NCBI RefSeq assembly: GCF_019083995.1
Contig: NZ_JAHRCU010000019.1
Span: 1-64,000 of the forward strand
DNA length: 64,000 bases
DNA from: Roseococcus sp. SDR
GTDB taxonomy: Bacteria; Pseudomonadota; Alphaproteobacteria; Acetobacterales; Acetobacteraceae
Reading direction: 5' to 3'
Part shown: positions 1 through 64,000 of the stretch, piece by piece
Position numbering within the stretch: position 1 is the stretch's first letter
Layout of the letters: each line of letters opens with the position of its first letter
Position numbers and translations under genes: made by a program
Notes under the pieces: model-generated
Databases searched by the model: none
Seen by the model: only the letters and a program-made list of their open reading frames with translations
Told to the model about the DNA's origin: nothing

Positions 1-126
1 CCATCGGACGGCTGAAGGACTGGCGCCGCATCCACACCCGATACGACAAGCTCGCCGCCAACTTCGCATCAGCCGTCGCCATCGCCGCCATCCTCCTCGG
101 ATGGACATGAATGAGTCTGGAGCCTA
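1..126 (+). mobile_element. Right end of an IS5-like insertion sequence, cut by the window edge
   Basis: The first 110 bases encode the C-terminus of a transposase. Just after its stop codon comes GAGTCTGGAGCC (113-124) followed by TA (125-126). In IS5-family elements of the IS427 type the transposase ends very close to the terminal repeat and the element targets TA, so 113-124 is read as the right terminal repeat and TA as the target duplication. The left end lies outside the window, so the family call and the exact boundary are inference. Confidence 0.6.
3..110 (+). CDS. IS5-family transposase, C-terminal fragment
   Basis: Frame 3 reads 35 codons to TGA at 108-110. The peptide contains RLKDWRRIHTRYDKLAANF and then a short hydrophobic tail. 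This is the recognisable C-terminal signature of IS5-family DDE transposases, covering the helix after the catalytic Glu: an Arg-Leu-Lys lead, the R-Y-D-K-L motif, and a final Ala/Leu-rich helix. The DDE residues and the start codon lie beyond the left edge, so intactness cannot be judged. The next gene begins 68 bases later on the same strand, close enough for outward transcription from the insertion sequence to reach it. Confidence 0.75.
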   Translation: MGRLKDWRRIHTRYDKLAANFASAVAIAAILLGWT

Positions 127-178
127 GGCAGGCCGCGACACCCGCCGCAGGATGCCTCCGCTTCAGGGAGAGACATCC

Positions 179-988
179 ATGCCCAGCCTCGAGATCGACG
201 GCTATCCCATATCCTACGCCGAGGCCGGCGACCCCGCCGCCCCGCCGCTTCTGCTGGTGCATGGCACGCTGGGCGACCAGCGCAGCTTCGCCCCCCAGAT
301 GGAGGCGCTGGGTGCGGCCTATCATGTGATGTCGCTCAGCATGCGCCACGCCTGGCCCGGCAAGTGGGAGGAGGGCGGCGACTTCACCATCGATCGCCAT
401 GTGGCCGATGTCGCGGGCTTCATCGCAAAGCTCGGGCGCGGCCCGGTGCGGCTGCTCGGCCACTCGCGCGGCGGGCATATCTGCTTCCGCGTCGCCGAGC
501 GCCATCCGCAATTGGTTCGCTCGCTCGTGCTCGCCGAACCGGGCGGCGAGCTGGATGAGAGCCTCGGCGGCAAGCCGGCCAGCGGCAGGCAGGCCGGCGG
601 ATTCGCCGCCGCCGCCGCGCTGGTCGCGGCCGGCGACGAGGAGGGCGGGTTGCGCATGGTCGCCGAGCAGACCGGCGGCCCCGGCGCCTGGGAGCGCCGG
701 CCCGAGGTGCGGAAATATCTCGGCCGCGACAATGCCCGCACCCTGCTGGGCCAGTTGCACGAACGCCGCGCGCCCTATTCCCGCGCCGCGGCGGAATCCA
801 TCGTGGCCCCCACACTGCTGCTGGGCGGCGCCGACAGCCAGCCGCATTTCGGGGTGATCATGGATGCGCTGCAGACCGCGATGCCCAACACGCGGCGCGT
901 CACCCTCGCCCGCGCCACGCACGGGCTGAACCACGACAATCCGGAGGATTTCAACGCGGCGGTGCTGGAATTCCTGGCCGCGAACTGA
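179..988 (+). CDS. Alpha/beta-fold hydrolase
   Basis: The 269-residue soluble protein has the full alpha/beta-hydrolase layout. HGT at 28-30 forms the oxyanion strand. The nucleophile elbow GHSRG at 94-98 carries Ser96. Asp219 in the GGADS turn and His248 in ATHGLNH complete a plausible triad. ATG 179 was preferred over ATG 152 because GGGAGAG (166-172) sits at ribosome-binding distance and homologous folds begin near residue 1 of this reading. The substrate is unknown; the family includes esterases, haloperoxidase-like proteins and C-C hydrolases. It is convergent with the cyclodeaminase-like gene, three bases apart, and lies directly downstream of an insertion-sequence end, so its expression could be affected by that insertion. 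Confidence 0.85.
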   Translation: MPSLEIDGYPISYAEAGDPAAPPLLLVHGTLGDQRSFAPQMEALGAAYHVMSLSMRHAWPGKWEEGGDFTIDRHVADVAGFIAKLGRGPVRLLGHSRGGHICFRVAERHPQLVRSLVLAEPGGELDESLGGKPASGRQAGGFAAAAALVAAGDEEGGLRMVAEQTGGPGAWERRPEVRKYLGRDNARTLLGQLHERRAPYSRAAAESIVAPTLLLGGADSQPHFGVIMDALQTAMPNTRRVTLARATHGLNHDNPEDFNAAVLEFLAAN

Positions 989-991
989 GCC

Positions 992-1906
992 TCAGCCGCC
1001 CCGCGTGGCGAGGATGGCGGCCGCCAGATCCTCGCCCGCCCAGCCCACCGACTTGAAGAGGGTGATCTGCGCGGCATCGGTCCGCCCTGGATGCGCGCCG
1101 CGGCACAGCTCCGCCAGTTCCGCCACCACATGCGCGCGCGTGATGTGCCCCTCGGCGATCGCCTGCACCACATCCCCCGCCTCGGCCAGCCCGCCCGCAT
1201 AGGTGTCCACCACCACCACCGCGCGCGCCACGGCTGGGCCATCCACCTCGCGCAGATCGGCCCGGTAGGCGCCTACCAGGTCGAGATGCGTGCCCGGCGA
1301 GAGATCGGCGCCCCGCACCAGGGGGGCCGCGGAGAGCGTGGCGGCGGAGATGATGTCGAAGCCCGCGGGCTCCGGCCGCGCCACCGCATGGGCGGGCAGG
1401 CCATGCGCCGCGAGACGGCGCGCCAGCGCTTCGGCATTCGCCGCACGCGGCGACCAGATCGCGATCTCCGTCAGCGGAAAGCTCGCCGCATAGGCCTCGG
1501 CCAGGGTGGTGGCGACGCGGCCCGAGCCCAGCAGCAGCAGCCGGTGCGAGTCCGGGCGCGCCAGGTAGCGCGCGGCCAGGACCGAGGTCGCGGCGGTGCG
1601 GCGGTCGGTCAGCTCGCCGCCGTCCAGCAGCGCCACCGGCTGGCCGGTGATGGCGTCGGAGAGGAGGTAGGCGGCGTGCACCGCCGGCAGTCCCCGAGCT
1701 CCGTTGCCGGGCGAGACATGCACGATCTTCACGCCGGAATGCGTGGCATTGGTGGCGGGCATCAGCAGCAGCGTGCCCGCCTCGGGCAGGGGGTGGGCGT
1801 GGCGCAGCGGTGCCTGGCAGCCGGTGCGGAAGATGTCGCGGATGGCCTCGATCAGCGCCGGCCAGGGCAACCGAGCGGCGATTTCGGCCTTGTCAAGATG
1901 CAGCAC
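992..1906 (-). CDS. Ornithine cyclodeaminase / mu-crystallin family protein
   Basis: The 304-residue protein belongs to the ornithine cyclodeaminase/mu-crystallin family, whose members are NAD(P)-dependent enzymes acting on amino acids or cyclic imino acids. Visible family features are Lys60 in the GVKIVHVSPGN segment (the substrate-carboxylate lysine), the T-D-R-R-T-A-A-T stretch at 100-107, and the Rossmann loop GSGRVA at 127-132. Activity could be ornithine cyclodeaminase, alanine dehydrogenase or pyrroline-2-carboxylate reductase; sequence alone does not separate these. It is divergent from the aapJQMP amino-acid transporter, with 110 bases between start codons. A role in degrading imported amino acids is plausible but inferred. 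Confidence 0.85.
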   Translation of the reverse strand: MLHLDKAEIAARLPWPALIEAIRDIFRTGCQAPLRHAHPLPEAGTLLLMPATNATHSGVKIVHVSPGNGARGLPAVHAAYLLSDAITGQPVALLDGGELTDRRTAATSVLAARYLARPDSHRLLLLGSGRVATTLAEAYAASFPLTEIAIWSPRAANAEALARRLAAHGLPAHAVARPEPAGFDIISAATLSAAPLVRGADLSPGTHLDLVGAYRADLREVDGPAVARAVVVVDTYAGGLAEAGDVVQAIAEGHITRAHVVAELAELCRGAHPGRTDAAQITLFKSVGWAGEDLAAAILATRGG

Positions 1907-1974
1907 CGCATGGCTCCCGTCGAATGCGTGATTGATCCCGGACGCTTCCTAGCGCAGCATCGCCGCTTCAACGA

Positions 1975-1995
1975 GCCGCCCCAGACAGGGGCGGC
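1975..1995. promoter_or_regulatory. Perfect stem-loop upstream of aapJ
   Basis: GCCGCCCC (1975-1982) and GGGGCGGC (1988-1995) form an eight-pair perfect stem around AGACA. It lies just before the aapJ ribosome-binding site (GGGAG, 2005-2009). It could be a leader hairpin or a GC-rich operator. There is no U-run, so a simple terminator is unlikely. Confidence 0.5.
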
Positions 1996-2016
1996 ATGAG
2001 GTCTGGGAGTTTCAGA

Positions 2017-3081
2017 ATGATGCCGATGCGGCGCAGCCTTGCCACCCTGGTCGGTGTGGCGACCACCCTTTTCGCGGCGGCCCTGCCGGCCCAGGCCCAG
2101 GCGCCGGCCGCCGCCCCCGCCGCTGCCCCCGCGGCCAGCACGCTGGACGCGATCCGCGCCCGCGGCACGCTGGTCTGCGGCGTGAGCACCGGCCTCGCCG
2201 GCTTCGCCCTGCCGGACAGCCAGGGCAATTGGCGCGGCTTCGACGTGGATTATTGCCGCGCGCTCGCCATCGCGATCTTCAATGATCCGACCAAGGTGCG
2301 CTTCGTGCCCACCACCGCCCAGGTGCGCTTCACCGCCCTGCAATCGGGCGAGGTGGACATCCTGAGCCGCAACACGACCTGGACGCTGAGCCGCGACACC
2401 TCGCTCGGCTTCGATTTCGCCGGGATCAACTTCTTCGACGGCCAGGGCTTCATGGTGAAGCGCAGCCTGAACGTGCAGAACGCCCGCCAGCTCGACGGCG
2501 CCACCGTCTGCGTGCAGCCCGGCACGACCACCGAGCAGAACCTGGCCGACTGGGCGCGCGGCGCGCGGGTGAACATCCGCCCGGTCGTCATCGAGCGGCT
2601 GGAGGACAATGTGGCCGCCTACAATGCCGGCCGCTGCGACGCCTATACGACGGATGTCTCGGGCCTCGCCGCCATCCGCGCCACGCAGCAGAACCCCAAT
2701 GACCACGTCATCCTGCCCGACGTGATCAGCAAGGAGCCGCTGGGCCCGTTGTACCGCCATGGCGACCAGCGCTTCGGCGACCTGGTGCGCTGGCTGCATT
2801 TCGGCCTGATCGGCGCCGAGGAATTCGGCATCACGGCGGCCAACGCCCAGCAGATGCTGGCGAGCGACCCGCGCCCCGAGGTGCAGCGCATCCTGGGCCG
2901 CACGGGCGAGCTGGGCCGCATGCTGGGCGTGGACAATGCCTGGATGCTGAACGTGATCCGCGGCGTCGGCAATTATGGCGAGATCTTCGAGCGCAACCTG
3001 ACGCCGATCGGCCTGCAGCGCGGCCGCAACGCGCTCTGGACCACGCCGGGCGGCCTGCAATACGCGCCCCCCTTCCGCTGA
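2017..3081 (+). CDS. aapJ: General L-amino acid ABC transporter, periplasmic binding protein
   Basis: This 354-residue protein is the solute receptor of the AapJQMP (BztABCD) polar amino-acid importer. A Sec signal peptide covers about residues 1-28 (basic start, hydrophobic core, ALPAQAQA cleavage region), followed by an Ala/Pro linker. The mature part begins STLDAIRARGTLVCGVS, typical of family 3 binding proteins that take glutamate, aspartate and related amino acids. ATG 2017 was chosen because GGGAG lies seven bases upstream; an earlier ATG at 1996 falls at the edge of the leader hairpin. The gene is the first of four in the order J-Q-M-P. A strong stem-loop follows the stop codon, consistent with the usual excess of binding protein over permease. 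Confidence 0.93.
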   Translation: MMPMRRSLATLVGVATTLFAAALPAQAQAPAAAPAAAPAASTLDAIRARGTLVCGVSTGLAGFALPDSQGNWRGFDVDYCRALAIAIFNDPTKVRFVPTTAQVRFTALQSGEVDILSRNTTWTLSRDTSLGFDFAGINFFDGQGFMVKRSLNVQNARQLDGATVCVQPGTTTEQNLADWARGARVNIRPVVIERLEDNVAAYNAGRCDAYTTDVSGLAAIRATQQNPNDHVILPDVISKEPLGPLYRHGDQRFGDLVRWLHFGLIGAEEFGITAANAQQMLASDPRPEVQRILGRTGELGRMLGVDNAWMLNVIRGVGNYGEIFERNLTPIGLQRGRNALWTTPGGLQYAPPFR

Positions 3082-3090
3082 GCTGAAAAC

Positions 3091-3126
3091 GCCTGTCCCG
3101 GCGGCGGCATTGCCTCCGGGACAGGC
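3091..3126 (+). terminator. Stem-loop after aapJ (attenuating terminator or mRNA-stabilising hairpin)
   Basis: GCCTGTCCCGG (3091-3101) pairs perfectly with CCGGGACAGGC (3116-3126) around a 14-base loop. There is no long U-run, so it more likely stabilises the aapJ message or gives partial termination before aapQ, as hairpins between receptor and permease genes often do. Confidence 0.6.
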
Positions 3127-3203
3127 AGGTTCGGCCCCACCCGCCCTTGGGTGGAGATTCCTTCATGTTTCAAGCGGCGCATGTTCTGAGACACTGCGCA
3201 ACA

Positions 3204-3260
3204 GCGCTCCGGCCTCGGCCGGGGCGCCTCCCACCCGCAAGGCGGAAGACCGCCACGGGT
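3204..3260 (+). promoter_or_regulatory. Two hairpins in the leader of aapQ
   Basis: GCGCTCCGGCC (3204-3214) pairs with GGCCGGGGCGC (3217-3227) with one G-T wobble. Next, ACCCG (3233-3237) with CGGGT (3256-3260) encloses GGCGG-AAGA-CCGCC (3241-3254). The second structure ends ten bases before the AGGGG of the aapQ start region, so it could affect translation. The role is inference. Confidence 0.45.
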
Positions 3261-3285
3261 TCCATTCTTGAGGGGTCAGGCAAAC

Positions 3286-4485
3286 ATGTCCGGCGCTACC
3301 GATCCACGCCTGCTTCGCAAGGCGCCGCCGAGGCCGCTGCGCCTCTCCTGGGCGGATGAACGATTCCGCAATATCGTCTGGCAGGTGCTGGTGGTGGGCG
3401 GTGTGGTCGGCATCATCTACTGGCTCTGGTCCAACACCACCTACAACCTGGAAGTCCGCCGCATCGCGACGGGCTGGGACTTCCTCTGGCGCGAGGCCGG
3501 CCTGCCGATCGGCGAAAGCCTGATCGAATACGATCCCTCCATGTCCTATTTCCGCGCGCTGCAAGTGGGCGTGCTGAACACGCTGAAGGTGGCGCTGATC
3601 GGCATTGTGCTGGCGACCATCCTGGGCACGCTGCTCGGCATCGCCAGGCTCTCCAAGAACTGGATGCTGAACAAGTTCGCCGCCGCCTATGTCGAGATCG
3701 TGCGCGACCTGCCGCTGCTGCTGCAGTTGCTCTTCTGGTACGCGCTGCTCCAGGGGCTGCCCGGGCCGCGTCAGGCGCTGAACCCGATCGACGGCGTCTT
3801 CCTCTCCAACCGCGGCCTGAAGCTGCCCTTCTTCGTCTGGGAGAGCGCCCATTCCTGGGCGCTGCTGACGGCGGTGGCCGGCGTGGTGGCGACGGTGCTG
3901 TATCGCCGCTGGGCGCGGGCGGCGCAGGCGCGGGACGGCCAGGCGCGGGCGGTCTGGCCGGCGGCGCTGGCCTTCATCATCGGCGCGCCGATCGCGGTCT
4001 GGGCGGCGATGGGTGCGCCCTTCACGCCGGATGTTCCGGCGCTGCGCGGCTTCAACTTCCGCGGCGGCATTGACGTCAGCCCCGAATTCTTTGCCCTGCT
4101 GCTGGGCCTGACGCTCTACACGGCGGGTTTCATCGCCGAGATCGTGCGCGCGGGCATCCAGGCGGTGAACCAGGGCCAGTGGGAGGCGGCCGAGGCGCTG
4201 GGCCTGCCGCGCGGCCGGGTGATGAGCCTGATCGTCCTGCCCCAGGCCATGCGCGTGATCATCCCGCCGATGACGAGCCAGTTCCTGAACATCACGAAGA
4301 ACTCCTCGCTGGCGGTCGCCATCGGCTACCAGGACATCGTCAGCATCGCGAACACGACGCTGAACCAGACCGGCCAGGCGATCGAGGGCATCGCCATCAT
4401 CATGCTGGTCTATCTGACGATCAGCCTGAGCATCAGCCTCTTCATGAACTGGTACAACAAGCGCATCGCGCTGGTGGAGCGGTAG
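3286..4485 (+). CDS. aapQ: Amino-acid ABC transporter permease AapQ
   Basis: The 399-residue inner-membrane protein is the first permease of the Aap importer. It is longer than a typical HisMQ permease because Aap/Bzt permeases carry an insert between membrane segments; here a hydrophilic stretch lies at about residues 170-270. The EAA signature contacting the ATPase is E-A-A-E-A-L-G-L-P-R-G followed by VLPQAMRVIIPP near residue 305. ATG 3286 follows AGG at 3278-3280; an in-frame TTG at 3268 is less likely. It is 204 bases after aapJ, a gap holding three hairpins, and 149 bases before aapM, a gap occupied by a repeat element. Confidence 0.92.
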   Translation: MSGATDPRLLRKAPPRPLRLSWADERFRNIVWQVLVVGGVVGIIYWLWSNTTYNLEVRRIATGWDFLWREAGLPIGESLIEYDPSMSYFRALQVGVLNTLKVALIGIVLATILGTLLGIARLSKNWMLNKFAAAYVEIVRDLPLLLQLLFWYALLQGLPGPRQALNPIDGVFLSNRGLKLPFFVWESAHSWALLTAVAGVVATVLYRRWARAAQARDGQARAVWPAALAFIIGAPIAVWAAMGAPFTPDVPALRGFNFRGGIDVSPEFFALLLGLTLYTAGFIAEIVRAGIQAVNQGQWEAAEALGLPRGRVMSLIVLPQAMRVIIPPMTSQFLNITKNSSLAVAIGYQDIVSIANTTLNQTGQAIEGIAIIMLVYLTISLSISLFMNWYNKRIALVER

Positions 4486-4518
4486 GGCCGGATGATGAAG
4501 ACCACCCACACCCTCCAA

Positions 4519-4626
4519 GGATCCGGCCGCAACGCGGCCGGCGCCGCCCAACCGACTTATTGTCCCGGCGCATGCGCGCCGCGGCGAAGCCAAGGCCGCG
4601 GACGCGGCCGCCCGGCGCTTGAGGGC
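4519..4626 (+). repeat. 108-bp structured intergenic repeat, copy A (forward)
   Basis: First of five related copies (A-E). Stem I is CCGGCCGC-AAC-GCGGCCGG (4523-4541). The box CGCCGCCCAACCG follows, then GCGGCGAAGCCAAG, stem III GGCCGC-GGAC-GCGGCC (4594-4609), and the end box GCCCGGCG-CT-TGAGGGC. It fills the gap between aapQ and aapM and ends nine bases before the aapM start codon, so it is transcribed inside the aap message. Confidence 0.85.
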
Positions 4627-4634
4627 CAAGAACA

Positions 4635-5777
4635 ATGAGCGACATCACGGCGGGCACCACCCTGCACAGCTCCTCCGCCGCGCGCAGCGCGCCGGTCAAC
4701 CTCGTGGGCCCCATGGCCTGGGCGCGGGCCAATCTCTTCGCCAACTGGTGGTCCACGGCGATCACCCTGGCGCTGGGCTACCTCTTCATCCGCTTCGCGG
4801 TCAGCTTCGTGGACTGGGCCTTCATCAACGCCATCTGGTCGGTGCCGGTCAGCCCGCAGGGCGTGGCCAACACCGAGGCCTGCCGCGAGGCCAAGGGGGT
4901 GGGCGCCTGCTGGGCCGTGATCACGGAGAAGCACCGCTTCATCCTCTTCGGCACCTATCCCTATGACGAGCATTGGCGGCCGCTGCTGGTCTGCTTCCTC
5001 TTCGTCGGCCTCTACATCGTCTCGGCCATGCGGCGCTTCTGGCGCTGGGAGCTGGCGCTGATCTGGGTGGCGGTGCTGACCGCCATCGGCGTGCTGATGT
5101 GGGGCGGCGTCTTCGGCCTGACCTATGTGCCGCAGGAGCGCTGGGGCGGCCTGCCCATCACGCTGATCCTCGCCACCTTCGGGCTCGCTTTCGCCTTCCC
5201 GCTGGCGATCCTGGTGGCGCTGGGCCGGCGTTCGAGCCTGCCCGCGATCAAGGCGCTCTGCGTCCTCTATGTCGAGCTGATCCGCGGCGTGCCGCTGATC
5301 TCGCTGCTCTTCATGGCGAGCGTGATGTTCCCGCTCTTCCTCCCCGAGGGCATGAACATCGACAAGCTCTTGCGCGCGCAGATCGCCATCATCCTCTTCG
5401 CCGGCGCCTACCTGGCGGAAGTGGTGCGCGCCGGGCTCCAGGCCCTGCCCAAGGGCCAGTACGAGGCGGCGGACGCGCTGGGGCTGAGCTACTGGAAGAA
5501 GACCGGGCTGATCATCCTGCCCCAGGCGCTGCGCCTGGTGATCCCGCCCTTGGTGAACACCTTCATCGGCTTCTTCAAGGACACGTCCCTGGTGCTGATC
5601 ATCGGCATCTTCGACCTGCTGACGGCCGGCAAGACCGCCATCATCGAGCCGTCCTGGCAGGGTTTCGGCGTGGAGGTTTACATCGCGCTCGGGCTTATCT
5701 ACTTCATCTTCTGCTACGCCATGTCCAAGTATAGTGCCGGCCTCGAAACGGAACTGAACAAAGGAAGACGTAGATAA
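4635..5777 (+). CDS. aapM: Amino-acid ABC transporter permease AapM
   Basis: The 380-residue protein is the second permease of the Aap importer and forms the membrane channel with AapQ. Several membrane segments are visible (about 45-65, 125-145, 160-185, 190-215, 250-275, 340-365). The EAA motif reads Y-E-A-A-D-A-L-G-L followed by [13 protein letters not shown] near residue 290. The N-terminal region before the core domain is extended, as is usual for AapM/BztC. It is bracketed by repeat copies A and B in opposite orientations. ATG 4635 has only a weak AGGG upstream within the repeat end box, so the element also supplies the ribosome-binding region. Confidence 0.92.
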
Positions 5778-5778
5778 T

Positions 5779-5881
5779 GCCCTCAGACGCCGGGCGCGCG
5801 CTCCGCGCGCTTGGCTTCGCCGCGCCACTGGTGCGCGGAAGGGGGAAAGTCGGTTGGGCGGCGGGGCCGCGTTCGCGGCCC
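5779..5881 (-). repeat. Structured intergenic repeat, copy B (reverse)
   Basis: Read on the minus strand it matches copies A and D. Stem I is GGGCCGCG-AA-CGCGGCCC (5881-5864). Next come CGCCGCCCAACCGACTT and GCGCGGCGAAGCCAAG, then stem III GCGCGC-GGA-GCGCGC (5810-5796) and GCCCGGCG-TC-TGAGGGC ending at 5779. It lies between aapM and aapP and faces copy A across aapM. Confidence 0.85.
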
Positions 5882-5916
5882 AAACATCAGGTATCGCTAG
5901 ATTCGGGAGACCATGC

Positions 5917-6699
<783 letters not shown>

Positions 6700-6719
6700 G
6701 TCGACGGTGCAGGAAACTG

Positions 6720-6814
6720 GTGAAAACCAAGCAGGTTTTCACCCTGCCGGGATCGAGGGGCAGAGCCCCTCCTTTCCCCCGATATTGATGCGCCGCAAGG
6801 CAGCCATGCGGCGC
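6720..6814 (+). terminator. Array of three hairpins downstream of aapP
   Basis: GTGAAAACC-AAGCA-GGTTTTCAC (6720-6742), GAGGGGC-AGA-GCCCCTC (6755-6771) and GCGCCGCA-N9-TGCGGCGC (6790-6814) are all perfectly paired. They probably end the aap message. The third lies 65 bases before the kup start codon. A similar triple array occurs at 27853-27989. Confidence 0.6.
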
Positions 6815-6879
6815 CCATGTTTGTTGTGGAACGGGCGCGGGCCTAACGCTTCGCGCCGTTTCATCACAAGGCATTCCCC

Positions 6880-8754
6880 GTGAGCGCCCCCAGCAACAAA
6901 CTCACCGCCGCCGCGCTGCTCGGCGTCCTCGGCATCGTCTATGGCGACATCGGCACCTCGCCGCTCTACGCCATGCGCGCCGCCCTCCTGCATTTCGACG
7001 AAGGCGGCATCGAGCGGTGGGAGATCCTCGGCATCCTCTCGCTCATCTTCTGGGCGCTGATGCTCACGGTCACGCTGAAATACGTGCTGATCATCCTGCG
7101 CGCCGACAACCGGGGCGAGGGCGGGATCATGTCGCTGATGGCGCTGGCCCAGCGCTCGGCCGAGACGGCGCGCGGGCGGCTGATCATCGCCATGATCGGC
7201 ATCACGGGCGCGGCTCTCTTCTTCGGCGACGGCATGATCACGCCGGCGATTTCCGTCCTCTCGGCGGTGGAGGGGCTGAAGGTCATCAACCCCGCCTTCG
7301 AGGAGGTGGTGTTGCCCATCACCCTGGTGGTGCTGATCGCGCTCTTTCTCGTGCAGTATCGCGGCACGGGCAGCATCGGCGCCTTCTTCGGCCCGGTCTG
7401 CGCGGTGTGGTTCGGCGTGCTGGGCCTGCTCGGGCTGATCGAGGCGCTCCACAACCCCGAGGTCTTCGCGGCCATCAACCCCTGGTATGCGCTGCACTTC
7501 GCCGCCCATTACCACCTAGCCGCCTTTATCGCCATGGGCGCCGTGGTGCTGGCCGTGACGGGGGCCGAGGCGCTCTATGCCGATATGGGCCATTTCGGCC
7601 GCCGGCCCATCCAGGTGGCCTGGATCTTCTTCGTGCTGCCGGCGCTGGCGCTGAACTACTTCGGCCAGGGCGCGCTGCTGCTGCGTGATGCCTCGGCCAT
7701 CGAGAACCCCTTCTACCTGCTGGCGCCGGACTGGTTCCGCCCCTTCCTCGTGATGCTGGCGACGGCGGCGACCATCATCGCCTCCCAGGCGATGATCTCG
7801 GGCGCCTATTCCATCGCGCGGCAATGCGTGCAGCTGGGCTTCGCCCCGCGCCTCGACGTCCGGCACACCAGCGCCACCGAGGAAGGCCAGATCTACATGC
7901 CGCAGGTGAACTTCATCCTGCTCATCGGCGTGCTGATCCTGGTGCTGGAGTTCAAGAACAGCGACAGCCTGGCCGCCGCCTATGGCCTCGCCGTCACCGG
8001 CACCTTCCTCTGCACCACCTGCCTGGCACTTCTGGTCTTCCGCCGGCAATTCGGCTGGAACCCGATCCTGGTGGGCGCGGTCTTCCTGCCACTGCTCTTG
8101 CTCGACATGGCCTATTTCTTCGCCACCGCGCTGAAGATCCCCGAGGGCGGCTACGTGCCCGTCATCATCGGCGGCGTCGCCTTCACGCTGATGTTCACCT
8201 GGTATCGCGGCCGCGAACTGCTCTTCGCCCGCTTCCGGCAGGACAGCCTGCCGCTGAAATCCTTCCTCGCCCGCCTGCCGCAATCGCGCACCACGCGCGT
8301 GCCCGGCATGGCCGTCTTCATGACCGGCCAGGCGGACTACCTGCCCGGCGCGTTGCTGCACAACCTCAAGCACAACAAGGTGCTGCATGAGCGCGTGCTC
8401 TTCGTGACGGTGCTGAACGACGATATCCCGACCGTCGGCCCCGACCGGCGCGCCGAAGTCACGGAACTCGGCCCCGACATCCACCGCGTCATCCTGCGTT
8501 ACGGCTTTCAGGAAAGTCCCAACATCCCGCGCGAGCTGGAGCGCCTGGCGCAGCAGGGCGTGATCGGCTTCGAGCCGATGCAGACCAGCTATTTCCTGGG
8601 CCGCGAGACCATCGTGGCGGCCGCCGTGCCCAAGATGGCACGCTGGCAGCAATGGCTCTTCACCCTGCTCAGCCGCAACTCCGTCCCCGCGACCGAGTTC
8701 TTCAAGATCCCGTCCGACCGCGTGGTGGAGCTGGGCGTCCGCGTCGCCATCTGA
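6880..8754 (+). CDS. kup: Low-affinity potassium transport system protein Kup
   Basis: The 624-residue protein is a KUP/HAK/KT-family K+ importer, probably proton-coupled, in the inner membrane. The N-terminus carries the family signature [11 protein letters not shown] at 21-31. About twelve hydrophobic segments follow over residues 10-445, and a roughly 170-residue cytoplasmic C-terminal domain ends near [14 protein letters not shown]. Its length equals the family norm. The start is GTG 6880, which places the conserved N-terminus correctly. It overlaps the following acyltransferase gene by one base (TGATG), so the two are probably co-translated. Confidence 0.93.
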
Positions 8755-9458
8755 TGTTGCTCATCCTCCGCTCCACGCTGTTCAACATCCTATTCTTCGG
8801 CGTGGCCGGAAGCTTCGCCGTGCTCGGCACGCCCCTGCTGCTGGGACCGAAGCGCTTCCAGCGCCGCGCCATGGGCTGGCTCGCGCGGTTTCTGGTCTGG
8901 ATCATGGAGAAGACCTGCGGCATCGAGGTGCGCGTTTCGGGCCGGGAGCATCTGCCGGCCGAGGGCGCGGCACTGATCGCGAGCAAGCACCAGTCGGCCT
9001 TCGACACGCTGGTCTGGTTCGCGCTGGTGCCGGACGTCACCTATGTGATGAAGCAGGAGCTGTTCCGCATCCCGCTCTACGGCGCCTTCGCGCGGCGGGC
9101 GGGGATGATCGGCGTGGACCGCGAGGGCGGCGCCAAGGCGATGCGCCAGATGATGCGCGAGGCGCAGGTCTCGGTGGCCGAGGGACGGCAGATCGTGATC
9201 TTCCCGGAGGGCACGCGCACAACCATCGGCGAGCGCAATGCCTGGCATCCGGGGATCGTCGCGCTGGCCTCGGCCACCAAGCTGCCGGTCATCCCGGTCG
9301 CGACCAATTCCGGAAAATTCTGGGCGCGGCATCACTACATCAAGCGGCCAGGCGTGCTGGCCATCAACATCCTGCCGCCGCTCACGGATGTTCCGCGTGA
9401 CCAGCTGCTCGAGACGCTGGAGCGCGTCATCGAGGCCGAGCAGCGGAAGATCGATTAG
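8754..9458 (+). CDS. 1-acyl-sn-glycerol-3-phosphate acyltransferase (PlsC-like)
   Basis: The 234-residue membrane-associated protein is a lysophospholipid acyltransferase, expected to acylate lysophosphatidate in phospholipid synthesis. The catalytic HxxxxD motif is His79 to Asp84 (HQSAFD). PEGTR at 151-155 is the glycerophosphate-binding block. A hydrophobic N-terminal segment (about 5-30) anchors it. ATG 8754 overlaps the kup stop codon as TGATG, and earlier in-frame starts lie inside kup, so the coupled start is preferred. PlsC is convincing as a family; assignment as the only or main PlsC of the cell is not possible from this window. Confidence 0.88.
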   Translation: MLLILRSTLFNILFFGVAGSFAVLGTPLLLGPKRFQRRAMGWLARFLVWIMEKTCGIEVRVSGREHLPAEGAALIASKHQSAFDTLVWFALVPDVTYVMKQELFRIPLYGAFARRAGMIGVDREGGAKAMRQMMREAQVSVAEGRQIVIFPEGTRTTIGERNAWHPGIVALASATKLPVIPVATNSGKFWARHHYIKRPGVLAINILPPLTDVPRDQLLETLERVIEAEQRKID

Positions 9459-9466
9459 CTTTTCAT

Positions 9467-9557
9467 GCCCTCAGACGCCGGGCGGCCCGCCTCCGCGGCC
9501 CTTGGCTTCGCGGCACAAGCCGCGGGCCGCAGTCGCGGCCTCGGCCCTTCGGGCCGC
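9467..9557 (-). repeat. Structured intergenic repeat, copy C (reverse, divergent)
   Basis: On the minus strand it ends with the conserved GCCCGGCG-TC-TGAGGGC and carries GCCGCGAAGCCAAG before stem III (GGGCCGC-GGA-GGCGGGCC, one mismatch). The CCCAACCG box is lost and replaced by other hairpins (GCGGC-ACAA-GCCGC, GGCCGC-AGTC-GCGGCC, GGCCC-TTC-GGGCC on the plus strand). It separates the convergent acyltransferase and purQ genes. Confidence 0.75.
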
Positions 9558-9585
9558 AGGTCGAAACCTCGCAGGCTTTGCAGGG

Positions 9586-10260
9586 TCAGGCCGGCGCCAG
9601 CGCCTCGGCGATCGAGGTGAACATCGGCAGCCCGTCCGTGCCGCCGACCAGCGGGTCCACGCAATTCTCCGGGTGTGGCATCAGCCCCATCACGCGCGCA
9701 TTGGGCGAGCAGATGCCGGCGATGGCGTTGATGCTGCCGTTGCGATTCTCGCCCTCATAGCGCAGCACGACGCGCCCCTCGCCCTCCAGCTTCGCCAGCG
9801 TCTCGGCGTCACAGAAGTAGTTGCCGTCGCCATGCGCCATGGTGGCGCGGAAGGTGGCGCCGCGCTGGAAATGCCGGGTGTAGGGCGTGTCCGTCCGCTC
9901 CACGCGCATGACGCAATCCATGGCGAGGAAGCGCAGCGAGGCATTGCGCAGCAGCGCGCCGGGCAGCAGGCCCGACTCGCAGAGCATCTGGAAGCCGTTG
10001 CAGACGCCCAGCACATGGCCGCCGCGCTCCGCATGGGCGCGGATGGCGGGCATGATCGGCGATTGCGCGGCCATGGCGCCGCAGCGCAGATAGTCGCCAT
10101 AGGAGAAGCCGCCGGGCAGGACGACGAGGTCCGTCCCGGCGGGCAGTTCCGTGTCGCGGTGCCAGAGCATGGCGGGCTTCACGCCGCTGACGCGCTGGAG
10201 CGCGATGGCCATGTCCCGCTCGCGATTGGTGCCGGGGAACACCACGATGGCTGCCTTCAT
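9586..10260 (-). CDS. purQ: Phosphoribosylformylglycinamidine synthase subunit PurQ (glutaminase)
   Basis: The 224-residue class I glutamine amidotransferase supplies ammonia to PurL in the fourth step of purine synthesis (FGAR to FGAM). The nucleophile is Cys87 in GVCNGFQ; His196 and Glu198 in GLMPHPEN complete the triad. The size is normal for the small, separate PurQ that works with PurS and small PurL. In most relatives purQ directly follows purS; here three small membrane-protein genes intervene. purL is not in this window. The gene is convergent with the acyltransferase gene, with repeat copy C in the gap. Confidence 0.95.
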
Positions 10261-10332
10261 GCCGAAATCTCCAGACGCGGTCTCATCAATCGCCCCCGCT
10301 ATAGGCCAGGCGCGGGCCGGGGACCATGGTGC

Positions 10333-10680
10333 TCAATCTGGCGCCTCACCGAAGCCGGCGGCGCGGTTCGGCAGCAGGTGCCGGAACAGCGCCTGGCGCT
10401 CGCGCACCTGTTCCAGCGTGGGCTTTTCCATCTCCGGAATCTCGCGCTCGGGCCCGGTCAGCGCCACGCCCATCACGCCCGAGAGCAGCAGGATGGGGGC
10501 GACGAGCATGCAGGCGGGAAACACGGTGCCGGGGCTGAGGTCTCGCATCCAGCCGGGCGGCAGCAGCCAATAGGCGATCCACATCAGCGGCAGGGCGGCG
10601 ATGGCCATGCCGCAGAGCATGGCGGAGAGCACGGCGGCCGGGATGACGGGAAAGAACAGCAGGAGGCTGCTGCCGTTCAT
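10333..10680 (-). CDS. Small membrane protein in the purine cluster (third of three)
   Basis: A 115-residue protein of unknown function. The start is ATG 10680, sharing ATGA with the stop of the preceding gene. Two hydrophobic spans (about 5-40 with a short break, and 55-80) predict two or three membrane passes. They are followed by a charged C-terminal tail of about 35 residues containing EREIPEMEKPTLEQVRERQ, likely cytoplasmic. I do not recognise the family. It lies 72 bases upstream of purQ. The tight chain purS - 84 aa - 77 aa - 115 aa suggests one transcript; a link to purine synthesis is only positional. Confidence 0.72.
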   Translation of the reverse strand: MNGSSLLLFFPVIPAAVLSAMLCGMAIAALPLMWIAYWLLPPGWMRDLSPGTVFPACMLVAPILLLSGVMGVALTGPEREIPEMEKPTLEQVRERQALFRHLLPNRAAGFGEAPD

Positions 10681-10910
10681 CCCTGCAGCAGCCTCAGCCA
10701 ATGCAGCCCGCCGAGGATGACGGTGGTGCCGATGGCGGCGATGGCGGCGGCCGTTACCCAGCGATTGGCCTTGGCCTTTTGCGCCGCGATCCAGCCCTGG
10801 CGGGGCTGGGGCTTGCCGCGGGTCAGCGGCAGCCTCTCCTCGCGCCAGCGCAGCCCCATGGCGACCAGCACCGTCAGCACCGCCATGATGATCAGCGAGG
10901 CCTTCACCAT
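10677..10910 (-). CDS. Small membrane protein in the purine cluster (second of three)
   Basis: A 77-residue protein with two predicted membrane helices (about 4-18 and 50-70) joined by a basic loop rich in Arg and Lys (LRWREERLPLTRGK). The loop is probably cytoplasmic by the positive-inside rule. The start ATG 10910 lies seven bases inside the previous gene and the stop overlaps the next gene as ATGA, so all three are likely translationally coupled. The shape resembles the twin-helix HIG1/DUF2909-type small proteins, but the match is not strong enough to name. Function unknown. Confidence 0.68.
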   Translation of the reverse strand: MVKASLIIMAVLTVLVAMGLRWREERLPLTRGKPQPRQGWIAAQKAKANRWVTAAAIAAIGTTVILGGLHWLRLLQG

Positions 10911-11158
10911 GGGTAGAAGATCCAGCCGATGGGGTTGCGCCAGCCCTCCAGCAGCAGGCTGATCGGCCAGAAGAGGCCGCCCAGGAAGCCCTTGGAGAGC
11001 AGGAAGAAGACCTCGGTCAGCCAGTAATTCGAGACGATGGGCGGGCCGAAGAGCAGGTAGGCGGCTGTGGTCAGCACCCGCCAGCCCGCGAAGCCGAGGG
11101 AGAAGAACACGAACCAGCGCAGCGAGGCCGCGCGGATGGTCGCCTCACCTGCGCTCAC
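10904..11158 (-). CDS. Small membrane protein coupled to purS (first of three)
   Basis: An 84-residue protein starting at GTG 11158, where GTGA overlaps the purS stop codon by four bases. Three hydrophobic stretches (about 13-35, 45-60 and 62-80) end in an aromatic tail, GWIFYPW. The in-frame extension upstream of 11158 is the shifted reading of purS, so the coupled GTG is the credible start. No family recognised. Its coupling to purS, a core purine gene, is the reason to trust it as a real gene. Confidence 0.7.
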   Translation of the reverse strand: MSAGEATIRAASLRWFVFFSLGFAGWRVLTTAAYLLFGPPIVSNYWLTEVFFLLSKGFLGGLFWPISLLLEGWRNPIGWIFYPW

Positions 11159-11397
11159 ATCACCTCCACGGTGAAGCTCTCGATCACGGTGTTGGCGAGC
11201 AGCTTGCGCGCCATCTCCTCGCCCGCGGCCTTGGCCTTCGCGGCGTCCGTCTCGGCCAGTTCGACGATCATGACCTTGCCGACCCGCACCTCGCCCACGC
11301 CGGCGAAATCGAGGCCCGCCAGCGCGCGCTCGATCGCCTTGCCCTGCGGGTCCAGCACGCCGGCCTTCGGAAACACCGTCACCTTCAATCGCGTCAT
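11155..11397 (-). CDS. purS: Phosphoribosylformylglycinamidine synthase subunit PurS
   Basis: The 80-residue protein bridges PurQ and PurL in the three-part FGAM synthase. It is recognised by its size, the opening MTRLKVTVFPKAGVLDPQG, and the pattern G-V-x-E-V-R-V-G-K in the middle strand. It lies downstream of purC on the same strand, 155 bases away across a gap that contains a terminator-like hairpin, so it may have its own promoter. Its stop codon overlaps the start of a small membrane-protein gene. Confidence 0.93.
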   Translation of the reverse strand: MTRLKVTVFPKAGVLDPQGKAIERALAGLDFAGVGEVRVGKVMIVELAETDAAKAKAAGEEMARKLLANTVIESFTVEVM

Positions 11398-11453
11398 TCA
11401 ATCCCTCCGGCCCAACGGCCCAAACCCCACCAGGAACTTCCGCCCCCCGTGGC

Positions 11454-11478
11454 CCTGGCGAAGCTTCGCTTCGCCAGG
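11454..11478. other. Perfect hairpin between purC and purS
   Basis: CCTGGCGAA (11454-11462) pairs with TTCGCCAGG (11470-11478) around GCTTCGC. With the terminator at 11523-11544 it makes the purC-purS gap rich in structure. No function can be assigned. Confidence 0.45.
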
Positions 11479-11522
11479 ATGAACCCACTTCCCCGGATCA
11501 GCACCAAGCCGGGGCCCCCGGG

Positions 11523-11544
11523 AAAACGCCTCTTCGGCGTTTTT
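11523..11544 (-). terminator. Terminator-like hairpin after purC
   Basis: AAAACGCC-TCTTC-GGCGTTTT has eight perfect pairs with A/T-rich ends, so it has the shape of a bidirectional intrinsic terminator. It lies nine bases beyond the purC stop codon and before purS, which argues against a simple purC-purS-purQ operon from one promoter. Confidence 0.65.
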
Positions 11545-11552
11545 CTGGGGAA

Positions 11553-12317
11553 CTACTGTACCGTCTCCGGCCCCTTCATGTCGCGCACGCCCGCCTCGGG
11601 CAGGATGCCAAGGCGGCGCGCCACCTCCTGGTAGCCTTCCTCGACCTTGCCGAGGTCCCGCCGGAAGCGGTCCTTGTCCATCTTCTCGCCCGTCTTGCTG
11701 TCCCAGAGGCGGCAATTGTCGGGGCTGATCTCGTCGGCGACGACGATGCGCATCTCGTCATTGTCGTAGAGGCGGCCGAATTCCAGCTTGAAATCCACCA
11801 GCGTGATGCCGACGCCGAGGAAAAGCCCGGTCAGGAAGTCGTTCACGCGCAGCGTCAGCTGCACCATGTCGTCCAGGTCATGCGTCGCGGCCCAGCCGAA
11901 GGCGGTGATGTGCTCCTCGCTCACCATCGGGTTCTGCAGCGCGTCGTTCTTGTAATAATACTCGATGATGGAGCGCGGCAGGCGCGTGCCTTCCGGGATG
12001 CCGAGGCGCGAAGCGAGCGAGCCCGCCGCCACGTTGCGCACCACGATCTCGAGCGGAATGATCTCCACCTCGCGCACCAGCTGTTCGCGCATGTTCAGCC
12101 GGCGGATGAAATGGGTGGGCACGCCGATCTCGCCGAGGCGCGACATCAGGTATTCGCTGATGCGGTTGTTCAGCACCCCCTTGCCGGTGATGGTGCCCTT
12201 TTTCTGGGCATGAAAGGCGGAGGCGTCGTCCTTGAAATACTGGACGAGCGTGCCGGGCTCCGGGCCTTCGAACAGGATCTTGGCCTTGCCTTCGTAGATC
12301 TGGCGGCGGCGAGCCAT
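11553..12317 (-). CDS. purC: Phosphoribosylaminoimidazole-succinocarboxamide synthase
   Basis: The 254-residue SAICAR synthetase joins aspartate to CAIR using ATP in purine synthesis. The N-terminal strand [11 protein letters not shown] is the nucleotide-binding start of the family. Further markers are [16 protein letters not shown] near residue 90 and a D-F-K-L-E-F-G stretch near 180. The length is standard for the bacterial monofunctional enzyme. It starts the purine gene group on the minus strand, and a 108-base gap separates it from the convergently flanking NRDE gene end. Confidence 0.95.
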
Positions 12318-12425
12318 GGGGGGTGGTCCTTCTGGAATCCGGCAACCTATAGCAGCAACGCCCCCAAGCTGGCACCCGTGCGGGCGCCGGGCCTCCTTGC
12401 GCCCGACGCGGGATGGGGGCGCGGG

Positions 12426-13136
12426 TTACAGCGGGACGGGCGCGAAATCCGTCCGGTCGGGCGGGCCGGGGGCGAAGAGCCAGATCCGCGCGCCGGTCGA
12501 GCCGAGGGCCAGCAGTGAGGAGCAGACGGTCCCGAAGCCGCCGATCGGCGGGACGTTCAGCGCCTCGGCCGTGGCCCCGTCGGAATCGGCCAGCAGCGCC
12601 GGCCAGCCGCCCCAATCGGGCGGGGAGGGCTGGGTGGCCGCCCGGAAGCGGGGCAAATGGCGCGCGGTGCGGGGGCTGGTGACGTCGTTCGGTGGATGCG
12701 CGGTGACCATGGACACGCCCTCCGGCAGCGGCTCCGGCACGGCCTGGCCGGCACCGAGGCCGGGCAGGAACCATGCGGTCTTCGCATCGGCCAGCACCAG
12801 GTTGAAGGGCCGCCATTGCCCCGCATCCAGCGCCGCGATGCGCGCGGCCGCGGCCCCGGCGGAGGCTTCCTCCAGCGCGATCAGCGGGAGGGCGCCGCGC
12901 GAGCGCTTTGCCGGGTCCGGCCCCAGGCTGCCGACGCGGTTCAGCACGGCGCAGACCACGCCGTGGCGGTTCATCGCCATCCAGGTGCCGCCGGCCAGGG
13001 TATCCCGCCCGCCGATCAGGCCCGGCCAATGTTCGGCGGGCGCCTCCCAGGCCCGGTCCAGCCGCTCATCCCGGTTGGCGGCCAGCAGCAAGGGCCAATC
13101 GGCGCCGGGGCGGCGGAGAAGGATCACGGTGCACAT
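12426..13136 (-). CDS. NRDE family protein (TANGO2-like)
   Basis: The 236-residue protein belongs to the NRDE/TANGO2 family, related in fold to N-terminal nucleophile hydrolases. The start at 13136 puts Cys2 directly after the initiator Met (MCTVILL), as in the family, where Cys is the candidate nucleophile. The name-giving NRDE motif is at 21-24 (AANRDERLDRAW). A G-T-W-M-A-M-N segment follows near residue 55. Eukaryotic TANGO2 has been linked to heme and lipid handling; the bacterial role is not established. Repeat copy D lies 55 bases upstream of the start codon. Confidence 0.88.
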   Translation of the reverse strand: MCTVILLRRPGADWPLLLAANRDERLDRAWEAPAEHWPGLIGGRDTLAGGTWMAMNRHGVVCAVLNRVGSLGPDPAKRSRGALPLIALEEASAGAAAARIAALDAGQWRPFNLVLADAKTAWFLPGLGAGQAVPEPLPEGVSMVTAHPPNDVTSPRTARHLPRFRAATQPSPPDWGGWPALLADSDGATAEALNVPPIGGFGTVCSSLLALGSTGARIWLFAPGPPDRTDFAPVPL

Positions 13137-13190
13137 GCGGGGCGTATAGCAGGGGCCGGGCCGTCCCCAAGAACGGAGCCCTGGCCTCGA

Positions 13191-13297
13191 GAATCCGGCC
13201 GCAAGGCGGCCGGCGCCGCCCAACCGTACGCATGACCCGGCGCACCCGTGGCGCGGCGAAGCCAAGCGCGCAGAGCGCGCGCCCGGCGCCTGAGGGC
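13191..13297 (+). repeat. Structured intergenic repeat, copy D (forward)
   Basis: A full copy: GAATCC, stem I CCGGCCGC-AAG-GCGGCCGG (13195-13213), CGCCGCCCAACCG, GCGCGGCGAAGCCAAG, stem III GCGCGC-AGA-GCGCGC, and the end box GCCCGGCG-CC-TGAGGGC. It lies in the gap between the htrA 3' end and the NRDE gene and faces copy E across htrA. Confidence 0.85.
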
Positions 13298-13306
13298 GGC
13301 AAACAC

Positions 13307-13353
13307 GCTTTTTTCGAAACGAAAAAAGCAGGCTCCCGGGGGGGGAGCCTGCT
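13307..13353 (-). terminator. Strong intrinsic terminator of htrA
   Basis: On the minus strand an eleven-pair stem, AGCAGGCTCCC with GGGAGCCTGCT (13353-13343 and 13337-13327), is followed directly by TTTTTTCG. A second stem, GCTTTTTTCG with CGAAAAAAGC (13307-13316/13320-13329), overlaps the U-run and would act from the other side. The rest of this 347-base gap (13137-13483) holds repeat copy D, G runs of eight and nine bases (13338-13345, 13377-13385), and a GC-rich tail in which I see nothing else. Confidence 0.8.
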
Positions 13354-13483
13354 CAAGAGGGATGGCCGCGGTTAGAGGGGGGGGGAGCGGCATTCATCCC
13401 GGACCGGCCGGCCTTGTTCCCAGGCCTGGCCGGGCTGGCCCCGGCGGCCAGCCCATGGTCATGCGATGGTCAGCCCGGCCGGG

Positions 13484-14989
13484 TTACCCCTGGGCCGGCA
13501 TCTCCACCGCCACGAAGGCGCTGCGGCCCTCGCGCAGGATGCGCAGCGCGATCGCCGCCCCCGGGTTGCGCGCCGCCTCGCGGATCGCGCCCACCGCGGC
13601 CTGGACATCACCCACATCCCGGCCGGCGACGCCGACGATCACGTCGCCCTCGCGCAGCCCCGCTTCGGCCGCCGGGCTGTCGGGGCGGATGCCCGCCACC
13701 ACCGCGCCCGCCGCATTCGCCGGCAGGTTCAGCTGCTGGCGCGCCTGGGGCGTGATGGGGGCGAGGGCCACGCCCACCGGACCACCACGATTCTCGGCGG
13801 CGGCGGCCGGCTTGCCCGAGGCGGCCTGGCCGTCCCGCAGCTCGGCCAGCGTCACCCGCACCTCCTGCATCGTGCCGTCGCGCTGCACCGAGAGCTTCAC
13901 CTCGCTGCCCGGGCGGGCATCACCGATGGCGCGCGCCAGATCCCGCGGGTTGGTCACGGCGCGGTCGCCCACCTGGGTCACCACGTCGCCCGGGCGCAGG
14001 CCGCCCTGGGCCGCGGGGCTGTCCGCCTCCACCTGGCCGACCAGGGCACCTTCCGGCTTGGCCAGCCGCAGCGAGCGGGCCAGCGCCGGCGTCACCGGCT
14101 GCGTCGAGGCACCCAGGAAGCCGCGCTCCACCCGGCCATTGGCCTGAATCTGCGCCACCACCTGGCGGACCATGTTGGACGGGATGGCGAAGCCGATGCC
14201 CACCGAACCGCCGCTGGGCGAGAAGATCGCCGTGTTCACGCCGATGACGCTGCCATCGAGGCCAAAGAGCGGGCCGCCGGAATTGCCGCTGTTGATCGGC
14301 GCGTCGATCTGGATGAAGTCGTCATAGGGACCGACGCCGATGTCACGGCCGCGCGCCGAGACGATGCCCGCCGTCACCGTGCCGCCCAGGCCGAAGGGGT
14401 TGCCCACGGCCACCACCCAGTCACCCGGGCGGGCGGCGTTGCTGTCGCCCAGCGCCAGGAAGGGCAGCGGCTGGCCGGCGTCGATCTTCAGGACCGCGAT
14501 GTCGGTGCGCTCGTCACGGCCCACCACGCGGGCGTTCAGCTCGCGGCCGTCATCCAGCTTCACCTTCACGGCGCTGGCGTTGCGCACGACGTGGTTGTTG
14601 GTGATGACCGTGCCGTCCTGGCTCACGATGAAGCCCGAGCCCAGCGCGTTCGCGGGGCGCTGCTGCTGCGGGCCGCGCATGCCGGGCTGCTCGCCGAAAT
14701 GGCGGCGGAAGAGCTGATCCTGCTCGCTGCCGGGCGGGAAGGGGGAGTTGGTGCTGGCCTGGGTCACGCGCTCGGTCGTCGTGATGGTGACGACGGCGGG
14801 GCGGACGCGGGCGGCGAGGTCGGCGAAGCCGGGCAGCGCCACGGCGGGCTGGCTGATGGCGGGGACGCTGATCGCGCCGTTCTGGGCATTCGCCGGGTGG
14901 CCCTGCCACAGGATCATGCCGCTCAGCGCGGTGCCGGCCATGAGGGCGCCGGCGAGGCCGGCACGCAGGCGGCGGGAAGTGGTCTTCAT
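13484..14989 (-). CDS. Periplasmic serine protease of the HtrA/Deg family
   Basis: The 501-residue protease degrades misfolded envelope proteins. A signal peptide or membrane anchor covers about residues 1-36 (KTTSRRLRAG start, ending ANAQ). The catalytic triad is His133 (TNNHVV), Asp163 (RTDIAVLKI) and Ser237 (GNSGGPLFG). Two PDZ domains follow, about 285-375 and 400-495, so it is DegP/DegQ-like rather than DegS-like. ATG 14989 was chosen because GGAG lies six bases upstream; upstream in-frame ATGs have no such site. It is bracketed by repeat copies D and E, ends at a strong terminator, and has a 14-bp palindrome about 90 bases upstream. Confidence 0.92.
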   Translation of the reverse strand: MKTTSRRLRAGLAGALMAGTALSGMILWQGHPANAQNGAISVPAISQPAVALPGFADLAARVRPAVVTITTTERVTQASTNSPFPPGSEQDQLFRRHFGEQPGMRGPQQQRPANALGSGFIVSQDGTVITNNHVVRNASAVKVKLDDGRELNARVVGRDERTDIAVLKIDAGQPLPFLALGDSNAARPGDWVVAVGNPFGLGGTVTAGIVSARGRDIGVGPYDDFIQIDAPINSGNSGGPLFGLDGSVIGVNTAIFSPSGGSVGIGFAIPSNMVRQVVAQIQANGRVERGFLGASTQPVTPALARSLRLAKPEGALVGQVEADSPAAQGGLRPGDVVTQVGDRAVTNPRDLARAIGDARPGSEVKLSVQRDGTMQEVRVTLAELRDGQAASGKPAAAAENRGGPVGVALAPITPQARQQLNLPANAAGAVVAGIRPDSPAAEAGLREGDVIVGVAGRDVGDVQAAVGAIREAARNPGAAIALRILREGRSAFVAVEMPAQG

Positions 14990-15076
14990 GGTCATCTCCA
15001 TTTCAGGCGCGGGGCGGAGGCCCCGCTGACGGAGGGAAACTGCCCGGCCAACGCTGGAGGCATTCGGGAAAGACCA

Positions 15077-15090
15077 TGACAAAGTTGTCA
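15077..15090. promoter_or_regulatory. 14-bp palindrome upstream of htrA
   Basis: TGACAA-AG-TTGTCA is a perfect inverted repeat 88 bases upstream of the htrA start codon and ten bases from repeat copy E. The position suits an operator for a dimeric regulator, possibly a stress regulator, but the binding protein is unknown. Confidence 0.45.
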
Positions 15091-15099
15091 GAGTTCTCC

Positions 15100-15208
15100 G
15101 CCCTCAGGCGCCGGGCGCCGCCTCCGGCGGCTTGGCTTGCGGCCCTCAGACATGGCGCGCGGGTGATGAGGGCGTCGCGTGGCCGCCGGCCGCTTTGCGG
15201 CCGGATTC
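15100..15208 (-). repeat. Structured intergenic repeat, copy E (reverse, rearranged centre)
   Basis: On the minus strand: GAATCC, stem I CCGGCCGC-AAA-GCGGCCGG (15204-15186), a divergent centre that includes a second TGAGGGC-like box, then GCAAGCCAAG, stem III GCCGCC-GGA-GGCGGC, and GCCCGGCG-CC-TGAGGGC. Stem III uses different bases from copies A, B and D but remains fully paired. It lies between the kinase gene end and the htrA promoter region. Confidence 0.8.
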
Positions 15209-15241
15209 TCCGTCGTTCGTGCCGGTTCTGGTTGGGGGGCG

Positions 15242-16564
15242 CTAGTTGCCGGGCCGCAGGTCCAGCACGGCGCGCAGCCCTTTTCCGCCCGCGCCCGTCT
15301 CCAGCCGCAGCGTGCCGCCATGTGCCTTGGCGGCGGCGGCGACCAGCGCGAGGCCGAGGCCCGTGCCCGGCGTGGAGCGGCTGCGATCCAGGCGGTGGAA
15401 GCGGCGCGTCACGGCTTCGCGCTCGGCTTCCGGAATGCCCGGCCCGTCATCCTCCAGCTCGATCACCGGGCCGGGCCTGAGGCGCAGCGTGATGCGCGGG
15501 CCGCCATGGGTGATGGCGTTCTCGATCAGGTTCACCACCGCCTGGCGCAGCAGCCCCGCATCGCCGGCCATGCTGACCCCCGGCGCGATCTCGCGCGTCA
15601 GGCTGTGGCCCGCTTCCTCGGCCACCGCCTCCATCACCTCCGCGCATTCGGTGAGCAGCGTGGAGAGATCCACGGGGGAAAACCCCTCGCGCAGCACGCC
15701 GCTTTCGGCGCGGGCGATGCGCAGCAGCGCGGCGAAGCTCGCCAGCACGGAATCGAGCTCCGCCAGCGCGCGCTCCATCACCTCGGCGTCGCGCGCTGCG
15801 TCCCGCGGTGAAGCCAGCGCACCCTCCAGCAATTGGCGCAGGCGCGAGAGCGGGCTGCGCAAATCATGCGCGATGTCGTCCGTCACCTGGCGCTGCGCCT
15901 GCATCAGCGCCTCGATGCGGCCGAGCAGCGCGTTGAAGGTGGTGGTCAGCCGGTCGAACTCGTCGCCCCGGCCGGAGAGCGGCAGGCGGCGCGTCAGGTC
16001 GCCCTCCATCACGCCGAGCGCCGCCGTGCGCGCGCTCGCGAGGCGCTGCTCCATCCGCCCCGCCGCGATAAAACCCAGCAGCAGCGCCAGGACCGCCGCG
16101 ACGCCGCCCGCGATCGGTGGGGTCCAGGCCAGCGCCGAAGCCGCGCGATCCACCGGCGTCAGGTCGGCGGCCACCAGCAGCGTGGCGCCCCCGGGCAGGT
16201 TGCCGCCCAGCACGCGCAGGCTCGGCCGCTCGCCCGTGCCGGGGAGGTTGGCGAAGCCGCGCAGCGCGGGCAGCGCCTCGGGGATGCGGCCCGCGATGGG
16301 GCGGCCATCGGGCCCCAGCAGCGCCACGAAAAGCGGGCCCCGGCGACGCGTATAGGCCTCGACCGCCAGAGCGAGCCCGCGCAGGCCGAATTCCTCATAT
16401 TCGCGGAGAAATCCATCCGCCTCGGCCGCGATGGCGAGGTCGAGCTGCTGGCGCAGCGCCGCCTCCGCCCGCAACCAGCCCCAGCCCGACCCCAGCAGCG
16501 AGAGCACCAGCATCACCACAGCCGAGGCGGTGGCCGCGCGCAGGGCGAAGCTGCTGCCCCGCAT
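15242..16564 (-). CDS. Sensor histidine kinase (OmpR-type partner)
   Basis: The 440-residue membrane kinase has helices at about 11-30 and 150-168 with a periplasmic sensor of about 120 residues between them. A HAMP linker (about 170-222) leads to the HisKA domain with His233 in DDIAHDLRSPLS. The HATPase domain has the N-box NLIENAITHGG and a glycine-rich TGLGLALV. ATG 16564 overlaps the stop codon of the response-regulator gene (TGATG), so the pair is co-translated. It ends an operon of four genes. The stimulus is unknown; the large periplasmic loop suggests an envelope or extracellular signal. Confidence 0.9.
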   Translation of the reverse strand: MRGSSFALRAATASAVVMLVLSLLGSGWGWLRAEAALRQQLDLAIAAEADGFLREYEEFGLRGLALAVEAYTRRRGPLFVALLGPDGRPIAGRIPEALPALRGFANLPGTGERPSLRVLGGNLPGGATLLVAADLTPVDRAASALAWTPPIAGGVAAVLALLLGFIAAGRMEQRLASARTAALGVMEGDLTRRLPLSGRGDEFDRLTTTFNALLGRIEALMQAQRQVTDDIAHDLRSPLSRLRQLLEGALASPRDAARDAEVMERALAELDSVLASFAALLRIARAESGVLREGFSPVDLSTLLTECAEVMEAVAEEAGHSLTREIAPGVSMAGDAGLLRQAVVNLIENAITHGGPRITLRLRPGPVIELEDDGPGIPEAEREAVTRRFHRLDRSRSTPGTGLGLALVAAAAKAHGGTLRLETGAGGKGLRAVLDLRPGN

Positions 16565-17247
16565 CACGTGTCGGGTGCCTGCAGCGCGTAGCCCGCGCCG
16601 CGCACGGTGCGGATCATCGGCGCCTCGCCCGGCAGGTCGAGCTTGCGGCGCAACCGGCTCACATGCACATCCACCACATTGGTGGTGGGATCGAAGCTGA
16701 AATCCCAGACCTTCTCCAGCAGCATGGTGCGGGTCACCACCTGGCCGGCATGGCGCAGCAGATATTCCAGGAGGCGCCATTCGGTGGGCATCAGGTCGAG
16801 CTTGCGCGCGCCGCGCGTGGCCACCCGCGTCAGCAGATCCATCCGCAGATCGCCCAGCGTGAGCACGGATTGCTCGGCCGGCGGCCCGGCCGGGCGGCGG
16901 GCCAGCGCCCGAATCCGCGCGCGCAGTTCCGCGAAGGCGAAGGGCTTGGCCAGGTAGTCATCAGCCCCCGCCTCCAGCCCCTCCACGCGCTTTTCCACCT
17001 CGCCCAGCGCCGTCAGCACCAGGATGGGCGTCGTGATCTCCGCCATGCGCAGCGCGCGGATGATGGAGAGCCCATCCGGCCCGGGCAGCATGCGGTCCGT
17101 CACGATGATGTCGAAGGGCTCGCCCATCGCGAGGAAGAGGCCATCGCGGCCATTGGCCGCGTGGTCCACCACATGCCCCTCCTCGCGCAGGCCCTTGGCG
17201 ATATAGGCCGCGGTGCTCTCGTCATCCTCGATGAGGAGGATGCGCAT
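16564..17247 (-). CDS. OmpR/PhoB-type response regulator
   Basis: The 227-residue DNA-binding regulator has a receiver domain with acidic pair Glu7-Asp8, phospho-acceptor Asp51 (IIVTDRMLPG) and Lys101 (LAKPF). A winged-helix domain (about 130-220) contains the recognition region TTNVVDVHVSRLRRKLD. The TDRMLPG phosphorylation loop is characteristic of the QseB/CusR-like branch. It lies six bases after the SDR gene and overlaps the kinase gene, giving the order TMEM43-like, SDR, regulator, kinase. Confidence 0.92.
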   Translation of the reverse strand: MRILLIEDDESTAAYIAKGLREEGHVVDHAANGRDGLFLAMGEPFDIIVTDRMLPGPDGLSIIRALRMAEITTPILVLTALGEVEKRVEGLEAGADDYLAKPFAFAELRARIRALARRPAGPPAEQSVLTLGDLRMDLLTRVATRGARKLDLMPTEWRLLEYLLRHAGQVVTRTMLLEKVWDFSFDPTTNVVDVHVSRLRRKLDLPGEAPMIRTVRGAGYALQAPDT

Positions 17248-17253
17248 GCGCGC

Positions 17254-17994
17254 TCAGCTCAGCATCTGCCCGCCATCCACCACGATGGTGTGGCCGGTGA
17301 CCCAGCCGGCGAGCGGCGAAGCGAGGAAGAGCACCACATTGGCCACTTCCTCCGGCTTGCCCATGCGGCCGAAGAGGATGGAGGCCAGCGTCTTGTTGTA
17401 CAGCGCGGGGTTCTCGGTCTTGCGCTTCTCCCAGCTGCCGCCCGGGAATTCGATGGAGCCGGGGGCCACGCCATTCACGCGGATGCCATCCGGCGCATAG
17501 GTCGCGGCCTGGGACTGCGTGTAGTTGATCAGCAGCGCCTTCACCGCGGCATAGGCCGGGCCGCGCACGGAAGGCCCGAAGCCCGAGATGGAGGAGAGGT
17601 TGATGATGTTGCCGCGGCTTTCCTTCAGCGCAGGCAGGGCGGCGGCGGTGGCGCGGAAGGTGGCCAGCACGTCCACGTTCAGCGCAGCCGCCCAGCCTTC
17701 CTCGGTATCCGTCATGCCGAAGCCGGACGCATTGTTCACCAGCACGTCGCACCCGCCGAGCGCGGCCACGGCTTCGCCGATGTAGCGCTTCACGGCTGCG
17801 CCATCGCCGAGGTCGCAGGTCGCGGCATGCGCCTTGGGGCCGAGCTCCGCCTTGGTGGCGGCCAGCGCCTCGGCGCCGCGCGCGCAGATGGAGACGGCGG
17901 CGCCCGCCTGCGCGAAGCCCAGCGCCACGCTGCGGCCGATGCCCTTGCTGCCGCCACAGACGATGACGCGCTTGCCGGTAAAGTCGAAGCTCAT
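17254..17994 (-). CDS. Short-chain dehydrogenase/reductase (SDR)
   Basis: The 246-residue classical SDR has the cofactor loop GGSKGIG at 14-20, NNAS at 88-91, Ser136, Tyr149 and Lys153 (YAAVK). The C-terminal VVDGGQ matches acyl-carrier-protein-reductase-like members. The cofactor preference and substrate cannot be told. ATG 17994 overlaps the stop codon of the TMEM43-like gene (ATGA), and the regulator gene follows after six bases, so it lies inside a tight four-gene unit. Its placement beside a two-component system is unusual and suggests shared regulation rather than a standard fatty-acid role. Confidence 0.9.
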   Translation of the reverse strand: MSFDFTGKRVIVCGGSKGIGRSVALGFAQAGAAVSICARGAEALAATKAELGPKAHAATCDLGDGAAVKRYIGEAVAALGGCDVLVNNASGFGMTDTEEGWAAALNVDVLATFRATAAALPALKESRGNIINLSSISGFGPSVRGPAYAAVKALLINYTQSQAATYAPDGIRVNGVAPGSIEFPGGSWEKRKTENPALYNKTLASILFGRMGKPEEVANVVLFLASPLAGWVTGHTIVVDGGQMLS

Positions 17995-19160
17995 GCGGGT
18001 TTTCCTTGAACAGCGGCCGGACGGTTCCGGCGGAGACGGGTGAGGCCGAAGGCGAGCGCGATGCCCAGCGCCAGGATCGCGATGCCCACCAGCGGGCGAT
18101 AGAAGAGCCAGGCGATGGCGATGGTGGCCGGCGCGAAGATCATGGTCAGCACGGCGGCCAGCAGCCCGGTGCCGAAGCCCACGATGCTGCCGATGAAGGG
18201 GATGACGTCGGCCAGCACCTTCAGCGGGTTGAAGATGATGAGGAAGCCCACGAACATCACGATCGTGCCGACCAGGCGCAGGATCCAGGTGAGCGTGACA
18301 TTGTCCGCCTGCGCCTGCTGGAACATCGCCGCCGCCGGCACGCGTCCCGCCTCGATCATGAAGAGCCGGTCGCCCGCGCGCGTTGCATAGGGGCCGAAGC
18401 CATCCCCCACCTGCGCGCCGATGACGGAAAGCGCATCGGGTGCGGCCACCTGCCAGGTGATGCGCAGATCTCCCACGCGGGGGTTTTGCGGGTCCTGCCC
18501 GATATAGCGCCCGCCATCCGCATTGCCGCCGGGGATGGCGAGCGAGGTGCCCGCCGGGATCTGGTTCACTTGCGCATCCGAGATGCGATAGCCGCCCAGC
18601 ATCACGCGATCCGCATTGAAGCTGCGCGTCTGGTAGCGCGGCTCGGGATTCTGGTGGCCGTCCGGCTGGCGGAAGCGGCTGGAATCGATGCGCCCCTCGG
18701 CCCAGACGCGGCGATAGCTGTAGGTCGTCACCGTCTCCTGCCCGCCGCCCATGCGGGTGCGCGTCTCGCTGCTCGTCTGCTCCTGCCACTGGTACATCTC
18801 GACGCGGCGGGTGAGGCGCAGCGTGCCCGCGGGCGGCGTCACGTTGAGGTCCGGATCGCGCGGCACGCCGGCGGCACTGACCGCGCCCGCGACATGCACG
18901 AGGCGGCCTTCCAGCGCCGGGTCCGGCCGCTCGGACGAGGCGGATTGAATGAGCCCCGCGCCCTCGGTCAGGGAGCGCGCCGTCTGCACCGCGCGGCCCT
19001 CGTTCCAGAAGAGCAGGAAGCCACCCACCGGCAGCAGGATCAGCCCGACCAGAATGCCGGTGATGGCGCCGCCCAGGCGCTGGAACCAGGATTGGCTCGT
19101 GGTCTCGGTGAAGCTGTCATTCCCGAAGGAGGAGCCGTCATCGCCATTGCTGTCGGACAT
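17991..19160 (-). CDS. TMEM43 family membrane protein
   Basis: The 389-residue protein belongs to the TMEM43/LUMA family (DUF1625). A membrane helix at about 30-50 (GGAITGILVGLILLPVGGFLLFWNEG region) is followed by a large extracytoplasmic domain with the family-style E-G-R-A-V-x-T-A-R-S-L block. Three or four C-terminal helices (about 285-370) end in an Arg-rich tail. TMEM43 proteins occur in bacteria and animals; the bacterial function is not known. It is the first gene of a coupled operon with an SDR and a two-component system and is divergent from the ABC-F gene, 94 bases away. Confidence 0.85.
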   Translation of the reverse strand: MSDSNGDDGSSFGNDSFTETTSQSWFQRLGGAITGILVGLILLPVGGFLLFWNEGRAVQTARSLTEGAGLIQSASSERPDPALEGRLVHVAGAVSAAGVPRDPDLNVTPPAGTLRLTRRVEMYQWQEQTSSETRTRMGGGQETVTTYSYRRVWAEGRIDSSRFRQPDGHQNPEPRYQTRSFNADRVMLGGYRISDAQVNQIPAGTSLAIPGGNADGGRYIGQDPQNPRVGDLRITWQVAAPDALSVIGAQVGDGFGPYATRAGDRLFMIEAGRVPAAAMFQQAQADNVTLTWILRLVGTIVMFVGFLIIFNPLKVLADVIPFIGSIVGFGTGLLAAVLTMIFAPATIAIAWLFYRPLVGIAILALGIALAFGLTRLRRNRPAAVQGKPA

Positions 19161-19254
19161 CGCGTTTCCCTATGCGCGTTGGGGCGCAGCAAGGCGTGAT
19201 CCGCGGGCTTTGTCCAGCCTTGACCGCGCGCCACGGCCGGGCCATCGCCCCCGC

Positions 19255-21072
19255 ATGGCCGCCCCCCCGCTTCTCCTGCTCGATGGCATCCGATTCACGC
19301 TCGGCAATGTGCCGCTGCTGACCGGCGCCGCCCTCTCCGTCTCGCCCGGCGAACGCCTTGCCCTGGTCGGCCGCAATGGCAGCGGGAAATCCACCCTGCT
19401 GCGCATCGCCGCCGGCGAGCTGGAGCCCGAGGACGGCACGCGCTTCCTCCAGCCCGGCGCCACCCTGCGCTATTTGCCGCAGGAGCCCGACCTCTCCGGC
19501 CATGCCACGGTGGAGGATTACGTGCTGGCCGGCCTTGGCCCCGCCGATGACCCGCATCGCGCCCGCGCCTTGCTGGAGGGTCTGGGCCTGACCGGCAGTG
19601 AGGGCACGGCGCGGCTTTCGGGCGGCGAGGCGCGGCGCGCGGCGCTGGCCCGCGCGCTCGCCCCGCAGCCCGACATCCTGCTGCTGGACGAGCCCACCAA
19701 CCATCTCGACCTGCCCGCCATCGAATGGCTGGAGGCGGAGCTGGCCAGCCTGCGCGGCGCGCTGGTGCTGATCAGCCATGACCGGCGTTTCCTCTCGCGC
19801 CTCTCGCGCGCGACGCTCTGGCTCGATCGCGGCATGACCCGGCGCCTCGATCGCGGCTTCGGCGATTTCGAGGCCTGGCGCGAGGAGCAGCTCGAGCTCG
19901 AGGAACAGGCCGCGCACAAGCTCGGCCGGCAGATCGCGCGGGAGGAGCATTGGCTGCGCCACGGCGTCTCGGCCCGGCGCAAGCGCAACATGCGCCGCGT
20001 GGGCGAGCTGCACGCGCTGCGCCAGGCGCGGCGGGACCGCATCAAGCCGACCGGCACGGTGCAGATGCAGGCGGCCGAGGCCAGCGCCTCCGGCCAGCTC
20101 GTCATCGCCGCCGAGGGCGTGGCCAAGGCCTGGGGCGAGCGCCGCGTGGTGCGGGATTTCGCAACCCGCATCATCAAGGGGGATCGCATCGGCATTGTCG
20201 GCGCCAATGGCGCGGGCAAGACGACGCTGCTGAACATCCTCACCGGCCAGTTGGCACCCGATGCCGGCACGGTGAAGCTCGGCAGCAACATCGCCATGGC
20301 GACGCTCGACCAGATGCGCGGCGCGCTCGACCCCAACCGGACGCTTGCGGACACGCTGACGGAGGGGCGCGGCGACCAGGTCTGGGTCGGTGGCAAGCCG
20401 CGCCACGTCATCGGCTACATGCAGGATTTCCTGTTCATCCCGGACCAGGCGCGCACGCCGGTCGGAAAGCTGTCCGGCGGGGAACGCGGCCGCCTGCTGC
20501 TGGCGCGTGCGTTGGCCGCGCCCTCCAACCTGCTGGTGCTGGACGAGCCGACCAACGACCTCGACCTCGAGACGCTGGACCTGCTGGAGGAGATGCTGGG
20601 CGATTACGGCGGCACGGTGCTGCTGGTCAGCCATGACCGCGATTTCCTCGACCGCGTCTGCACCGGCATCATCATGGCCGAGGGCGAGGGGCGCTGGCAG
20701 GATTACGCCGGCGGCTACAGCGACATGCTGGCCCAGCGCGGCGAGGGCGTGGCCGCGCGCGCCGTGGCGAAGCCCGCGCGCGAGGCTCCGGCCGCGCGCC
20801 CGGCTGCCAGCGCGCCCGCCGCGCCCGCGAAAAAGATGAGCTTCAAGGACCAGCACGCGCTGGCCACCCTGCCGGCCACCATGGAGAAGCTGCAGAAGGA
20901 GATCGGCGTGCTGCGCAACTGGCTGGCCGACCCGGAGCTTTACGCGCGCGACCCCAAGGGCTTCACCCAGCGCACCGAAGCGCTCGCCGAGCGCGAGGCC
21001 GCGCTGGCGGCGGCCGAGGAGGAATGGTTGCGCCTCGAAATGCTGCGGGAGGAGCTGGAAGGCTCCGCCTGA
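19255..21072 (+). CDS. ABC-F family ATPase (Uup-like)
   Basis: The 605-residue cytoplasmic protein has two ABC domains and no membrane segments. The first Walker A is GRNGSGKST at 39-47, the second GANGAGKTT near 315-323. Both have LSGGE signatures and DEPTNHLD / DEPTNDLD Walker B blocks. A linker rich in Arg separates them. After an Ala/Pro spacer (about 500-525), a C-terminal coiled segment of about 75 residues resembles the Uup DNA-binding tail. ABC-F proteins act on ribosomes or, for Uup, have been tied to DNA repair and precise excision. ATG 19255 was chosen because the upstream in-frame region is antisense to the TMEM43-like gene. Confidence 0.9.
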   Translation: MAAPPLLLLDGIRFTLGNVPLLTGAALSVSPGERLALVGRNGSGKSTLLRIAAGELEPEDGTRFLQPGATLRYLPQEPDLSGHATVEDYVLAGLGPADDPHRARALLEGLGLTGSEGTARLSGGEARRAALARALAPQPDILLLDEPTNHLDLPAIEWLEAELASLRGALVLISHDRRFLSRLSRATLWLDRGMTRRLDRGFGDFEAWREEQLELEEQAAHKLGRQIAREEHWLRHGVSARRKRNMRRVGELHALRQARRDRIKPTGTVQMQAAEASASGQLVIAAEGVAKAWGERRVVRDFATRIIKGDRIGIVGANGAGKTTLLNILTGQLAPDAGTVKLGSNIAMATLDQMRGALDPNRTLADTLTEGRGDQVWVGGKPRHVIGYMQDFLFIPDQARTPVGKLSGGERGRLLLARALAAPSNLLVLDEPTNDLDLETLDLLEEMLGDYGGTVLLVSHDRDFLDRVCTGIIMAEGEGRWQDYAGGYSDMLAQRGEGVAARAVAKPAREAPAARPAASAPAAPAKKMSFKDQHALATLPATMEKLQKEIGVLRNWLADPELYARDPKGFTQRTEALAEREAALAAAEEEWLRLEMLREELEGSA

Positions 21073-21073
21073 G

Positions 21074-22240
21074 CTACTCCTCCAGCATATGCCCGAAGCG
21101 CTCGGCCTTGGTGGCGAGATAGCGGTCATTCACGCCATTGCCGGCGAAGGCGTGCTGCTCGCGCGTCACCACCTCGATCCCGCAGGCGGCGAGGCCGGCG
21201 AGCTTGTCCGGGTTGTTCGTCAGCAGCCTGACGCGCGGTGCCTCCAGCAGGCGCAGCATGGTGGCGGCGACCAGGAAGTTGCGCTCATCCGCGCCATAGC
21301 CCAGCGCCCGGTTCGCATCGAGCGTGTCCAGTCCCTGATCCTGCAGCGTATAGGCGCGCAGCTTGTTGACGAGGCCGATGCCGCGCCCCTCCTGCGCGAG
21401 GTAGAGCAGGATGCCCGCGCCATCCTCCGCCATGCGGCGCAGCGCGCCCTTGAGTTGCGGCCCGCAATCGCAGCGCAGCGAGCCCAGCAGGTCACCCGTG
21501 AAGCACTCCGAATGCAGCCGCGCCAGCGGCGCGCCACCCGCGGCCAGCACCTTTTCCGGCTCGCCCACCAGCATGGCGAGATGCTCGATCCCGCCATCGG
21601 CGGCGCGGAAGGCGACGATGCGCGTCTCGGGCGCATCCTCGAGCGGCACCCGCGCCTCGCCCACGCGGCGCAGCGAGGTGGCGGCGGACTCCGGATAGGC
21701 CTGCACCTCGGTGGCCGTGACGCGGAGCAGCCCTGGGGCGTCGGCGGCCGCGGGCATGGGGCAGGCCACCAGGGCAGGCAGCAGCCGGCCGAGCTTGGCC
21801 AGCGCCAGTGCCGGCGCGGCCAGCGGCGGCAGGTTGGCGCGCTCCAGCGCCTGGCCATCGCCCAGCAGCAATTCGGCGGTGGGGTCGGCGAAGGCGCGCA
21901 GGCGCTCGGGCGCGGTCAGGCCGGCCGGCAGGCGCAGCGCCACCGCGCCCTCATCCGGGGCGTTCAGCGGCACGGGCCGCTGCAGCACCGCCGAAGCCCG
22001 CACCGGCGAGAGCAGAAGGACCGGCGCGGCGCCCGAGAGCGCGGCCATCTCCGCCAGGCCCTGGGCGCCGACGGTCTCGGCCGCGGCCACCAGCAGCCCG
22101 GCACCTTCCCCTTCCAGCAGGACGGGCGTGCCGCGCCGCAACTCGGAGACAGCGCGGTGCACGGCACGCAGCGCAAGGATCTCAGCCGAGGGCGGCCGCG
22201 GGGCGGCGAGGCCGGAAGGAAGGAGGGCGGTGTTTCGCAT
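21074..22240 (-). CDS. ribA: GTP cyclohydrolase II with a degenerate RibB-like N-terminal domain
   Basis: The 388-residue protein carries a complete GTP cyclohydrolase II domain in its C-terminal half (about 200-388), the first step of riboflavin synthesis. The Zn-binding cysteines are Cys246, Cys257 and Cys259 (SECFTGDLLGSLRCDCG). Downstream are a QEGRGIGL loop and the segment LDTLDANRALG. The first 200 residues align in position with the DHBP synthase (RibB) domain of fused RibBA proteins, but I do not find the acidic RibB active-site motifs, so this half looks inactive. It is convergent with the ABC-F gene, one base apart. Confidence 0.88.
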   Translation of the reverse strand: MRNTALLPSGLAAPRPPSAEILALRAVHRAVSELRRGTPVLLEGEGAGLLVAAAETVGAQGLAEMAALSGAAPVLLLSPVRASAVLQRPVPLNAPDEGAVALRLPAGLTAPERLRAFADPTAELLLGDGQALERANLPPLAAPALALAKLGRLLPALVACPMPAAADAPGLLRVTATEVQAYPESAATSLRRVGEARVPLEDAPETRIVAFRAADGGIEHLAMLVGEPEKVLAAGGAPLARLHSECFTGDLLGSLRCDCGPQLKGALRRMAEDGAGILLYLAQEGRGIGLVNKLRAYTLQDQGLDTLDANRALGYGADERNFLVAATMLRLLEAPRVRLLTNNPDKLAGLAACGIEVVTREQHAFAGNGVNDRYLATKAERFGHMLEE

Positions 22241-22436
22241 TCAGCGGTTATCCTGCAACGCGCAAAGTCTACGCTGTCCAATCTACGGTGGAATGTGGCG
22301 ATTGGATGCCGGCTGGCAGGGGGTCGCCACGAAACTTTCTTAACCCGCCCGCCATGCCTGGCATGATGGGTTGCGTTTCCCCCCGCCCGGCGGAGGTGCT
22401 AGTTTGTTCAGGAACCGTTCAAGTGATGGCCCCGCC

Positions 22437-23120
22437 ATGCCTGGCAACCGCCGGATCCTTCTGCTGACCGAGGACGCCACGCTGGCCGCCCTGCTGCCGC
22501 AGCGGCTCGAGCAGGAATCGGCCAATGGCCGCCGTTTCGAGGTCGAGGCGGCCGCGCCGGAGCCGGGCCTGGCGCAGCTGGCCGAGGCAGCTGGCCGCAT
22601 CGACGCCACCCTGCTGGATGCCGCGGCCAGCCCAGGCCCGTCCCATTGGGCCCCTCTGCTGCGCGAGGCCGGGGGCGGCCGCCCCGTCCTCCTGCTCGGC
22701 GGTGAGGCCGAGGGCCCGCTGCCCGAGGGCATCACCGAGCGGGTCGCCAAGCCGGTCCGCGCGCCCGAGCTGCTGGCCCGGCTGCATGCGGCCCTCGCCG
22801 TTTTCGAAGCCTCGCCCGAGGCCGCCATCCCGCTCGCCGGCTATGCCTTCCACCCGGCGGCCAAGCTGCTGCAGGGCAAGGGAGGCACCCGCATCCGGCT
22901 GACGGAGAAGGAGGCCGCCATCCTGCTCTACCTGCACCGCGCTGGCGGGCGTGCCGTGCCGCGGGCCGAATTGCTGGGCGAGGTCTGGGGCTATTCCAGC
23001 GCCGTCACCACCCACACGCTCGAAACCCATGTCTATCGCCTGCGCCGCAAGATCGAGCCCGACCCCCAGCAGGCGCGCCTGCTGCTGACCGATGAGGGCG
23101 GCTACAGGCTGGGCAGCTGA
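22437..23120 (+). CDS. Response-regulator-like transcription factor, orphan
   Basis: The 227-residue protein has a degenerate receiver domain (about 1-115) and a clear OmpR-type winged-helix domain (about 130-225, with TTHTLETHVYRLRRKIEPD as recognition region). In the receiver the acidic cluster is reduced to TEDA; the phosphorylation loop reads DATLLDAAASPG; the conserved Lys is kept in RVAKPVRAPELL. Phosphorylation is therefore uncertain. ATG 22437 starts the domain at its usual place; an earlier in-frame ATG at 22371 would add 22 unlike residues. No kinase is adjacent on the same strand, so it is an orphan. It is divergent from ribA. Confidence 0.82.
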   Translation: MPGNRRILLLTEDATLAALLPQRLEQESANGRRFEVEAAAPEPGLAQLAEAAGRIDATLLDAAASPGPSHWAPLLREAGGGRPVLLLGGEAEGPLPEGITERVAKPVRAPELLARLHAALAVFEASPEAAIPLAGYAFHPAAKLLQGKGGTRIRLTEKEAAILLYLHRAGGRAVPRAELLGEVWGYSSAVTTHTLETHVYRLRRKIEPDPQQARLLLTDEGGYRLGS

Positions 23121-23121
23121 G

Positions 23122-23150
23122 GCCAGGGGGGGGTGGGGGGGCGCCCTGGC
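23122..23150. terminator. G-rich hairpin between convergent genes
   Basis: GCCAGGG (23122-23128) pairs with CCCTGGC (23144-23150). The region between contains runs of eight and seven G (23126-23133 and 23135-23141). It separates the orphan regulator and the kinase gene end and could serve both as a terminator. The G runs could also fold as a quadruplex. Confidence 0.45.
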
Positions 23151-23151
23151 G

Positions 23152-24510
23152 TCAATCGGGCCCGCGATAGGATTCGGACGCCAGCCGCCCTGGCAGGTCG
23201 AGCCGCGCGGAGAGGCCGCCCAGCCGGGTGGAGCGCTCCAGGCTCAGATGCCCGGCATATAGCGCGGCCAGATCCGAGACGATGGCAAGGCCGAGGCCCG
23301 ATCCGGGCTTGGCCTCATCCAGCCGCACGCCACGCATCAAGGCGGCCCCATCCTCGCCCTCCGGCAGGCCTGGGCCGTCATCCGCCACCTCGATCGTGAT
23401 GCGCCCCGGTGCCGAATGGGTCACCCGCACCGCGACCTGGCGCTGCCCATACTTGCAGGCATTCTCCATCAGGTTCCCCAGCATTTCCGTCACATCCTGG
23501 CTGTCGGCCCGGATGCGGGCATCGGCCTCGCCGCTCACGCGGATGGTGATGCCGCGCGCGGCGGTCAGGCGGCGCAATGCGGTGGCCAGCGCCTCGGCCA
23601 ATGCCAGGGGCATGCATTCCGCCCCCGCGCTGCCTGCCAGCGCACCCGCGCGCGCGCGGCGGAGGTGGTGCTGCACCAGGCGCTCCAGCGTGGCCGACTG
23701 CGCCCGGGCCCCGGGCAGATCCCCGGTTTCCAACGCGTTCCGCAGCACGGCGATCGGCGTCTTCAGCGCATGGGCCAGGTTGCCCACATGGTTGCGCGCG
23801 CGGTCCACCGTCGCGCGGTTCTGCTCGATCAGCGCCTCGATCTCGGCCACGAGCGGCGCGATTTCGGCCGGCGCCACCACATCCATGTGCTGCCGGCGCC
23901 CTTCGCGCACCTCGGCCAGCTCCTCCTGGGTGCGGCGGAGCGGGCGCAGGCCCCAGAGCACCAGAAGCGCCACCACGGCGACGAGGCCCGTGCCCAGCAG
24001 CGCGAAGGCGAGGATCACGTTCTGCCGGAGCGAGGCGATCTCCTCATCCGTGCCCTCGCGCACCACGGCCACCTGCACGGTGATGGGCACGAGGCCGAAG
24101 CGGCTCTCCAGCTGCACGTCGCGCTCCAGCAGGCGCAGCCGTTCGGAACGCGGGCCCTCCACGTCCCGGGCGCGCACGCCCTCGGGCTCACGCAGTGGCG
24201 GCAAGAGGCGCGAATCCCAGAGCGAGCGCGAGGTGGCCTGGCTGCCGCCCGGGCCGGTGATCTGCCAGTAATGGCCCGAGAGCGGGCGCTCGAAGGCGGG
24301 ATCGGCCAGCGGGCGGGTCAGGATCGGGCCGGCCGAGGGGTCGAAGGCGGCGGCGGCCACCACCGCATCGAGCAGGCTGCCCAGGCGCGCATCCGCCGCC
24401 GTCTCGATCTGCCGCTGGTCTGTCTGCACGACGAACCAGCCCATCAGGCCAAGCCCCAGCGCCACCCAGAGGGTGGTCAGCAGCAACAGCCTTCGGGTGA
24501 GGGACTTCAA
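23152..24510 (-). CDS. PhoQ-like sensor histidine kinase
   Basis: The 452-residue inner-membrane kinase has helices at about 8-28 and 165-188 around a periplasmic sensor of about 135 residues, a HAMP segment, and an atypical HisKA box NLAHALKTPIAVL with His247, typical of the PhoQ-like group. The HATPase domain shows NLMENACKYG and ADDGPGLPEGE. The start is TTG 24510, forming TTGA with the regulator stop codon; no ATG in the first 20 codons preserves the first membrane helix. It is the third gene of a PepSY-regulator-kinase operon. Confidence 0.9.
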   Translation of the reverse strand: MKSLTRRLLLLTTLWVALGLGLMGWFVVQTDQRQIETAADARLGSLLDAVVAAAAFDPSAGPILTRPLADPAFERPLSGHYWQITGPGGSQATSRSLWDSRLLPPLREPEGVRARDVEGPRSERLRLLERDVQLESRFGLVPITVQVAVVREGTDEEIASLRQNVILAFALLGTGLVAVVALLVLWGLRPLRRTQEELAEVREGRRQHMDVVAPAEIAPLVAEIEALIEQNRATVDRARNHVGNLAHALKTPIAVLRNALETGDLPGARAQSATLERLVQHHLRRARAGALAGSAGAECMPLALAEALATALRRLTAARGITIRVSGEADARIRADSQDVTEMLGNLMENACKYGQRQVAVRVTHSAPGRITIEVADDGPGLPEGEDGAALMRGVRLDEAKPGSGLGLAIVSDLAALYAGHLSLERSTRLGGLSARLDLPGRLASESYRGPD

Positions 24511-25190
24511 CCGGGCGCGGCGGCGGCGGGCGAGGCCGGGATCAGCCGGTAGCCCTGGCCGCGCACCGTCTCGATCAGCTGATCCCCGAGCTTGCGCCGA
24601 AGGCGCGCCACGATGACCTCCAGCGTGTTGGAATCGCGGTCGAAATCCTGGGCGTAGAGATGCTCGGTCAGCTCGGTCTTGGAGATCGGCCGGCCGGCAT
24701 GCAGCGCCAGATAGGCCAGCATCCCGTATTCCAGCGCCGTCAGCCGCACCGCCTGCCCATTGCGCGAGACGGCGCGGGCGGCGGTGTCGAGCCGCACCTC
24801 GCCGAACACCAGCTCGGTCTTGGCCACACCATTGGAGCGGCGGATCAGGGCATTCAGCCGTGCCACCAGCTCGGCCATGGCGAAGGGCTTGGCGAGGTAG
24901 TCGTCGGCGCCGGCGTTCAGACCCTCCACCTTCTCGGTCCAGGAATCGCGGGCGGTGAGGATGAGGACGGGCATGGCACGCTCGGCCGCGCGCCAGCGGC
25001 GCAGCACCGTCAGCCCATCCACCCGCGGCAGGCCGAGATCCAGCACCACGGCGTCATAGGGCTCGGTCTCGCCGAGATAGAAGGCCTCCTCGCCATCCAT
25101 CGCGCCATCCACCGCGAAGCCCGCCTCGGTCAGGCCGGTGCGGAGCTGCTGGTGCAGTTCGGGGCTGTCTTCGACGATCAGGAGGCGCAT
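24507..25190 (-). CDS. OmpR/PhoP-type response regulator
   Basis: The 227-residue regulator has a receiver domain with Glu7-Asp8, phospho-acceptor Asp51 (VVLDLGLPRVDG) and a conserved LAKPF lysine near 101. The C-terminal winged helix carries DSNTLEVIVARLRRKLG. DLGLPRVDG resembles the PhoP/TctD/PmrA branch, matching its PhoQ-like kinase partner, whose gene overlaps by four bases. It lies 60 bases downstream of a PepSY protein gene. Paired 11-bp direct repeats upstream of that gene are candidates for its own binding site. Confidence 0.92.
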   Translation of the reverse strand: MRLLIVEDSPELHQQLRTGLTEAGFAVDGAMDGEEAFYLGETEPYDAVVLDLGLPRVDGLTVLRRWRAAERAMPVLILTARDSWTEKVEGLNAGADDYLAKPFAMAELVARLNALIRRSNGVAKTELVFGEVRLDTAARAVSRNGQAVRLTALEYGMLAYLALHAGRPISKTELTEHLYAQDFDRDSNTLEVIVARLRRKLGDQLIETVRGQGYRLIPASPAAAAPG

Positions 25191-25250
25191 GGCGCGGAAG
25201 ATGCGCGGCGCGGCCGCCGGCGTCCAGCCTTGTTCCGGCGGTGAAGCGGC

Positions 25251-25604
25251 TCAGCGCATCGGCGCGCGGGGCTGCGCCTCGCCCTGCGCGCGCTCCTGCA
25301 CCGGCCCGCGCGACCGCACCAGGGCGCCCGTCGCGGCGTCGAGCTCGACGATGAAGATGCGGCCATTTGGGGGCAGGATCTTCAGTTCATACAGCCATTG
25401 CGTGTCGTCGCGCTCCAGATCCGCCTCGATGACCCGGCCGCGGAAGCGGCGCTCCACCTCGGCCAGCAGGTCGGAGAGGGGGCGAATCTGGCCGGCTTCG
25501 AGCGCGGCGCGGGCGCGCTCGTGATCCCGCCGCTCCTGCGCCGTTGCCTGCGCGGGCGCGGCCATGGCCAGCGCGAAGAGAAGCAGGAGGGAGCAAAAGC
25601 GCAT
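25251..25604 (-). CDS. Secreted PepSY-domain protein
   Basis: The 117-residue protein has a signal peptide (about 1-21, RFCSLLLLFALAMAAPAQA) and one PepSY-like domain. It includes the typical helix A-L-E-A-G-Q-I-R-P-L-S-D-L-L and the strands R-V-I-E-A-D-L-E and W-L-Y-E-L-K-I-L. Small PepSY proteins are often encoded just upstream of PhoPQ-like systems and may modulate the sensor; that role is inferred here. The start ATG 25604 leaves a clean signal peptide; an ATG at 25646 would add 14 residues that overlap the candidate regulator sites. Confidence 0.85.
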   Translation of the reverse strand: MRFCSLLLLFALAMAAPAQATAQERRDHERARAALEAGQIRPLSDLLAEVERRFRGRVIEADLERDDTQWLYELKILPPNGRIFIVELDAATGALVRSRGPVQERAQGEAQPRAPMR

Positions 25605-25626
25605 GCCCACCCTTGGAAGGAGCTGC

Positions 25627-25648
25627 CTGAATGAAGGCTGAATCATGG
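25627..25648 (-). promoter_or_regulatory. Two 11-bp direct repeats, candidate response-regulator site
   Basis: CTGAATGAAGG (25627-25637) is followed immediately by CTGAATCATGG (25638-25648), nine of eleven bases identical. OmpR-family dimers typically bind direct repeats spaced 11 bp apart. The site lies 23 bases upstream of the PepSY gene start codon, in front of the operon encoding a PhoP-like regulator, so autoregulation is likely. Confidence 0.6.
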
Positions 25649-25791
25649 CATCAGGACAGGTTCAGGATGGGTGGCTTACACATCACTCTACCTTGGGTTG
25701 CCGACCCGATGCGGCGCGCCACTCGAGGTCAGGATTTCCAAGTGTTTTCAGGGTTGTCCCCAGGACGGACAAGAGGGTTTCGGAGTCGGTC

Positions 25792-26019
25792 ATGATGCTC
25801 AGCACTTTCACGCATATCTCGCCGCACCTCCTCGGTCTCTTCATGCTGGCCCTGGCCTGCGTGCCTCTGGTCTTCGTCCTGCAGGACCGCAAGCGCCGCG
25901 CCGTCGAGCAGAAGCGCATGGCGCTGCTCCGGCGTGAGGCGCGGCTCGCTGCTGAACTGCATGGCCGCGGGCCGAAGAAGCCGCTGGTCGAGGGCTGGGT
26001 GAGCCAGGCGCCGCGCTGA
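25792..26019 (+). CDS. Small single-pass membrane protein
   Basis: A 75-residue protein of unknown function. One membrane helix (about 9-30, LLGLFMLALACVPLVFVLQ) is followed by a strongly basic cytoplasmic tail (DRKRRAVEQKRMALLRREARL). ATG 25792 is preceded by GGAG at 25782-25785 at ideal spacing, which supports translation; ATG 25795 is an alternative. It is divergent from the PepSY operon, with 187 bases between start codons, and stands alone. No family recognised. Confidence 0.65.
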   Translation: MMLSTFTHISPHLLGLFMLALACVPLVFVLQDRKRRAVEQKRMALLRREARLAAELHGRGPKKPLVEGWVSQAPR

Positions 26020-26097
26020 GGAGCGCGGCGGCAGAGGGCGCATCGGGCCAGTCCAGACCGGCACATCTCCCCGGCGGGCGCCGCGCGGGGCGCCGGC

Positions 26098-26688
26098 TCA
26101 GAGAAGCCGGCAGGCCTCTTCGAACTCCAGCCGCGGGCCGCGCTCGAAGACCCCGGCCGGGTCGCCATGGCCGAGGTTCACCAGGAAGTTGGACTTCCAC
26201 CCCGTATCGGCGAAGAACAGGTCATCCACCTTCATGTTGTCGAAACCGCTCATCGGCCCGACATCGAGGCCCAGCGACCGCGCCGCCAGCATCAGATAGG
26301 CGCCCTGCAGCGTGCCGTTGCGCATCGCCGTCGTGTCCGCGAGCGACCAGTTGCCGGCGAACCAGCTCCGCGCATCGGCATGCGGGAAGAGCTTGGGGAG
26401 CTGATCGTAGAATTTCGGGTCATGCGCCACGATGACCGTCACCGGCGCCGTCATCGTCTTCTCGACATTGCCGGGCGAGAGCGCCTCCTTCAGCTTCGCC
26501 TTGGCGGCGTCGGACGTCAGGAAGGCGAAGCGCGCGGGCGAGGAATTGGCACTCGTCGGGCCCCATTTCAGCAGGTCATACAGGGCGCGCAGAGTCTCCT
26601 CTGCCACCGGCCTGTCCTGCCACTTGTTCTGCGTGCGCGCGTTGCGGAACAGCTGGTCCAGCGCGGCGGCATCAAGGGATGCGGTCAT
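26098..26688 (-). CDS. Nitroreductase family protein (RutE/malonic semialdehyde reductase-like)
   Basis: The 196-residue FMN-dependent nitroreductase-fold protein resembles RutE/HadB-type malonic semialdehyde reductases. Seen are [10 protein letters not shown] near 19 (phosphate-binding start), [13 protein letters not shown] at 42-54, and a C-terminal GHGDP. No other rut pyrimidine-degradation genes are nearby, so the substrate may differ. The ATG at 26688 directly abuts the TAA of the upstream nfu gene (TAAATG), indicating co-expression with an Fe-S carrier. Confidence 0.87.
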
Positions 26689-27249
26689 TTACGCCTCGAC
26701 CTGCTCGACGCCCATCACCTCGGGCACGTAATGGCGCAGCATGTTCTCCACGCCATGCTTCAGCGTGGCGCGGGAGGAAGGGCAGCCGGAGCAGGCGCCC
26801 TGCATCTTCAGCTTCACGATGCCGTCGCGGAAGCCGCGAAAGACGATGTCCCCGCCATCGCCCGCCACCGCCGGGCGCACGCGCTGGTCCAGCAGCTCCT
26901 TGATCTGGGCCACGGCCTCGGCATCGGCCGGGTCGAAATCCTCGGCCGCATCCTCGCCCACGCCCTCGATCACCGGCAGCTCGGCCAGGAAATGCTCCAT
27001 CACCGCGCCCAGCACCTGCGGGCGCAGCGCCTGCCACTCGGTCGTGTCGAACTTCGTGACCGTGATGAAATCGGCGCCGAAGAACACGCGCGCCACACCC
27101 TCGAGCGCCAGCAGGCGCGTGGCCAGCGGCGAGCGCGAGGCATCATCGCCCACCACGAAATCGGCGGTGCCGGCCGTGCCCATCACGTCGCGGCCGGGCA
27201 GGAATTTCAGCGTGGCGGGGTTCGGGGTGCTTTCGGTCTCGATGAACAT
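26689..27249 (-). CDS. NfuA/Nfu-type iron-sulfur carrier protein
   Basis: The 186-residue protein has an N-terminal Nfu_N domain (MFIETESTPNPATLKFLPG start) and a C-terminal NifU-like domain with the cluster-binding Cys153 and Cys156 (GACSGCPSS). It accepts or delivers 4Fe-4S clusters to client proteins. The length and domain order are those of alphaproteobacterial and mitochondrial NFU1. The spacer between domains is acidic. Next downstream, with no gap, is the nitroreductase gene. An inverted repeat with a -35-like box lies just upstream. Confidence 0.92.
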   Translation of the reverse strand: MFIETESTPNPATLKFLPGRDVMGTAGTADFVVGDDASRSPLATRLLALEGVARVFFGADFITVTKFDTTEWQALRPQVLGAVMEHFLAELPVIEGVGEDAAEDFDPADAEAVAQIKELLDQRVRPAVAGDGGDIVFRGFRDGIVKLKMQGACSGCPSSRATLKHGVENMLRHYVPEVMGVEQVEA

Positions 27250-27272
27250 GGCGTGTTCCTGGGCGGAAATTT

Positions 27273-27294
27273 TTGACAGGACCTATGTGGTCCT
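27273..27294 (+). promoter_or_regulatory. -35-like box with overlapping inverted repeat AGGACC-N5-GGTCCT
   Basis: TTGACA (27273-27278) is a perfect -35 sequence on the plus strand. Sharing its last base, AGGACC (27278-27283) and GGTCCT (27289-27294) form a perfect inverted repeat around TATGT. It lies between the divergent nfu gene and the 155-residue unknown gene, where a repressor could block RNA polymerase. No good -10 box is obvious. Confidence 0.5.
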
Positions 27295-27374
27295 GTTTCG
27301 AACCCCATGCAAGCGCGCGCCCTGGCATGAGCCTTGCCTCCTCCGGGTGGCAGACCCGCCCCCCGGAGCCCGCG

Positions 27375-27842
27375 ATGCAAGACCCGATCCGCCTGGCCTT
27401 CCGCCCCACCGGCAGCCTCAGCGTCCCGCCGCCGCCGGACCGCGGGCCCGAACTCGGCCCGGAGGAGGCCATCCCCATCCCGGGCGAGATGACCTTCGAC
27501 GAGTTCCTCGAAGGCCTGAACCCCCTGCACCACCTGCCGGGGGTGGGCATGATCTACCGGGCGGCCACCGGCACCGAGATCCATCCCACCATGCGCGCCC
27601 TGGGCGCCGGCCTCACCGGCGGGGCGCTCGGCATGGCGCTGGCCGGCGTGATGTCCGCCATCGAGATGACGCAACCCCTCGCGCGCATCCGTGCCGCGCT
27701 GAACAACGAGCCCGACCCGCTCACGCTGGCCCGCCAGCCGGTCAATCCCGCGGACGTCGCCCAGGCCTATCAGCGATGGTCCAGCCTTGCGAACCCCACC
27801 CAGCTCGCCGCCGCAACCGCCGCCGCGCGCGCCACGGGGTAG
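27375..27842 (+). CDS. Conserved-looking protein of unknown function with a hydrophobic segment
   Basis: The 155-residue protein starts at ATG 27375, with GGAG (27365-27368) six bases upstream; earlier in-frame ATGs lack a site. The N-terminus is Pro-rich (VPPPPDRGPELGPEE). The central region MTFDEFLEGLNPLHHLPGVGMIYR leads into a Gly/Ala-rich amphipathic or membrane-inserting segment (about 75-97). The C-terminus is polar and helical. I do not recognise the family. It is divergent from nfu and ends at an array of three hairpins. Confidence 0.68.
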   Translation: MQDPIRLAFRPTGSLSVPPPPDRGPELGPEEAIPIPGEMTFDEFLEGLNPLHHLPGVGMIYRAATGTEIHPTMRALGAGLTGGALGMALAGVMSAIEMTQPLARIRAALNNEPDPLTLARQPVNPADVAQAYQRWSSLANPTQLAAATAAARATG

Positions 27843-27852
27843 GGTGGTGCAC

Positions 27853-27989
27853 CCGGGAGAGGCGCTGCCTCTCCCGGACCCTCACCGCCAGGGGCGTGCC
27901 GCCCCCTCCTGCCAAAGGCCCATTCCTGGGTTCCAAGGGCCTCTCGGCCCTTGGCAGGTGGGGTTTGGGGAGGACAGCGTCCTCCCCAA
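27853..27989. terminator. Array of three perfect hairpins between convergent genes
   Basis: CCGGGAGAGGC-GCT-GCCTCTCCCGG (27853-27877), CCAAGGGCC-TCTC-GGCCCTTGG (27933-27954) and TTGGGGAGGAC-AGC-GTCCTCCCCAA (27965-27989) are perfectly paired with 9-11 bp arms. A weaker stem, AGGGGCG/CGCCCCCT, lies between the first two. The array fills the gap between the 155-residue gene and yggS and probably terminates both. Confidence 0.65.
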
Positions 27990-27999
27990 GGCGGCTCCC

Positions 28000-28668
28000 C
28001 TACCCGCGTGCGCCGAAGATGGCGGAGCCGACGCGGACATGGGTGGCACCGTGCCGGATGGCGGTTTCGAAATCACCGCTCATACCCATGGAGAGGGTGG
28101 TGAGGCCGTGGCGGGCGGCGATCCGGGCGAGGAGGTCGAAATGCGGCGCGGGGTCGGCCTCGGCGGGCGGGATGCACATGAGGCCGATGACCGGCAGGCC
28201 GTGGGTGGTGCGGCAGAGGGTGATGAAGGCGTCGGTCTCATCGGGCAGGATGCCGGCCTTCTGCGGTTCGGCCCCGGTGTTCACCTGGATCAGCAGGTCG
28301 GGCCGGCGGCCTTCCTTCTGCATGGCGTCCATGAGGGCGAGGGCGAGCTTCGGCCGGTCCAGGGTCTCGATCACGTCAGCGAGGCGCACGGCGTCGCGCG
28401 CCTTGTTCGTCTGCAGCGGGCCGATGATGTGCAGGCGCAGATCGGGATGGGCGGCGCGGAGCTGCGGGAACTTCGCGGCGGCCTCCTGCACGCGATTCTC
28501 GCCGAAGACGCGCTGCCCGGCGGCGAGGGCGGCCTCGACGGCCTCGACCGGATTGGTCTTGGAGACGGCGACGAGCCGGGCCGCGCCGGGCGGGCGGCCG
28601 GCCGCGGCGGTGGCGGCCTCGATTCGGGCGCGGATTCGGGTCAGGTTGGCGGCGATGTCTTCGAGCAT
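28000..28668 (-). CDS. YggS family pyridoxal-phosphate homeostasis protein
   Basis: The 222-residue protein has the alanine-racemase-like N-terminal barrel with Lys37 (VAVSKTNP), which binds PLP as a Schiff base. Further signatures are FGENRVQEAAAKFP, LHIIGPLQTNK, and the phosphate-binding SMGMSGDFETAI near 185-196. YggS/PLPBP proteins have no known catalytic activity and balance vitamin B6 and amino-acid pools. Its ATG (28668) interlocks with that of the divergent ThiE-like gene in one CATG. The sequence just upstream, TATTCTAT, could be a -10 box of a leaderless transcript. Confidence 0.92.
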   Translation of the reverse strand: MLEDIAANLTRIRARIEAATAAAGRPPGAARLVAVSKTNPVEAVEAALAAGQRVFGENRVQEAAAKFPQLRAAHPDLRLHIIGPLQTNKARDAVRLADVIETLDRPKLALALMDAMQKEGRRPDLLIQVNTGAEPQKAGILPDETDAFITLCRTTHGLPVIGLMCIPPAEADPAPHFDLLARIAARHGLTTLSMGMSGDFETAIRHGATHVRVGSAIFGARG

Positions 28669-29293
28669 GCGCCATAGAATAGGGAGAGGCCGCCGCGGCG
28701 CCATCCTGCCGCGCCGCTGGCTGCTGAGCGACCCGATTCGCCTGCCGGACCCGTCGCCCCTGCTGGGCGGGTTGCCGCGCGGGACTGCGGTGCTGCTGCG
28801 GAGCGCGGCGCCGGAGGTGGCGGTGCGGGTCGCCCGGCTTTGCCGGGAGCGGGGATTTCCGGTCCTGGTTTCCGGCGATGGCCGGCTGGCGTTGCGAATC
28901 GGCGCGGGGCTGCATGTTCCGGACCGCGCGGCGACGCGGGGGCTGCTGCCCTTCCTGCTGAACCGCCGTGGCGCCCTGCTTTCGGCGGCGGTCCATGGGC
29001 GGGCCGGTGTCGCCCGCGCGGGGCGGCTGGACGCCGATGTCGTTCTCGTTTCGCCGGTGTTTCCAACGGCGAGCCACCCGGGCGCGCCGGCACTCGGGCC
29101 TTTGCGCTGGGCGGCGCTGGCGCGCGCGGCCCGGGCAGCGGTCGGGTGCCATGCGGTGGCGCTGGGCGGCATGTCGGCTGGCGCGATGCGGCGGCTGCCA
29201 CGCGGTCTGGCGGCAGGCTGGGCCGGAATCGGGGTGTGGAAGGATTGTGTCCTCCGGGACACAGTGTCTCAGGGAAGTCGCGTTTGGCTGTGA
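28667..29293 (+). CDS. Thiamine phosphate synthase-like protein (ThiE/TenI family)
   Basis: The 208-residue protein has a TIM-barrel pattern of the ThiE/TenI family. Seen are LVSPVFPTASHPGAPALGP near 125-143 and the phosphate-binding VALGGMSAGAMRRLP near 165-179. The usual ThiE D-G-V-H-x-G-Q block is weak (GAGLHVPD), so it could be a TenI-like relative rather than an active synthase. ATG 28667 shares its bases with the yggS start; no other ATG, GTG or TTG fits before the first strand. This start lacks a clear ribosome-binding site and is the least certain part of the call. Confidence 0.75.
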   Translation: MRHRIGRGRRGAILPRRWLLSDPIRLPDPSPLLGGLPRGTAVLLRSAAPEVAVRVARLCRERGFPVLVSGDGRLALRIGAGLHVPDRAATRGLLPFLLNRRGALLSAAVHGRAGVARAGRLDADVVLVSPVFPTASHPGAPALGPLRWAALARAARAAVGCHAVALGGMSAGAMRRLPRGLAAGWAGIGVWKDCVLRDTVSQGSRVWL

Positions 29294-29295
29294 AT

Positions 29296-29357
29296 GGCGG
29301 TTGCCGGGCCGCAATCCGCCAACGCATAGTCCGAGCCGGACCCAGTGATCATTGGGT
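29296..29357 (+). promoter_or_regulatory. Hairpin and 18-bp near-palindrome in the porin upstream region
   Basis: GGCGG-TTGC (29296-29304) pairs with GCAA-T-CCGCC (29311-29320) with one bulge, just after the ThiE-like stop codon, and may be its terminator. ACCCAGTGATCATTGGGT (29340-29357) is palindromic except for one G-T pair and lies 126 bases before the porin start, a good place for an operator or regulator site. The rest of the leader carries two similar short GCCGGC-N4-GCCGG stems. Confidence 0.45.
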
Positions 29358-29482
29358 TGTGAGGGTATCGCCGGCTACGGCCGGTTCCTTTGCAACCCGG
29401 AGGGTTACGGCCTCTTCCAGAGATGGAGGGGGAGGGTCAGGGGAACCAGCCGGCTCCGGCCGGCACGTGAGGAGAGTATAAC

Positions 29483-30931
29483 ATGCGCAAGATTTTGCTG
29501 GGCACGACGGCAGTCGTCTCGGCGGTCGTGGGCGCTGCCGTTATGGCACCCCAGGCCTCCGCTCAGGAAGCGCCGACCGTTCGTCTCGGTGGCTTCTTCC
29601 GGGCCTATTATGGCTATGTGAACCAGACCAGCCAGCAGTCCCAGTCCACCACGGGTCAGCTGAACAACGGCTCGTCCTCGGGCCTGCCGACCAACGTCGG
29701 CTCCGGCACGCAGAACGTTCCGCCCGATGGCGTGAACAACGCCCGCATCGGCAAGAACGACATCTCGACCGACGCCGGCATCGACGTCATCGTGAACGGC
29801 AAGCTGGCCAACGGCCTGACCTACGGCGCGCAGATCTCGCTGAACAGCAGCGGCATCGAGGGTCGTCAGGTGCTCGGTGGCCGTTCGTCCGCCGGCAAGA
29901 CGACCGTCCAGGTCGACGAGATGTACGCCTTCATCGCCCACCCGCGCTTCGGTCAGGTTCGCTTCGGTGACGAAGACGGCGTCATGGGCGGCCTGATGAA
30001 CTCGGGCTGGGTGCAGGGCTTCGGCACGGGTGGCGTGCACGGTTCGTGGGAGTCCTTCGTGACCCGCCAGGCCGGCGGCCGCACGACGACCGCCCCGGGT
30101 GGTCTGGGTGACAACTCCAAGATCATCTACATGACGCCGCAGTGGGCCGGTTTCGACTTCGGTGTGTCCTACGCCCCGAACGCGAACATCGGTGAGGACG
30201 TCGGCTGCCCCAACAACGCCAACTCCGGCTACTGCGACCGCGCCTATGCCTTCACCGGCGCCCGCAACTTCGGCATCTACGCCGCCGGCCCCGAGCAGGC
30301 TGCCCGCCGCAATGAGTGGCAGGTCGCCGCCCGTTGGCGCGGTAACGTGGGTGGCGTCGGCATCGCCGGCACCGTCGGCTACATCGGCGCCGGCGCGGCC
30401 CGTGACATGACCACGATGGGCCAGCAGGCTCGCGTGTTCAACAACATGAACATCTGGCAGGCGGGCGTTCAGGCCAGCTATGCCGGCTTCACGGTGGGTG
30501 CGAACTACACCTACGGCGACTACAACTTCTTCTGGGGCAACACCCTGCGTGGTGACCGTCCTGCGGAGCAGCTGGTCGTCGGTGGCCAGTACGTCGTCGG
30601 CCCCGTCACCGTCGGTGCCAACTTCGTGACCGGCCTCTTCGAGGGTGGCACGCGCGGCACGCTGACCGAGAACTCCACGGGCACGGCCTTCATCCCCGGC
30701 ACCAACGCCTTCCCGGCGAACGTGAACACCAGCACCAACGCCGCGACCATGCGTCGCTGGGGTCTGGGCGCCGGTGCGAACTACCGCCTGGCCCCTGGCA
30801 TGGACCTGATCGCCGAGTACGTCTACTACTCGGTGCGTGAGCAGGGCCGTGACCTGGACCCGAACCGCCAGGGCATCCAGAGCCGCGCGTTCAGCAACGT
30901 CTTCCTGACGGGCGTGCGCCTGGCCTTCTGA
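29483..30931 (+). CDS. Outer-membrane porin
   Basis: The 482-residue protein is a general porin. A signal peptide covers about residues 1-28 (RKILLGTTAVVSAVVGAA, ending ASAQ). The mature chain opens with APTVRLGGFFRAYYGYV, alternates aromatic strands and Gly/Asn loops, and ends in a C-terminal Phe (TGVRLAF) that marks outer-membrane barrels. FGQVRFGDEDGVMGG near 155 resembles the loop-3 constriction region of alphaproteobacterial porins. AGGAG (29470-29474) lies eight bases from the ATG. Codons ending in T (CGT, GGT) are far commoner than in neighbouring genes, the usual mark of very high expression. A strong terminator follows. Confidence 0.92.
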   Translation: MRKILLGTTAVVSAVVGAAVMAPQASAQEAPTVRLGGFFRAYYGYVNQTSQQSQSTTGQLNNGSSSGLPTNVGSGTQNVPPDGVNNARIGKNDISTDAGIDVIVNGKLANGLTYGAQISLNSSGIEGRQVLGGRSSAGKTTVQVDEMYAFIAHPRFGQVRFGDEDGVMGGLMNSGWVQGFGTGGVHGSWESFVTRQAGGRTTTAPGGLGDNSKIIYMTPQWAGFDFGVSYAPNANIGEDVGCPNNANSGYCDRAYAFTGARNFGIYAAGPEQAARRNEWQVAARWRGNVGGVGIAGTVGYIGAGAARDMTTMGQQARVFNNMNIWQAGVQASYAGFTVGANYTYGDYNFFWGNTLRGDRPAEQLVVGGQYVVGPVTVGANFVTGLFEGGTRGTLTENSTGTAFIPGTNAFPANVNTSTNAATMRRWGLGAGANYRLAPGMDLIAEYVYYSVREQGRDLDPNRQGIQSRAFSNVFLTGVRLAF

Positions 30932-30967
30932 GCCAGACTCACCGCGTCACAGAACGTGACCTGGGAG

Positions 30968-31002
30968 GGGGCGACGGGACATCCCGTCGCCCCTTTTCTT
31001 TT
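30968..31002 (+). terminator. Intrinsic terminator of the porin gene
   Basis: GGGGCGACGGGA (30968-30979) pairs perfectly with TCCCGTCGCCCC (30982-30993) around CA, followed by TTTTCTTTT. This is the clearest rho-independent terminator in the window. Confidence 0.92.
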
Positions 31003-31030
31003 GGGCTGCGCTCCAGTAATTGATCCGGCC

Positions 31031-31573
31031 ATGACCCAGATCGCTCGCCCGATTCTCCCGCTCTGCCTCGGCCTCGCGCTACTGGCCGGATGTTCCGGCG
31101 GGCGTCAGGTCGGCAATGAGGAATACGGCACGGATAACCGCCGCGAACTCGCGCTGCGCCAGACCGGCGCGGCGACCGATTCGGGGCTGGTCGTCTTCGG
31201 TGTGGACCGTTCGCGCCAGGCGCGCGAAGCCGCCGCGGGCGCCGGCGCTGGCATGACGGTGAACGCCTTCCTCTGGCGCGCCACGCTCGACACGCTGTCC
31301 TTCATGCCGCTTGCCAGCGCCGATCCCTTCGGCGGCGTGATCATCACCGACTGGTATTCGCCGCCCCAGGCCGAGGGCGAGCGCTTCAAGGCCACCGCCT
31401 ACGTGATCGGCCGCCAGCTCCGCTCCGACGGCGTTCGCGTGCAGGTCTTCCGCCAGGTGCAGCGCGGCAATCAGTGGGTGGATGCCCCGGCCTCCACGGC
31501 CACGAATTCCGAGATGGAAGACCGCGTCCTGGCCCGTGCGCGCGAACTGCGCAGCCAGTCCGCCGGGCGCTGA
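31031..31573 (+). CDS. DUF3576 family lipoprotein
   Basis: The 180-residue protein has a lipoprotein signal peptide with lipobox LLAGC, Cys21 being the lipidated residue. The body matches the DUF3576 family found in alphaproteobacteria: an N-terminal linker with a G-T-D-N-R stretch, then L-W-R-A-T-L-D-T-L-S-F-M-P-L and G-G-V-I-I-T-D-W-Y, and an S-E-M-E-D-R-V-L-A-R-A-R-E-L-R end. DUF3576 proteins are envelope-located with unknown function. ATG 31031 begins the signal peptide correctly; an upstream in-frame ATG lies in the porin terminator. Confidence 0.88.
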   Translation: MTQIARPILPLCLGLALLAGCSGGRQVGNEEYGTDNRRELALRQTGAATDSGLVVFGVDRSRQAREAAAGAGAGMTVNAFLWRATLDTLSFMPLASADPFGGVIITDWYSPPQAEGERFKATAYVIGRQLRSDGVRVQVFRQVQRGNQWVDAPASTATNSEMEDRVLARARELRSQSAGR

Positions 31574-31582
31574 CACCCGTTT

Positions 31583-32053
31583 TCAGCTGGCGCGGTCCGC
31601 CGCCAGCTTCTCGATGATCTGAAGCATCTTCAGGATCTCCTGCTCGCGCAGCGCGTCAATCTTCGCGTGCAGCGCCTCGATCTCCAGCTCCGCCTTCACA
31701 TTGATCCGATAGTCGAATTCCGCGTGCCGCCGGTCGAGCTCGGAGGCGCGGTTCTGGCTCATCATGATGATGGGCGCGGTGTAGGCCGCCTGGAAGGACA
31801 GCACGAGGTTGAGCAGGATGAAGGGGTAGGGGTCCCACCGCTCGATGAAGGCGGTGATGTTGAGTCCGATCCAGACCAGCAGCAGCGCCGACTGGATCAG
31901 GATGAAGCGCCAGGAGCCGACATTGCGCGCCACCCAGTCGGCCACGCGCTGTCCGACGCCCAGCGGCGGCGGAGCAAGGCTGCGCGCCGGGCGCTCGGCC
32001 CGCAATGCGCGCAGCATGGTTTCTTCCTCAGGGGTGATCTCGAAACGGGGCAT
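31583..32053 (-). CDS. DUF1003 family membrane protein
   Basis: The 156-residue protein has two membrane helices (about 49-71 and 81-103) separated by a short loop, then a long charged helix (about 110-150, RASELDRRHAEFDYRINVKAE region) likely to form a coiled coil in the cytoplasm. The W-I-x-L-N and S-x-Q-A-x-x-A-P-I-I-M-M-S-Q-N-R blocks are the DUF1003 signature. Function unknown. ATG 32053 has AGGA eight bases upstream; ATG 32062 has no spacer. It is convergent with the lipoprotein gene. Confidence 0.87.
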   Translation of the reverse strand: MPRFEITPEEETMLRALRAERPARSLAPPPLGVGQRVADWVARNVGSWRFILIQSALLLVWIGLNITAFIERWDPYPFILLNLVLSFQAAYTAPIIMMSQNRASELDRRHAEFDYRINVKAELEIEALHAKIDALREQEILKMLQIIEKLAADRAS

Positions 32054-32133
32054 GGGCGGCATCCTGGAATCTGCGCCAGGATAGCGCCGCCCACCGCCCC
32101 GCGAAGCCAGGCGCATGTCGCCTGGCGGGCGGC

Positions 32134-32616
32134 TCAGAGCGCGGCGAGAACCGTCTCGGCCTTGCTCACCTCGAAGGCGCCGGGCTCTTCGACGCCGACA
32201 TGTGTCACCACGCCGTTCTTCGCGACCAGCACGAAGCGCTGGCAGCGGATGCCGAGGCCGCGGGCGGTCAGGTCGAACTCCAGGCCCAGCGCCTTGGTGA
32301 AGGCGGCGCTGCCATCGGCCAGCATGGCGACGGTGCCGATCGCGTTCTGGTCCTTGCCCCAGGCGCCCATCACGAAGACGTCGTTCACCGACATGCAGGC
32401 GATGGCGTCCACGCCCTTCGCCTTGAACTCGGCGGCGTGGTTCACGAAGCCCGGCAGATGCTTGGCCGAGCAGGTCGGCGTGAAGGCGCCGGGCACGCCG
32501 AAGAGGACCACGGTCTTGCCGCCGAAGAACTCCTCCGTGGTGACCTCCTGCGGGCCATCGGCCGTGGCCTGCATCAGCTTGGCCGAGGGAATCTTGTCAC
32601 CAACCTTGATCGTCAT
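32134..32616 (-). CDS. Peroxiredoxin (Prx5/AhpE-like, hybrid-type)
   Basis: The 160-residue thiol peroxidase is of the Prx5 family. The peroxidatic Cys49 lies in GVPGAFTPTCSAKHLPGF, the exact family motif. Further Cys residues occur in IACMSVND (near 75) and GIRCQRF (near 127); one may act as resolving Cys or be glutathionylated. It reduces H2O2 and organic hydroperoxides. No reductase gene is adjacent. The start ATG 32616 and the length match the family. Confidence 0.93.
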   Translation of the reverse strand: MTIKVGDKIPSAKLMQATADGPQEVTTEEFFGGKTVVLFGVPGAFTPTCSAKHLPGFVNHAAEFKAKGVDAIACMSVNDVFVMGAWGKDQNAIGTVAMLADGSAAFTKALGLEFDLTARGLGIRCQRFVLVAKNGVVTHVGVEEPGAFEVSKAETVLAAL

Positions 32617-32716
32617 GAGGGTTGCCTCCGAAGGGGTTTTGCGGAGGGAAGGTTTAGGCGGTTCCGTCGGGGGTGTCACGCTTGCCATGGCCGGGGCATC
32701 GCCCCACATCCTGGGC

Positions 32717-33331
32717 ATGTCCCCACGTGAAACCACATCGGGGCGGCCGGATCGCCCGCCAGCTGGCGCGCCCAAGGCCAGCCCCCTCGCCGGGCAGCTG
32801 CTGATCGCCATGCCCCACATGCAGGATCCGAACTTCGCCGGGAGCCTGGTCCTGCTCTGCGCCCATTCGCCGGATGGCGCGATGGGCCTCATCCTCAACC
32901 AGCCCATCCCGAAGCTCAGCTTCGAGGGGCTGCTCCGCCAGATCGGCGTGGAGCCGCTGCCCCCCGCGCGCAGCATCCGCCTGGTCAATGGCGGCCCGGT
33001 CGAGGAGGGGCGCGGCTTCGTGCTGCACAGCGCCGACTGGCGTGCCCAGGGTTCGATGGACGTGACGGGCGAGGTGTCGCTGACCGCAAGCCTGGACGTG
33101 CTGCAGGCCATCGCCAGCGGCGGCGGGCCGCGCCAGGGTCTGCTGGCGCTGGGCTATGCCGGCTGGGGCGCCGGGCAGCTCGAGCAGGAGATCGCCCGCA
33201 ATGACTGGCTGCATGTGGACCCGGACGAAGACCTGATCTTCGGCGGCCCGGATGAGACGCGCTGGCGCCGGGCGCTCGCCAAGCTGAAGGTGGATCCGCT
33301 GCTGCTCTCGGGTGTCGCCGGGCACGGCTGA
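32717..33331 (+). CDS. YqgE/AlgH family protein (UPF0301)
   Basis: The 204-residue protein matches the YqgE/AlgH family: PLAGQLLIAMPHMQDPNF near the start, S-V-x-L-L-C-A-H-x-x-x-G-A-M-G-L-I-L-N-Q-P around 45-65, and a GYAGWGAGQLEQE block near 150. The family is widespread, often near ruvX; function is uncertain. ATG 32717 gives the usual N-terminus; ATG 32687 would add ten residues, and neither has a clear ribosome-binding site. Confidence 0.88.
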   Translation: MSPRETTSGRPDRPPAGAPKASPLAGQLLIAMPHMQDPNFAGSLVLLCAHSPDGAMGLILNQPIPKLSFEGLLRQIGVEPLPPARSIRLVNGGPVEEGRGFVLHSADWRAQGSMDVTGEVSLTASLDVLQAIASGGGPRQGLLALGYAGWGAGQLEQEIARNDWLHVDPDEDLIFGGPDETRWRRALAKLKVDPLLLSGVAGHG

Positions 33332-33335
33332 CGGC

Positions 33336-34019
33336 TCAGCGGTAGAAGCGCGCCAGCCGCTCCGGCGGGACGCCGGCGAAATAGAGGCCCAGCGTCATCA
33401 GGTTGCGCGCGGAGCGCCGCCACCAGCCATCCCGCCGCCAGCGAGCGGCGGAGGTGATGGCGCAGGCCGGCATCTCCGCCAGCCGGGCGCGGCCGAGGCG
33501 CCGGACGAGATCCACATCCTCCATGAGCGGGATCGGGTGGAAGCCGCCCACTGCATCGTAGAGGGCGCGGGAGATCAGCAGGCCCTGGTCGCCATAGGGC
33601 AAAGCGAGCCGGCGGCAGCGCCAGGCCACGGCCGCTTCCAGCCGCCGCGCCTGGGGAGATTCGTCATCCAGGGCGAAGCGGAAGAAATGCGCCTGGTCCG
33701 CCCGGGCGAGGGCGGCCTCCACCGCCGTCTCCCAGCCGGCGTCCAGCCGCGTATCGGCATGCAGGAAGAGCAGCCATTCGCCCCGCGCGGCGGCGGCCCC
33801 GGCGGCGAGCTGCGTGCCCCGCCCGCGCGGCGCCGTGACGAGGCGCACCCCGGCCAGATCCGCCACGCTGTCCTTGCTGCCGCCATCGGCCAGGATGACC
33901 TCGCCGAGCCCAGACAGCTGTTCCAGCAGGGGCGGCAGGAGGTGGGCGGCGTTCAGCACCGGGATGACGGCGGAAATCCGTTCCATTTTCCCTTTTTGTT
34001 CTTGACTCGCGTCCGGCAT
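33336..34019 (-). CDS. Family 2 glycosyltransferase (TIGR04283-like)
   Basis: The 227-residue GT-A glycosyltransferase begins the catalytic fold at ISAVIPVLNAAHLLPPLLEQL (about 14-34, split here as ISAVIPVLNAA and on). LADGGSKDS is near 49-57, the HAD of LFLHADTRLDAGW is the metal/nucleotide site, and MEDVDLVRRL comes later. The small size and order resemble the TIGR04283 subfamily. ATG 34019 has GGAAGG seven bases upstream and is preferred to ATG 33986. It is divergent from the radical SAM gene. Its acceptor is unknown. Confidence 0.85.
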   Translation of the reverse strand: MPDASQEQKGKMERISAVIPVLNAAHLLPPLLEQLSGLGEVILADGGSKDSVADLAGVRLVTAPRGRGTQLAAGAAAARGEWLLFLHADTRLDAGWETAVEAALARADQAHFFRFALDDESPQARRLEAAVAWRCRRLALPYGDQGLLISRALYDAVGGFHPIPLMEDVDLVRRLGRARLAEMPACAITSAARWRRDGWWRRSARNLMTLGLYFAGVPPERLARFYR

Positions 34020-34058
34020 TTTCGCACCTTCCGACGTGAACATTAAGGGAACTTGGCC

Positions 34059-35165
34059 ATGCCCGATGGTGGCGGACATTCCTGGATTCAGAAAGACCTC
34101 GTCCCCCAGCGCGGCCGGGCGGCGCTGTCCAACCACACCCCGCGCTTCGAGCGCCAGGTGGCGGAAGCCTTCGATGATGGCTGGGGCAGCCTGACCGAGG
34201 ACATGCCGAGCCTCAGGACCACCCTCACCCGCGAGGCGGCTAGGTCGGCCCTCACCTATAACGACAGCCCCGACCTCGGTTTCGACCGCTCGATCAACCC
34301 CTATCGCGGCTGCGAGCATGGCTGCGTCTATTGTTACGCGAGGCCCAGCCACGCCTATCTCGGCCTTTCGCCCGGCCTGGATTTCGAAACCCGGCTGCTC
34401 TTCAAGCCCGAGCTGCCCGAGATCCTGGAGCGCGAACTCTCCCGCCCCGGCTATGTGCCGCGCCCGGTGGCGCTGGGCGCCAACACCGATCCCTACCAGC
34501 CGGTGGAGCGCGAACAGGGCCTGACGCGCCGCGTGCTGGAGGTGCTGGAGCGTTTCGGCCATCCGGTGACGATCGTCACCAAATCAGCCGGCGTGCTGCG
34601 CGATGCCGATATCCTGGCGCGGATGGCCCAACGCAATCTGGTGCGCGTCTGCATCTCCATCACCACGCTCGACGCCAAGCTGGCCCGCGCCATGGAGCCG
34701 CGCGCCGCGAGCCCGATGCGCCGGCTGGAGGCGGTGCGCGCGCTGGCGGCGCAGGGCATTCCGGTGGCCGTCCTGGCCGCCCCCATGATTCCTGGCATCA
34801 ACGACGCCGAACTGGAACGCATCCTGGAGGCCAGTGCGCGCGCCGGCGCCACCAGCGCCGGCTATGTGCTGCTGCGGCTGCCGCTCGAGCTTCGCCAGAT
34901 CTTCGAGGAATGGCTGAACGCCCATTACCCCGAGCGCGCGGCCCGTGTGCTGGCCCTGGTGCGCCAGACGCGCGGCGGCAAGCTCTATGACGCCCGCTTC
35001 GGCCAGCGCCAGACCGGCGAGGGCGCTTATGCCGAGTTGCTGGCCCGACGCTTCGACGTGGCACTGCGCCGCCTGGGCCTCGACCGGCGCGAGGGGGGCA
35101 CGAGCCGCCTCGATTGCACGCAGTTCAATCACCGCGCCGCATCGCGGCAGCTGGAATTGCTGTAA
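34059..35165 (+). CDS. PA0069-type radical SAM protein
   Basis: The 368-residue protein has the radical SAM cluster motif Cys85-x3-Cys89-x2-Cys92 (YRGCEHGCVYCYA) after an N-terminal extension of about 80 residues. It shows A-N-T-D-P-Y-Q-P-V-E near 145 and a long C-terminal region (LRLPLELRQIFEEWL) seen in PA0069/Rv2578c-like proteins, sometimes compared with spore photoproduct lyase. Function unknown. ATG 34059 has AAGGGA at 34045-34050, eight bases upstream; an in-frame TTG at 34053 is less likely. Confidence 0.9.
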   Translation: MPDGGGHSWIQKDLVPQRGRAALSNHTPRFERQVAEAFDDGWGSLTEDMPSLRTTLTREAARSALTYNDSPDLGFDRSINPYRGCEHGCVYCYARPSHAYLGLSPGLDFETRLLFKPELPEILERELSRPGYVPRPVALGANTDPYQPVEREQGLTRRVLEVLERFGHPVTIVTKSAGVLRDADILARMAQRNLVRVCISITTLDAKLARAMEPRAASPMRRLEAVRALAAQGIPVAVLAAPMIPGINDAELERILEASARAGATSAGYVLLRLPLELRQIFEEWLNAHYPERAARVLALVRQTRGGKLYDARFGQRQTGEGAYAELLARRFDVALRRLGLDRREGGTSRLDCTQFNHRAASRQLELL

Positions 35166-35207
35166 CGCCCGGTGTCGCCAGGCCCGTGCCTGCGCTACAA
35201 GCGGGGC

Positions 35208-36059
35208 ATGTCCGCCTCCCCCCAGGAAGAGGCCCGCGCCGCCCTCGACGCCGCCGGCCAATTGCCCGATGCCGAGCTCGACCTCGCATCCGTCGCGCTG
35301 CAATTCGCGCGCATTGACGCCCCCACGGCCGATTGGCGCGCGGCGGCCGAGTTGCTGAGCCGGATCGCCCGTCGCGCGGTGGAGCTGGCGGCTGCCGATC
35401 CCGCGGCCGATGGAGGGGAGCCCGAGCGCCGCCGCGCCCTGTTGGCAGGTCTCATCCATGGCGAGTTCGGCTTCGCGGGCGATGCCGAGACCTATGACGA
35501 CATGGCGAATGCCAACCTCATCCAGGTCCTGGAACGGCGGCGCGGCCTGCCCGTGGCGCTCGGCCTGCTCTGGCTGCACGCGGCCGAGGCGGCGGGCTGG
35601 AGCGCGCATGGGCTGAACGCCCCGGGCCATTTCCTGCTGGCACTCCCGCATGCGCGGGGGCAGATCGTGCTCGACGTCTTCGCCGGCGGGGACCAGCTGC
35701 TGGCGCCGGAATTGCGCGCCCTGATCAAGCGGGTGGCCGGCGAGAACGCCGAGCTGAAGCCCGGCATGCTGGCGACGATGACCAAGCGCGACGTGCTGCT
35801 GCGCCTGCAGAACAACATCAAGCTCCGCCGCCTCCAGGCCAATGACCTGGAAGGTGGCCTGGCCGCGACGCGGGACATGTTGCGCCTGGCACCCGACCAT
35901 GCGGGGCTTTGGCGCGAGATGGGGCTGATCGAGCACCGGCTGGAGCGCATCAGCGCGGCCTTGGCCAGCCTGGATCGCGCTCTGGAGATCGAGCCGCGCG
36001 GCGAGGCGGCGGCGCGCATCCGCGGCCTGGTGGAAGAGCTGCGCAACCGGCTGAATTGA
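35208..36059 (+). CDS. SirB1 family transglutaminase-like/TPR protein
   Basis: The 283-residue protein matches the SirB1/UPF0162 family: an N-terminal helical region, a transglutaminase-like core with ANLIQVLERRRGLPVALGLL and GLNAPGHFLLAL (the candidate histidine), then a TPR-like C-terminus (about 205-275, LRLAPDHAGLWREMGLIEHRL region). The usual catalytic Cys position of active transglutaminases is not evident, so catalysis is doubtful. It is convergent with the VTT gene, and the gap contains four copies of a 26-bp tandem repeat. Confidence 0.85.
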   Translation: MSASPQEEARAALDAAGQLPDAELDLASVALQFARIDAPTADWRAAAELLSRIARRAVELAAADPAADGGEPERRRALLAGLIHGEFGFAGDAETYDDMANANLIQVLERRRGLPVALGLLWLHAAEAAGWSAHGLNAPGHFLLALPHARGQIVLDVFAGGDQLLAPELRALIKRVAGENAELKPGMLATMTKRDVLLRLQNNIKLRRLQANDLEGGLAATRDMLRLAPDHAGLWREMGLIEHRLERISAALASLDRALEIEPRGEAAARIRGLVEELRNRLN

Positions 36060-36070
36060 GCGCGGCTCCG

Positions 36071-36170
36071 TCTCCAACGCGCGTCCCGTGGTCACTTCTC
36101 CAACGCGCGTCCCGCGGTCATTTCTCCAACGCGCGTCCCGCGGTCACTTCTCCAACGCGCGTCCCGCGCG
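36071..36170. repeat. 26-bp tandem repeat, four units
   Basis: The unit begins TCTCCAACGCGCGTCCC at 36071, 36097, 36123 and 36149, exactly 26 bp apart. Units differ at one or two bases, and the last is truncated. The array spans the gap between the SirB1 and VTT genes and provides the last seven codons and the stop codon of the VTT gene. There are no spacers, so it is a minisatellite, not CRISPR. Confidence 0.92.
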
Positions 36171-36848
36171 ATGCCTCCCCATCAGCCAGACCCCCAGTCC
36201 GACACTGAAGGCCAGCAGAATGACGGAGAGGCCAAGCTGCCAGAAGCCGTCCACGCGCACGCCCTTGCCGAGCAGCGCGAAGACCACCGTCTGCGGCAGG
36301 TAACCGAGTGCCGAGGCCAGGAAGAAGGCGCCTGCCGGGAGCGCCGACATGCCGGCCAGGAAATTGAGCGCGAGGTTGTTGCCCACCGGAAACAGCCGGA
36401 GCGCCAGCGCCGCGCCGAAGGGGTTCTCCCGCAGCGTTTCCACCACCGGTCGCAGCCGCGGGCCGAAGCGCCCGGCGAGTCGCCGCTCCGCCCAGTCCCG
36501 CGCGATGGCGCGCGCCCAAGCGTAGGCCAGCACGCAGCCCAGCATCTGCGCGCCCAGCGCGACGCCCACGCCGATCACCGTGCCGAAGGCATAGCCCGCC
36601 AGGAAGGCCACCACCTGGCGCGGCACGCCGACCGCGGTGGCCAGCCCGCCCGCCAGCAGGAAGAGGCTCTCCCCGAGGAGGCCCTGGTCGCGGATATAGA
36701 GGTCCACCCATTCCGTGCCCGGCGCGGCACCCAGCGCCCGCAGCAGCACGCCGCCGAACGCGAGCCCCGCCACCATGAGCAGCAGCTTGCCAAGGCCCAG
36801 CGAGCGGGAGGACCGGGCCGGCCTCGTCTGACCCGCCCCGTCCGTCAC
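36144..36848 (-). CDS. VTT-domain membrane protein (TVP38/TMEM64-like)
   Basis: The 234-residue inner-membrane protein has the VTT/SNARE-associated domain of TVP38/DedA proteins. FLAGYAFGTVIGVGVALGAQ lies near 83-102; R-L-F-P-V-G-N-N-L-A-L-N-F-L-A-G near 155 is the re-entrant loop motif. About six hydrophobic segments are seen. DedA-like proteins move or flip lipids across membranes. The start is GTG 36848, sharing GTGA with the upstream glycosyltransferase stop, so the two are coupled. The C-terminus (AGRALEK) is encoded by the tandem-repeat unit. Confidence 0.88.
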   Translation of the reverse strand: MTDGAGQTRPARSSRSLGLGKLLLMVAGLAFGGVLLRALGAAPGTEWVDLYIRDQGLLGESLFLLAGGLATAVGVPRQVVAFLAGYAFGTVIGVGVALGAQMLGCVLAYAWARAIARDWAERRLAGRFGPRLRPVVETLRENPFGAALALRLFPVGNNLALNFLAGMSALPAGAFFLASALGYLPQTVVFALLGKGVRVDGFWQLGLSVILLAFSVGLGVWLMGRHRAGRALEK

Positions 36849-37561
36849 GGCGCCTCGATCTCGGGGCGCTTGCCGCGCCGCTGCAGCCAGGCCACGCCGA
36901 AGAGGTCGAAGATGCTCACCGCCAGCCGGTCCAGCGTGCCGTAGTTGGAGGCGCCGCGCAGCCGGGGGCGGTGGTTCACCGGCTCGCTCAGCACCACGGC
37001 GCCGGCGCGCAGCGCCAGCGCGGGCAGGAAGCGGTGCATGTGATCGAAGTGCGGCATGGTCTGAAAGAGGGCGCGCGGAAACAGCTTCAGCCCGCAGCCG
37101 GTATCCGGCGTCGCGTCCTTCAGGAGCGAGGAGCGGATGGCGTTGGCGAGGCGCGAGGAGCGCCGCTTCACCCAGCTGTCCTTCCGGTTCACACGGTGCC
37201 CGGCCACCATCACCCAGCCGCCGGTCGCCGCAGTTTCAGCCTCGGCGCGAGCCAGCATGCGGGGGATGTCGGCAGGGTCGTTCTGGCCGTCACCATCCAG
37301 CGTGGCGATCCAGGTGCCGGCCGCCGCCGCCACGCCCGTCATGATGGCGGCCGATTGTCCGCAGCTCGCCTTGTGGCGCAGCCGGCGCACCGCCAGCCCG
37401 GCCAGGATCTCGGGCGTCGCGTCGGTCGAGCCGTCATCCACGTAGATGATCTCGTGCGGGATCGCGGCCAGGGCCGCCTCGATCTCGGCGACCAGGGGGG
37501 CGATGTTCGGGGCCTCGTTCCGCACGGGAATGACGACCGAAACCAGCGGTGCGGCGGACAT
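36845..37561 (-). CDS. Dolichol-phosphate mannosyltransferase-like glycosyltransferase (family 2)
   Basis: The 238-residue GT-A enzyme begins VSVVIPVRNEAPNIAPLV and has IIYVDDGSTDAT (about 39-50) and LDGDGQNDPADIP (about 88-100), the DxD-type metal site of DPM1-like enzymes. No C-terminal membrane helices are present, so it is the short form that makes a polyprenyl-phosphate sugar donor. It overlaps the VTT membrane-protein gene; that partner could help present or flip the lipid-linked sugar, an inference from coupling alone. It is divergent from the heme A synthase gene. Confidence 0.88.
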   Translation of the reverse strand: MSAAPLVSVVIPVRNEAPNIAPLVAEIEAALAAIPHEIIYVDDGSTDATPEILAGLAVRRLRHKASCGQSAAIMTGVAAAAGTWIATLDGDGQNDPADIPRMLARAEAETAATGGWVMVAGHRVNRKDSWVKRRSSRLANAIRSSLLKDATPDTGCGLKLFPRALFQTMPHFDHMHRFLPALALRAGAVVLSEPVNHRPRLRGASNYGTLDRLAVSIFDLFGVAWLQRRGKRPEIEAP

Positions 37562-37677
37562 GCGGGGGCGTTACCAGCGCGCATCCCGGGCCACAAGCCC
37601 GCGATGGTGGCAATTCTTGCGACTTCGCGTTGAGCCCATGGGCTGGCGGCGTGGTTCTCGGTTACTATGTCGCGGTC

Positions 37678-38769
37678 ATGCCCTTCGATGCCCACAGCTT
37701 TCCTGCCCACGCCGCCGCGGCGCCGCGCGGCGACCGCGCCAATCCCCGCGCCATCGCCATATGGCTGCTCACCGTCGCCGGCCTGATCTGGGCCATGGTG
37801 GCGCTGGGCGGCGCCACGCGCCTCACCGGCTCGGGCCTGTCCATCATGGAATGGGCGCCGCTCGCCGGCACCCTGCCGCCGCTCAGCCAGGCCGAGTGGC
37901 AGCGCCTCTACGACCTGTACCGCACCATCCCGCAATACCAGCTTCAGAATGCCGGCTTCGGGATGGAGGGTTTCCAGCGCATCTTCTGGCTGGAATGGGG
38001 GCATCGCTTCTGGGGCCGGCTGATCGGCCTCGCCTACCTGGTCCCCCTGCTCTGGTTCTGGGCGCGCGGCGCCATTCCGCGCGGGCTCGGGCCGCGGCTC
38101 GCGCTGCTGTTTGTCCTGGGCGGGATGCAGGGCGCGATCGGCTGGTTCATGGTCGCCTCGGGCTTCGAGGCGGACCGCACCGCCGTTTCGCCCTATCGCC
38201 TCGTGCTGCACCTCTCCATGGCCTTCATCCTGTTCGGTCTGATCCTCTGGACCGCGCTCGGCCTGCTGCGGCCCGCACCGGTGGAGGTCATCCCGCAGCA
38301 GGGCAAGATCCGCCGGCAGGTGGTGGCGGCCTTCTGGCTGGCCGCGCTGACCATGCTGGCCGGCGGCTTCGTGGCCGGCATCCGCGCCGGCTTCAGCTAC
38401 AACACCTTCCCGCTGATGGACGGCCAGCTCATCCCCGCCGGCTATCTCGACCTTGATCCGGTCTGGAAGAATCTCACGGCCAATATCGCCGCCGTGCAGT
38501 TCAACCACCGCCTCCTCGCCTCGCTCACGCTGCTGGCCGCTCTCGGCGCGGCCATTGCCGCACGCCGCCTGCCGGACGGCTTCGCCCGCCGCGCGGTCTG
38601 GGCCATGGCGGCCGTGATCGGCGCGCAATATGCGCTGGGCATCGTGACCTTGCTGCATGTCGTGCCGGTCTCCCTCGGCACGCTGCACCAGGCGATGGCG
38701 GTCGGCGTCCTTGCCGCCGGGCTCTGCGCCTGGCACGGGCTGCGGGCACCACCCGCCGCGGCACCCTGA
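37678..38769 (+). CDS. ctaA: Heme A synthase (COX15/CtaA type)
   Basis: The 363-residue membrane enzyme oxidises heme O to heme A for cytochrome oxidase. It has eight hydrophobic segments in two repeated halves. Heme-ligand candidates are His109 (EWGHRFWGR), His178 (LVLHLSMAF), His277 (FNHRLLA) and His337 (LGTLHQAM). W-L-x-x-V-A-G-x-I-W-A-M-V-x-L-G-G-A-T-R-L-T opens the protein, as in type 2 (COX15-like) enzymes. ATG 37678 starts 35 codons before the first helix, with no strong ribosome-binding site. The PAS-kinase gene follows two bases after its stop. Confidence 0.94.
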   Translation: MPFDAHSFPAHAAAAPRGDRANPRAIAIWLLTVAGLIWAMVALGGATRLTGSGLSIMEWAPLAGTLPPLSQAEWQRLYDLYRTIPQYQLQNAGFGMEGFQRIFWLEWGHRFWGRLIGLAYLVPLLWFWARGAIPRGLGPRLALLFVLGGMQGAIGWFMVASGFEADRTAVSPYRLVLHLSMAFILFGLILWTALGLLRPAPVEVIPQQGKIRRQVVAAFWLAALTMLAGGFVAGIRAGFSYNTFPLMDGQLIPAGYLDLDPVWKNLTANIAAVQFNHRLLASLTLLAALGAAIAARRLPDGFARRAVWAMAAVIGAQYALGIVTLLHVVPVSLGTLHQAMAVGVLAAGLCAWHGLRAPPAAAP

Positions 38770-38771
38770 GC

Positions 38772-41700
38772 ATGGACGCCGCCGCCCCCCGCCCTCCTGA
38801 GCTTCTCACGGCCCTGCCGCTGGCGCTCATGGCCTTCTCGGGCGCAGGCGGACTGGTCTTCGCCAACCCTGCCATGCATGCCCTGCTCAAGGTGGACCAT
38901 GCCGCGCTCCAGCCCGGCGCGGCCCTGGCTGATGTGCTGCGCCTGCTGGCCTATCGCGGCGTGCTCGGCCCCGGCGATCCCGGCCAGCGCCTGCGCGAGG
39001 TCCTGGCGCTCGACCTCGGCCTCGCGCATCGCCGCCTGCTGCGCGACGTGGAGGGGCGTGGCCTCGAATGGCGCATCCTGCCGCTGCCCGATGGCGGCCA
39101 CCTGTTGACGCTGGCCGATGTCAGCGAGTTCCAGTCGGCGCGAGAGGCGGCGGAGCGAGAGGCGGCCGCGCTCTCGGGCATGCTGGCGCGGCTGAACAAC
39201 GGCGTCGCGCAGTATGACGCCGAACGCCGGCTGGCGCGCAGCAACCCCGCCTATGCGCGCCTGTTGGGCCTGCAGCCCCACGTCCTGCGCCCTGGCATGG
39301 CGTTGGGCGAGATCGTCGCCCACCAGCAGGAGGCGGGCGAGTTCGACGCCGCCGAGGCCGCCGCCGTCGCGGCGCACCTCGCCGCCCGCTCCATCGTGCA
39401 GCCCTGGCGGCATGAGCGCACCCGCCCTGATGGCCGCACCGTCCGCTTCGACAACCAGCCCATGCCCGATGGCGGCTGGCTGGTCGAGATCATGGACATC
39501 ACCGACGCGCACCAGGCCGAGCAGGATGTCCGCCGGCGCGTGGCCCTGCAGGACGCGCTGATGGAGGCGCTGCCCGTGGGTGTCGCCGTCTATGGCCCAG
39601 ACCGCGTGCTGACGCAGGTGAACCCGGCCTATAACCGCATCATGGCGCACAGCCCGGTGCGCCTGGGCGAGAACCTGCGCGACATCCTGATGCGCCGCGC
39701 CATCGCTGGCGAATTCGGCCCCTGCGACCCGGAGGTGGAGGTGCCCCGGCGCCTCGCCTCCACCGCCACCTCGCATGGCTTCGAGCGCCGCACGCCGGAG
39801 GGCATCGCCACCAGCCACCGCAGCGTGCCGCTGCCCGATGGCGGACATGCCATGGTGGTGGCCGACGTCACCGCCCTGCACGCCGCCCAGGCCGAGGCGC
39901 GGGAACGCGCCGAGGTGCTGGCCCACATGCTGGAGAGCACGCGCCACGGCATGGCGATGTTCGACGCCGAGGGCACCGTCATCGCCGCCAACCGCCTCGC
40001 CGCGCATTTCTGCGGCCTGCCGCCCGAGGCCTTTCGCCGTGGCGTGAACATCCGCGAATTGCGCGCGCTGCAGATCCAGCTGGGCGTGCATGGCGACAAG
40101 CTCTCGACCGACCGTTTCCTGGCGGAGCGGATGAACGAGCCGCTGCGCGGACCCGACCGATACCGCCGCACCAACCCCGACGGCACGGTGATCGAGATCA
40201 TCACCGACAAGCTGCCCGAGGGCGGCTATGTGCGCTCCTTCACCGACGTCACCGCGCAGGTCCAGGCCGAGGCGGAGGCAACGAGCCGCGCCGCCTCGCT
40301 GCAGGCCGTGCTCGACAACATGCGGCATGGCGTCATCCTGTATGATGGCGAGGGTTACGTCCGCACCGGCAACGCGCTGGGCGCCCGCCTTGCGGGCCTG
40401 CCGCCCGAGATGCTCAAGCCCGGCGTGCATTTCGACGCCCTGCGCGACATGCAGGCTGAGCTGGGGGAGCATGGCGAGGGCGAGATCGGCGTGCGCTGGC
40501 GCCAGAATCGCGCGCGCGAGCCATGGAAAGGCGAGGGCACCTTCACCCGCAAGCGCCCGGACGGCACCATCATCGAGGTCCGCACCGACCTGATCCCGGG
40601 CGGCGGCTGCGTGCGCTCCTTCACCGACATCACCGCGCTGACCGAGGCGCAGGCGGCCGCCACGCAGCGCGCCGCCATGGTCCAGGCGATGCTGGACAAC
40701 ATGCGCCACGGCATCGCGCTGTTCGACGCGCAGGACCGGCTGCTGACCTTCAACCGGCTCTGCGCCACGCTGATGGGCCTCGAGGGCTGGCTGCGCCCGG
40801 GGCTCGACTACAGCGAGGTGCTGGCCCGGCAGCTCGAAACCGGCGAGTTCGGTGAGAGCGGGGCGGCAGCCGACCACGTGGCCGCCCTCCTCACGCGCGA
40901 CAAGAGCGTGCCCAATACCGTTCGCCGCCGCCGCCCCACCGGCGAAGAGCTGGACGTAACGGCGAGCCCGGTGCCGCAGGGCGGCTTCGTGCTGACGCTG
41001 ACCGATATCACCGCCCGCGTGGTGGCCGAGCGCGAGGCCGAACGCCGGGCCGAGGTGCTCTCCGCCACGCTGAACGCAGCGCGCCAGGGCATCATGCTGT
41101 TCGACGCCGAGGGACGCGTGGTGGCGGCGAACGACATCGCGGCGCAGCTTACCACGCGGGCCGGGCCCGCCTCGCTCATCGGTCGCGGCCATGCCGACAT
41201 CGTCGGCAGCCAGCACCGCACCGAGGGCGCGAGCGAGGCGGAGGTGGAGCAGGTGATGCGGCAGGTGGCGGCGGTGGACCGCCGCGCGCACCACCGCTAC
41301 CAGCGCCACCGCCGGGACGGCCTGGTGCTCGACATCAGCTCCGACCCGATGCCCGAGGGCGGCTACGTCGTCTGCATCTCGGATGTGACGGATCTGGTCC
41401 ATGCGCGGGAGCAGGCGCAGGCCCGCGCGGCCCTGCTCTCCGCCACGCTGAACGCGGCGCGGCAGGGCATCACGCTGTTCGATGCCGACGGCGTCGTCCT
41501 CGCCGCCAATGACATCGGCGCGCAGTTCGCGGGGCTTCCCGATGCCGCCGCGCTGATCGGCCGCCGCCATGCCGATATCGTCGCCGCCCAGCGCGTCCAT
41601 GAGGGCGCCACACCCGAGCAGCAGGCCGAATTGGCGCGCCGCTTCGCCGCGACGGACCGCACGAAGCCCCACTGCTACCAGCGGCAGCGGCCGGACGGGC

Positions 41701-44039
41701 GGATCTTCGACATCAGCTCGGACCCGATGCCCGAGGGCGGCTACGTCGTCTGCATCTCGGATGTGACGGATCTGGTACGCGCGAACGAGCAGGCCCAGGC
41801 CCAGGCTGCCGCGCTCTCCGCCACGCTCGACGCCTCGCGCCACGGCATCACGCTCTATGGGCCGGATCACCGTGTCATCGCCACCAACCGCATCAGCACC
41901 GCGATCGCGGGCTATGCCTCGCCCGAGGCGATGGTGGGTCAGAGCTTCGCGGAGGTGATGCGGAACCAGGCGCCGCTGGAACAGTTGGCCGATCCGGAGG
42001 CCGAGGCTGCCTTCCTGCGTCAGGCGCTGGCGCTCGATCGCACCAAGCCGATCCGCTACCAGCGCCGCCGCACGACCGGAGAGGTCTTCGACGTCGCCTC
42101 CGACCCGACGCCGGAGGGTGGCTTCGTCGTCTCCGTCTCGGACGTGACGCCGCTGGTGGATGCGCAGGAGGAGGCGCAGCGCCGCGCCGGCATCCTGCAG
42201 GCCATGCTGGAGAACAGCCGCCAGGGCATCGTGCTGTATGACGCGCAGCACCGCCTCGTCGCCGCCAATGCGTTGGCCGGCGAGATGATGGGCGTCCCCG
42301 ACCTGCTGTCCCGGCCCGGCACCAACCAGGCCGAGATCCTGGCAGCGCAGCGCGCCCGCGGCCTCTACGGTGGCGAGGATGGCGGCGCCGCGCAGGAGCG
42401 CTTCTTCCTCGAGATCGACCGCAGCAAGCCGCACCGCATGCAGCGGAGCCTGCCGGATGGCCGCCGCTACGATGTGGCCTCGGACCCGACGCCCGATGGC
42501 GGCTTCGTCATCTCGGTGTCCGACATCACGCCGCTGGTCCGCGCCGAGGCGGCGGCGGAGCAGCGCGCGGGCCTGTTGCGCACCATGCTGGAGAACAACA
42601 CCTCCGGCGTGCTGCTCTATGACAGCGAGCGCCGGCTGCGTGGCTTCAACAGCCTTGCCGTCACGCTGACCGCCATGCCCGATCTGTCGGAATGCCTCGG
42701 TATGCGCATCGAGGACCTGCTGGCGCGGCAGAGCCGCACCGGCAACCTCGGCAACCCGGCCGATGCCGAGCGCGAGCGCCGCCGCCTGATCGCGCTGGAT
42801 CGCAGCCAGCCCTCCCGCGGGCAACGTGTGACGCAGGATGGCCGGGTGCTGAACTTCGCCTCCGACCCGACGCCCGATGGCGGCTTCGTCGTCTCGCTCA
42901 CCGATGTGACGCCACTCGCCCGCGCCGAGGCGGAGGCGAAGCGCCGCGCCGAGATCCTGGGCGTGATGTTGGGCAATATCCGCCATGGCATCGTGCTCTT
43001 CGACAAGGATGGCCGCCTCGTCGCCTCGAACGCCAAGCTGCAGCAGATGCTGGGGCTGCCGGAAGCAGCGCTGGCGCCCGGTGCCCACATGCATGAGATG
43101 GTGGATGCGCTGCGCGCCCAGGGCGAGTACGGCGAGGCCGAGGCCGGGGAACGCGTCGCCGAGGCGATCAAGAACCGGCCGCGCTTCGCACCCATCCGCT
43201 CCCTCCGCCCGCGGCCGGACGGCACCGTCCTCGAGGTCGTCTCGGACCCCACGCCCGATGGCGGATGGGTCGTCACCTATACCGACGTCACAGAGGACCG
43301 GCAGATCCGCGGCGAGCTGGAAGCGGCGCGCGAGGCGGCCGAGGCGGCGAGCCGCGCCAAGTCCCGATTCCTTGCCACCATGAGCCATGAGCTGCGCACG
43401 CCGCTCAACGCCGTGATCGGTTTCGCCGACGTGCTGTGCAGCGGCGCCGCCCCGGCGCAGACCGAGGAATTCGCCCAGGCGATCCGAGAGGCGGGGCAGC
43501 ATCTGCTCTCGCTGATCGACGACATCCTCGACATCACCCGCACCGAGACCAGCAACCCGCCCATCGCGCTGGAGGAGGTGGTGCTCCGCGAGGTGATCGA
43601 TGGAGCGGCCCGAATGATCGGTCCCGCCATCGCGGCAGGCGGCCTGCAGCTGGTGCGGGAGATCCAGGACGGGCTCCCGCGCCTGCGGGGCGATACGCGC
43701 CGTCTGCGCCAGGTGCTGTTGAACCTGCTCAGCAACGCCACCAAGTTCACCGAGGTGGGTGGCACCGTCACGCTGCGCGCCTTCCACACCGAGGCCGGGC
43801 TGACGATGGAGGTGCAGGACACCGGCATCGGGATCGAGGCGAAGGATCTGGAGCGGGTCTTCGAGCCCTTCACCCAGCTCGACAGCGCGCTATCCCGCCG
43901 CTTCCCGGGCTCCGGCCTCGGCCTGCATCTCTGCCGCTCGCTGACCCAGGCGCAGGGCGGCGTGCTCATCCTCGAAAGTACGCCGGGTGTCGGCACCACC
44001 GCCCGCATCACCTTCCCGGCCTCCAGCCTGATCTTCTGA
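38772..44039 (+). CDS. Giant soluble histidine kinase with twelve tandem PAS-like modules
   Basis: The 1755-residue protein has no signal peptide or membrane helix. Twelve related PAS-like modules of about 125 residues begin near 14, 135, 257, 381, 507, 635, 761, 884, 1010, 1140, 1267 and 1393. Most begin M-L-x-x-x-R-x-G-I-x-L-F-D-x-x-x-R-L-V-A-x-N and end P-D-G-G-F-V-x-S-x-T-D-V-T. A HisKA domain follows with His1539 (TMSHELRTPLN), then HATPase with NLLSNATKFTE, DTGIGIE and GSGLGLHL. There is no receiver domain. Modules 7 and 8 are nearly identical in places at DNA level. It starts two bases after ctaA and is followed 14 bases later by tldD. Ligands and partner regulator are unknown. Confidence 0.9.
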   Translation: MDAAAPRPPELLTALPLALMAFSGAGGLVFANPAMHALLKVDHAALQPGAALADVLRLLAYRGVLGPGDPGQRLREVLALDLGLAHRRLLRDVEGRGLEWRILPLPDGGHLLTLADVSEFQSAREAAEREAAALSGMLARLNNGVAQYDAERRLARSNPAYARLLGLQPHVLRPGMALGEIVAHQQEAGEFDAAEAAAVAAHLAARSIVQPWRHERTRPDGRTVRFDNQPMPDGGWLVEIMDITDAHQAEQDVRRRVALQDALMEALPVGVAVYGPDRVLTQVNPAYNRIMAHSPVRLGENLRDILMRRAIAGEFGPCDPEVEVPRRLASTATSHGFERRTPEGIATSHRSVPLPDGGHAMVVADVTALHAAQAEARERAEVLAHMLESTRHGMAMFDAEGTVIAANRLAAHFCGLPPEAFRRGVNIRELRALQIQLGVHGDKLSTDRFLAERMNEPLRGPDRYRRTNPDGTVIEIITDKLPEGGYVRSFTDVTAQVQAEAEATSRAASLQAVLDNMRHGVILYDGEGYVRTGNALGARLAGLPPEMLKPGVHFDALRDMQAELGEHGEGEIGVRWRQNRAREPWKGEGTFTRKRPDGTIIEVRTDLIPGGGCVRSFTDITALTEAQAAATQRAAMVQAMLDNMRHGIALFDAQDRLLTFNRLCATLMGLEGWLRPGLDYSEVLARQLETGEFGESGAAADHVAALLTRDKSVPNTVRRRRPTGEELDVTASPVPQGGFVLTLTDITARVVAEREAERRAEVLSATLNAARQGIMLFDAEGRVVAANDIAAQLTTRAGPASLIGRGHADIVGSQHRTEGASEAEVEQVMRQVAAVDRRAHHRYQRHRRDGLVLDISSDPMPEGGYVVCISDVTDLVHAREQAQARAALLSATLNAARQGITLFDADGVVLAANDIGAQFAGLPDAAALIGRRHADIVAAQRVHEGATPEQQAELARRFAATDRTKPHCYQRQRPDGRIFDISSDPMPEGGYVVCISDVTDLVRANEQAQAQAAALSATLDASRHGITLYGPDHRVIATNRISTAIAGYASPEAMVGQSFAEVMRNQAPLEQLADPEAEAAFLRQALALDRTKPIRYQRRRTTGEVFDVASDPTPEGGFVVSVSDVTPLVDAQEEAQRRAGILQAMLENSRQGIVLYDAQHRLVAANALAGEMMGVPDLLSRPGTNQAEILAAQRARGLYGGEDGGAAQERFFLEIDRSKPHRMQRSLPDGRRYDVASDPTPDGGFVISVSDITPLVRAEAAAEQRAGLLRTMLENNTSGVLLYDSERRLRGFNSLAVTLTAMPDLSECLGMRIEDLLARQSRTGNLGNPADAERERRRLIALDRSQPSRGQRVTQDGRVLNFASDPTPDGGFVVSLTDVTPLARAEAEAKRRAEILGVMLGNIRHGIVLFDKDGRLVASNAKLQQMLGLPEAALAPGAHMHEMVDALRAQGEYGEAEAGERVAEAIKNRPRFAPIRSLRPRPDGTVLEVVSDPTPDGGWVVTYTDVTEDRQIRGELEAAREAAEAASRAKSRFLATMSHELRTPLNAVIGFADVLCSGAAPAQTEEFAQAIREAGQHLLSLIDDILDITRTETSNPPIALEEVVLREVIDGAARMIGPAIAAGGLQLVREIQDGLPRLRGDTRRLRQVLLNLLSNATKFTEVGGTVTLRAFHTEAGLTMEVQDTGIGIEAKDLERVFEPFTQLDSALSRRFPGSGLGLHLCRSLTQAQGGVLILESTPGVGTTARITFPASSLIF

Positions 44040-44053
44040 AGGACAATTCCCGC

Positions 44054-45490
44054 ATGCCGCTCGACACGCCCCTCGCCGTCACGGACCGGCTCTTCTATGC
44101 CGGGCTCGACCCCGAGGTGGCCGCGCGCCGCCTGCGCGAGGCGACCGACGGCGCCGAGGATGGTGAGCTCTTCTTCGAATACCGCGAGAGCGAGGCGATC
44201 AGCCTGGAGGATGGCCGCATCCGCTCAGCCAGCTACGACACGCAGCGCGGCTTCGGCCTGCGCGCCATCCAGGGCGAGGCGGCGGGCTATGCCCATTCCG
44301 GCGAGATCAGCGATGCCGCGCTGGCGCGTGCGGTGGCGACCGTGGGCGCCGTGCGGCAGGGGCGCAGCGGCAGCCTTGATGTCGGGCCGCGCGCCACCAA
44401 CACGCAGCTTTACGAAGCGGCCAATCCGCTGACCGCGATGGGCTTCGCCGAGAAGACCGAACTGCTGATGGAGATCGACGCTTATGCGCGCGGTCTTGAT
44501 CCGCGCGTGACGCAGGTGATGGCCTCGCTGACGGGCGAATGGCAGGCGGTGCAGATCCTGCGGCCCGACGGGCTGCGCGTGGCCGACCTCCGCCCGCTGG
44601 TGCGCTTCAACGTCTCGGTCGTGGTGGAGGAGAATGGCCGGCGCGAGACGGGCAGCTTCGGCACGGGTGGGCGCTTCGCCTATGCCCGCGTCATCGGGGA
44701 TGGCGGCTGGCAGGCGGGCGTGGCCGAAGCCCTTCGGCAGGCGCTGGTGAACCTGCAGAGCATCCCTGCGCCCGCCGGTGAGACCGAGGTGGTCCTCGGC
44801 CCGGGCTGGCCCGGCATCCTGCTGCATGAGGCCATCGGCCACGGGCTCGAAGGCGATTTCAACCGCAAGAAGACCAGCGCCTTCGCGGGGCTGGTGGGAA
44901 GCCGCATCGCGGCCCCGGGCGTGACCGTGGTGGATGACGGCACCATCCCCGACCGGCGCGGCAGCCTCACCGTGGATGACGAGGGCACGCCCTCGGGCCG
45001 CACGGTGATGATCGAGGATGGCTATCTGCGCGGCTTCATCCAGGACCGGCAGAATGCGCGCCTCATGGGCGTGGCCCCAACCGGGAATGGCCGGCGGCAG
45101 AGCTTCGCGCATATCCCCATGCCGCGCATGACCAACACCATCATGCTGGGTGGCCAGCACGCGCCGTCCGAGATCATCGGCAGCGTGAAGAAGGGGATCT
45201 ACGCCGTGAATTTCGGCGGCGGCCAGGTGGACATCACCTCCGGCAAGTTCGTGTTTTCCATGAGCGAGGCCTACATCATCGAGAACGGTCGCATCGGCGC
45301 GCCGGTGAAGGGGGCCACGCTCATCGGCAACGGGCCGGACGCGCTGACCAAGGTGAGCATGATCGGGAATGACAGCGCGATGGACCCGGGCATCGGCACC
45401 TGCGGCAAGAACGGCCAGGGCGTGCCCGTGGGCGTGGGCCAGCCGACGCTGAAGATGACGGGCCTTACCGTGGGCGGCACCGCCATCTGA
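44054..45490 (+). CDS. tldD: TldD metalloprotease subunit
   Basis: The 478-residue protein is TldD of the TldD/TldE (PmbA) protease, which degrades unfolded peptides and processes some peptide antibiotics and antitoxins. The zinc motif HExxxH is at His258-Glu259 to His262 (HEAIGHGLEGDF). GTCGKNGQGVPVGVGQPTL near the C-terminus carries the third-ligand region. ATG 44054 follows the kinase gene by 14 bases. tldE/pmbA is not in this window. Confidence 0.94.
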   Translation: MPLDTPLAVTDRLFYAGLDPEVAARRLREATDGAEDGELFFEYRESEAISLEDGRIRSASYDTQRGFGLRAIQGEAAGYAHSGEISDAALARAVATVGAVRQGRSGSLDVGPRATNTQLYEAANPLTAMGFAEKTELLMEIDAYARGLDPRVTQVMASLTGEWQAVQILRPDGLRVADLRPLVRFNVSVVVEENGRRETGSFGTGGRFAYARVIGDGGWQAGVAEALRQALVNLQSIPAPAGETEVVLGPGWPGILLHEAIGHGLEGDFNRKKTSAFAGLVGSRIAAPGVTVVDDGTIPDRRGSLTVDDEGTPSGRTVMIEDGYLRGFIQDRQNARLMGVAPTGNGRRQSFAHIPMPRMTNTIMLGGQHAPSEIIGSVKKGIYAVNFGGGQVDITSGKFVFSMSEAYIIENGRIGAPVKGATLIGNGPDALTKVSMIGNDSAMDPGIGTCGKNGQGVPVGVGQPTLKMTGLTVGGTAI

Positions 45491-45550
45491 CTTGCATGCC
45501 GCGCGCGGCTGGGGCTTAACCGCCGGCAGAAAAATGACCGGAGGTTCGCC

Positions 45551-46534
45551 ATGATTCGCCGTCTCGCGCTCGCCGCGCTGGGAATGCTCGCCCCGCTCGC
45601 CGTGAGCGCCCAGAGCTTCCCGCAGCGCCCCGTCACGCTCAGCGTGGGCTTCGCGCCGGGCGGCAGCACGGATATCGCCTCGCGCCTCATCTCCGAGCGC
45701 TTCGCGGCCAATCTCGGCCCCGAGGCGCGGGTGGTGGTGGAAAACCGGCCCGGCGCCTCCGGCGTGGTGGCGGGCGACTGGCTGCGCCGCCAGTCACCGG
45801 ATGGCCACACGCTCATGCTGATCGAGGTCAGCTCCCACGCCATCGCGCCCGCGGCGCTGGAGGGCGGCACGCCCTTCAACCCGGTGCAGGATTCGACGCA
45901 GATCGCGATGATCGGCACGGCCCCCATGGTGCTGATCGCCTCGCCCAGCTTCCCGGCGACCACGGCGCAGCAGGCGATTGCGGTGCTGCGCGCCTCGCGC
46001 CCCGAGCAATATGCCTATGCGACCTCGGGCGTCGGCTCCATCCCGCATCTGGGCGTGGAGATGCTGGCGCTGCAGCTTGGCGCGCGCTTTACCCATGTGC
46101 CCTATCGCAGCGGCGGGCTGATGCTGACGGCGATCCATCAGGGCGAGGGGCAGTTCGGCATCGCGGTGCTGGCCTCCGCCGCCGCGCAGATCCGCGGCGG
46201 GCTGGTCCGCGGCCTCGCGGTGACGAGCCGCGAGCGCTTCCCCTCCTTCCCCGACCTGCCGACGCTGAACGAGGGCGCGATGCCGGGCTTCGAGCTGACC
46301 ACCTGGAACATGATCATCGGCCCGCCCAACATGCCGCCCGCGTTGGTCCAGCAGCTCAACCGTGCCCTGGTGGCGACGGTCGCCGATGCGACCCTGCGCG
46401 AGCGCCTGCTCCAGGCCGGCGTTCTGCCCTGGGCCACCGAGAACACGCCCGAGACCACGCGCGCCTTTCTGACCAGCGAGGTCGAGAAATACCGCCAGGT
46501 CGTGGCGCGCACGGGGGTACGCCTGGAGCGTTGA
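45551..46534 (+). CDS. Bug-family periplasmic solute-binding protein (TctC-like)
   Basis: The 327-residue receptor has a signal peptide (about 1-20, RRLALAALGMLAPLAVSA) and a Bug/TctC fold with PQRPVTLSVGFAPGGSTDIASR after cleavage, VVENRPGASG near 64-73, and HVPYRSGG near 180. These proteins bind carboxylates and are numerous in this bacterial group. No TctA/TctB membrane genes are adjacent, so it is an orphan receptor. CGGAGG lies seven bases before the ATG. An aminotransferase gene follows after 57 bases. Confidence 0.92.
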   Translation: MIRRLALAALGMLAPLAVSAQSFPQRPVTLSVGFAPGGSTDIASRLISERFAANLGPEARVVVENRPGASGVVAGDWLRRQSPDGHTLMLIEVSSHAIAPAALEGGTPFNPVQDSTQIAMIGTAPMVLIASPSFPATTAQQAIAVLRASRPEQYAYATSGVGSIPHLGVEMLALQLGARFTHVPYRSGGLMLTAIHQGEGQFGIAVLASAAAQIRGGLVRGLAVTSRERFPSFPDLPTLNEGAMPGFELTTWNMIIGPPNMPPALVQQLNRALVATVADATLRERLLQAGVLPWATENTPETTRAFLTSEVEKYRQVVARTGVRLER

Positions 46535-46591
46535 TGCCAGCGCATTTACGGCCAATACTGGCCTGAACGACGCTTAGGAAAGCCAGAGACG

Positions 46592-47800
46592 ATGGACGGT
46601 TCGATCAGCCCCAAGCCCGCTCGCCCGATGGCGCGCGGGCGCCTCTTCTTCGCCAATCCGGGGCCGACGAACATCCCGGATTCGGTGCTCGCCGCCACGG
46701 CGCGGGCCAGCATCGACTTCAACGACCCGGCCTTCCTCGCCGTCTATGACGCCTGCTTCGAGGGGCTGAAGAAGGTGCTGAAAACCAAGCACCACCTCTT
46801 CATGTACACCGCCTCGGGCCATGGCGCCTGGGAGGCTTCGCTGGTCAACACCCTCTCGCCGGGTGACCTCGTGCTGATCCCGGAGACGGGGCATTTCTCC
46901 GACAGCTGGGCCAAGATGTGCGGCACGCTCGGGTTTGAGGTTCAGCAAGTCCCCGCCGATTGGCGCCGCGGCGTGGAGATCTCCGCGATCGAGGCGGCGC
47001 TGGCCGCCGACAAGGACCACAAGATCAAGGCCGTCTGCTGCGTCCATAACGAGACGGCGGCCGGCACGCGCTTGCCGCTCGACCAGGTGCGCGCCGCGAT
47101 GGACCGCGTGAAGCACCCGGCGCTGCTGATGAGCGACACGATTTCCTCGCTCGGCTGCTACGATTTCCGCATGGATGAGTGGGGCGTGGATGTCTGCGTC
47201 GGCGGCAGCCAGAAGGGGCTGATGCTGCCCACCGGCTTCAGCTTCACCGGCGCCTCCGAGAAGGCGATGGAGGCGCATCGCAAGAGCACCCACCCGCGCC
47301 ATTACTTCGACTGGACCGAGATGCTGGCCCGCCGCCAGAAGAGCTTCGTCGGCACGGTGCCGACCACGCTGTTCTATGGGTTGCAGGAATCGCTGCGGCT
47401 GATGCTGGTGGAGGAGGGGCTGGACAATGTCTTCGCCCGCCATGCGCGCCTGGCGAAGGCCGTGCGCGCCTGCGTGCAGCATTGGTCCGGCAACAACGGC
47501 CCGCAACTCTATTGCCAGAATCCCGAGCGCTGGTCGGACAGCGTGACGGCCGTGCTGATGCCGGAGGGCTATGACGCCGAGCCGGTGCGCAAGATCGCGC
47601 TGGAGCGCTTCAATGTCTCGACCGGCGGCGGGCTGAACAAGCTCGCCGGCAAGGTGTTCCGCATCGGCCATCTGGGCGATCTGAACGAGCCGATGATCAT
47701 CGGCACGCTGGGCTCCATCGAGATGGCCCTCGGCCTCGCCGGCGTGCCGCATGCCAAGGGCGGCGTGCAGGCGGCGCTGGACAGCCTCGCCGCCGGCTAG
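46592..47800 (+). CDS. Class V aminotransferase (alanine/serine-glyoxylate type)
   Basis: The 402-residue PLP enzyme resembles serine-glyoxylate and alanine-glyoxylate aminotransferases. FANPGPTNIPDSVLAA opens the fold, TASGHGAWEASLVN binds the PLP phosphate, SDTISSLG carries the ring Asp, and Lys208 in GGSQKGLMLP is the Schiff-base lysine. The N-terminus is about 20 residues longer than usual. It may act in glycine/serine or photorespiration-like metabolism; the co-located Bug receptor hints at a keto- or amino-acid substrate. Its TAG stop codon is part of the repeat element that begins at 47797. Confidence 0.92.
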   Translation: MDGSISPKPARPMARGRLFFANPGPTNIPDSVLAATARASIDFNDPAFLAVYDACFEGLKKVLKTKHHLFMYTASGHGAWEASLVNTLSPGDLVLIPETGHFSDSWAKMCGTLGFEVQQVPADWRRGVEISAIEAALAADKDHKIKAVCCVHNETAAGTRLPLDQVRAAMDRVKHPALLMSDTISSLGCYDFRMDEWGVDVCVGGSQKGLMLPTGFSFTGASEKAMEAHRKSTHPRHYFDWTEMLARRQKSFVGTVPTTLFYGLQESLRLMLVEEGLDNVFARHARLAKAVRACVQHWSGNNGPQLYCQNPERWSDSVTAVLMPEGYDAEPVRKIALERFNVSTGGGLNKLAGKVFRIGHLGDLNEPMIIGTLGSIEMALGLAGVPHAKGGVQAALDSLAAG

Positions 47801-47900
47801 AGCATGATGCGTTGAGGCGGAATCGCCGAAACGCTGAATCATCCTCTCAGCAAAGCCTAGAGCGAGCGAAGTGAACGCATGTGAACGCAGCATGCTCTAG
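47797..47900. repeat. 104-bp element with 15-bp inverted ends after the aminotransferase gene
   Basis: CTAGAGCATGATGCG (47797-47811) and CGCAGCATGCTCTAG (47886-47900) are inverted repeats with 14 of 15 matching. The TAG of the left end is the stop codon of the aminotransferase gene. No coding capacity. It looks like a miniature mobile or REP-type element. A related left end occurs at 57589. Confidence 0.75.
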
Positions 47901-47912
47901 GCGGTGCTGGAC

Positions 47913-47955
47913 GGCTGATTCACGTCCTTGGTGGTTCCACCAAGGACGATCAGGC
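47913..47955 (-). repeat. 43-bp structured repeat, copy 1
   Basis: On the minus strand: GCCTGATCG, arm TCCTTGGTGG, AA, arm CCACCAAGGA, then CGTGAATCAGCC. The arms pair perfectly. Copy 2 at 57697-57739 has the same flanks, with two base pairs swapped in both arms. It may terminate or stabilise the soxZ message, which ends at 47957 on this strand. Confidence 0.75.
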
Positions 47956-47956
47956 G

Positions 47957-48286
47957 TCAGGCCAGGGCGATGCGGTGGGTCGCGCGTGCCGTGCGGCCCG
48001 CCTCGTCCGTCCAGGTGAATTCCAGCTCGCTCGCGCGCTCGATGCGCACGAAGAAGACGTGGAATGGGTTGGCGGCGGTGCCGTTGCGGAACTCGGCTTC
48101 CAGCAGCGCCTCGCCGTTCAGCCGCACGCGCATGCGCGTCAGCATGTCGCGCGGGATGGTGCGGCCGCCCTCCTGGCGCAGCCCGGTTTCCATCGGGTGC
48201 TCCATCAGCGTGCGGATTTCCACCACCTCGCCCGCGCGGGCGCTGCGGGGCGCGCGGATGCGTGGGGTCGCGAGGTTCGTGCTCAT
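47957..48286 (-). CDS. soxZ: Thiosulfate-oxidation carrier subunit SoxZ
   Basis: The 109-residue protein is SoxZ, the immunoglobulin-like partner of SoxY. Together they carry sulfur intermediates through periplasmic oxidation. [25 protein letters not shown] (about 9-33) and NPFHVFFVRIERASELEFTWTDEAG region match the family. ATG 48286 overlaps the soxY stop codon (ATGA); an ATG at 48295 lies within soxY and is less likely. It is the last gene of the sulfur operon. Confidence 0.93.
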   Translation of the reverse strand: MSTNLATPRIRAPRSARAGEVVEIRTLMEHPMETGLRQEGGRTIPRDMLTRMRVRLNGEALLEAEFRNGTAANPFHVFFVRIERASELEFTWTDEAGRTARATHRIALA

Positions 48287-48708
48287 GTCAGGCACCCCCC
48301 GGTGGCGACGCGGATTTCGGCGGTGGCCCGCTGCACGCTGCCGTCATTCATCCGCGCGAGGACGACCAGGGTCTGATTCTCAGCCATCCGGATGCGCGTC
48401 TGGATTTCGGCCCGCGCCAGCGCCGGGCCCAGCTTGAAGGAAGCGATGCCCGGCGTCGGGTTGCGCGTGGCAAACAGATGGATGGCGGTGACGTGGCGCT
48501 CGGCGCTTTGCGGGCTGTCCACCAGCACCGTCACCGGCACCTGGCCGCCATTCTCCGCCACGGGCGGGACGCGCAGCGTGATGCCGCCCTCGGTCGGCGT
48601 CGCCTCGCCGATCTCGGCGCGGATGGCGGCGTTCAGCGCGTCATCGCTCGCCGCCGCCGCGAAGGGCAGGAGCGTGAGGGCGAGCGTGGCGCGGCGGGTG
48701 AGGTTCAT
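48283..48708 (-). CDS. soxY: Thiosulfate-oxidation carrier protein SoxY with variant C-terminus
   Basis: The 141-residue protein is the sulfur-carrying subunit of SoxYZ. A Tat-type signal (MNLTRRATLALTLLPFAAAA) covers the first 20 residues. The carrier Cys is the third residue from the end: the chain finishes GGCLT, with Cys139, whereas the classic end is GGCGG. The flexible Gly pair before Cys is kept but the two Gly after it are replaced by Leu-Thr. The start overlaps the flavoprotein gene stop (TGATG) and the stop overlaps soxZ. Confidence 0.92.
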   Translation of the reverse strand: MNLTRRATLALTLLPFAAAASDDALNAAIRAEIGEATPTEGGITLRVPPVAENGGQVPVTVLVDSPQSAERHVTAIHLFATRNPTPGIASFKLGPALARAEIQTRIRMAENQTLVVLARMNDGSVQRATAEIRVATGGCLT

Positions 48709-49988
48709 CAGGCGAACATGTCCTTCGTGATGCTCTCATACCAGGCATCGGCGTAGAGCGCTTCCAGCCGGCGCTGCTCCGGATGGTTGCCGCGCGGCGA
48801 GACCCCGCCCGAGCCTTGGACCTCGGCGATGGCCGTGCCCTCCGCATTGGGGCGGAACACGCCGACGATCGAGATGCCGTATTCGTCGCCCACATGGGAG
48901 TAGCAGGTGTTGAAGTAAACCGCCTCGGGCGGGGTTTCGCCGCGCAGCAGGGCGGCGGCGGAAGCGACCGCCTGCTTGGCCGTGCTGTTCGCCACATAGC
49001 CCGATTTCGGCATGGGACCGGGGATATTGGCATCGCCCACCACATGGATGCCGGGTGCGACGCGCGATTCAAACGTGCGCGGGTTCACCGGCACCCAGCC
49101 TGAGGCGTCGGTGAGGCCGGCGTCAGCGGCGATGCGCGCGGCCGATTGCGGCGGGATGACATTGGCGACGGCGACCTTGTGCTGCGTGCCGAATTCCGTC
49201 TCCAGCACGCGCTCGCGCGCATCCACCTTGGTCACCTTGCCGTCGCGATTGCCCGGCACCCATTCGATCATGCCGGGATAGAGCTGCGCCCAGGCATCCT
49301 GGAACAGGCCCTGCTTGCTGAAGGCTTCCTTGGCATCGAGGGCGAGGATCTTGGAGCGCGGCTTGTGGCGCTTCAGGTAGCTCGCGATCATGCTGATCCG
49401 CTCATAGGGGCCGGGCGGGCAGCGGAAGGGATTGGCCGGGATGGCGAGGCCGACGACGCCGCCATCGGGCATTTCCTCGAGCTGGCGGCGCAGCAGCAGC
49501 GTCTGCGCGCCATCGCCGGGGACCCAGGCGTGCGGCATGGTCTCGGAAGCGGCCTCGTCATAGCCCTCGATGGCGCCCCAGCGGAGCGCGATGCCGGGCG
49601 AGAGGATCAGCCGGTCATAGGTCAGCGTCTCGCCATTCGCGAGGCGCACACGGCGCTGGGCGGCATCAATGCCCGTCGCCCAGTCATGGATCACCCGGAC
49701 GCCGCGGGCGCGCAGCCCGTCATAGGAGTGGGTGATCTGGCCGATCTGCCGCGTGCCGGCCAGCACCAGATTGCCATAGGGGCAGGTGACGAAGCTGCGC
49801 TTGGGCTCGACCAGCGTGACGTCGAGCCAGGGATAGGTGCGGCGGGCGAAGTTGGCGGCCGTGGCACCGCCGAAGCCGCCGCCGATGACGAGCAGGCGGG
49901 CCTGCGTCTGCGCCTTCAGCACGGAGGGCGCGGCGACCAGCGGGGCGGCGGCGAGCAGCGCGCGGCGCGGGAGGAGGGTCTGGGTCAT
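48708..49988 (-). CDS. Flavocytochrome c sulfide dehydrogenase, FAD subunit (FccB/SoxF)
   Basis: The 426-residue FAD protein oxidises sulfide or related sulfur species in the periplasm and passes electrons to a cytochrome. A Tat signal (LLPRRALLAAAPLVAAPSVL) is followed by the FAD motif GGGFGG at 36-41. Cys69 (FVTCPYGN) and a second Cys near 360 (NTCYSHVGDEYG) fit the redox disulfide of FccB/SoxF. It follows the cytochrome c gene by ten bases and overlaps soxY. ATG 49988 has GGAG upstream (GAGGAGCC). Confidence 0.93.
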   Translation of the reverse strand: MTQTLLPRRALLAAAPLVAAPSVLKAQTQARLLVIGGGFGGATAANFARRTYPWLDVTLVEPKRSFVTCPYGNLVLAGTRQIGQITHSYDGLRARGVRVIHDWATGIDAAQRRVRLANGETLTYDRLILSPGIALRWGAIEGYDEAASETMPHAWVPGDGAQTLLLRRQLEEMPDGGVVGLAIPANPFRCPPGPYERISMIASYLKRHKPRSKILALDAKEAFSKQGLFQDAWAQLYPGMIEWVPGNRDGKVTKVDARERVLETEFGTQHKVAVANVIPPQSAARIAADAGLTDASGWVPVNPRTFESRVAPGIHVVGDANIPGPMPKSGYVANSTAKQAVASAAALLRGETPPEAVYFNTCYSHVGDEYGISIVGVFRPNAEGTAIAEVQGSGGVSPRGNHPEQRRLEALYADAWYESITKDMFA

Positions 49989-49998
49989 GGCGGGCTCC

Positions 49999-50283
49999 TC
50001 AGCGCGGCTGGCGGGCGAAATATTCGGCCGAGGCGATGATCTCCGCTTCGGTATAGCCGCGCGCGATGCGGCCCATGATGGTCGCCGGGCGTTCATTGGC
50101 GCGGAAGGCGTTCATCTGCGCGATCATCTCCGCCCGGTCCCGCCCGGCGAGCCCCGGCACGCTGCCCATGCCCGCGCCATTCGGCCCATGGCAGCCGACG
50201 CAGCCCTGCGCGGCGAGCGGCGCCTGGGCGGCGGCGGGCGTGGCCAGCATCAGGCTGGCGAGCAGGAGGGGAAGGGGCCGCAT
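49999..50283 (-). CDS. Small periplasmic cytochrome c (FccA/SoxE-like)
   Basis: The 94-residue protein has a signal peptide (about 1-20, ending AAAQ) and one heme-c site, CVGCH at 28-32, with Met70 as probable axial ligand. Placed directly upstream of the FAD subunit, it is most likely its electron-accepting partner. FccA is often diheme, so this is a short single-heme version. AGAGGA lies seven bases before ATG 50283. A promoter-like sequence precedes it. Confidence 0.9.
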   Translation of the reverse strand: MRPLPLLLASLMLATPAAAQAPLAAQGCVGCHGPNGAGMGSVPGLAGRDRAEMIAQMNAFRANERPATIMGRIARGYTEAEIIASAEYFARQPR

Positions 50284-50314
50284 GAAGGTTCCTCTGGCGC
50301 GCAATGTTGCAGGG

Positions 50315-50342
50315 AACATAATGCACGACAGGTGAGCGTCAA
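50315..50342 (-). promoter_or_regulatory. Candidate promoter of the sulfur-oxidation operon
   Basis: On the minus strand TTGACG (50342-50337) and TATGTT (50320-50315) are 16 bases apart, a good -35/-10 pair. The start codon at 50283 would follow a leader of about 25 bases. A partial inverted repeat, GCAATGTT-N6-AACATAATGC (50301-50324), covers the -10 region and could bind an ArsR-type repressor such as SoxR; no such gene is in the window. Confidence 0.55.
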
Positions 50343-50369
50343 TTGTTCGTTTTACATTGCACTGCGGCA

Positions 50370-51515
50370 TTACCGCGGGGCGGGCGCATCCAGCCGGAAC
50401 AGGGGCCGCAACCTGGCCCCCAGCGCGTTGCCGGCCAAGGCGGGGATGATCCAGACCCAGCCATGCAGGCTGCCCGAGAGAATTCCCCCGAGAAAGGCGG
50501 AGATATTGCAGCCGAAGGCGATGATGGCCCCATAGCCCAGCAGCAGCCCCCCGATGAGCGAGGCGAGCACCGGCCCCGGGCGTGGGATGCGCCAATCCGC
50601 CCGCCGCCCGGCCAGCGCCGCGGCCAGGAAGGCCCCGGCCATGAGGCCGAGATCCATCACCGTCATCCGGTCCGCGAGCAGGGGGCGCAGCAGCGCCTCG
50701 GTGCGCGTGGGGTCTTCCCAATAGGGCCAGAAGGCGGGGTCGTCCCAGCCCAGCGCCTCGATGGCCTTGGAGCCCCAGAGCGGAAAGGCGGCGGTGATGG
50801 CCCAGGGCCGCCCGGCCAGGACCAGCGTGGCGAAGCCGAGCAGGGCGAGGCCCAGCGCGCCCCAGGCGGCGGGCCAGGGATGGCGGAACAGCGCGCCGCG
50901 CCACGCCAGCGGTTGCACCTCGCCGTGGCGCCGTTGCTCGAGGCCCGCGGCGACGGCCCAGGCCAAGGCCAAGCCGAAGAGGCTCGCCACCAGCGCTCCG
51001 CCCAGGCCGAGATTGGCCGTCAGGGAAACGGGCGGCAGCGCGGCCCAGCCGGACCAGCGTTCGGAATCGTAAGCCGCGAAGGTCGCGCCCGCGATGAAGG
51101 CGGCCAGCGTGATCCACATGCGCAGGCCCTGGCCGCCGGCCGCCGTGTAGAGCGTGCCCGAGGCGCAGCCGCCGCCCAGCTGCATGCCCACGCCAAACAG
51201 GAAGGCCCCCAGCAGCAGCCCCCAGCCGATGGGAAAGACGAAGCCGCGCACCGGCTGGCCAAGCACGCTCCCCGCCGCGATGGCCGGCAGGCTGAGCAGG
51301 CAGGCGAGGCCCAGCAGCAGCAGCACGGCGCGGAAGGGCGCGCTCCGGCGCTCCACCAGCAGCCGCCGGAAGCCGCCCGCGAAGCTGAAGCTCGACTGGA
51401 ACAGCACCAGGCCGAGCCCGGCGCCGAGGCCCCAGAGCGCGGCCATGCGCCAGCCCTGCTCGGCGCCGAGCCAGGCCGCGCCACCTCCGGCCAGCAGCAG
51501 CCCGGCGAGGATCAC
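50370..51515 (-). CDS. YeeE/YedE family transporter (TsuA-like, thiosulfate uptake)
   Basis: The 381-residue membrane protein of about nine helices has the two conserved Cys blocks of the YeeE/YedE family: GMQLGGGCASGTLYTAAGG near 110 and FGCNISAFLGGI near 345. These cysteines line the thiosulfate path in characterised YeeE (TsuA). Its place beside soxYZ and flavocytochrome c supports a thiosulfate or sulfur-species substrate. The start is GTG 51515, overlapping the P450 stop codon (GTGA). No TsuB/TusA partner gene is seen. Confidence 0.9.
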   Translation of the reverse strand: MILAGLLLAGGGAAWLGAEQGWRMAALWGLGAGLGLVLFQSSFSFAGGFRRLLVERRSAPFRAVLLLLGLACLLSLPAIAAGSVLGQPVRGFVFPIGWGLLLGAFLFGVGMQLGGGCASGTLYTAAGGQGLRMWITLAAFIAGATFAAYDSERWSGWAALPPVSLTANLGLGGALVASLFGLALAWAVAAGLEQRRHGEVQPLAWRGALFRHPWPAAWGALGLALLGFATLVLAGRPWAITAAFPLWGSKAIEALGWDDPAFWPYWEDPTRTEALLRPLLADRMTVMDLGLMAGAFLAAALAGRRADWRIPRPGPVLASLIGGLLLGYGAIIAFGCNISAFLGGILSGSLHGWVWIIPALAGNALGARLRPLFRLDAPAPR

Positions 51516-52861
51516 CGCGGCGTCACGATCAGCGGCATGCCGCCGCGCGGCCGCAAGGTGAGGCGCGCGCGTGGCACCGGCGCCGCGCCGGGCGGAATGG
51601 CGAAATCGAGCCGCGGCAGCAGCACCGCCATGAAGACCAGCATCTCCGCCATCGCGAAGCTGGCGCCGGCGCAGACGCGCGGGCCGATGCTGAAGGGCAG
51701 GTAGCCGAATTGCGGCGGCTTCTGCGGCGCGTCGGGCAGGAAGCGCTCGGGCCGGAAGGCGTGCGGCGCCTCCCAGAGATGCTCGTTCCGGTGCAGGAGC
51801 CAGGGCAAGGCCATCACGGTCTCGCCCGGCTTCACCTGGATGCCCGCGATGCGCTCCGCGCGCGCGGCTTCGCGGGACAGGTAGGGCACGGGCGGATAGA
51901 GGCGCATCGCCTCCTGGATCACCGCCTTGGTGAAGGGCAGGGCGTTCAGCTCCGAGGCCTCCGGCGCGCGGCCGCCCAGCACGCTGTGCAGCTCCTCCAG
52001 CACGCGTGCGCGCGTCGGCTCATGCAGCGCCAGCAGGTAGAGCGTCCAGGTCAGCACATTGGCCGAGGTCTCGCTGCCGGCCAGCAGCAGCATCGCCACC
52101 TCGTTGATGAGCTGGTTGGGATCGAGCAGCGGGCGCCCATCCTCGCCCAGCGCCGCGCGCAGCTCGCCGAACAGCCCGCCCACATCGGGCCCGGCGCTCG
52201 CGATGCAGGCCGAGCAGAGGCGGCGGATGGCGCGGGCATGCTTGCGGGCCGTGTGGAACTGCCAACCCGTCAGCTTCTCCGGCAGGCCGAAGACATGGCC
52301 GAAATCCACCGCCAGCACCGCGCCCTCATAGGCGGTGAAGCTGCGCGCGAGCTTCGCCGCATCCTCCGGCCGCGCCGCCTGGCCGAACAGCGCGCGCATC
52401 ACGGCCAGCGCGGTGGCGCCCGCGAAGCCGGCGGCCACATCCACGCGGCCCTTCCAGCTCGATGCCACCTCCTCCGCGCCCTGCACGAAGAGCGGGTGGA
52501 AGCCCGGCGTGCGGGAGGGGTGCAGCAGCTTCGCCATCAGCGTGCGGCGCGTGAGCCAGACCTCGCCGCTGTTGAGGAACATGCTGTCACCGATCACCGG
52601 CTCCAGCGCCTGCCGGAAATGCCGGCTCTTCGCCTCGAATTCGGCGCGGCCGGTGATGAAGACGCGGCGCACCATCTCCGGCTCGTTCACGATGAGCACG
52701 CGCTGGGAGATGGCGCTGAAGGGCATCATCCGGTGGCGGAAGGCGGTCTCGGGGAAGAGGCTCAGCAGGTCCGTCGCCGAGGCATAGAGCGCCCGCATGC
52801 CGCGCGGGAAGCGCGCCGGCGCCGCCGGGCGCGGGGGGAGGAAATCGGTGGAGGTGGTCAT
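51512..52861 (-). CDS. Cytochrome P450
   Basis: The 449-residue P450 has the oxygen-binding I-helix LLLAGSETSAN (near 265), the ExxR motif EAMR, a PxRF-like FRPERFLPD, and the heme-thiolate loop FSIGPRVCAGASFA with the Cys near 395. No membrane anchor is present. The group resembles bacterial CYP102/CYP4-like enzymes that hydroxylate fatty acids or terpenes, but the substrate is unknown. No ferredoxin or reductase gene is adjacent. Its stop codon overlaps the TsuA-like gene, an unusual pairing. Confidence 0.92.
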   Translation of the reverse strand: MTTSTDFLPPRPAAPARFPRGMRALYASATDLLSLFPETAFRHRMMPFSAISQRVLIVNEPEMVRRVFITGRAEFEAKSRHFRQALEPVIGDSMFLNSGEVWLTRRTLMAKLLHPSRTPGFHPLFVQGAEEVASSWKGRVDVAAGFAGATALAVMRALFGQAARPEDAAKLARSFTAYEGAVLAVDFGHVFGLPEKLTGWQFHTARKHARAIRRLCSACIASAGPDVGGLFGELRAALGEDGRPLLDPNQLINEVAMLLLAGSETSANVLTWTLYLLALHEPTRARVLEELHSVLGGRAPEASELNALPFTKAVIQEAMRLYPPVPYLSREAARAERIAGIQVKPGETVMALPWLLHRNEHLWEAPHAFRPERFLPDAPQKPPQFGYLPFSIGPRVCAGASFAMAEMLVFMAVLLPRLDFAIPPGAAPVPRARLTLRPRGGMPLIVTPR

Positions 52862-52998
52862 CGGGCTGCCTTGCGGGTGCGCGGGCTTGTGGTCAAGCGG
52901 CGCGGGCGGCGTCAAGCCAGGCTTCCCATGCGGGTGGCTGCACAAGGCCCATGCGAATGGCTAGGCTGAACCCCGCCCTTCTCTCCTGGAATCCATCC

Positions 52999-53340
52999 AT
53001 GCGTCATCCGAGCCTCCTGATCGCCCTGCTGGCCGCGGCCTGCGCCGCGCCGCCGCCGCCCGCGCCGCCGGCCCAGCCGCTGCCCACGCCGATCACCACG
53101 CAGATCCCGATCGCCCCGCGCCTGCTGCCGGGCCAGCCGCCGCCCACGCCGGAATCCATCGCGGAGCGGCAATTGCAGCGCGGCATGCAGGCGGACCAGC
53201 GCAATGATCGCCTGAACGCCATGGATCCCTGGCGCCCGCAGGCGACGGGCGAGCCCGATGTCAGCCGCCCGGACAATCGCGGCGACCCGACCCTGCCCAT
53301 GATGCCGGGCTCGGTCTCGCCGGTCTGGAACCGGTTCTGA
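52999..53340 (+). CDS. Small proline-rich lipoprotein
   Basis: A 113-residue protein with a lipoprotein signal (about 1-15, lipobox LAAAC, Cys15) followed by a Pro-rich segment (APPPPAPPAQPLPTP) and a low-complexity polar body ending in GSVSPVWNRF. Unknown function; no domain recognised. ATG 52999 begins the signal peptide; an in-frame ATG at 52951 would place 16 residues before it. It is divergent from the P450 gene and convergent with the MFS gene. Confidence 0.75.
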   Translation: MRHPSLLIALLAAACAAPPPPAPPAQPLPTPITTQIPIAPRLLPGQPPPTPESIAERQLQRGMQADQRNDRLNAMDPWRPQATGEPDVSRPDNRGDPTLPMMPGSVSPVWNRF

Positions 53341-53357
53341 TCCCTCAGGTGGCGCGG

Positions 53358-54560
53358 TTACCGCGCCACCGCCGGGCTCGCATTCACGCCCCGGGACTTC
53401 TGCCAGGCCAGCAGCGCCAGCGCCGCCACCAGCGGCGGCAGGAGTGTGAGGTTCAGCAGGCTCCAGCCGAAGCGGGCATGCACATAGCCTGACAGGAAGG
53501 CCGTGCAGGCGACGGTGCCGAAGACGATGAAGTCGTTTGCCGCCTGCGCCCGCACCCGCTCATGCGGCGCATAGGCGGTGGCGAGCAGCGAGGTCGCGCC
53601 CACGAACATGAAGTTCCAGCCGACGCCGAGGATGGCGAGGCCGATGGCGAAGTGCCAGAAAGTCTCGCCCATCAGGGCCACGGCGACGGAAGCGGCCGTC
53701 AGCCCGGCACCCGCCACGATGACCGGCCGCACGCCGAAGCGCGTGATGAGGTGGCCTGTGGCGAAGCCCGGCGCGTACATGGCGATCGCATGCGCCTGGA
53801 TGACGGTGGCGGAGGCGCCGACCGAGAAGCCGCAGAACAGCATTTCGAGCGGCGTCGCCGTCATCGCCAGATTCATCGTGCCATAGGCCACCATGCCGGC
53901 GACGACGGCGGTGACGAAGGCGGGGCGGCGCATGATCTCGCCCACCGGCGTGCTGACGGCGGCGCGCGCGGGCGGTGGCGGCAGGGTCAAGCCGGTCAGC
54001 AGCACCAGGCAGATCACCGGCAGCAGGGCCAGCACCAGGTAGGTGCCCAGGAAGATGTACGGCATGAAGACCTGGTGCGTGTGCTTGACGATCTCCGGCC
54101 CGAAGGCCGCGGCCAGCACGGGCCCCGCCATGACGAGGGCGATGGCGCGCGGGCGATAGGCCGGCGTCGCGGCCTCGGCGGCGGCGAAGCGGTAATGCTG
54201 CGCGATGCCGAAGCCCGCGCCTGCCAGCACCGAACCCAGGCAGTAGATGAAGAAATCCTGCTTCCACACGCCCAGGGCAAAGGTGAGCGAACCGGCCAGC
54301 GAGACGATGGCGCCGAGCATGAAGCCGGCCCGTCGGCCATAGCGGCCGAAGATGATGGAGGCCGGGATGGAGGCCGCCATCACCGCCGTCATCTGCACCG
54401 CCATGGGCAGGGTGGCCAGCGCCGGGTCGGCCGAGAGGGAGTGGCCGATGATGGCACCCATGGCGGCCTGGCCCACCATCGTCGCGTTCATCAGGGCCTG
54501 GCAGAAGAAGAGGCGCCAGATGGTCGCCTTCATGTGCTTTTCTTGGGCGTCGTGCGTCAC
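53358..54560 (-). CDS. Major facilitator superfamily transporter
   Basis: The 400-residue protein has about twelve membrane helices and the MFS loop motif IIFGRYGRRAGFMLG near 70 after helix 2. The central loop is short. The substrate cannot be predicted. The start is GTG 54560, which forms GTGA with the thiL stop codon; ATG 54533 is an alternative that also keeps all helices. Coupling to thiL raises the idea of a thiamine- or phosphate-ester-related solute, but this is positional only. Confidence 0.85.
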   Translation of the reverse strand: MTHDAQEKHMKATIWRLFFCQALMNATMVGQAAMGAIIGHSLSADPALATLPMAVQMTAVMAASIPASIIFGRYGRRAGFMLGAIVSLAGSLTFALGVWKQDFFIYCLGSVLAGAGFGIAQHYRFAAAEAATPAYRPRAIALVMAGPVLAAAFGPEIVKHTHQVFMPYIFLGTYLVLALLPVICLVLLTGLTLPPPPARAAVSTPVGEIMRRPAFVTAVVAGMVAYGTMNLAMTATPLEMLFCGFSVGASATVIQAHAIAMYAPGFATGHLITRFGVRPVIVAGAGLTAASVAVALMGETFWHFAIGLAILGVGWNFMFVGATSLLATAYAPHERVRAQAANDFIVFGTVACTAFLSGYVHARFGWSLLNLTLLPPLVAALALLAWQKSRGVNASPAVAR

Positions 54561-55501
54561 AGATGGCTCCAGCCGAGTCTCGCCGGCGTGATGTCCTGGC
54601 CTTGGGAGTCCCGCAACGTCACACGCGGCGCGCCCCCCGTGAACCGCCCGAGGCGCGTGACAGGGGTGCGCGCGGCGAGGCCCGCGGCTTCCACCGCCGC
54701 CCGATCCTCCGGCGCGCTGGCGAAAAGCAGCTCGTAATCATCGCCGCCGCTGGCGAGAGCGGCGATGGGCGCCGTGGCGTCGGAGACGGGGATGCGCGCC
54801 GCCTCGACGGCCACCGCGCAGCCTCCGGCGCGGGCGAGGTGCCCGGCATCCTGCAAAAGCCCGTCCGAGACATCCATGCAGGCCCGCGCCAGCCCGCGCA
54901 GCGCGAGGCCCAAGGCCAGGCGCGGCTCGGGCAGGCGGTAGCGGCGGGCCAGCGCGCCATCGGGGTCGGCGATCTCGCCGCGGGCGGCGCGCAGGCCGAG
55001 CCAGCCATCGCCGATGCGCCCGCTCACCCAGAGGTCATCCCCCGGCCGCGCCCCCGCCCGCGTCAGGGCCGCGCCGGGCGGCGCATGGCCGAGGATGGTG
55101 AGGGAGAGGCTGAGCGGGCCGGGGGTGGAGACGGTGTCGCCGCCCAGGACGTGCAGGCCGAAGGCGCGCTGGTCCTCGGCCAGCCCGGCCGTGAAGCCGG
55201 CGAGCCAGGCCTCGTCCATGCCCGGCGCCAGCGCGATGGTCATGAGGTAGCCGAGCGGTTCGGCGCCCATGGCGGCGAGGTCGCTGAGGTTCACCCGCAG
55301 CAGCTTGCGGCCGATGGTCTCCGGCGGGTCCTCCGGCAGGAAGTGGACGCCCGCCACCATGGCATCGGCGGCCAGGACCAGTTGCTGGCCGGGGGGCGGC
55401 GTCAGCAGCGCCGCGTCATCCAGCAGGTTGAGCGCGCCCGGGCCGGCCAGCGGGCGGAAATGCCGGGCGATCATGCTGAATTCCGGGGCGGCATCGGTCA
55501 T
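54557..55501 (-). CDS. thiL: Thiamine-monophosphate kinase
   Basis: The 314-residue enzyme phosphorylates thiamine monophosphate to thiamine diphosphate. The N-terminal LDDAALLTPPPGQQLVLAADA region, VNLSDLAAMGAEP near 80 (metal-binding Asp), GGDTVS and DVSDGLLQDAGHLA near 220 are the ThiL signatures. The size is normal. It lies 31 bases downstream of aat and overlaps the MFS gene. No thiamine riboswitch was recognised upstream. Confidence 0.94.
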   Translation of the reverse strand: MTDAAPEFSMIARHFRPLAGPGALNLLDDAALLTPPPGQQLVLAADAMVAGVHFLPEDPPETIGRKLLRVNLSDLAAMGAEPLGYLMTIALAPGMDEAWLAGFTAGLAEDQRAFGLHVLGGDTVSTPGPLSLSLTILGHAPPGAALTRAGARPGDDLWVSGRIGDGWLGLRAARGEIADPDGALARRYRLPEPRLALGLALRGLARACMDVSDGLLQDAGHLARAGGCAVAVEAARIPVSDATAPIAALASGGDDYELLFASAPEDRAAVEAAGLAARTPVTRLGRFTGGAPRVTLRDSQGQDITPARLGWSHL

Positions 55502-55532
55502 GGAAGGTGGTTTAGAGAAACCCGGCCCCGGC

Positions 55533-56195
55533 TCAAGCCTCGTCGCGCAGCGCGGCGATCTCGCGCGCCAAGGCCTCCGGCTCCGGGTCGGCCGGGAAAT
55601 GAGCCGGCACTTCCACCGCCTCGGCGAGCCGCTGCTTGTACAGGGCGCGCGGCACCTCCTCCGTGCCGAACTGCGCGAGGTGCGAGGTCTGGAACTGCGC
55701 GTCGAGAAGCGTGAAGCCGCCCAGGCGCAGGCGCGCCACCAGATGCACCAGCGCGATCTTGGAGGCGTCATCGGCCCGGCTGAACATGCTCTCGCCGAAG
55801 AAGGCGCCGCCGAGCGAGACGCCATAAAGCCCGCCCACCAGCGCCTCGCCGTCCCAGGCCTCGATGGAATGGGCGTGGCCCTGGCGGTGGAGCGCGGTGA
55901 AGAGCGCCTGGATCTCGGCATTGATCCAGCTGTCCGGCGAACTCGCGCGCGGCGCTGCGCATTCCGCGATGACCCGCGTGAAGGCCTCATTCGCGCTGAT
56001 GCGATAGGGCGCCTGGCGCAGGCGCCGCGCGAGGCGGCGCGGCAGGTGGAAACCGCGCAACGGGATGACGCCGCGCATTTCGGGGTCGAGCCAGTAGAGG
56101 GTGCGCGCGTCCCGGCTCTCGGCCATGGGAAACAGGCCGATGCGATAGGCCCGCAGCATCAGCTCCGGCGTGATTTCCATCTGGCGGCGGGACAT
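55533..56195 (-). CDS. aat: Leucyl/phenylalanyl-tRNA-protein transferase
   Basis: The 220-residue enzyme adds Leu or Phe to N-terminal Arg or Lys of proteins, targeting them to ClpAP. Signatures are AYRIGLFPMAESRD near 16-29, W-L-D-P-E-M-R-G-V-I-P-L near 35, and GGLYGVSLGGAFFGESMFS near 125. ATG 56195 starts at the usual N-terminus; the frame continues upstream without family similarity. It is divergent from the amidohydrolase gene. Confidence 0.94.
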   Translation of the reverse strand: MSRRQMEITPELMLRAYRIGLFPMAESRDARTLYWLDPEMRGVIPLRGFHLPRRLARRLRQAPYRISANEAFTRVIAECAAPRASSPDSWINAEIQALFTALHRQGHAHSIEAWDGEALVGGLYGVSLGGAFFGESMFSRADDASKIALVHLVARLRLGGFTLLDAQFQTSHLAQFGTEEVPRALYKQRLAEAVEVPAHFPADPEPEALAREIAALRDEA

Positions 56196-56356
56196 CAGCG
56201 CGCCTCCGCGGCAGCGGGCGTGGGCAAGGCGCGGGCGGGGCCGGGGGTATCCACAGGCGCATCCTAGCGCGGATCGGCCCAGGACCGAAGCCGTCTCTCC
56301 CGGATGGTCATATGCCGCGAATTCAGCGAACGTCACGCGAGCCCAAGGAGTTGCCC

Positions 56357-57592
56357 ATGGAATTCGACCTGCTGCTGCGCCGCGCCCGCCTGGCCGATGC
56401 CGAGGCGCTCACCGATATCGGCGTGACAGGCGGCGTCATCGCCGCCATCGCGCCCGATCTCGGGAATGCGGCGGGCGAGGTGGTGGATGCGGGCGGCTGC
56501 CTGGTCGCCCCCGGCTTCATCGAGACGCATATCCACCTGGACAAGAGCGGCATCATCGACCGCTGCGGCTGCGCCCCCGGCCGCAACCCGCACCGCGCGA
56601 TGGAGCGCGTCTCGGCCGTCAAGCACACCTTCACCGTCGAGGATGTGAACGCCCGCGCGCGCGCCACCATCGAAAAGGCGATCAGCCACGGCACCATGAC
56701 CATGCGCACCCATGCCGAGGTGGACCCGCTGGTGGGGCTGCGCGGCTTCCAGGGCGTGAAGGCGCTGGTGGATGCGTATAAATGGGCCATCGACCTCGAA
56801 ATCTGCGTCATGCCGCAGGAGGGGTTGCTGGACAGCCCCGGCACCGAGGAATTGATGGTCGAGGCGCTGAAATCCGGCGCCACCGTGATCGGCGCGGCCC
56901 CCAATTACGACCGCGACCGCGCCGGTCAGATCCGCCGCGTCTTCGAGCTCGCGCAGGAGTTCGACGTGGATGTGGACATGCATCTGGACAGCGGGTTCGA
57001 CCCGAACGACCTCGATCTGCGCCTGGTCTGCGAGATCACGGACCGCATCGGCTGGGGCGGGCGCGTCGCCTTCGGCCATGGCACGAAGATCGCGAGCGCC
57101 ACGCCCGAGCACCAGGACCGCATCGGGAAAATGATGGCGGATTCGGGCGTGGCGCTGGCCGTGCTGCCGGCGACGGACCTGTTCCTGATGGGGCGTGACC
57201 AGGACCACAATATCCGCCGCGGCGTGGTGGATGCGCATCGGCTGATGGCGCAGGGCGCGCTGTGCAACCTCTCCACCAACAATGTGCAGAACCCCTTCAC
57301 GCCCTTCGGCGATGCGCAGCTGATCCGCATGGCCAATCTCTACGCCAATGTCGTGCAGCGCGGCGACGCGGATGAACTGCGCAAGACCTGGGACATGTTC
57401 ACCGCCAATTCCGCGAAGGTGCTGCGGCTGAAGCAATACGGCATCGCCGTCGGCAACCCGGCGGATCTGGTGGTGGTGGACGCGCCCGACCCGGTGGCGG
57501 CGCTGCGCGGCATTTCGCCGGTGCTGATGGGCTTCAAGCGCGGCCGGCGCAGCTTTTCCCGCGCGCGGGCGGAGCTGCACCCGCCGGGCTAG
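56357..57592 (+). CDS. Amidohydrolase, cytosine-deaminase-like
   Basis: The 411-residue metal-dependent hydrolase resembles CodA-type cytosine deaminases and related AtzC/isoguanine-type enzymes. His58 and His60 (ETHIHLDKS) bind the metal. Further markers are MTMRTHAEVDP near 115, VDMHLDSGFDP near 200 (HxD type), FGHGTK near 237, and the LPATDLFLMGR segment where active-site Asp sits. The exact substrate is uncertain. AAGGAG lies six bases before ATG 56357. Its TAG stop codon is the first part of a structured repeat. Confidence 0.9.
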   Translation: MEFDLLLRRARLADAEALTDIGVTGGVIAAIAPDLGNAAGEVVDAGGCLVAPGFIETHIHLDKSGIIDRCGCAPGRNPHRAMERVSAVKHTFTVEDVNARARATIEKAISHGTMTMRTHAEVDPLVGLRGFQGVKALVDAYKWAIDLEICVMPQEGLLDSPGTEELMVEALKSGATVIGAAPNYDRDRAGQIRRVFELAQEFDVDVDMHLDSGFDPNDLDLRLVCEITDRIGWGGRVAFGHGTKIASATPEHQDRIGKMMADSGVALAVLPATDLFLMGRDQDHNIRRGVVDAHRLMAQGALCNLSTNNVQNPFTPFGDAQLIRMANLYANVVQRGDADELRKTWDMFTANSAKVLRLKQYGIAVGNPADLVVVDAPDPVAALRGISPVLMGFKRGRRSFSRARAELHPPG

Positions 57593-57692
57593 AGCATTTT
57601 CAAGCCAAGCAGCTTTGCTTGGCGACTCGGAAAATGCGTGAAAACAACGTGCTGGAGCCGTTTCACCGTCTTTGCTTGCGGTGAAATGGCTC
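57589..57692 (+). repeat. Structured element after the amidohydrolase gene
   Basis: It begins CTAGAGCATTTTC (57589), with its TAG as the gene's stop codon, as at 47797. GCATTTTC (57594-57601) pairs with GAAAATGC (57630-57637) outside GCCAAGC-N6-GCTTGGC (57604-57623). Next, GAGCCGTTTCACCG (57655-57668) pairs with CGGTGAAATGGCTC (57679-57692) with one G-T pair. It is followed directly by the 43-bp repeat copy 2. Confidence 0.7.
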
Positions 57693-57696
57693 TCGA

Positions 57697-57739
57697 GTCT
57701 GATCGCCTTTGGTGGGGTCACCAAAGGCGTGAATCAGCC
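57697..57739 (+). repeat. 43-bp structured repeat, copy 2
   Basis: GTCTGATCG, arm CCTTTGGTGG, GG, arm TCACCAAAGG, CGTGAATCAGCC. Compared with copy 1, two base pairs of the stem are changed on both sides (T-A to C-G and C-G to T-A), so pairing is kept. It lies just before the 3' end of the DUF4169 gene (57749) and may terminate transcripts from either side. Confidence 0.75.
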
Positions 57740-57748
57740 TCCCATGGG

Positions 57749-57937
57749 TCAGGGCTTGTCGGGACTGTCCATCCGGCTGCCCTCGAGCAGGGCGTCGCGC
57801 TGGGCGGCTTCGGCCGCGTCGCGCTTCTTCTCGGCCTTGCTGCGGCCGAAGGCGGCGCGGTTGGCGGCGGCCTGGGCTTCCGCCTCCGCCTTCTCCCGCG
57901 CCTTGCGCCACTTCCGAAGATTCACGACCTCGCCCAT
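57749..57937 (-). CDS. DUF4169 family small protein
   Basis: The 62-residue basic, helical protein fits the DUF4169 family of alphaproteobacteria. The start MGEVVNLRKWRKAREKAEAE is followed by ANRAAFGRSKAEKKRDAA, the family-typical block, and a short acidic end. It is probably one long helix with coiled-coil character. Function unknown. It is divergent from the dienelactone hydrolase gene, 36 bases apart. Confidence 0.85.
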   Translation of the reverse strand: MGEVVNLRKWRKAREKAEAEAQAAANRAAFGRSKAEKKRDAAEAAQRDALLEGSRMDSPDKP

Positions 57938-57973
57938 GCTGGGAAGCTAACACCGGGCCGAGGAGATTCGTCC

Positions 57974-58633
57974 ATGCAGATCACGCTCACCGCCGCCGAT
58001 GGCCACAGCCTGGCCGCCTATCGCGCCGGGCCCGCCGATGCGAAGGCCGGCCTCGTCATCGTCCAGGAGATCTTCGGCGTGAACCGCCACATGCGCCGCG
58101 TGGCCGACAGCTTCGCCGCCGCCGGCTATGCCGTGATCTGCCCCGCGCTGTTCGACCGCACGGAACGCGGCGTGGAGCTGGGCTATACGGCCGAGGACGT
58201 GACGCGCGGCCGCACCCTGCGCGGCAAGATCGACGAGCACCTGACGCTGCTGGACATCCTGGCCGCCGCCGGCGCGCTGCCGGCCGGGCTGCCGCGCGGC
58301 ATCGTCGGCTATTGCTGGGGCGGAACCGTCTCCTGGCATGGCGCGGTGCGCAGCTCGGCCTTCAAGGCCGCGGTCGGCTGGTATGGCGGCGGCATCGCGG
58401 CGGCCAAGGATGAGACGCCGCGCTGCCCGGTGCAGCTGCATTTCGGCGAGGTGGATGGCTCCATCCCGCTCGCGGATGTTTCCGCCATCCAGGCGGCGCG
58501 GCCGGAGGTGGAGGTCTTCGTCTATCAAGGCGCCGGCCATGGCTTCGGCTGCGAGGAGCGGGGCAGCTACGTGCCCAAGGATGCGGAACTGGCGCAGGAG
58601 CGGACGCTGGCCTTCTTCAAGAAGCATCTCTGA
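57974..58633 (+). CDS. Dienelactone hydrolase family protein
   Basis: The 219-residue alpha/beta hydrolase is of the dienelactone hydrolase type. The nucleophile is Cys114 in GYCWGG rather than Ser, with Asp161 (FGEVDGSIP) and His189 (GAGHGFGC) completing the triad. VIVQEIFGVN near 28-37 gives the family Glu. It hydrolyses lactones in aromatic degradation, or related esters. AGGAG (57961-57965) lies eight bases before ATG 57974. No catechol-pathway genes are nearby. Confidence 0.92.
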   Translation: MQITLTAADGHSLAAYRAGPADAKAGLVIVQEIFGVNRHMRRVADSFAAAGYAVICPALFDRTERGVELGYTAEDVTRGRTLRGKIDEHLTLLDILAAAGALPAGLPRGIVGYCWGGTVSWHGAVRSSAFKAAVGWYGGGIAAAKDETPRCPVQLHFGEVDGSIPLADVSAIQAARPEVEVFVYQGAGHGFGCEERGSYVPKDAELAQERTLAFFKKHL

Positions 58634-58636
58634 GGG

Positions 58637-59881
58637 TCAGCGCGCCCGCGGCAGTGTGGCGAGGATGGCGGCGCCCGTGCCCAGCAGCAGCAGCACGACG
58701 CCCATCCCCGCGCGCTGGCTGTTCGTGACATCCGTCACCAGCGCCAGCGCGGCGGGCCCGAGAAATCCTGTCGCGCGGCCGGAGAGGGCAAACAGGCCGA
58801 AATAGGCCGCGATCTCGCCCGGGGGCGCCACCTGCGCCATCAGGCTGCGGCTCGCCGCCTGGGCCGGGCCGAAGAAAAGGCCCAGCAGCACGCCCAGCAC
58901 CCAGAAGGCCGCCTTGCTCTCCACCAGCAGCATCGCACCGCCGATCGCCATCAGCGCCATCAGCGCCGTGAGGATGGTGGCGCGCGCGCCGAGGCGTTCC
59001 TCCACCCAGCCGCCCAGAGCGGCGCCGATGCCGCCCGTCACATTCAGCGCGATGCCGAAGAGCAGGATCTCCTCGAACCCCATGCCGAAGACGCCCGCCG
59101 CGTAGATGGCGCCAAAGGCGAAGAGCACGTTCAGCCCATCCGTGTAGAAGAGGCGCGCCAGCAGGAAGCGGCCGATCAGTTTTTGCCGCGGCAGTCCGCG
59201 CAGCAGGCGCAGAAGGTCCGCGATCCCTTCCGTCGCCGCCTGGCGCAGCGGCGTGCGCGGGCCCCGCGTCGAAGGCAGGAAGACGAGCACCGGCCAGGCG
59301 AAGAGCAGCAGCCAGGCCGCGACCAGCAGCGCGGTCGCGCGCACATGCTCCGCCGCCTCGCGGTCCAGCCCGAAGGGCGAGGGGTTGGGCTGCACGAGCA
59401 AGGCGAGGCAGAGCACGAGGCAGGCGAGGCCGCCCGCATAGCCCAGCGCCCAGCCAATGCCCGAGACGCGGCCCAGCCGCTCGCGCGTCGTCGCATCGGG
59501 CAGCATGGCGTTGTAGAAAACGGTGCCGAGTTCGAAGCAGAGCGTGCCCAGCGCCACGCAGAGCAGCGCCCAGGCGGCGTAGCCCGGCTCGGGCTTCGCG
59601 AACCAGATGCCGGCGGTGAAGAAGGCCGTCAGCAGCGTACAAAGCAGCAGCATCAGCCGCCGCCGCCCGCCGGCATCGGCGATGGCGCCGAGCAGCGGCG
59701 AGAGCAGGCCGATGGCGAGGCCGACCAGCGCCTGCATCCAGCCCCACATGACCTGGCCGGTCACCGGGTCGGGCGCGATGCCCCGGGTGAAATAGGCCGC
59801 GATGACGAAGGTGGAGACCACCGTCGGGAAGGCGCTGTTGGCCCAGTCATAGCTCGCCCAGGCCCATTCGCGGCGCGTCAC
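58637..59881 (-). CDS. MFS transporter of the UMF1/Atg22-like group
   Basis: The 414-residue protein has about twelve helices and starts TRREWAWASYDWANSAFPTVV, the UMF1/Atg22-like signature (Y-D-W-A-N-S-A-F). Atg22 exports amino acids from the yeast vacuole; the bacterial substrates are unknown. The start is GTG 59881, sharing GTGA with the stop codon of the NAD-glutamate dehydrogenase gene. Coupling to a glutamate-consuming enzyme fits an amino-acid substrate, though this is inference. Confidence 0.9.
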   Translation of the reverse strand: MTRREWAWASYDWANSAFPTVVSTFVIAAYFTRGIAPDPVTGQVMWGWMQALVGLAIGLLSPLLGAIADAGGRRRLMLLLCTLLTAFFTAGIWFAKPEPGYAAWALLCVALGTLCFELGTVFYNAMLPDATTRERLGRVSGIGWALGYAGGLACLVLCLALLVQPNPSPFGLDREAAEHVRATALLVAAWLLLFAWPVLVFLPSTRGPRTPLRQAATEGIADLLRLLRGLPRQKLIGRFLLARLFYTDGLNVLFAFGAIYAAGVFGMGFEEILLFGIALNVTGGIGAALGGWVEERLGARATILTALMALMAIGGAMLLVESKAAFWVLGVLLGLFFGPAQAASRSLMAQVAPPGEIAAYFGLFALSGRATGFLGPAALALVTDVTNSQRAGMGVVLLLLGTGAAILATLPRAR

Positions 59882-62800
59882 GCCGCGCCCGCCAGGGCCC
59901 GCACCGCGACGGTGACGGCGGCCAGGTCACCCTGCCGCGCGGCTTCGGCCAGCAGAGGGCGCAGCGCCTCGGGCAGTTCGGCGCTGGCCCCGCCGAGCCG
60001 TTGAGCGGCGAGGCGGAACTGCGTGTCGCGCAGATCGGCCAGCAGCGCGGCCCGCGCACGGTCGCCATAGGCGCCGGGGGCGGTCATGCGCCGCGCGGCT
60101 TCGGCCAGCGCATCGAGCTGGCAGGCGGCGCCGACCTCGCTCCAGGCGCGGGCGGCGGCGGCGGGATCGGCACCGCTTTCAGCCGCCAGCCGCACGATGG
60201 CCGGCGCTGCGGCGAGACGCGGCGCCGCGGCGATGAAGCGGCCGAGCGTGCCGGGCAGCGCGCCATCCTCCGTTGCCTCGGCCATCGCGGCTTCGCTCAG
60301 CGCGGTGATGCCGATGGCGAGGCTGGCGGTCGCAGGCTCGAGCCCGGCGCGGATGGCGGGCAGCAACTCCACCGCCGCCGCCTCCAGCAATTCGCGCAGC
60401 ACGGATTGCGCGGCGAGGCGCGGGTTGGGGGGCGCTTCCTCGGCAGCCTCGAAGCGCGCCTCCAGCCCAAAGAGCTCGGAGGCGAGCCAGGTGGCCGCCA
60501 CCACATCGGCCGGCTCGGCGGCGGCGACGAGGCGCGCGAGGCCCGCGCAGCCCAGCCGGTTCACCACCATATTGGCGAGCGCGGTGGCCACCAGATCCCG
60601 CCGCAGGCGGTGCCGCCCCATGAAGGCGGCGAAGCCCGGGGCCCGCAGCGCGCTCGGGAAATAGGCGGTGAGCAGCGGCGCGAAGACCGCCTCATCCGGC
60701 AGGGACGAGGCGTGGATCACCTCGCCCAGCCAGAGCTTGGCGAAGGGCAGCAGCGCCACGATCTCGGGCCGCGTCAGCGCGTCGCCGGACTTGGCGCGGG
60801 CCGCCATGGTCGCGGCATCGGGCAGGCCGGCCTGGGCGCGATCCAGCAGGCCCTCCGCCTCGAGCCGCGTCATCAGGGCCGCCTGGGCGGGAAGCGCTGC
60901 CACCCCTGTGCGCGTCTCCAGCGTGACGGCGACGGATTGCAGGTGGTTGTCGCGCAGCACGAGGGCCGCGACCTCATCCGTCATGCTCTCCAGCAACTCG
61001 TCGCGCTGGCGGCGCGTCATGACGCCCGCGCCTTCCGCATCGGCCAGCAGGATCTTGATGTTCACCTCATGGTCGGAGGTGCTGACGCCCGCGGAATTGT
61101 CGAGCGCATCGGTGTTGATGCGGGCGCCGGCGCGCGCGATCTCGATGCGGCCCGCCTGGGTCACGCCGAGATTGGCGCCCTCGCCCACCACCCGGGCGCG
61201 GATGTCGCGGCCATCCACGCGGATGGCGTCATTCGCGCGGTCGCCCGCCTCGGCCTGACTCTCGGTGCTGGCCTTCACATAGGTGCCGATCCCGCCAAAG
61301 TAGAGCAGGTCGGTGTCGAGCTTCAGGATGGCCTGGAGCACCGCGGCCGGTTCGGCGCGTTCGGCGCTGATCCCGAGCAGCGCGCGCACCTCGGCACTCA
61401 GCGCGATCGTCTTCAGGTTGCGCGCGAAGACCCCACCGCCCGCCGAGATCAGCGTGGCATCGTAATCCGCCCAGGAGGAACGCGGCAGCGCGAACAGGCG
61501 CGCGCGCTCCGCATGGCTGCGCGCCGGATCGGGGTCAGGGTCGAGGAAGATGTGCCGATGATCGAAGGCCGCCACCAGCTTCGCCTGCTTCGAGATGAGC
61601 AGGCCATTGCCGAACACGTCGCCCGACATGTCGCCGACACCGGCCACGGTGAAGGGCGCGTCGTGGATGGAGCGGCCGAGCGTCTCCACGAAGTGCCGTT
61701 CGATCATCACCCAGGCGCCGCGCGCGGTGATGCCCATCGCCTTGTGATCATAGCCGGCCGAGCCGCCCGAGGCGAAGGCATCGCCCAGCCAGAAGCCGTA
61801 TTCGGCGGAAAGCCCGTTGGCGATGTCGCTGAAGGTGGCGGTGCCCTTGTCGGCGGCGGCCACGATATAGGGGTCGTCACCGTCGCGGCGGTGGATGCCG
61901 GGGGGTGTCACAACCTCGATGCCGTGCAGGTTGTCGGTCAGGTCCAGCATGCCGCGCACCAGCGTGCGATAGGCGGCGATGCCGGTGGCCTGGAAGCCTT
62001 CACGGTCGCTCGGCACATGGCCCTTCAGCACGAAGCCGCCCTTGGCGCCGGTCGGCACGATGACGACGTTCTTCAGGCGCTGCGCCTTCATCAACCCCAG
62101 GATCTCGGTGCGGAAATCCTCCCGCCGGTCGGACCAGCGGATGCCGCCCCGCGCGACCGGGCCGGCGCGCAGGTGGCAGCCTTCCATGCTTGCGCTGTGG
62201 ACGAAGATCTCCCGCCAGGGGCGCGGCAAAGGCATCTCCCCCGCCGCGGCGCTGTCGAGCTTGAAGGCGACATAGTCCTTGGCCTGGAAGAAATTCGTCC
62301 GCAGCATCGCGTCCAGCACCACGCGCAGCCGGGCCAGGATGCGGTCCTCGTCGGGGTTCTCCACCGCGTCCAGCATGGCACGCCAGGCGGCGTCGAGGGC
62401 CGCCTCGTCGCGATTCTGCGCCTCGGGGTCGAAGCGGGCGTTGAACAGCGCGATGAGCAGGCGCGCGGCCTCGGGGTTCGCCGCCAGCGCATCCTCCACG
62501 CTGGCCTGCGCGAAGGGAAAACCGACCTGCTTGAGCCAGCGATACATGGCGCGCAGCAGCCAGCATTCCTTCCATTCGATATCCGCGCGCAGGACGAGGC
62601 GGTTGAAGCCATCCGCCTCCACGGCGCCCGAGAGCAGTGCGTGCAGCGCGCCGGTGAGGATGTCGAGCCGCTCCTCCGGGACGTCGGCGCGTGCCTCCAG
62701 GCGATAGACATGCAGCACCACCTGCCGGCCCTGAGCGGGAGCGAGGCGATGGGGAACCTCCTCGATCGCGCGCATATCGAGGGCCTCGAACAGTGGCAGC

Positions 62801-64000
62801 GCCTCGGCAAGGGGCAGCGGTGCATCAGGACTGGCCAGTCGGATCACGACTTCGCGCGGTCCTGCGCCGCGCGGGCGCGAGACCGTGGCGCGCGCCCGGC
62901 CCGTGATGGCGACATCGCCCGCGAGCTGGATGTCCGCGATGCCTTGCGCGACGGTCTCCGTCTCGCGGTAGGCGGGTGGGAAGGCGTCGCGCCAAAGGGC
63001 CAGCACCTCTCCCGCTTCAAGCTCGCCGCGCTCGGCGGTCAGCGCCTCGGCCAGGCGTTCGCCGAAGCTGCGCGCGGCCTGGGCCACGGCGGCTTCCAGC
63101 GCCGCGTGATCCGGGCTCAGCGCCGTGCCGGGATCGGTGCCGATGATGTAGTGCACGCGGGCGAGCGGTGCGTCGCCGAGCGCGATGTAGAAGGCGGAGA
63201 GCCGCCCGCCATGCGCGCGGGCGAGCATCTCGCCCACGCGCGAGCGCAGCCTTGTGTCGAAGCCCTCGCGCGGCAGCCAGGCGATGACGGAGACGAAGCG
63301 GCCGAAGGGATCGGGACGGAAGAACAGCGCCGAGCGCGGGCGGATCGAGAGGTCGAGCGCGATGCGCGCGCCGGCCAGGATATCCGCCTCGCTCGCCTGG
63401 AACAGCTCGTCGCGCGGCCAGGTGTCGAGGATGTTGCGCAAAGCGCGCCCGTCATGGCTGTAGGGCGAGACGCCGGCGGCAGCGAGGATCCGCTCCACCT
63501 TGCCGCGCAGCAGCGGGATGGAACGCGGGTTGCGGTTGTAGGCGGCGGCGGCGAAGAGGCCGAGGAAGAGGCGTACCCCCACCACCTGGCCTGTCGCGTC
63601 CAGGATGCGCGTGGCGATCACATCCGCATGCTGAGGCCGGTGCACCGTGCTGCGCATGTTCGCCTTGGCGACGGTGACCGGCGGCGGCGCGGCGAAGGCG
63701 ACACGGAGCGTCTCCGGCAGGGCGGGCAGTGCGGCCAGGGCGTCGAAGACAGGCACCGAGGGATCCGCCAGCAGGCCGAGATTCTCGGCCTCCAGCACGC
63801 GCACCTCGCCATGCGCCACCACCAGGTGGCGATGGCCGAGCAGGACGAAATTGTCCTCACGCAGCCAGCCGAGGAATTCGCGCGCTTCCTCCTCCGCGCC
63901 CATCTCGGCATCGGCCTGCTGCAGCAGCGCGAGCATTGCCGGGAAATCCCGGACCGCCACGCCCACATCATGCAGCGCGCGGGCCAGCGCCGCCTCCACC
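59878..64000 (-). CDS. NAD-specific glutamate dehydrogenase, GDH180 type (N-terminus beyond the window)
   Basis: About 1373 codons of a large NAD-GDH are present, reading from the right edge to the stop codon at 59878; the family is about 1600 residues, so roughly 200 N-terminal residues are missing. The N-terminal half is the regulatory ACT-like region. The catalytic core lies near 62300-60900, with K-x-G-G-x-x-L-style VIVPTGAKGGFVLKG, R-G-G-I-R-W-S-D-R-R-E-D-F-R-T-E and GGSAGYDHKAMGITARGAW. A long helical C-terminal tail follows. It oxidises glutamate to 2-oxoglutarate and ammonia. It is coupled to the downstream MFS gene. Confidence 0.95.
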   Translation of the reverse strand, partial: VEAALARALHDVGVAVRDFPAMLALLQQADAEMGAEEEAREFLGWLREDNFVLLGHRHLVVAHGEVRVLEAENLGLLADPSVPVFDALAALPALPETLRVAFAAPPPVTVAKANMRSTVHRPQHADVIATRILDATGQVVGVRLFLGLFAAAAYNRNPRSIPLLRGKVERILAAAGVSPYSHDGRALRNILDTWPRDELFQASEADILAGARIALDLSIRPRSALFFRPDPFGRFVSVIAWLPREGFDTRLRSRVGEMLARAHGGRLSAFYIALGDAPLARVHYIIGTDPGTALSPDHAALEAAVAQAARSFGERLAEALTAERGELEAGEVLALWRDAFPPAYRETETVAQGIADIQLAGDVAITGRARATVSRPRGAGPREVVIRLASPDAPLPLAEALPLFEALDMRAIEEVPHRLAPAQGRQVVLHVYRLEARADVPEERLDILTGALHALLSGAVEADGFNRLVLRADIEWKECWLLRAMYRWLKQVGFPFAQASVEDALAANPEAARLLIALFNARFDPEAQNRDEAALDAAWRAMLDAVENPDEDRILARLRVVLDAMLRTNFFQAKDYVAFKLDSAAAGEMPLPRPWREIFVHSASMEGCHLRAGPVARGGIRWSDRREDFRTEILGLMKAQRLKNVVIVPTGAKGGFVLKGHVPSDREGFQATGIAAYRTLVRGMLDLTDNLHGIEVVTPPGIHRRDGDDPYIVAAADKGTATFSDIANGLSAEYGFWLGDAFASGGSAGYDHKAMGITARGAWVMIERHFVETLGRSIHDAPFTVAGVGDMSGDVFGNGLLISKQAKLVAAFDHRHIFLDPDPDPARSHAERARLFALPRSSWADYDATLISAGGGVFARNLKTIALSAEVRALLGISAERAEPAAVLQAILKLDTDLLYFGGIGTYVKASTESQAEAGDRANDAIRVDGRDIRARVVGEGANLGVTQAGRIEIARAGARINTDALDNSAGVSTSDHEVNIKILLADAEGAGVMTRRQRDELLESMTDEVAALVLRDNHLQSVAVTLETRTGVAALPAQAALMTRLEAEGLLDRAQAGLPDAATMAARAKSGDALTRPEIVALLPFAKLWLGEVIHASSLPDEAVFAPLLTAYFPSALRAPGFAAFMGRHRLRRDLVATALANMVVNRLGCAGLARLVAAAEPADVVAATWLASELFGLEARFEAAEEAPPNPRLAAQSVLRELLEAAAVELLPAIRAGLEPATASLAIGITALSEAAMAEATEDGALPGTLGRFIAAAPRLAAAPAIVRLAAESGADPAAAARAWSEVGAACQLDALAEAARRMTAPGAYGDRARAALLADLRDTQFRLAAQRLGGASAELPEALRPLLAEAARQGDLAAVTVAVRALAGAA

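Follow-up and report, generated by a model that had tools for sequence, protein, structure and literature searches.

A soluble histidine kinase encoded between the heme A synthase gene ctaA and the metalloprotease gene tldD in Roseococcus sp. SDR carries twelve tandem PAS_7 modules, and its orthologues at this locus form a natural syntenic series of 3 to 15 modules joined by one fixed junction length. To our knowledge, such a series, growing mainly through its kinase-proximal module type and keeping an invariant four-heptad junction, is new. We lean toward reading the protein as a dimeric sensor kinase in which a fixed N-terminal head is followed by an expandable coiled-coil/PAS relay. Coiled-coil register signaling has been worked out mostly with short or engineered PAS kinases; the natural series makes it testable how far a PAS signal is conducted, whether modules add, gate or just space, and whether there is adaptive value in their number. 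PAS number alone is not new: histidine kinases with up to 19 PAS have been published, e.g., Aulosira tenue A0A1Z4MZL8 (PMC10468136). Cyanobacterial multi-PAS kinases likewise have a single kinase core preceded by a very long run of PAS domains; the ctaA-tldD kinases may differ from them in having modules that are all PAS_7, the 3-15 series at one locus and the 28-residue junctions. A search of the available literature found no paper on internally duplicated PAS arrays.

The window, i.e., the whole 64,000-nucleotide stretch of DNA that was analyzed, contains the kinase, its parts and its neighbors at the following positions:

37549..38769, + strand: ctaA (COX15-CtaA, heme A synthase; Pfam), conserved upstream neighbor
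38772..44039, + strand: soluble orphan histidine kinase with 12 PAS_7 modules, HisKA and HATPase_c, 1755 aa (ORF, Pfam)
38778..39131, + strand: M01, type P1, N-terminal head; its best-conserved core part is the E/F region
39162..39509, + strand: M02, type P2
39540..39878, + strand: M03, type P3; the entire module is conserved within the genus, dN/dS lowest or near-lowest
39909..40259, + strand: M04, first stack module (P4 clade)
40290..40640, + strand: M05, stack module
40671..41018, + strand: M06, stack module
41049..41396, + strand: M07, stack module; 64% identity to M08, the most recent duplication
41427..41774, + strand: M08, stack module; missing in G006
41805..42155, + strand: M09, stack module
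42186..42536, + strand: M10, stack module
42567..42917, + strand: M11, stack module
42948..43298, + strand: M12, kinase-proximal module; orthologous to the final module of four-module kinases
43356..43547, + strand: HisKA (DHp); MSHELRTP contains the phospho-acceptor His, which lies 34 residues past the last D of M12
43689..44021, + strand: HATPase_c, with N, G1 and G2 boxes intact
44054..45490, + strand: tldD metalloprotease (Pfam), conserved downstream neighbor

The kinase ORF opens with ATG, and what the initial annotation had read from the letters is confirmed: a 1755-residue frame with twelve PAS units, HisKA and HATPase domains, lacking a receiver and any evident membrane segment. In Pfam, the twelve PAS_7 (PF12860) stretches total 854 bits, each singly above the 27-bit curated cut-off (48.6 to 108.7 bits), and are followed by HisKA (residues 1529-1592, 66.7 bits) and HATPase_c (residues 1640-1750, 90.8 bits). 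A Pfam scan of the ORF finds no Response_reg, and the top 19-residue Kyte-Doolittle window, 1.82 at residue 11, lies within module 1 and makes no convincing membrane helix. The H-box His and the N, G1 and G2 boxes of a class I histidine kinase are all present; H409, N525, D553, G555, G583, G585 and G587 (model A2 numbering) are invariant in 27 orthologues. Opposite the kinase runs a 1781-aa antisense ORF, 38442-43787 (-), which is probably a high-GC codon-bias artefact since orthologues differ widely in the length of their best antisense frame (574-1864 aa).

The modules are closed by a D[VI][ST] motif that recurs every 123-127 aa, and their pairwise identities range from 19 to 64%, the M07/M08 pair being the highest. 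Junctions, counted from the DxT motif's D up to the G preceding the next A-beta strand, measure exactly 28 residues, i.e., four heptads, in 416/416 measurable cases of the named locus set, whereas module cores (G to D) take twelve different lengths, 90-104; the 416 junctions come from related sequences and are not independent events, and the contrast with the variable cores is what counts. A second, partly overlapping locus set adds 114 junctions of 28; in it, two first junctions deviate (19 and 29) and three could not be measured. Between the last D and the phospho-His, 69 of the 70 measured proteins have a spacing of 34, the remaining value (-146) being a mis-hit, and junctions of unrelated PAS_7 kinases, 28 or 35, are also whole heptads. 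Mean linker hydrophobicity peaks at 104 degrees per residue vs the heptad value of 102.9. Together with the whole-heptad linkers, this sequence periodicity is what would be expected of a PAS kinase linked by 7n coiled coils. Regular spacing of tandem PAS domains has been noted earlier, and the engineered PAS/LOV kinase YF1 depends on 7n linkers (PMC6798134). In YF1/YHF, 7n-residue coiled-coil linkers carry the signal and tandem sensors integrate (PMC6798134); those kinases are engineered and hold one or two sensors, whereas the ctaA-tldD kinases are natural and hold up to 15 modules.

Predicted structures point the same way. AlphaFold2 models built with orthologue alignments (A2, pLDDT 85.3; A3, pLDDT 88.5) agree with the sequence profiles on the PAS fold: every covered module is predicted to be PAS-folded, with topology E-E-H-H-E-E-E and PAS matches in Foldseek and VIA-align, so that a non-PAS fold, named earlier as the outcome that would count against the array, was not borne out. 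The connecting helices are modeled as unbroken over 22-23 residues, and a single predicted helix continues from M12 into DHp. The models are monomeric, with pTM of 0.38 and 0.45, and neither the relative placement of modules nor the dimer is confidently predicted. Module pairs resemble the PAS-A/PAS-B tandem of FixL (M03-M04, Z 10.6, 4.7 A over 214 residues; M02-M03, Z 10.2, 4.4 A over 222 residues), in which a soluble-type PAS tandem similarly feeds HisKA; by contrast with FixL, the window kinase has 12 modules, is unrelated in sequence (13-15% identity) and shows no His common to all modules. The long signaling rod envisaged in the initial annotation gains support because continuous inter-module helices, as predicted, coincide with four-heptad spacing and FixL-like pair geometry; its companion idea, a tunable ligand buffer, is unsupported.

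Conservation separates the front of the protein from the rest. Purifying selection acts on every module (dN/dS 0.06-0.41 between close species), with the strongest constraint on M03 and M04 in comparisons with two relatives (G015 and G019); some stack modules (M04, M09) are constrained as strongly as M03 among close relatives. In M01 and M03, the pocket-lining E/F stretch is conserved to the same degree as the remainder of the module. In M04-M12, no other part is conserved so poorly between species (40-56% vs 64-81% for the G-H-I sheet), and none diverges more among the modules of a single protein (20% identity). Relative to the rest of the module, E/F conservation in P1 is 1.06-1.20 in every subset; in P3 it is 0.92-0.97 in near relatives, falling to 0.60 in the distant four-module set. 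In Falsiroseomonas-type kinases, the last module reaches 0.94 (five sequences). These sequence patterns favor a sensing head and a relay stack, a split that is a tendency only because P3 conservation fades and the Falsiroseomonas-type last module is an exception.

The same data bear on an unlikely alternative, a multi-input integrator in which the majority of the twelve modules would each have a ligand or partner to bind, and duplication with divergence would add inputs. E/F divergence within one protein is what diverged pockets would produce, the stack modules are orthologous across the genus and under purifying selection, and M05 and M10 are strongly conserved; however, a distinct ligand kept at each position would protect E/F, which is instead least conserved within each stack position between species.

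In the head-and-relay reading, this soluble class I sensor histidine kinase would be dimeric and co-produced with CtaA and TldD. Its head, P1 and P3 with their conserved pocket-forming E/F, would mainly read the state of a ligand or partner. The signal would travel as a coiled-coil twist or register change via in-register dimeric modules to DHp, where it would alter the kinase/phosphatase balance toward a regulator encoded elsewhere. Extra P4 modules would then serve as relays and spacers, making the rod longer, and may tune or add inputs.

How the stack grew was followed in sixty relatives and then in 80 named loci of Acetobacteraceae/Roseomonadaceae. Module counts are 4 in 36 loci and 5 in 15, then 6 to 8; the window's genus (Roseococcus, Rubritepida and allies) has 9-12, and the extremes are 14-15 modules in another genus and 3 in one. 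Very long PAS arrays, described initially as uncommon, are so in general but are usual in the window's genus, with 14-15 modules in relatives. The survey for orthologues missing the array gave a divided answer: the ctaA-tldD placement is kept, and the commonest state is only four modules, which goes halfway toward the refutation that the initial annotation had set for itself. Four is likely the ancestral number because the deepest branches of the ctaA+tldD tree mostly carry four.

Position profiles P1-P4, built from the 36 four-module kinases and recovering the order perfectly on their own set, read longer kinases as single P1, P2 and P3 followed by P4-type modules up to the kinase. The window kinase is P1-P2-P3-P4x9; M01-M03 are thus three separate types and only M04-M12 are of one kind, and the array is not homogeneous as first described. 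The order has exceptions: P2 is by a small margin the best-scoring profile for three interior modules, found in L099, L152 and L171 respectively, and the Falsiroseomonas-type group has duplicated P3 instead. A maximum-likelihood tree of 96 modules groups interior with last modules (SH-aLRT 97), P3 copies (96), P2 (88) and P1 (82). The module sequences show that the nine P4-type modules of the stack descend from the kinase-proximal type through tandem duplication. Interior modules of the Roseococcus group, L113, L152 and L165 mostly cluster by lineage, and the stack has therefore probably expanded independently several times.

Two accounts of this growth can be weighed. We tentatively entertain the possibility of a natural accordion, a relay rod that evolves by whole register-preserving PAS units while the sensor head before it and the kinase behind it stay fixed, and whose length (3 to 15 modules) is a tuned trait; if so, rod length would set the threshold, cooperativity or reach of the signal. 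The alternative, near-neutral length drift in which alike modules recombine unequally and selection demands the heptad register only, appears improbable: at least 15 module-number changes on the ctaA+tldD tree (64 loci), also between close species, and the absence of M08 from the G006 kinase speak for it, but the numbers are clade-clustered, with 4 held in many lineages and 9-12 throughout one genus, and every module is under purifying selection.

The setting of the gene is largely conserved. The kinase begins 2 bases past the ctaA stop and ends 14 before the tldD ATG (44054), gaps that agree with those first reported. Among the 80 named loci, ctaA lies upstream of the kinase in 76 and both flanks are present in 65, about 10 of the misses falling at contig ends. 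Neighboring genes sometimes overlap, e.g., by four bases in Humitalea L110, which suggests that ctaA, the kinase and tldD form one operon. In an Elioraea subgroup (L135, L147, L160, L170), ctaA adjoins the kinase and no tldD lies behind it. An Acetobacteraceae-like ctaA-kinase-tldD locus also occurs in a record titled Opitutaceae MAG (L121), likely a mis-binned contig.

This kept placement, with genes overlapping or nearly touching, and the FixL-like module pairs are what a heme, oxygen or redox sensor tuning terminal oxidase assembly would lead one to expect, a reading compatible with the rod mechanism that we nevertheless regard as rather unlikely: no His, Cys or Met is shared by all modules at a common position, sequence searches for solved relatives of PAS_7 returned weak matches only, and gene neighborhood alone names no ligand. 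The residue search that had been proposed for each module found no heme- or flavin-binding residue common to all twelve; it did yield single candidates, such as H61 of M05 or H48 of M07/M08. In FixL-type sensors, a proximal His in the F helix binds heme; a single conserved His occurs in M05, M07 and M08 only.

The kinase is called an orphan because just 3 of the 80 loci have a REC-like frame in the scanned flanks, in a search that does detect its positive controls; the cognate regulator looked for beside the kinase was thus not found there. The window also encodes two OmpR-type regulators (16.9 and 24.9 kb), which were rejected as partners since other histidine kinases lie beside them. These regulators belong to two ordinary OmpR-type two-component pairs, 15242-17500 and 23152-25190 (-), unrelated to the kinase, one near CopS/CzcS-like and the other PmrA/PhoQ-like.

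Comparison with named kinase families places the core and leaves the array apart. In NCBIfam, the NahK/ErcS' hybrid kinases (NF041831) match best, over the kinase core plus several PAS stretches; at 266 bits, the match is far under the 1500-bit cut-off, and the window kinase lacks a receiver (no Response_reg), so membership was rejected. NahK has far fewer PAS units. Caulobacter DivL and DivJ and the Brucella PdhS kinases are similar in core fold and sequence, the DivL core being alike at 33% identity (TM 0.87 to target), and DivJ, like the window kinase, has no receiver. NCBIfam scores speak against membership among the DivJ/PleC/PdhS cell-cycle kinases, a family recognized by phosphorylation of DivK/PleD, with 170.5 bits vs a cut-off of 1000 for DivJ and 170.4 vs 2000 for PdhS. 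DivL is without a phospho-His, whereas the window kinase has one.

Other PAS_7 proteins were met along the way. Very long PAS_7-containing frames in relatives (up to 2760 aa) mostly have one PAS_7 module and lie elsewhere than this locus; those of L073, L074, L080, L081 and L084, from related genera, span 1801-2760 aa with one PAS_7 module each. The genome that carries the window kinase encodes a second PAS_7 array kinase (L068:3636-7502, G000:C17), a hybrid with a receiver and 6 modules, whose linkers measure 35, 28, 28 and 28.
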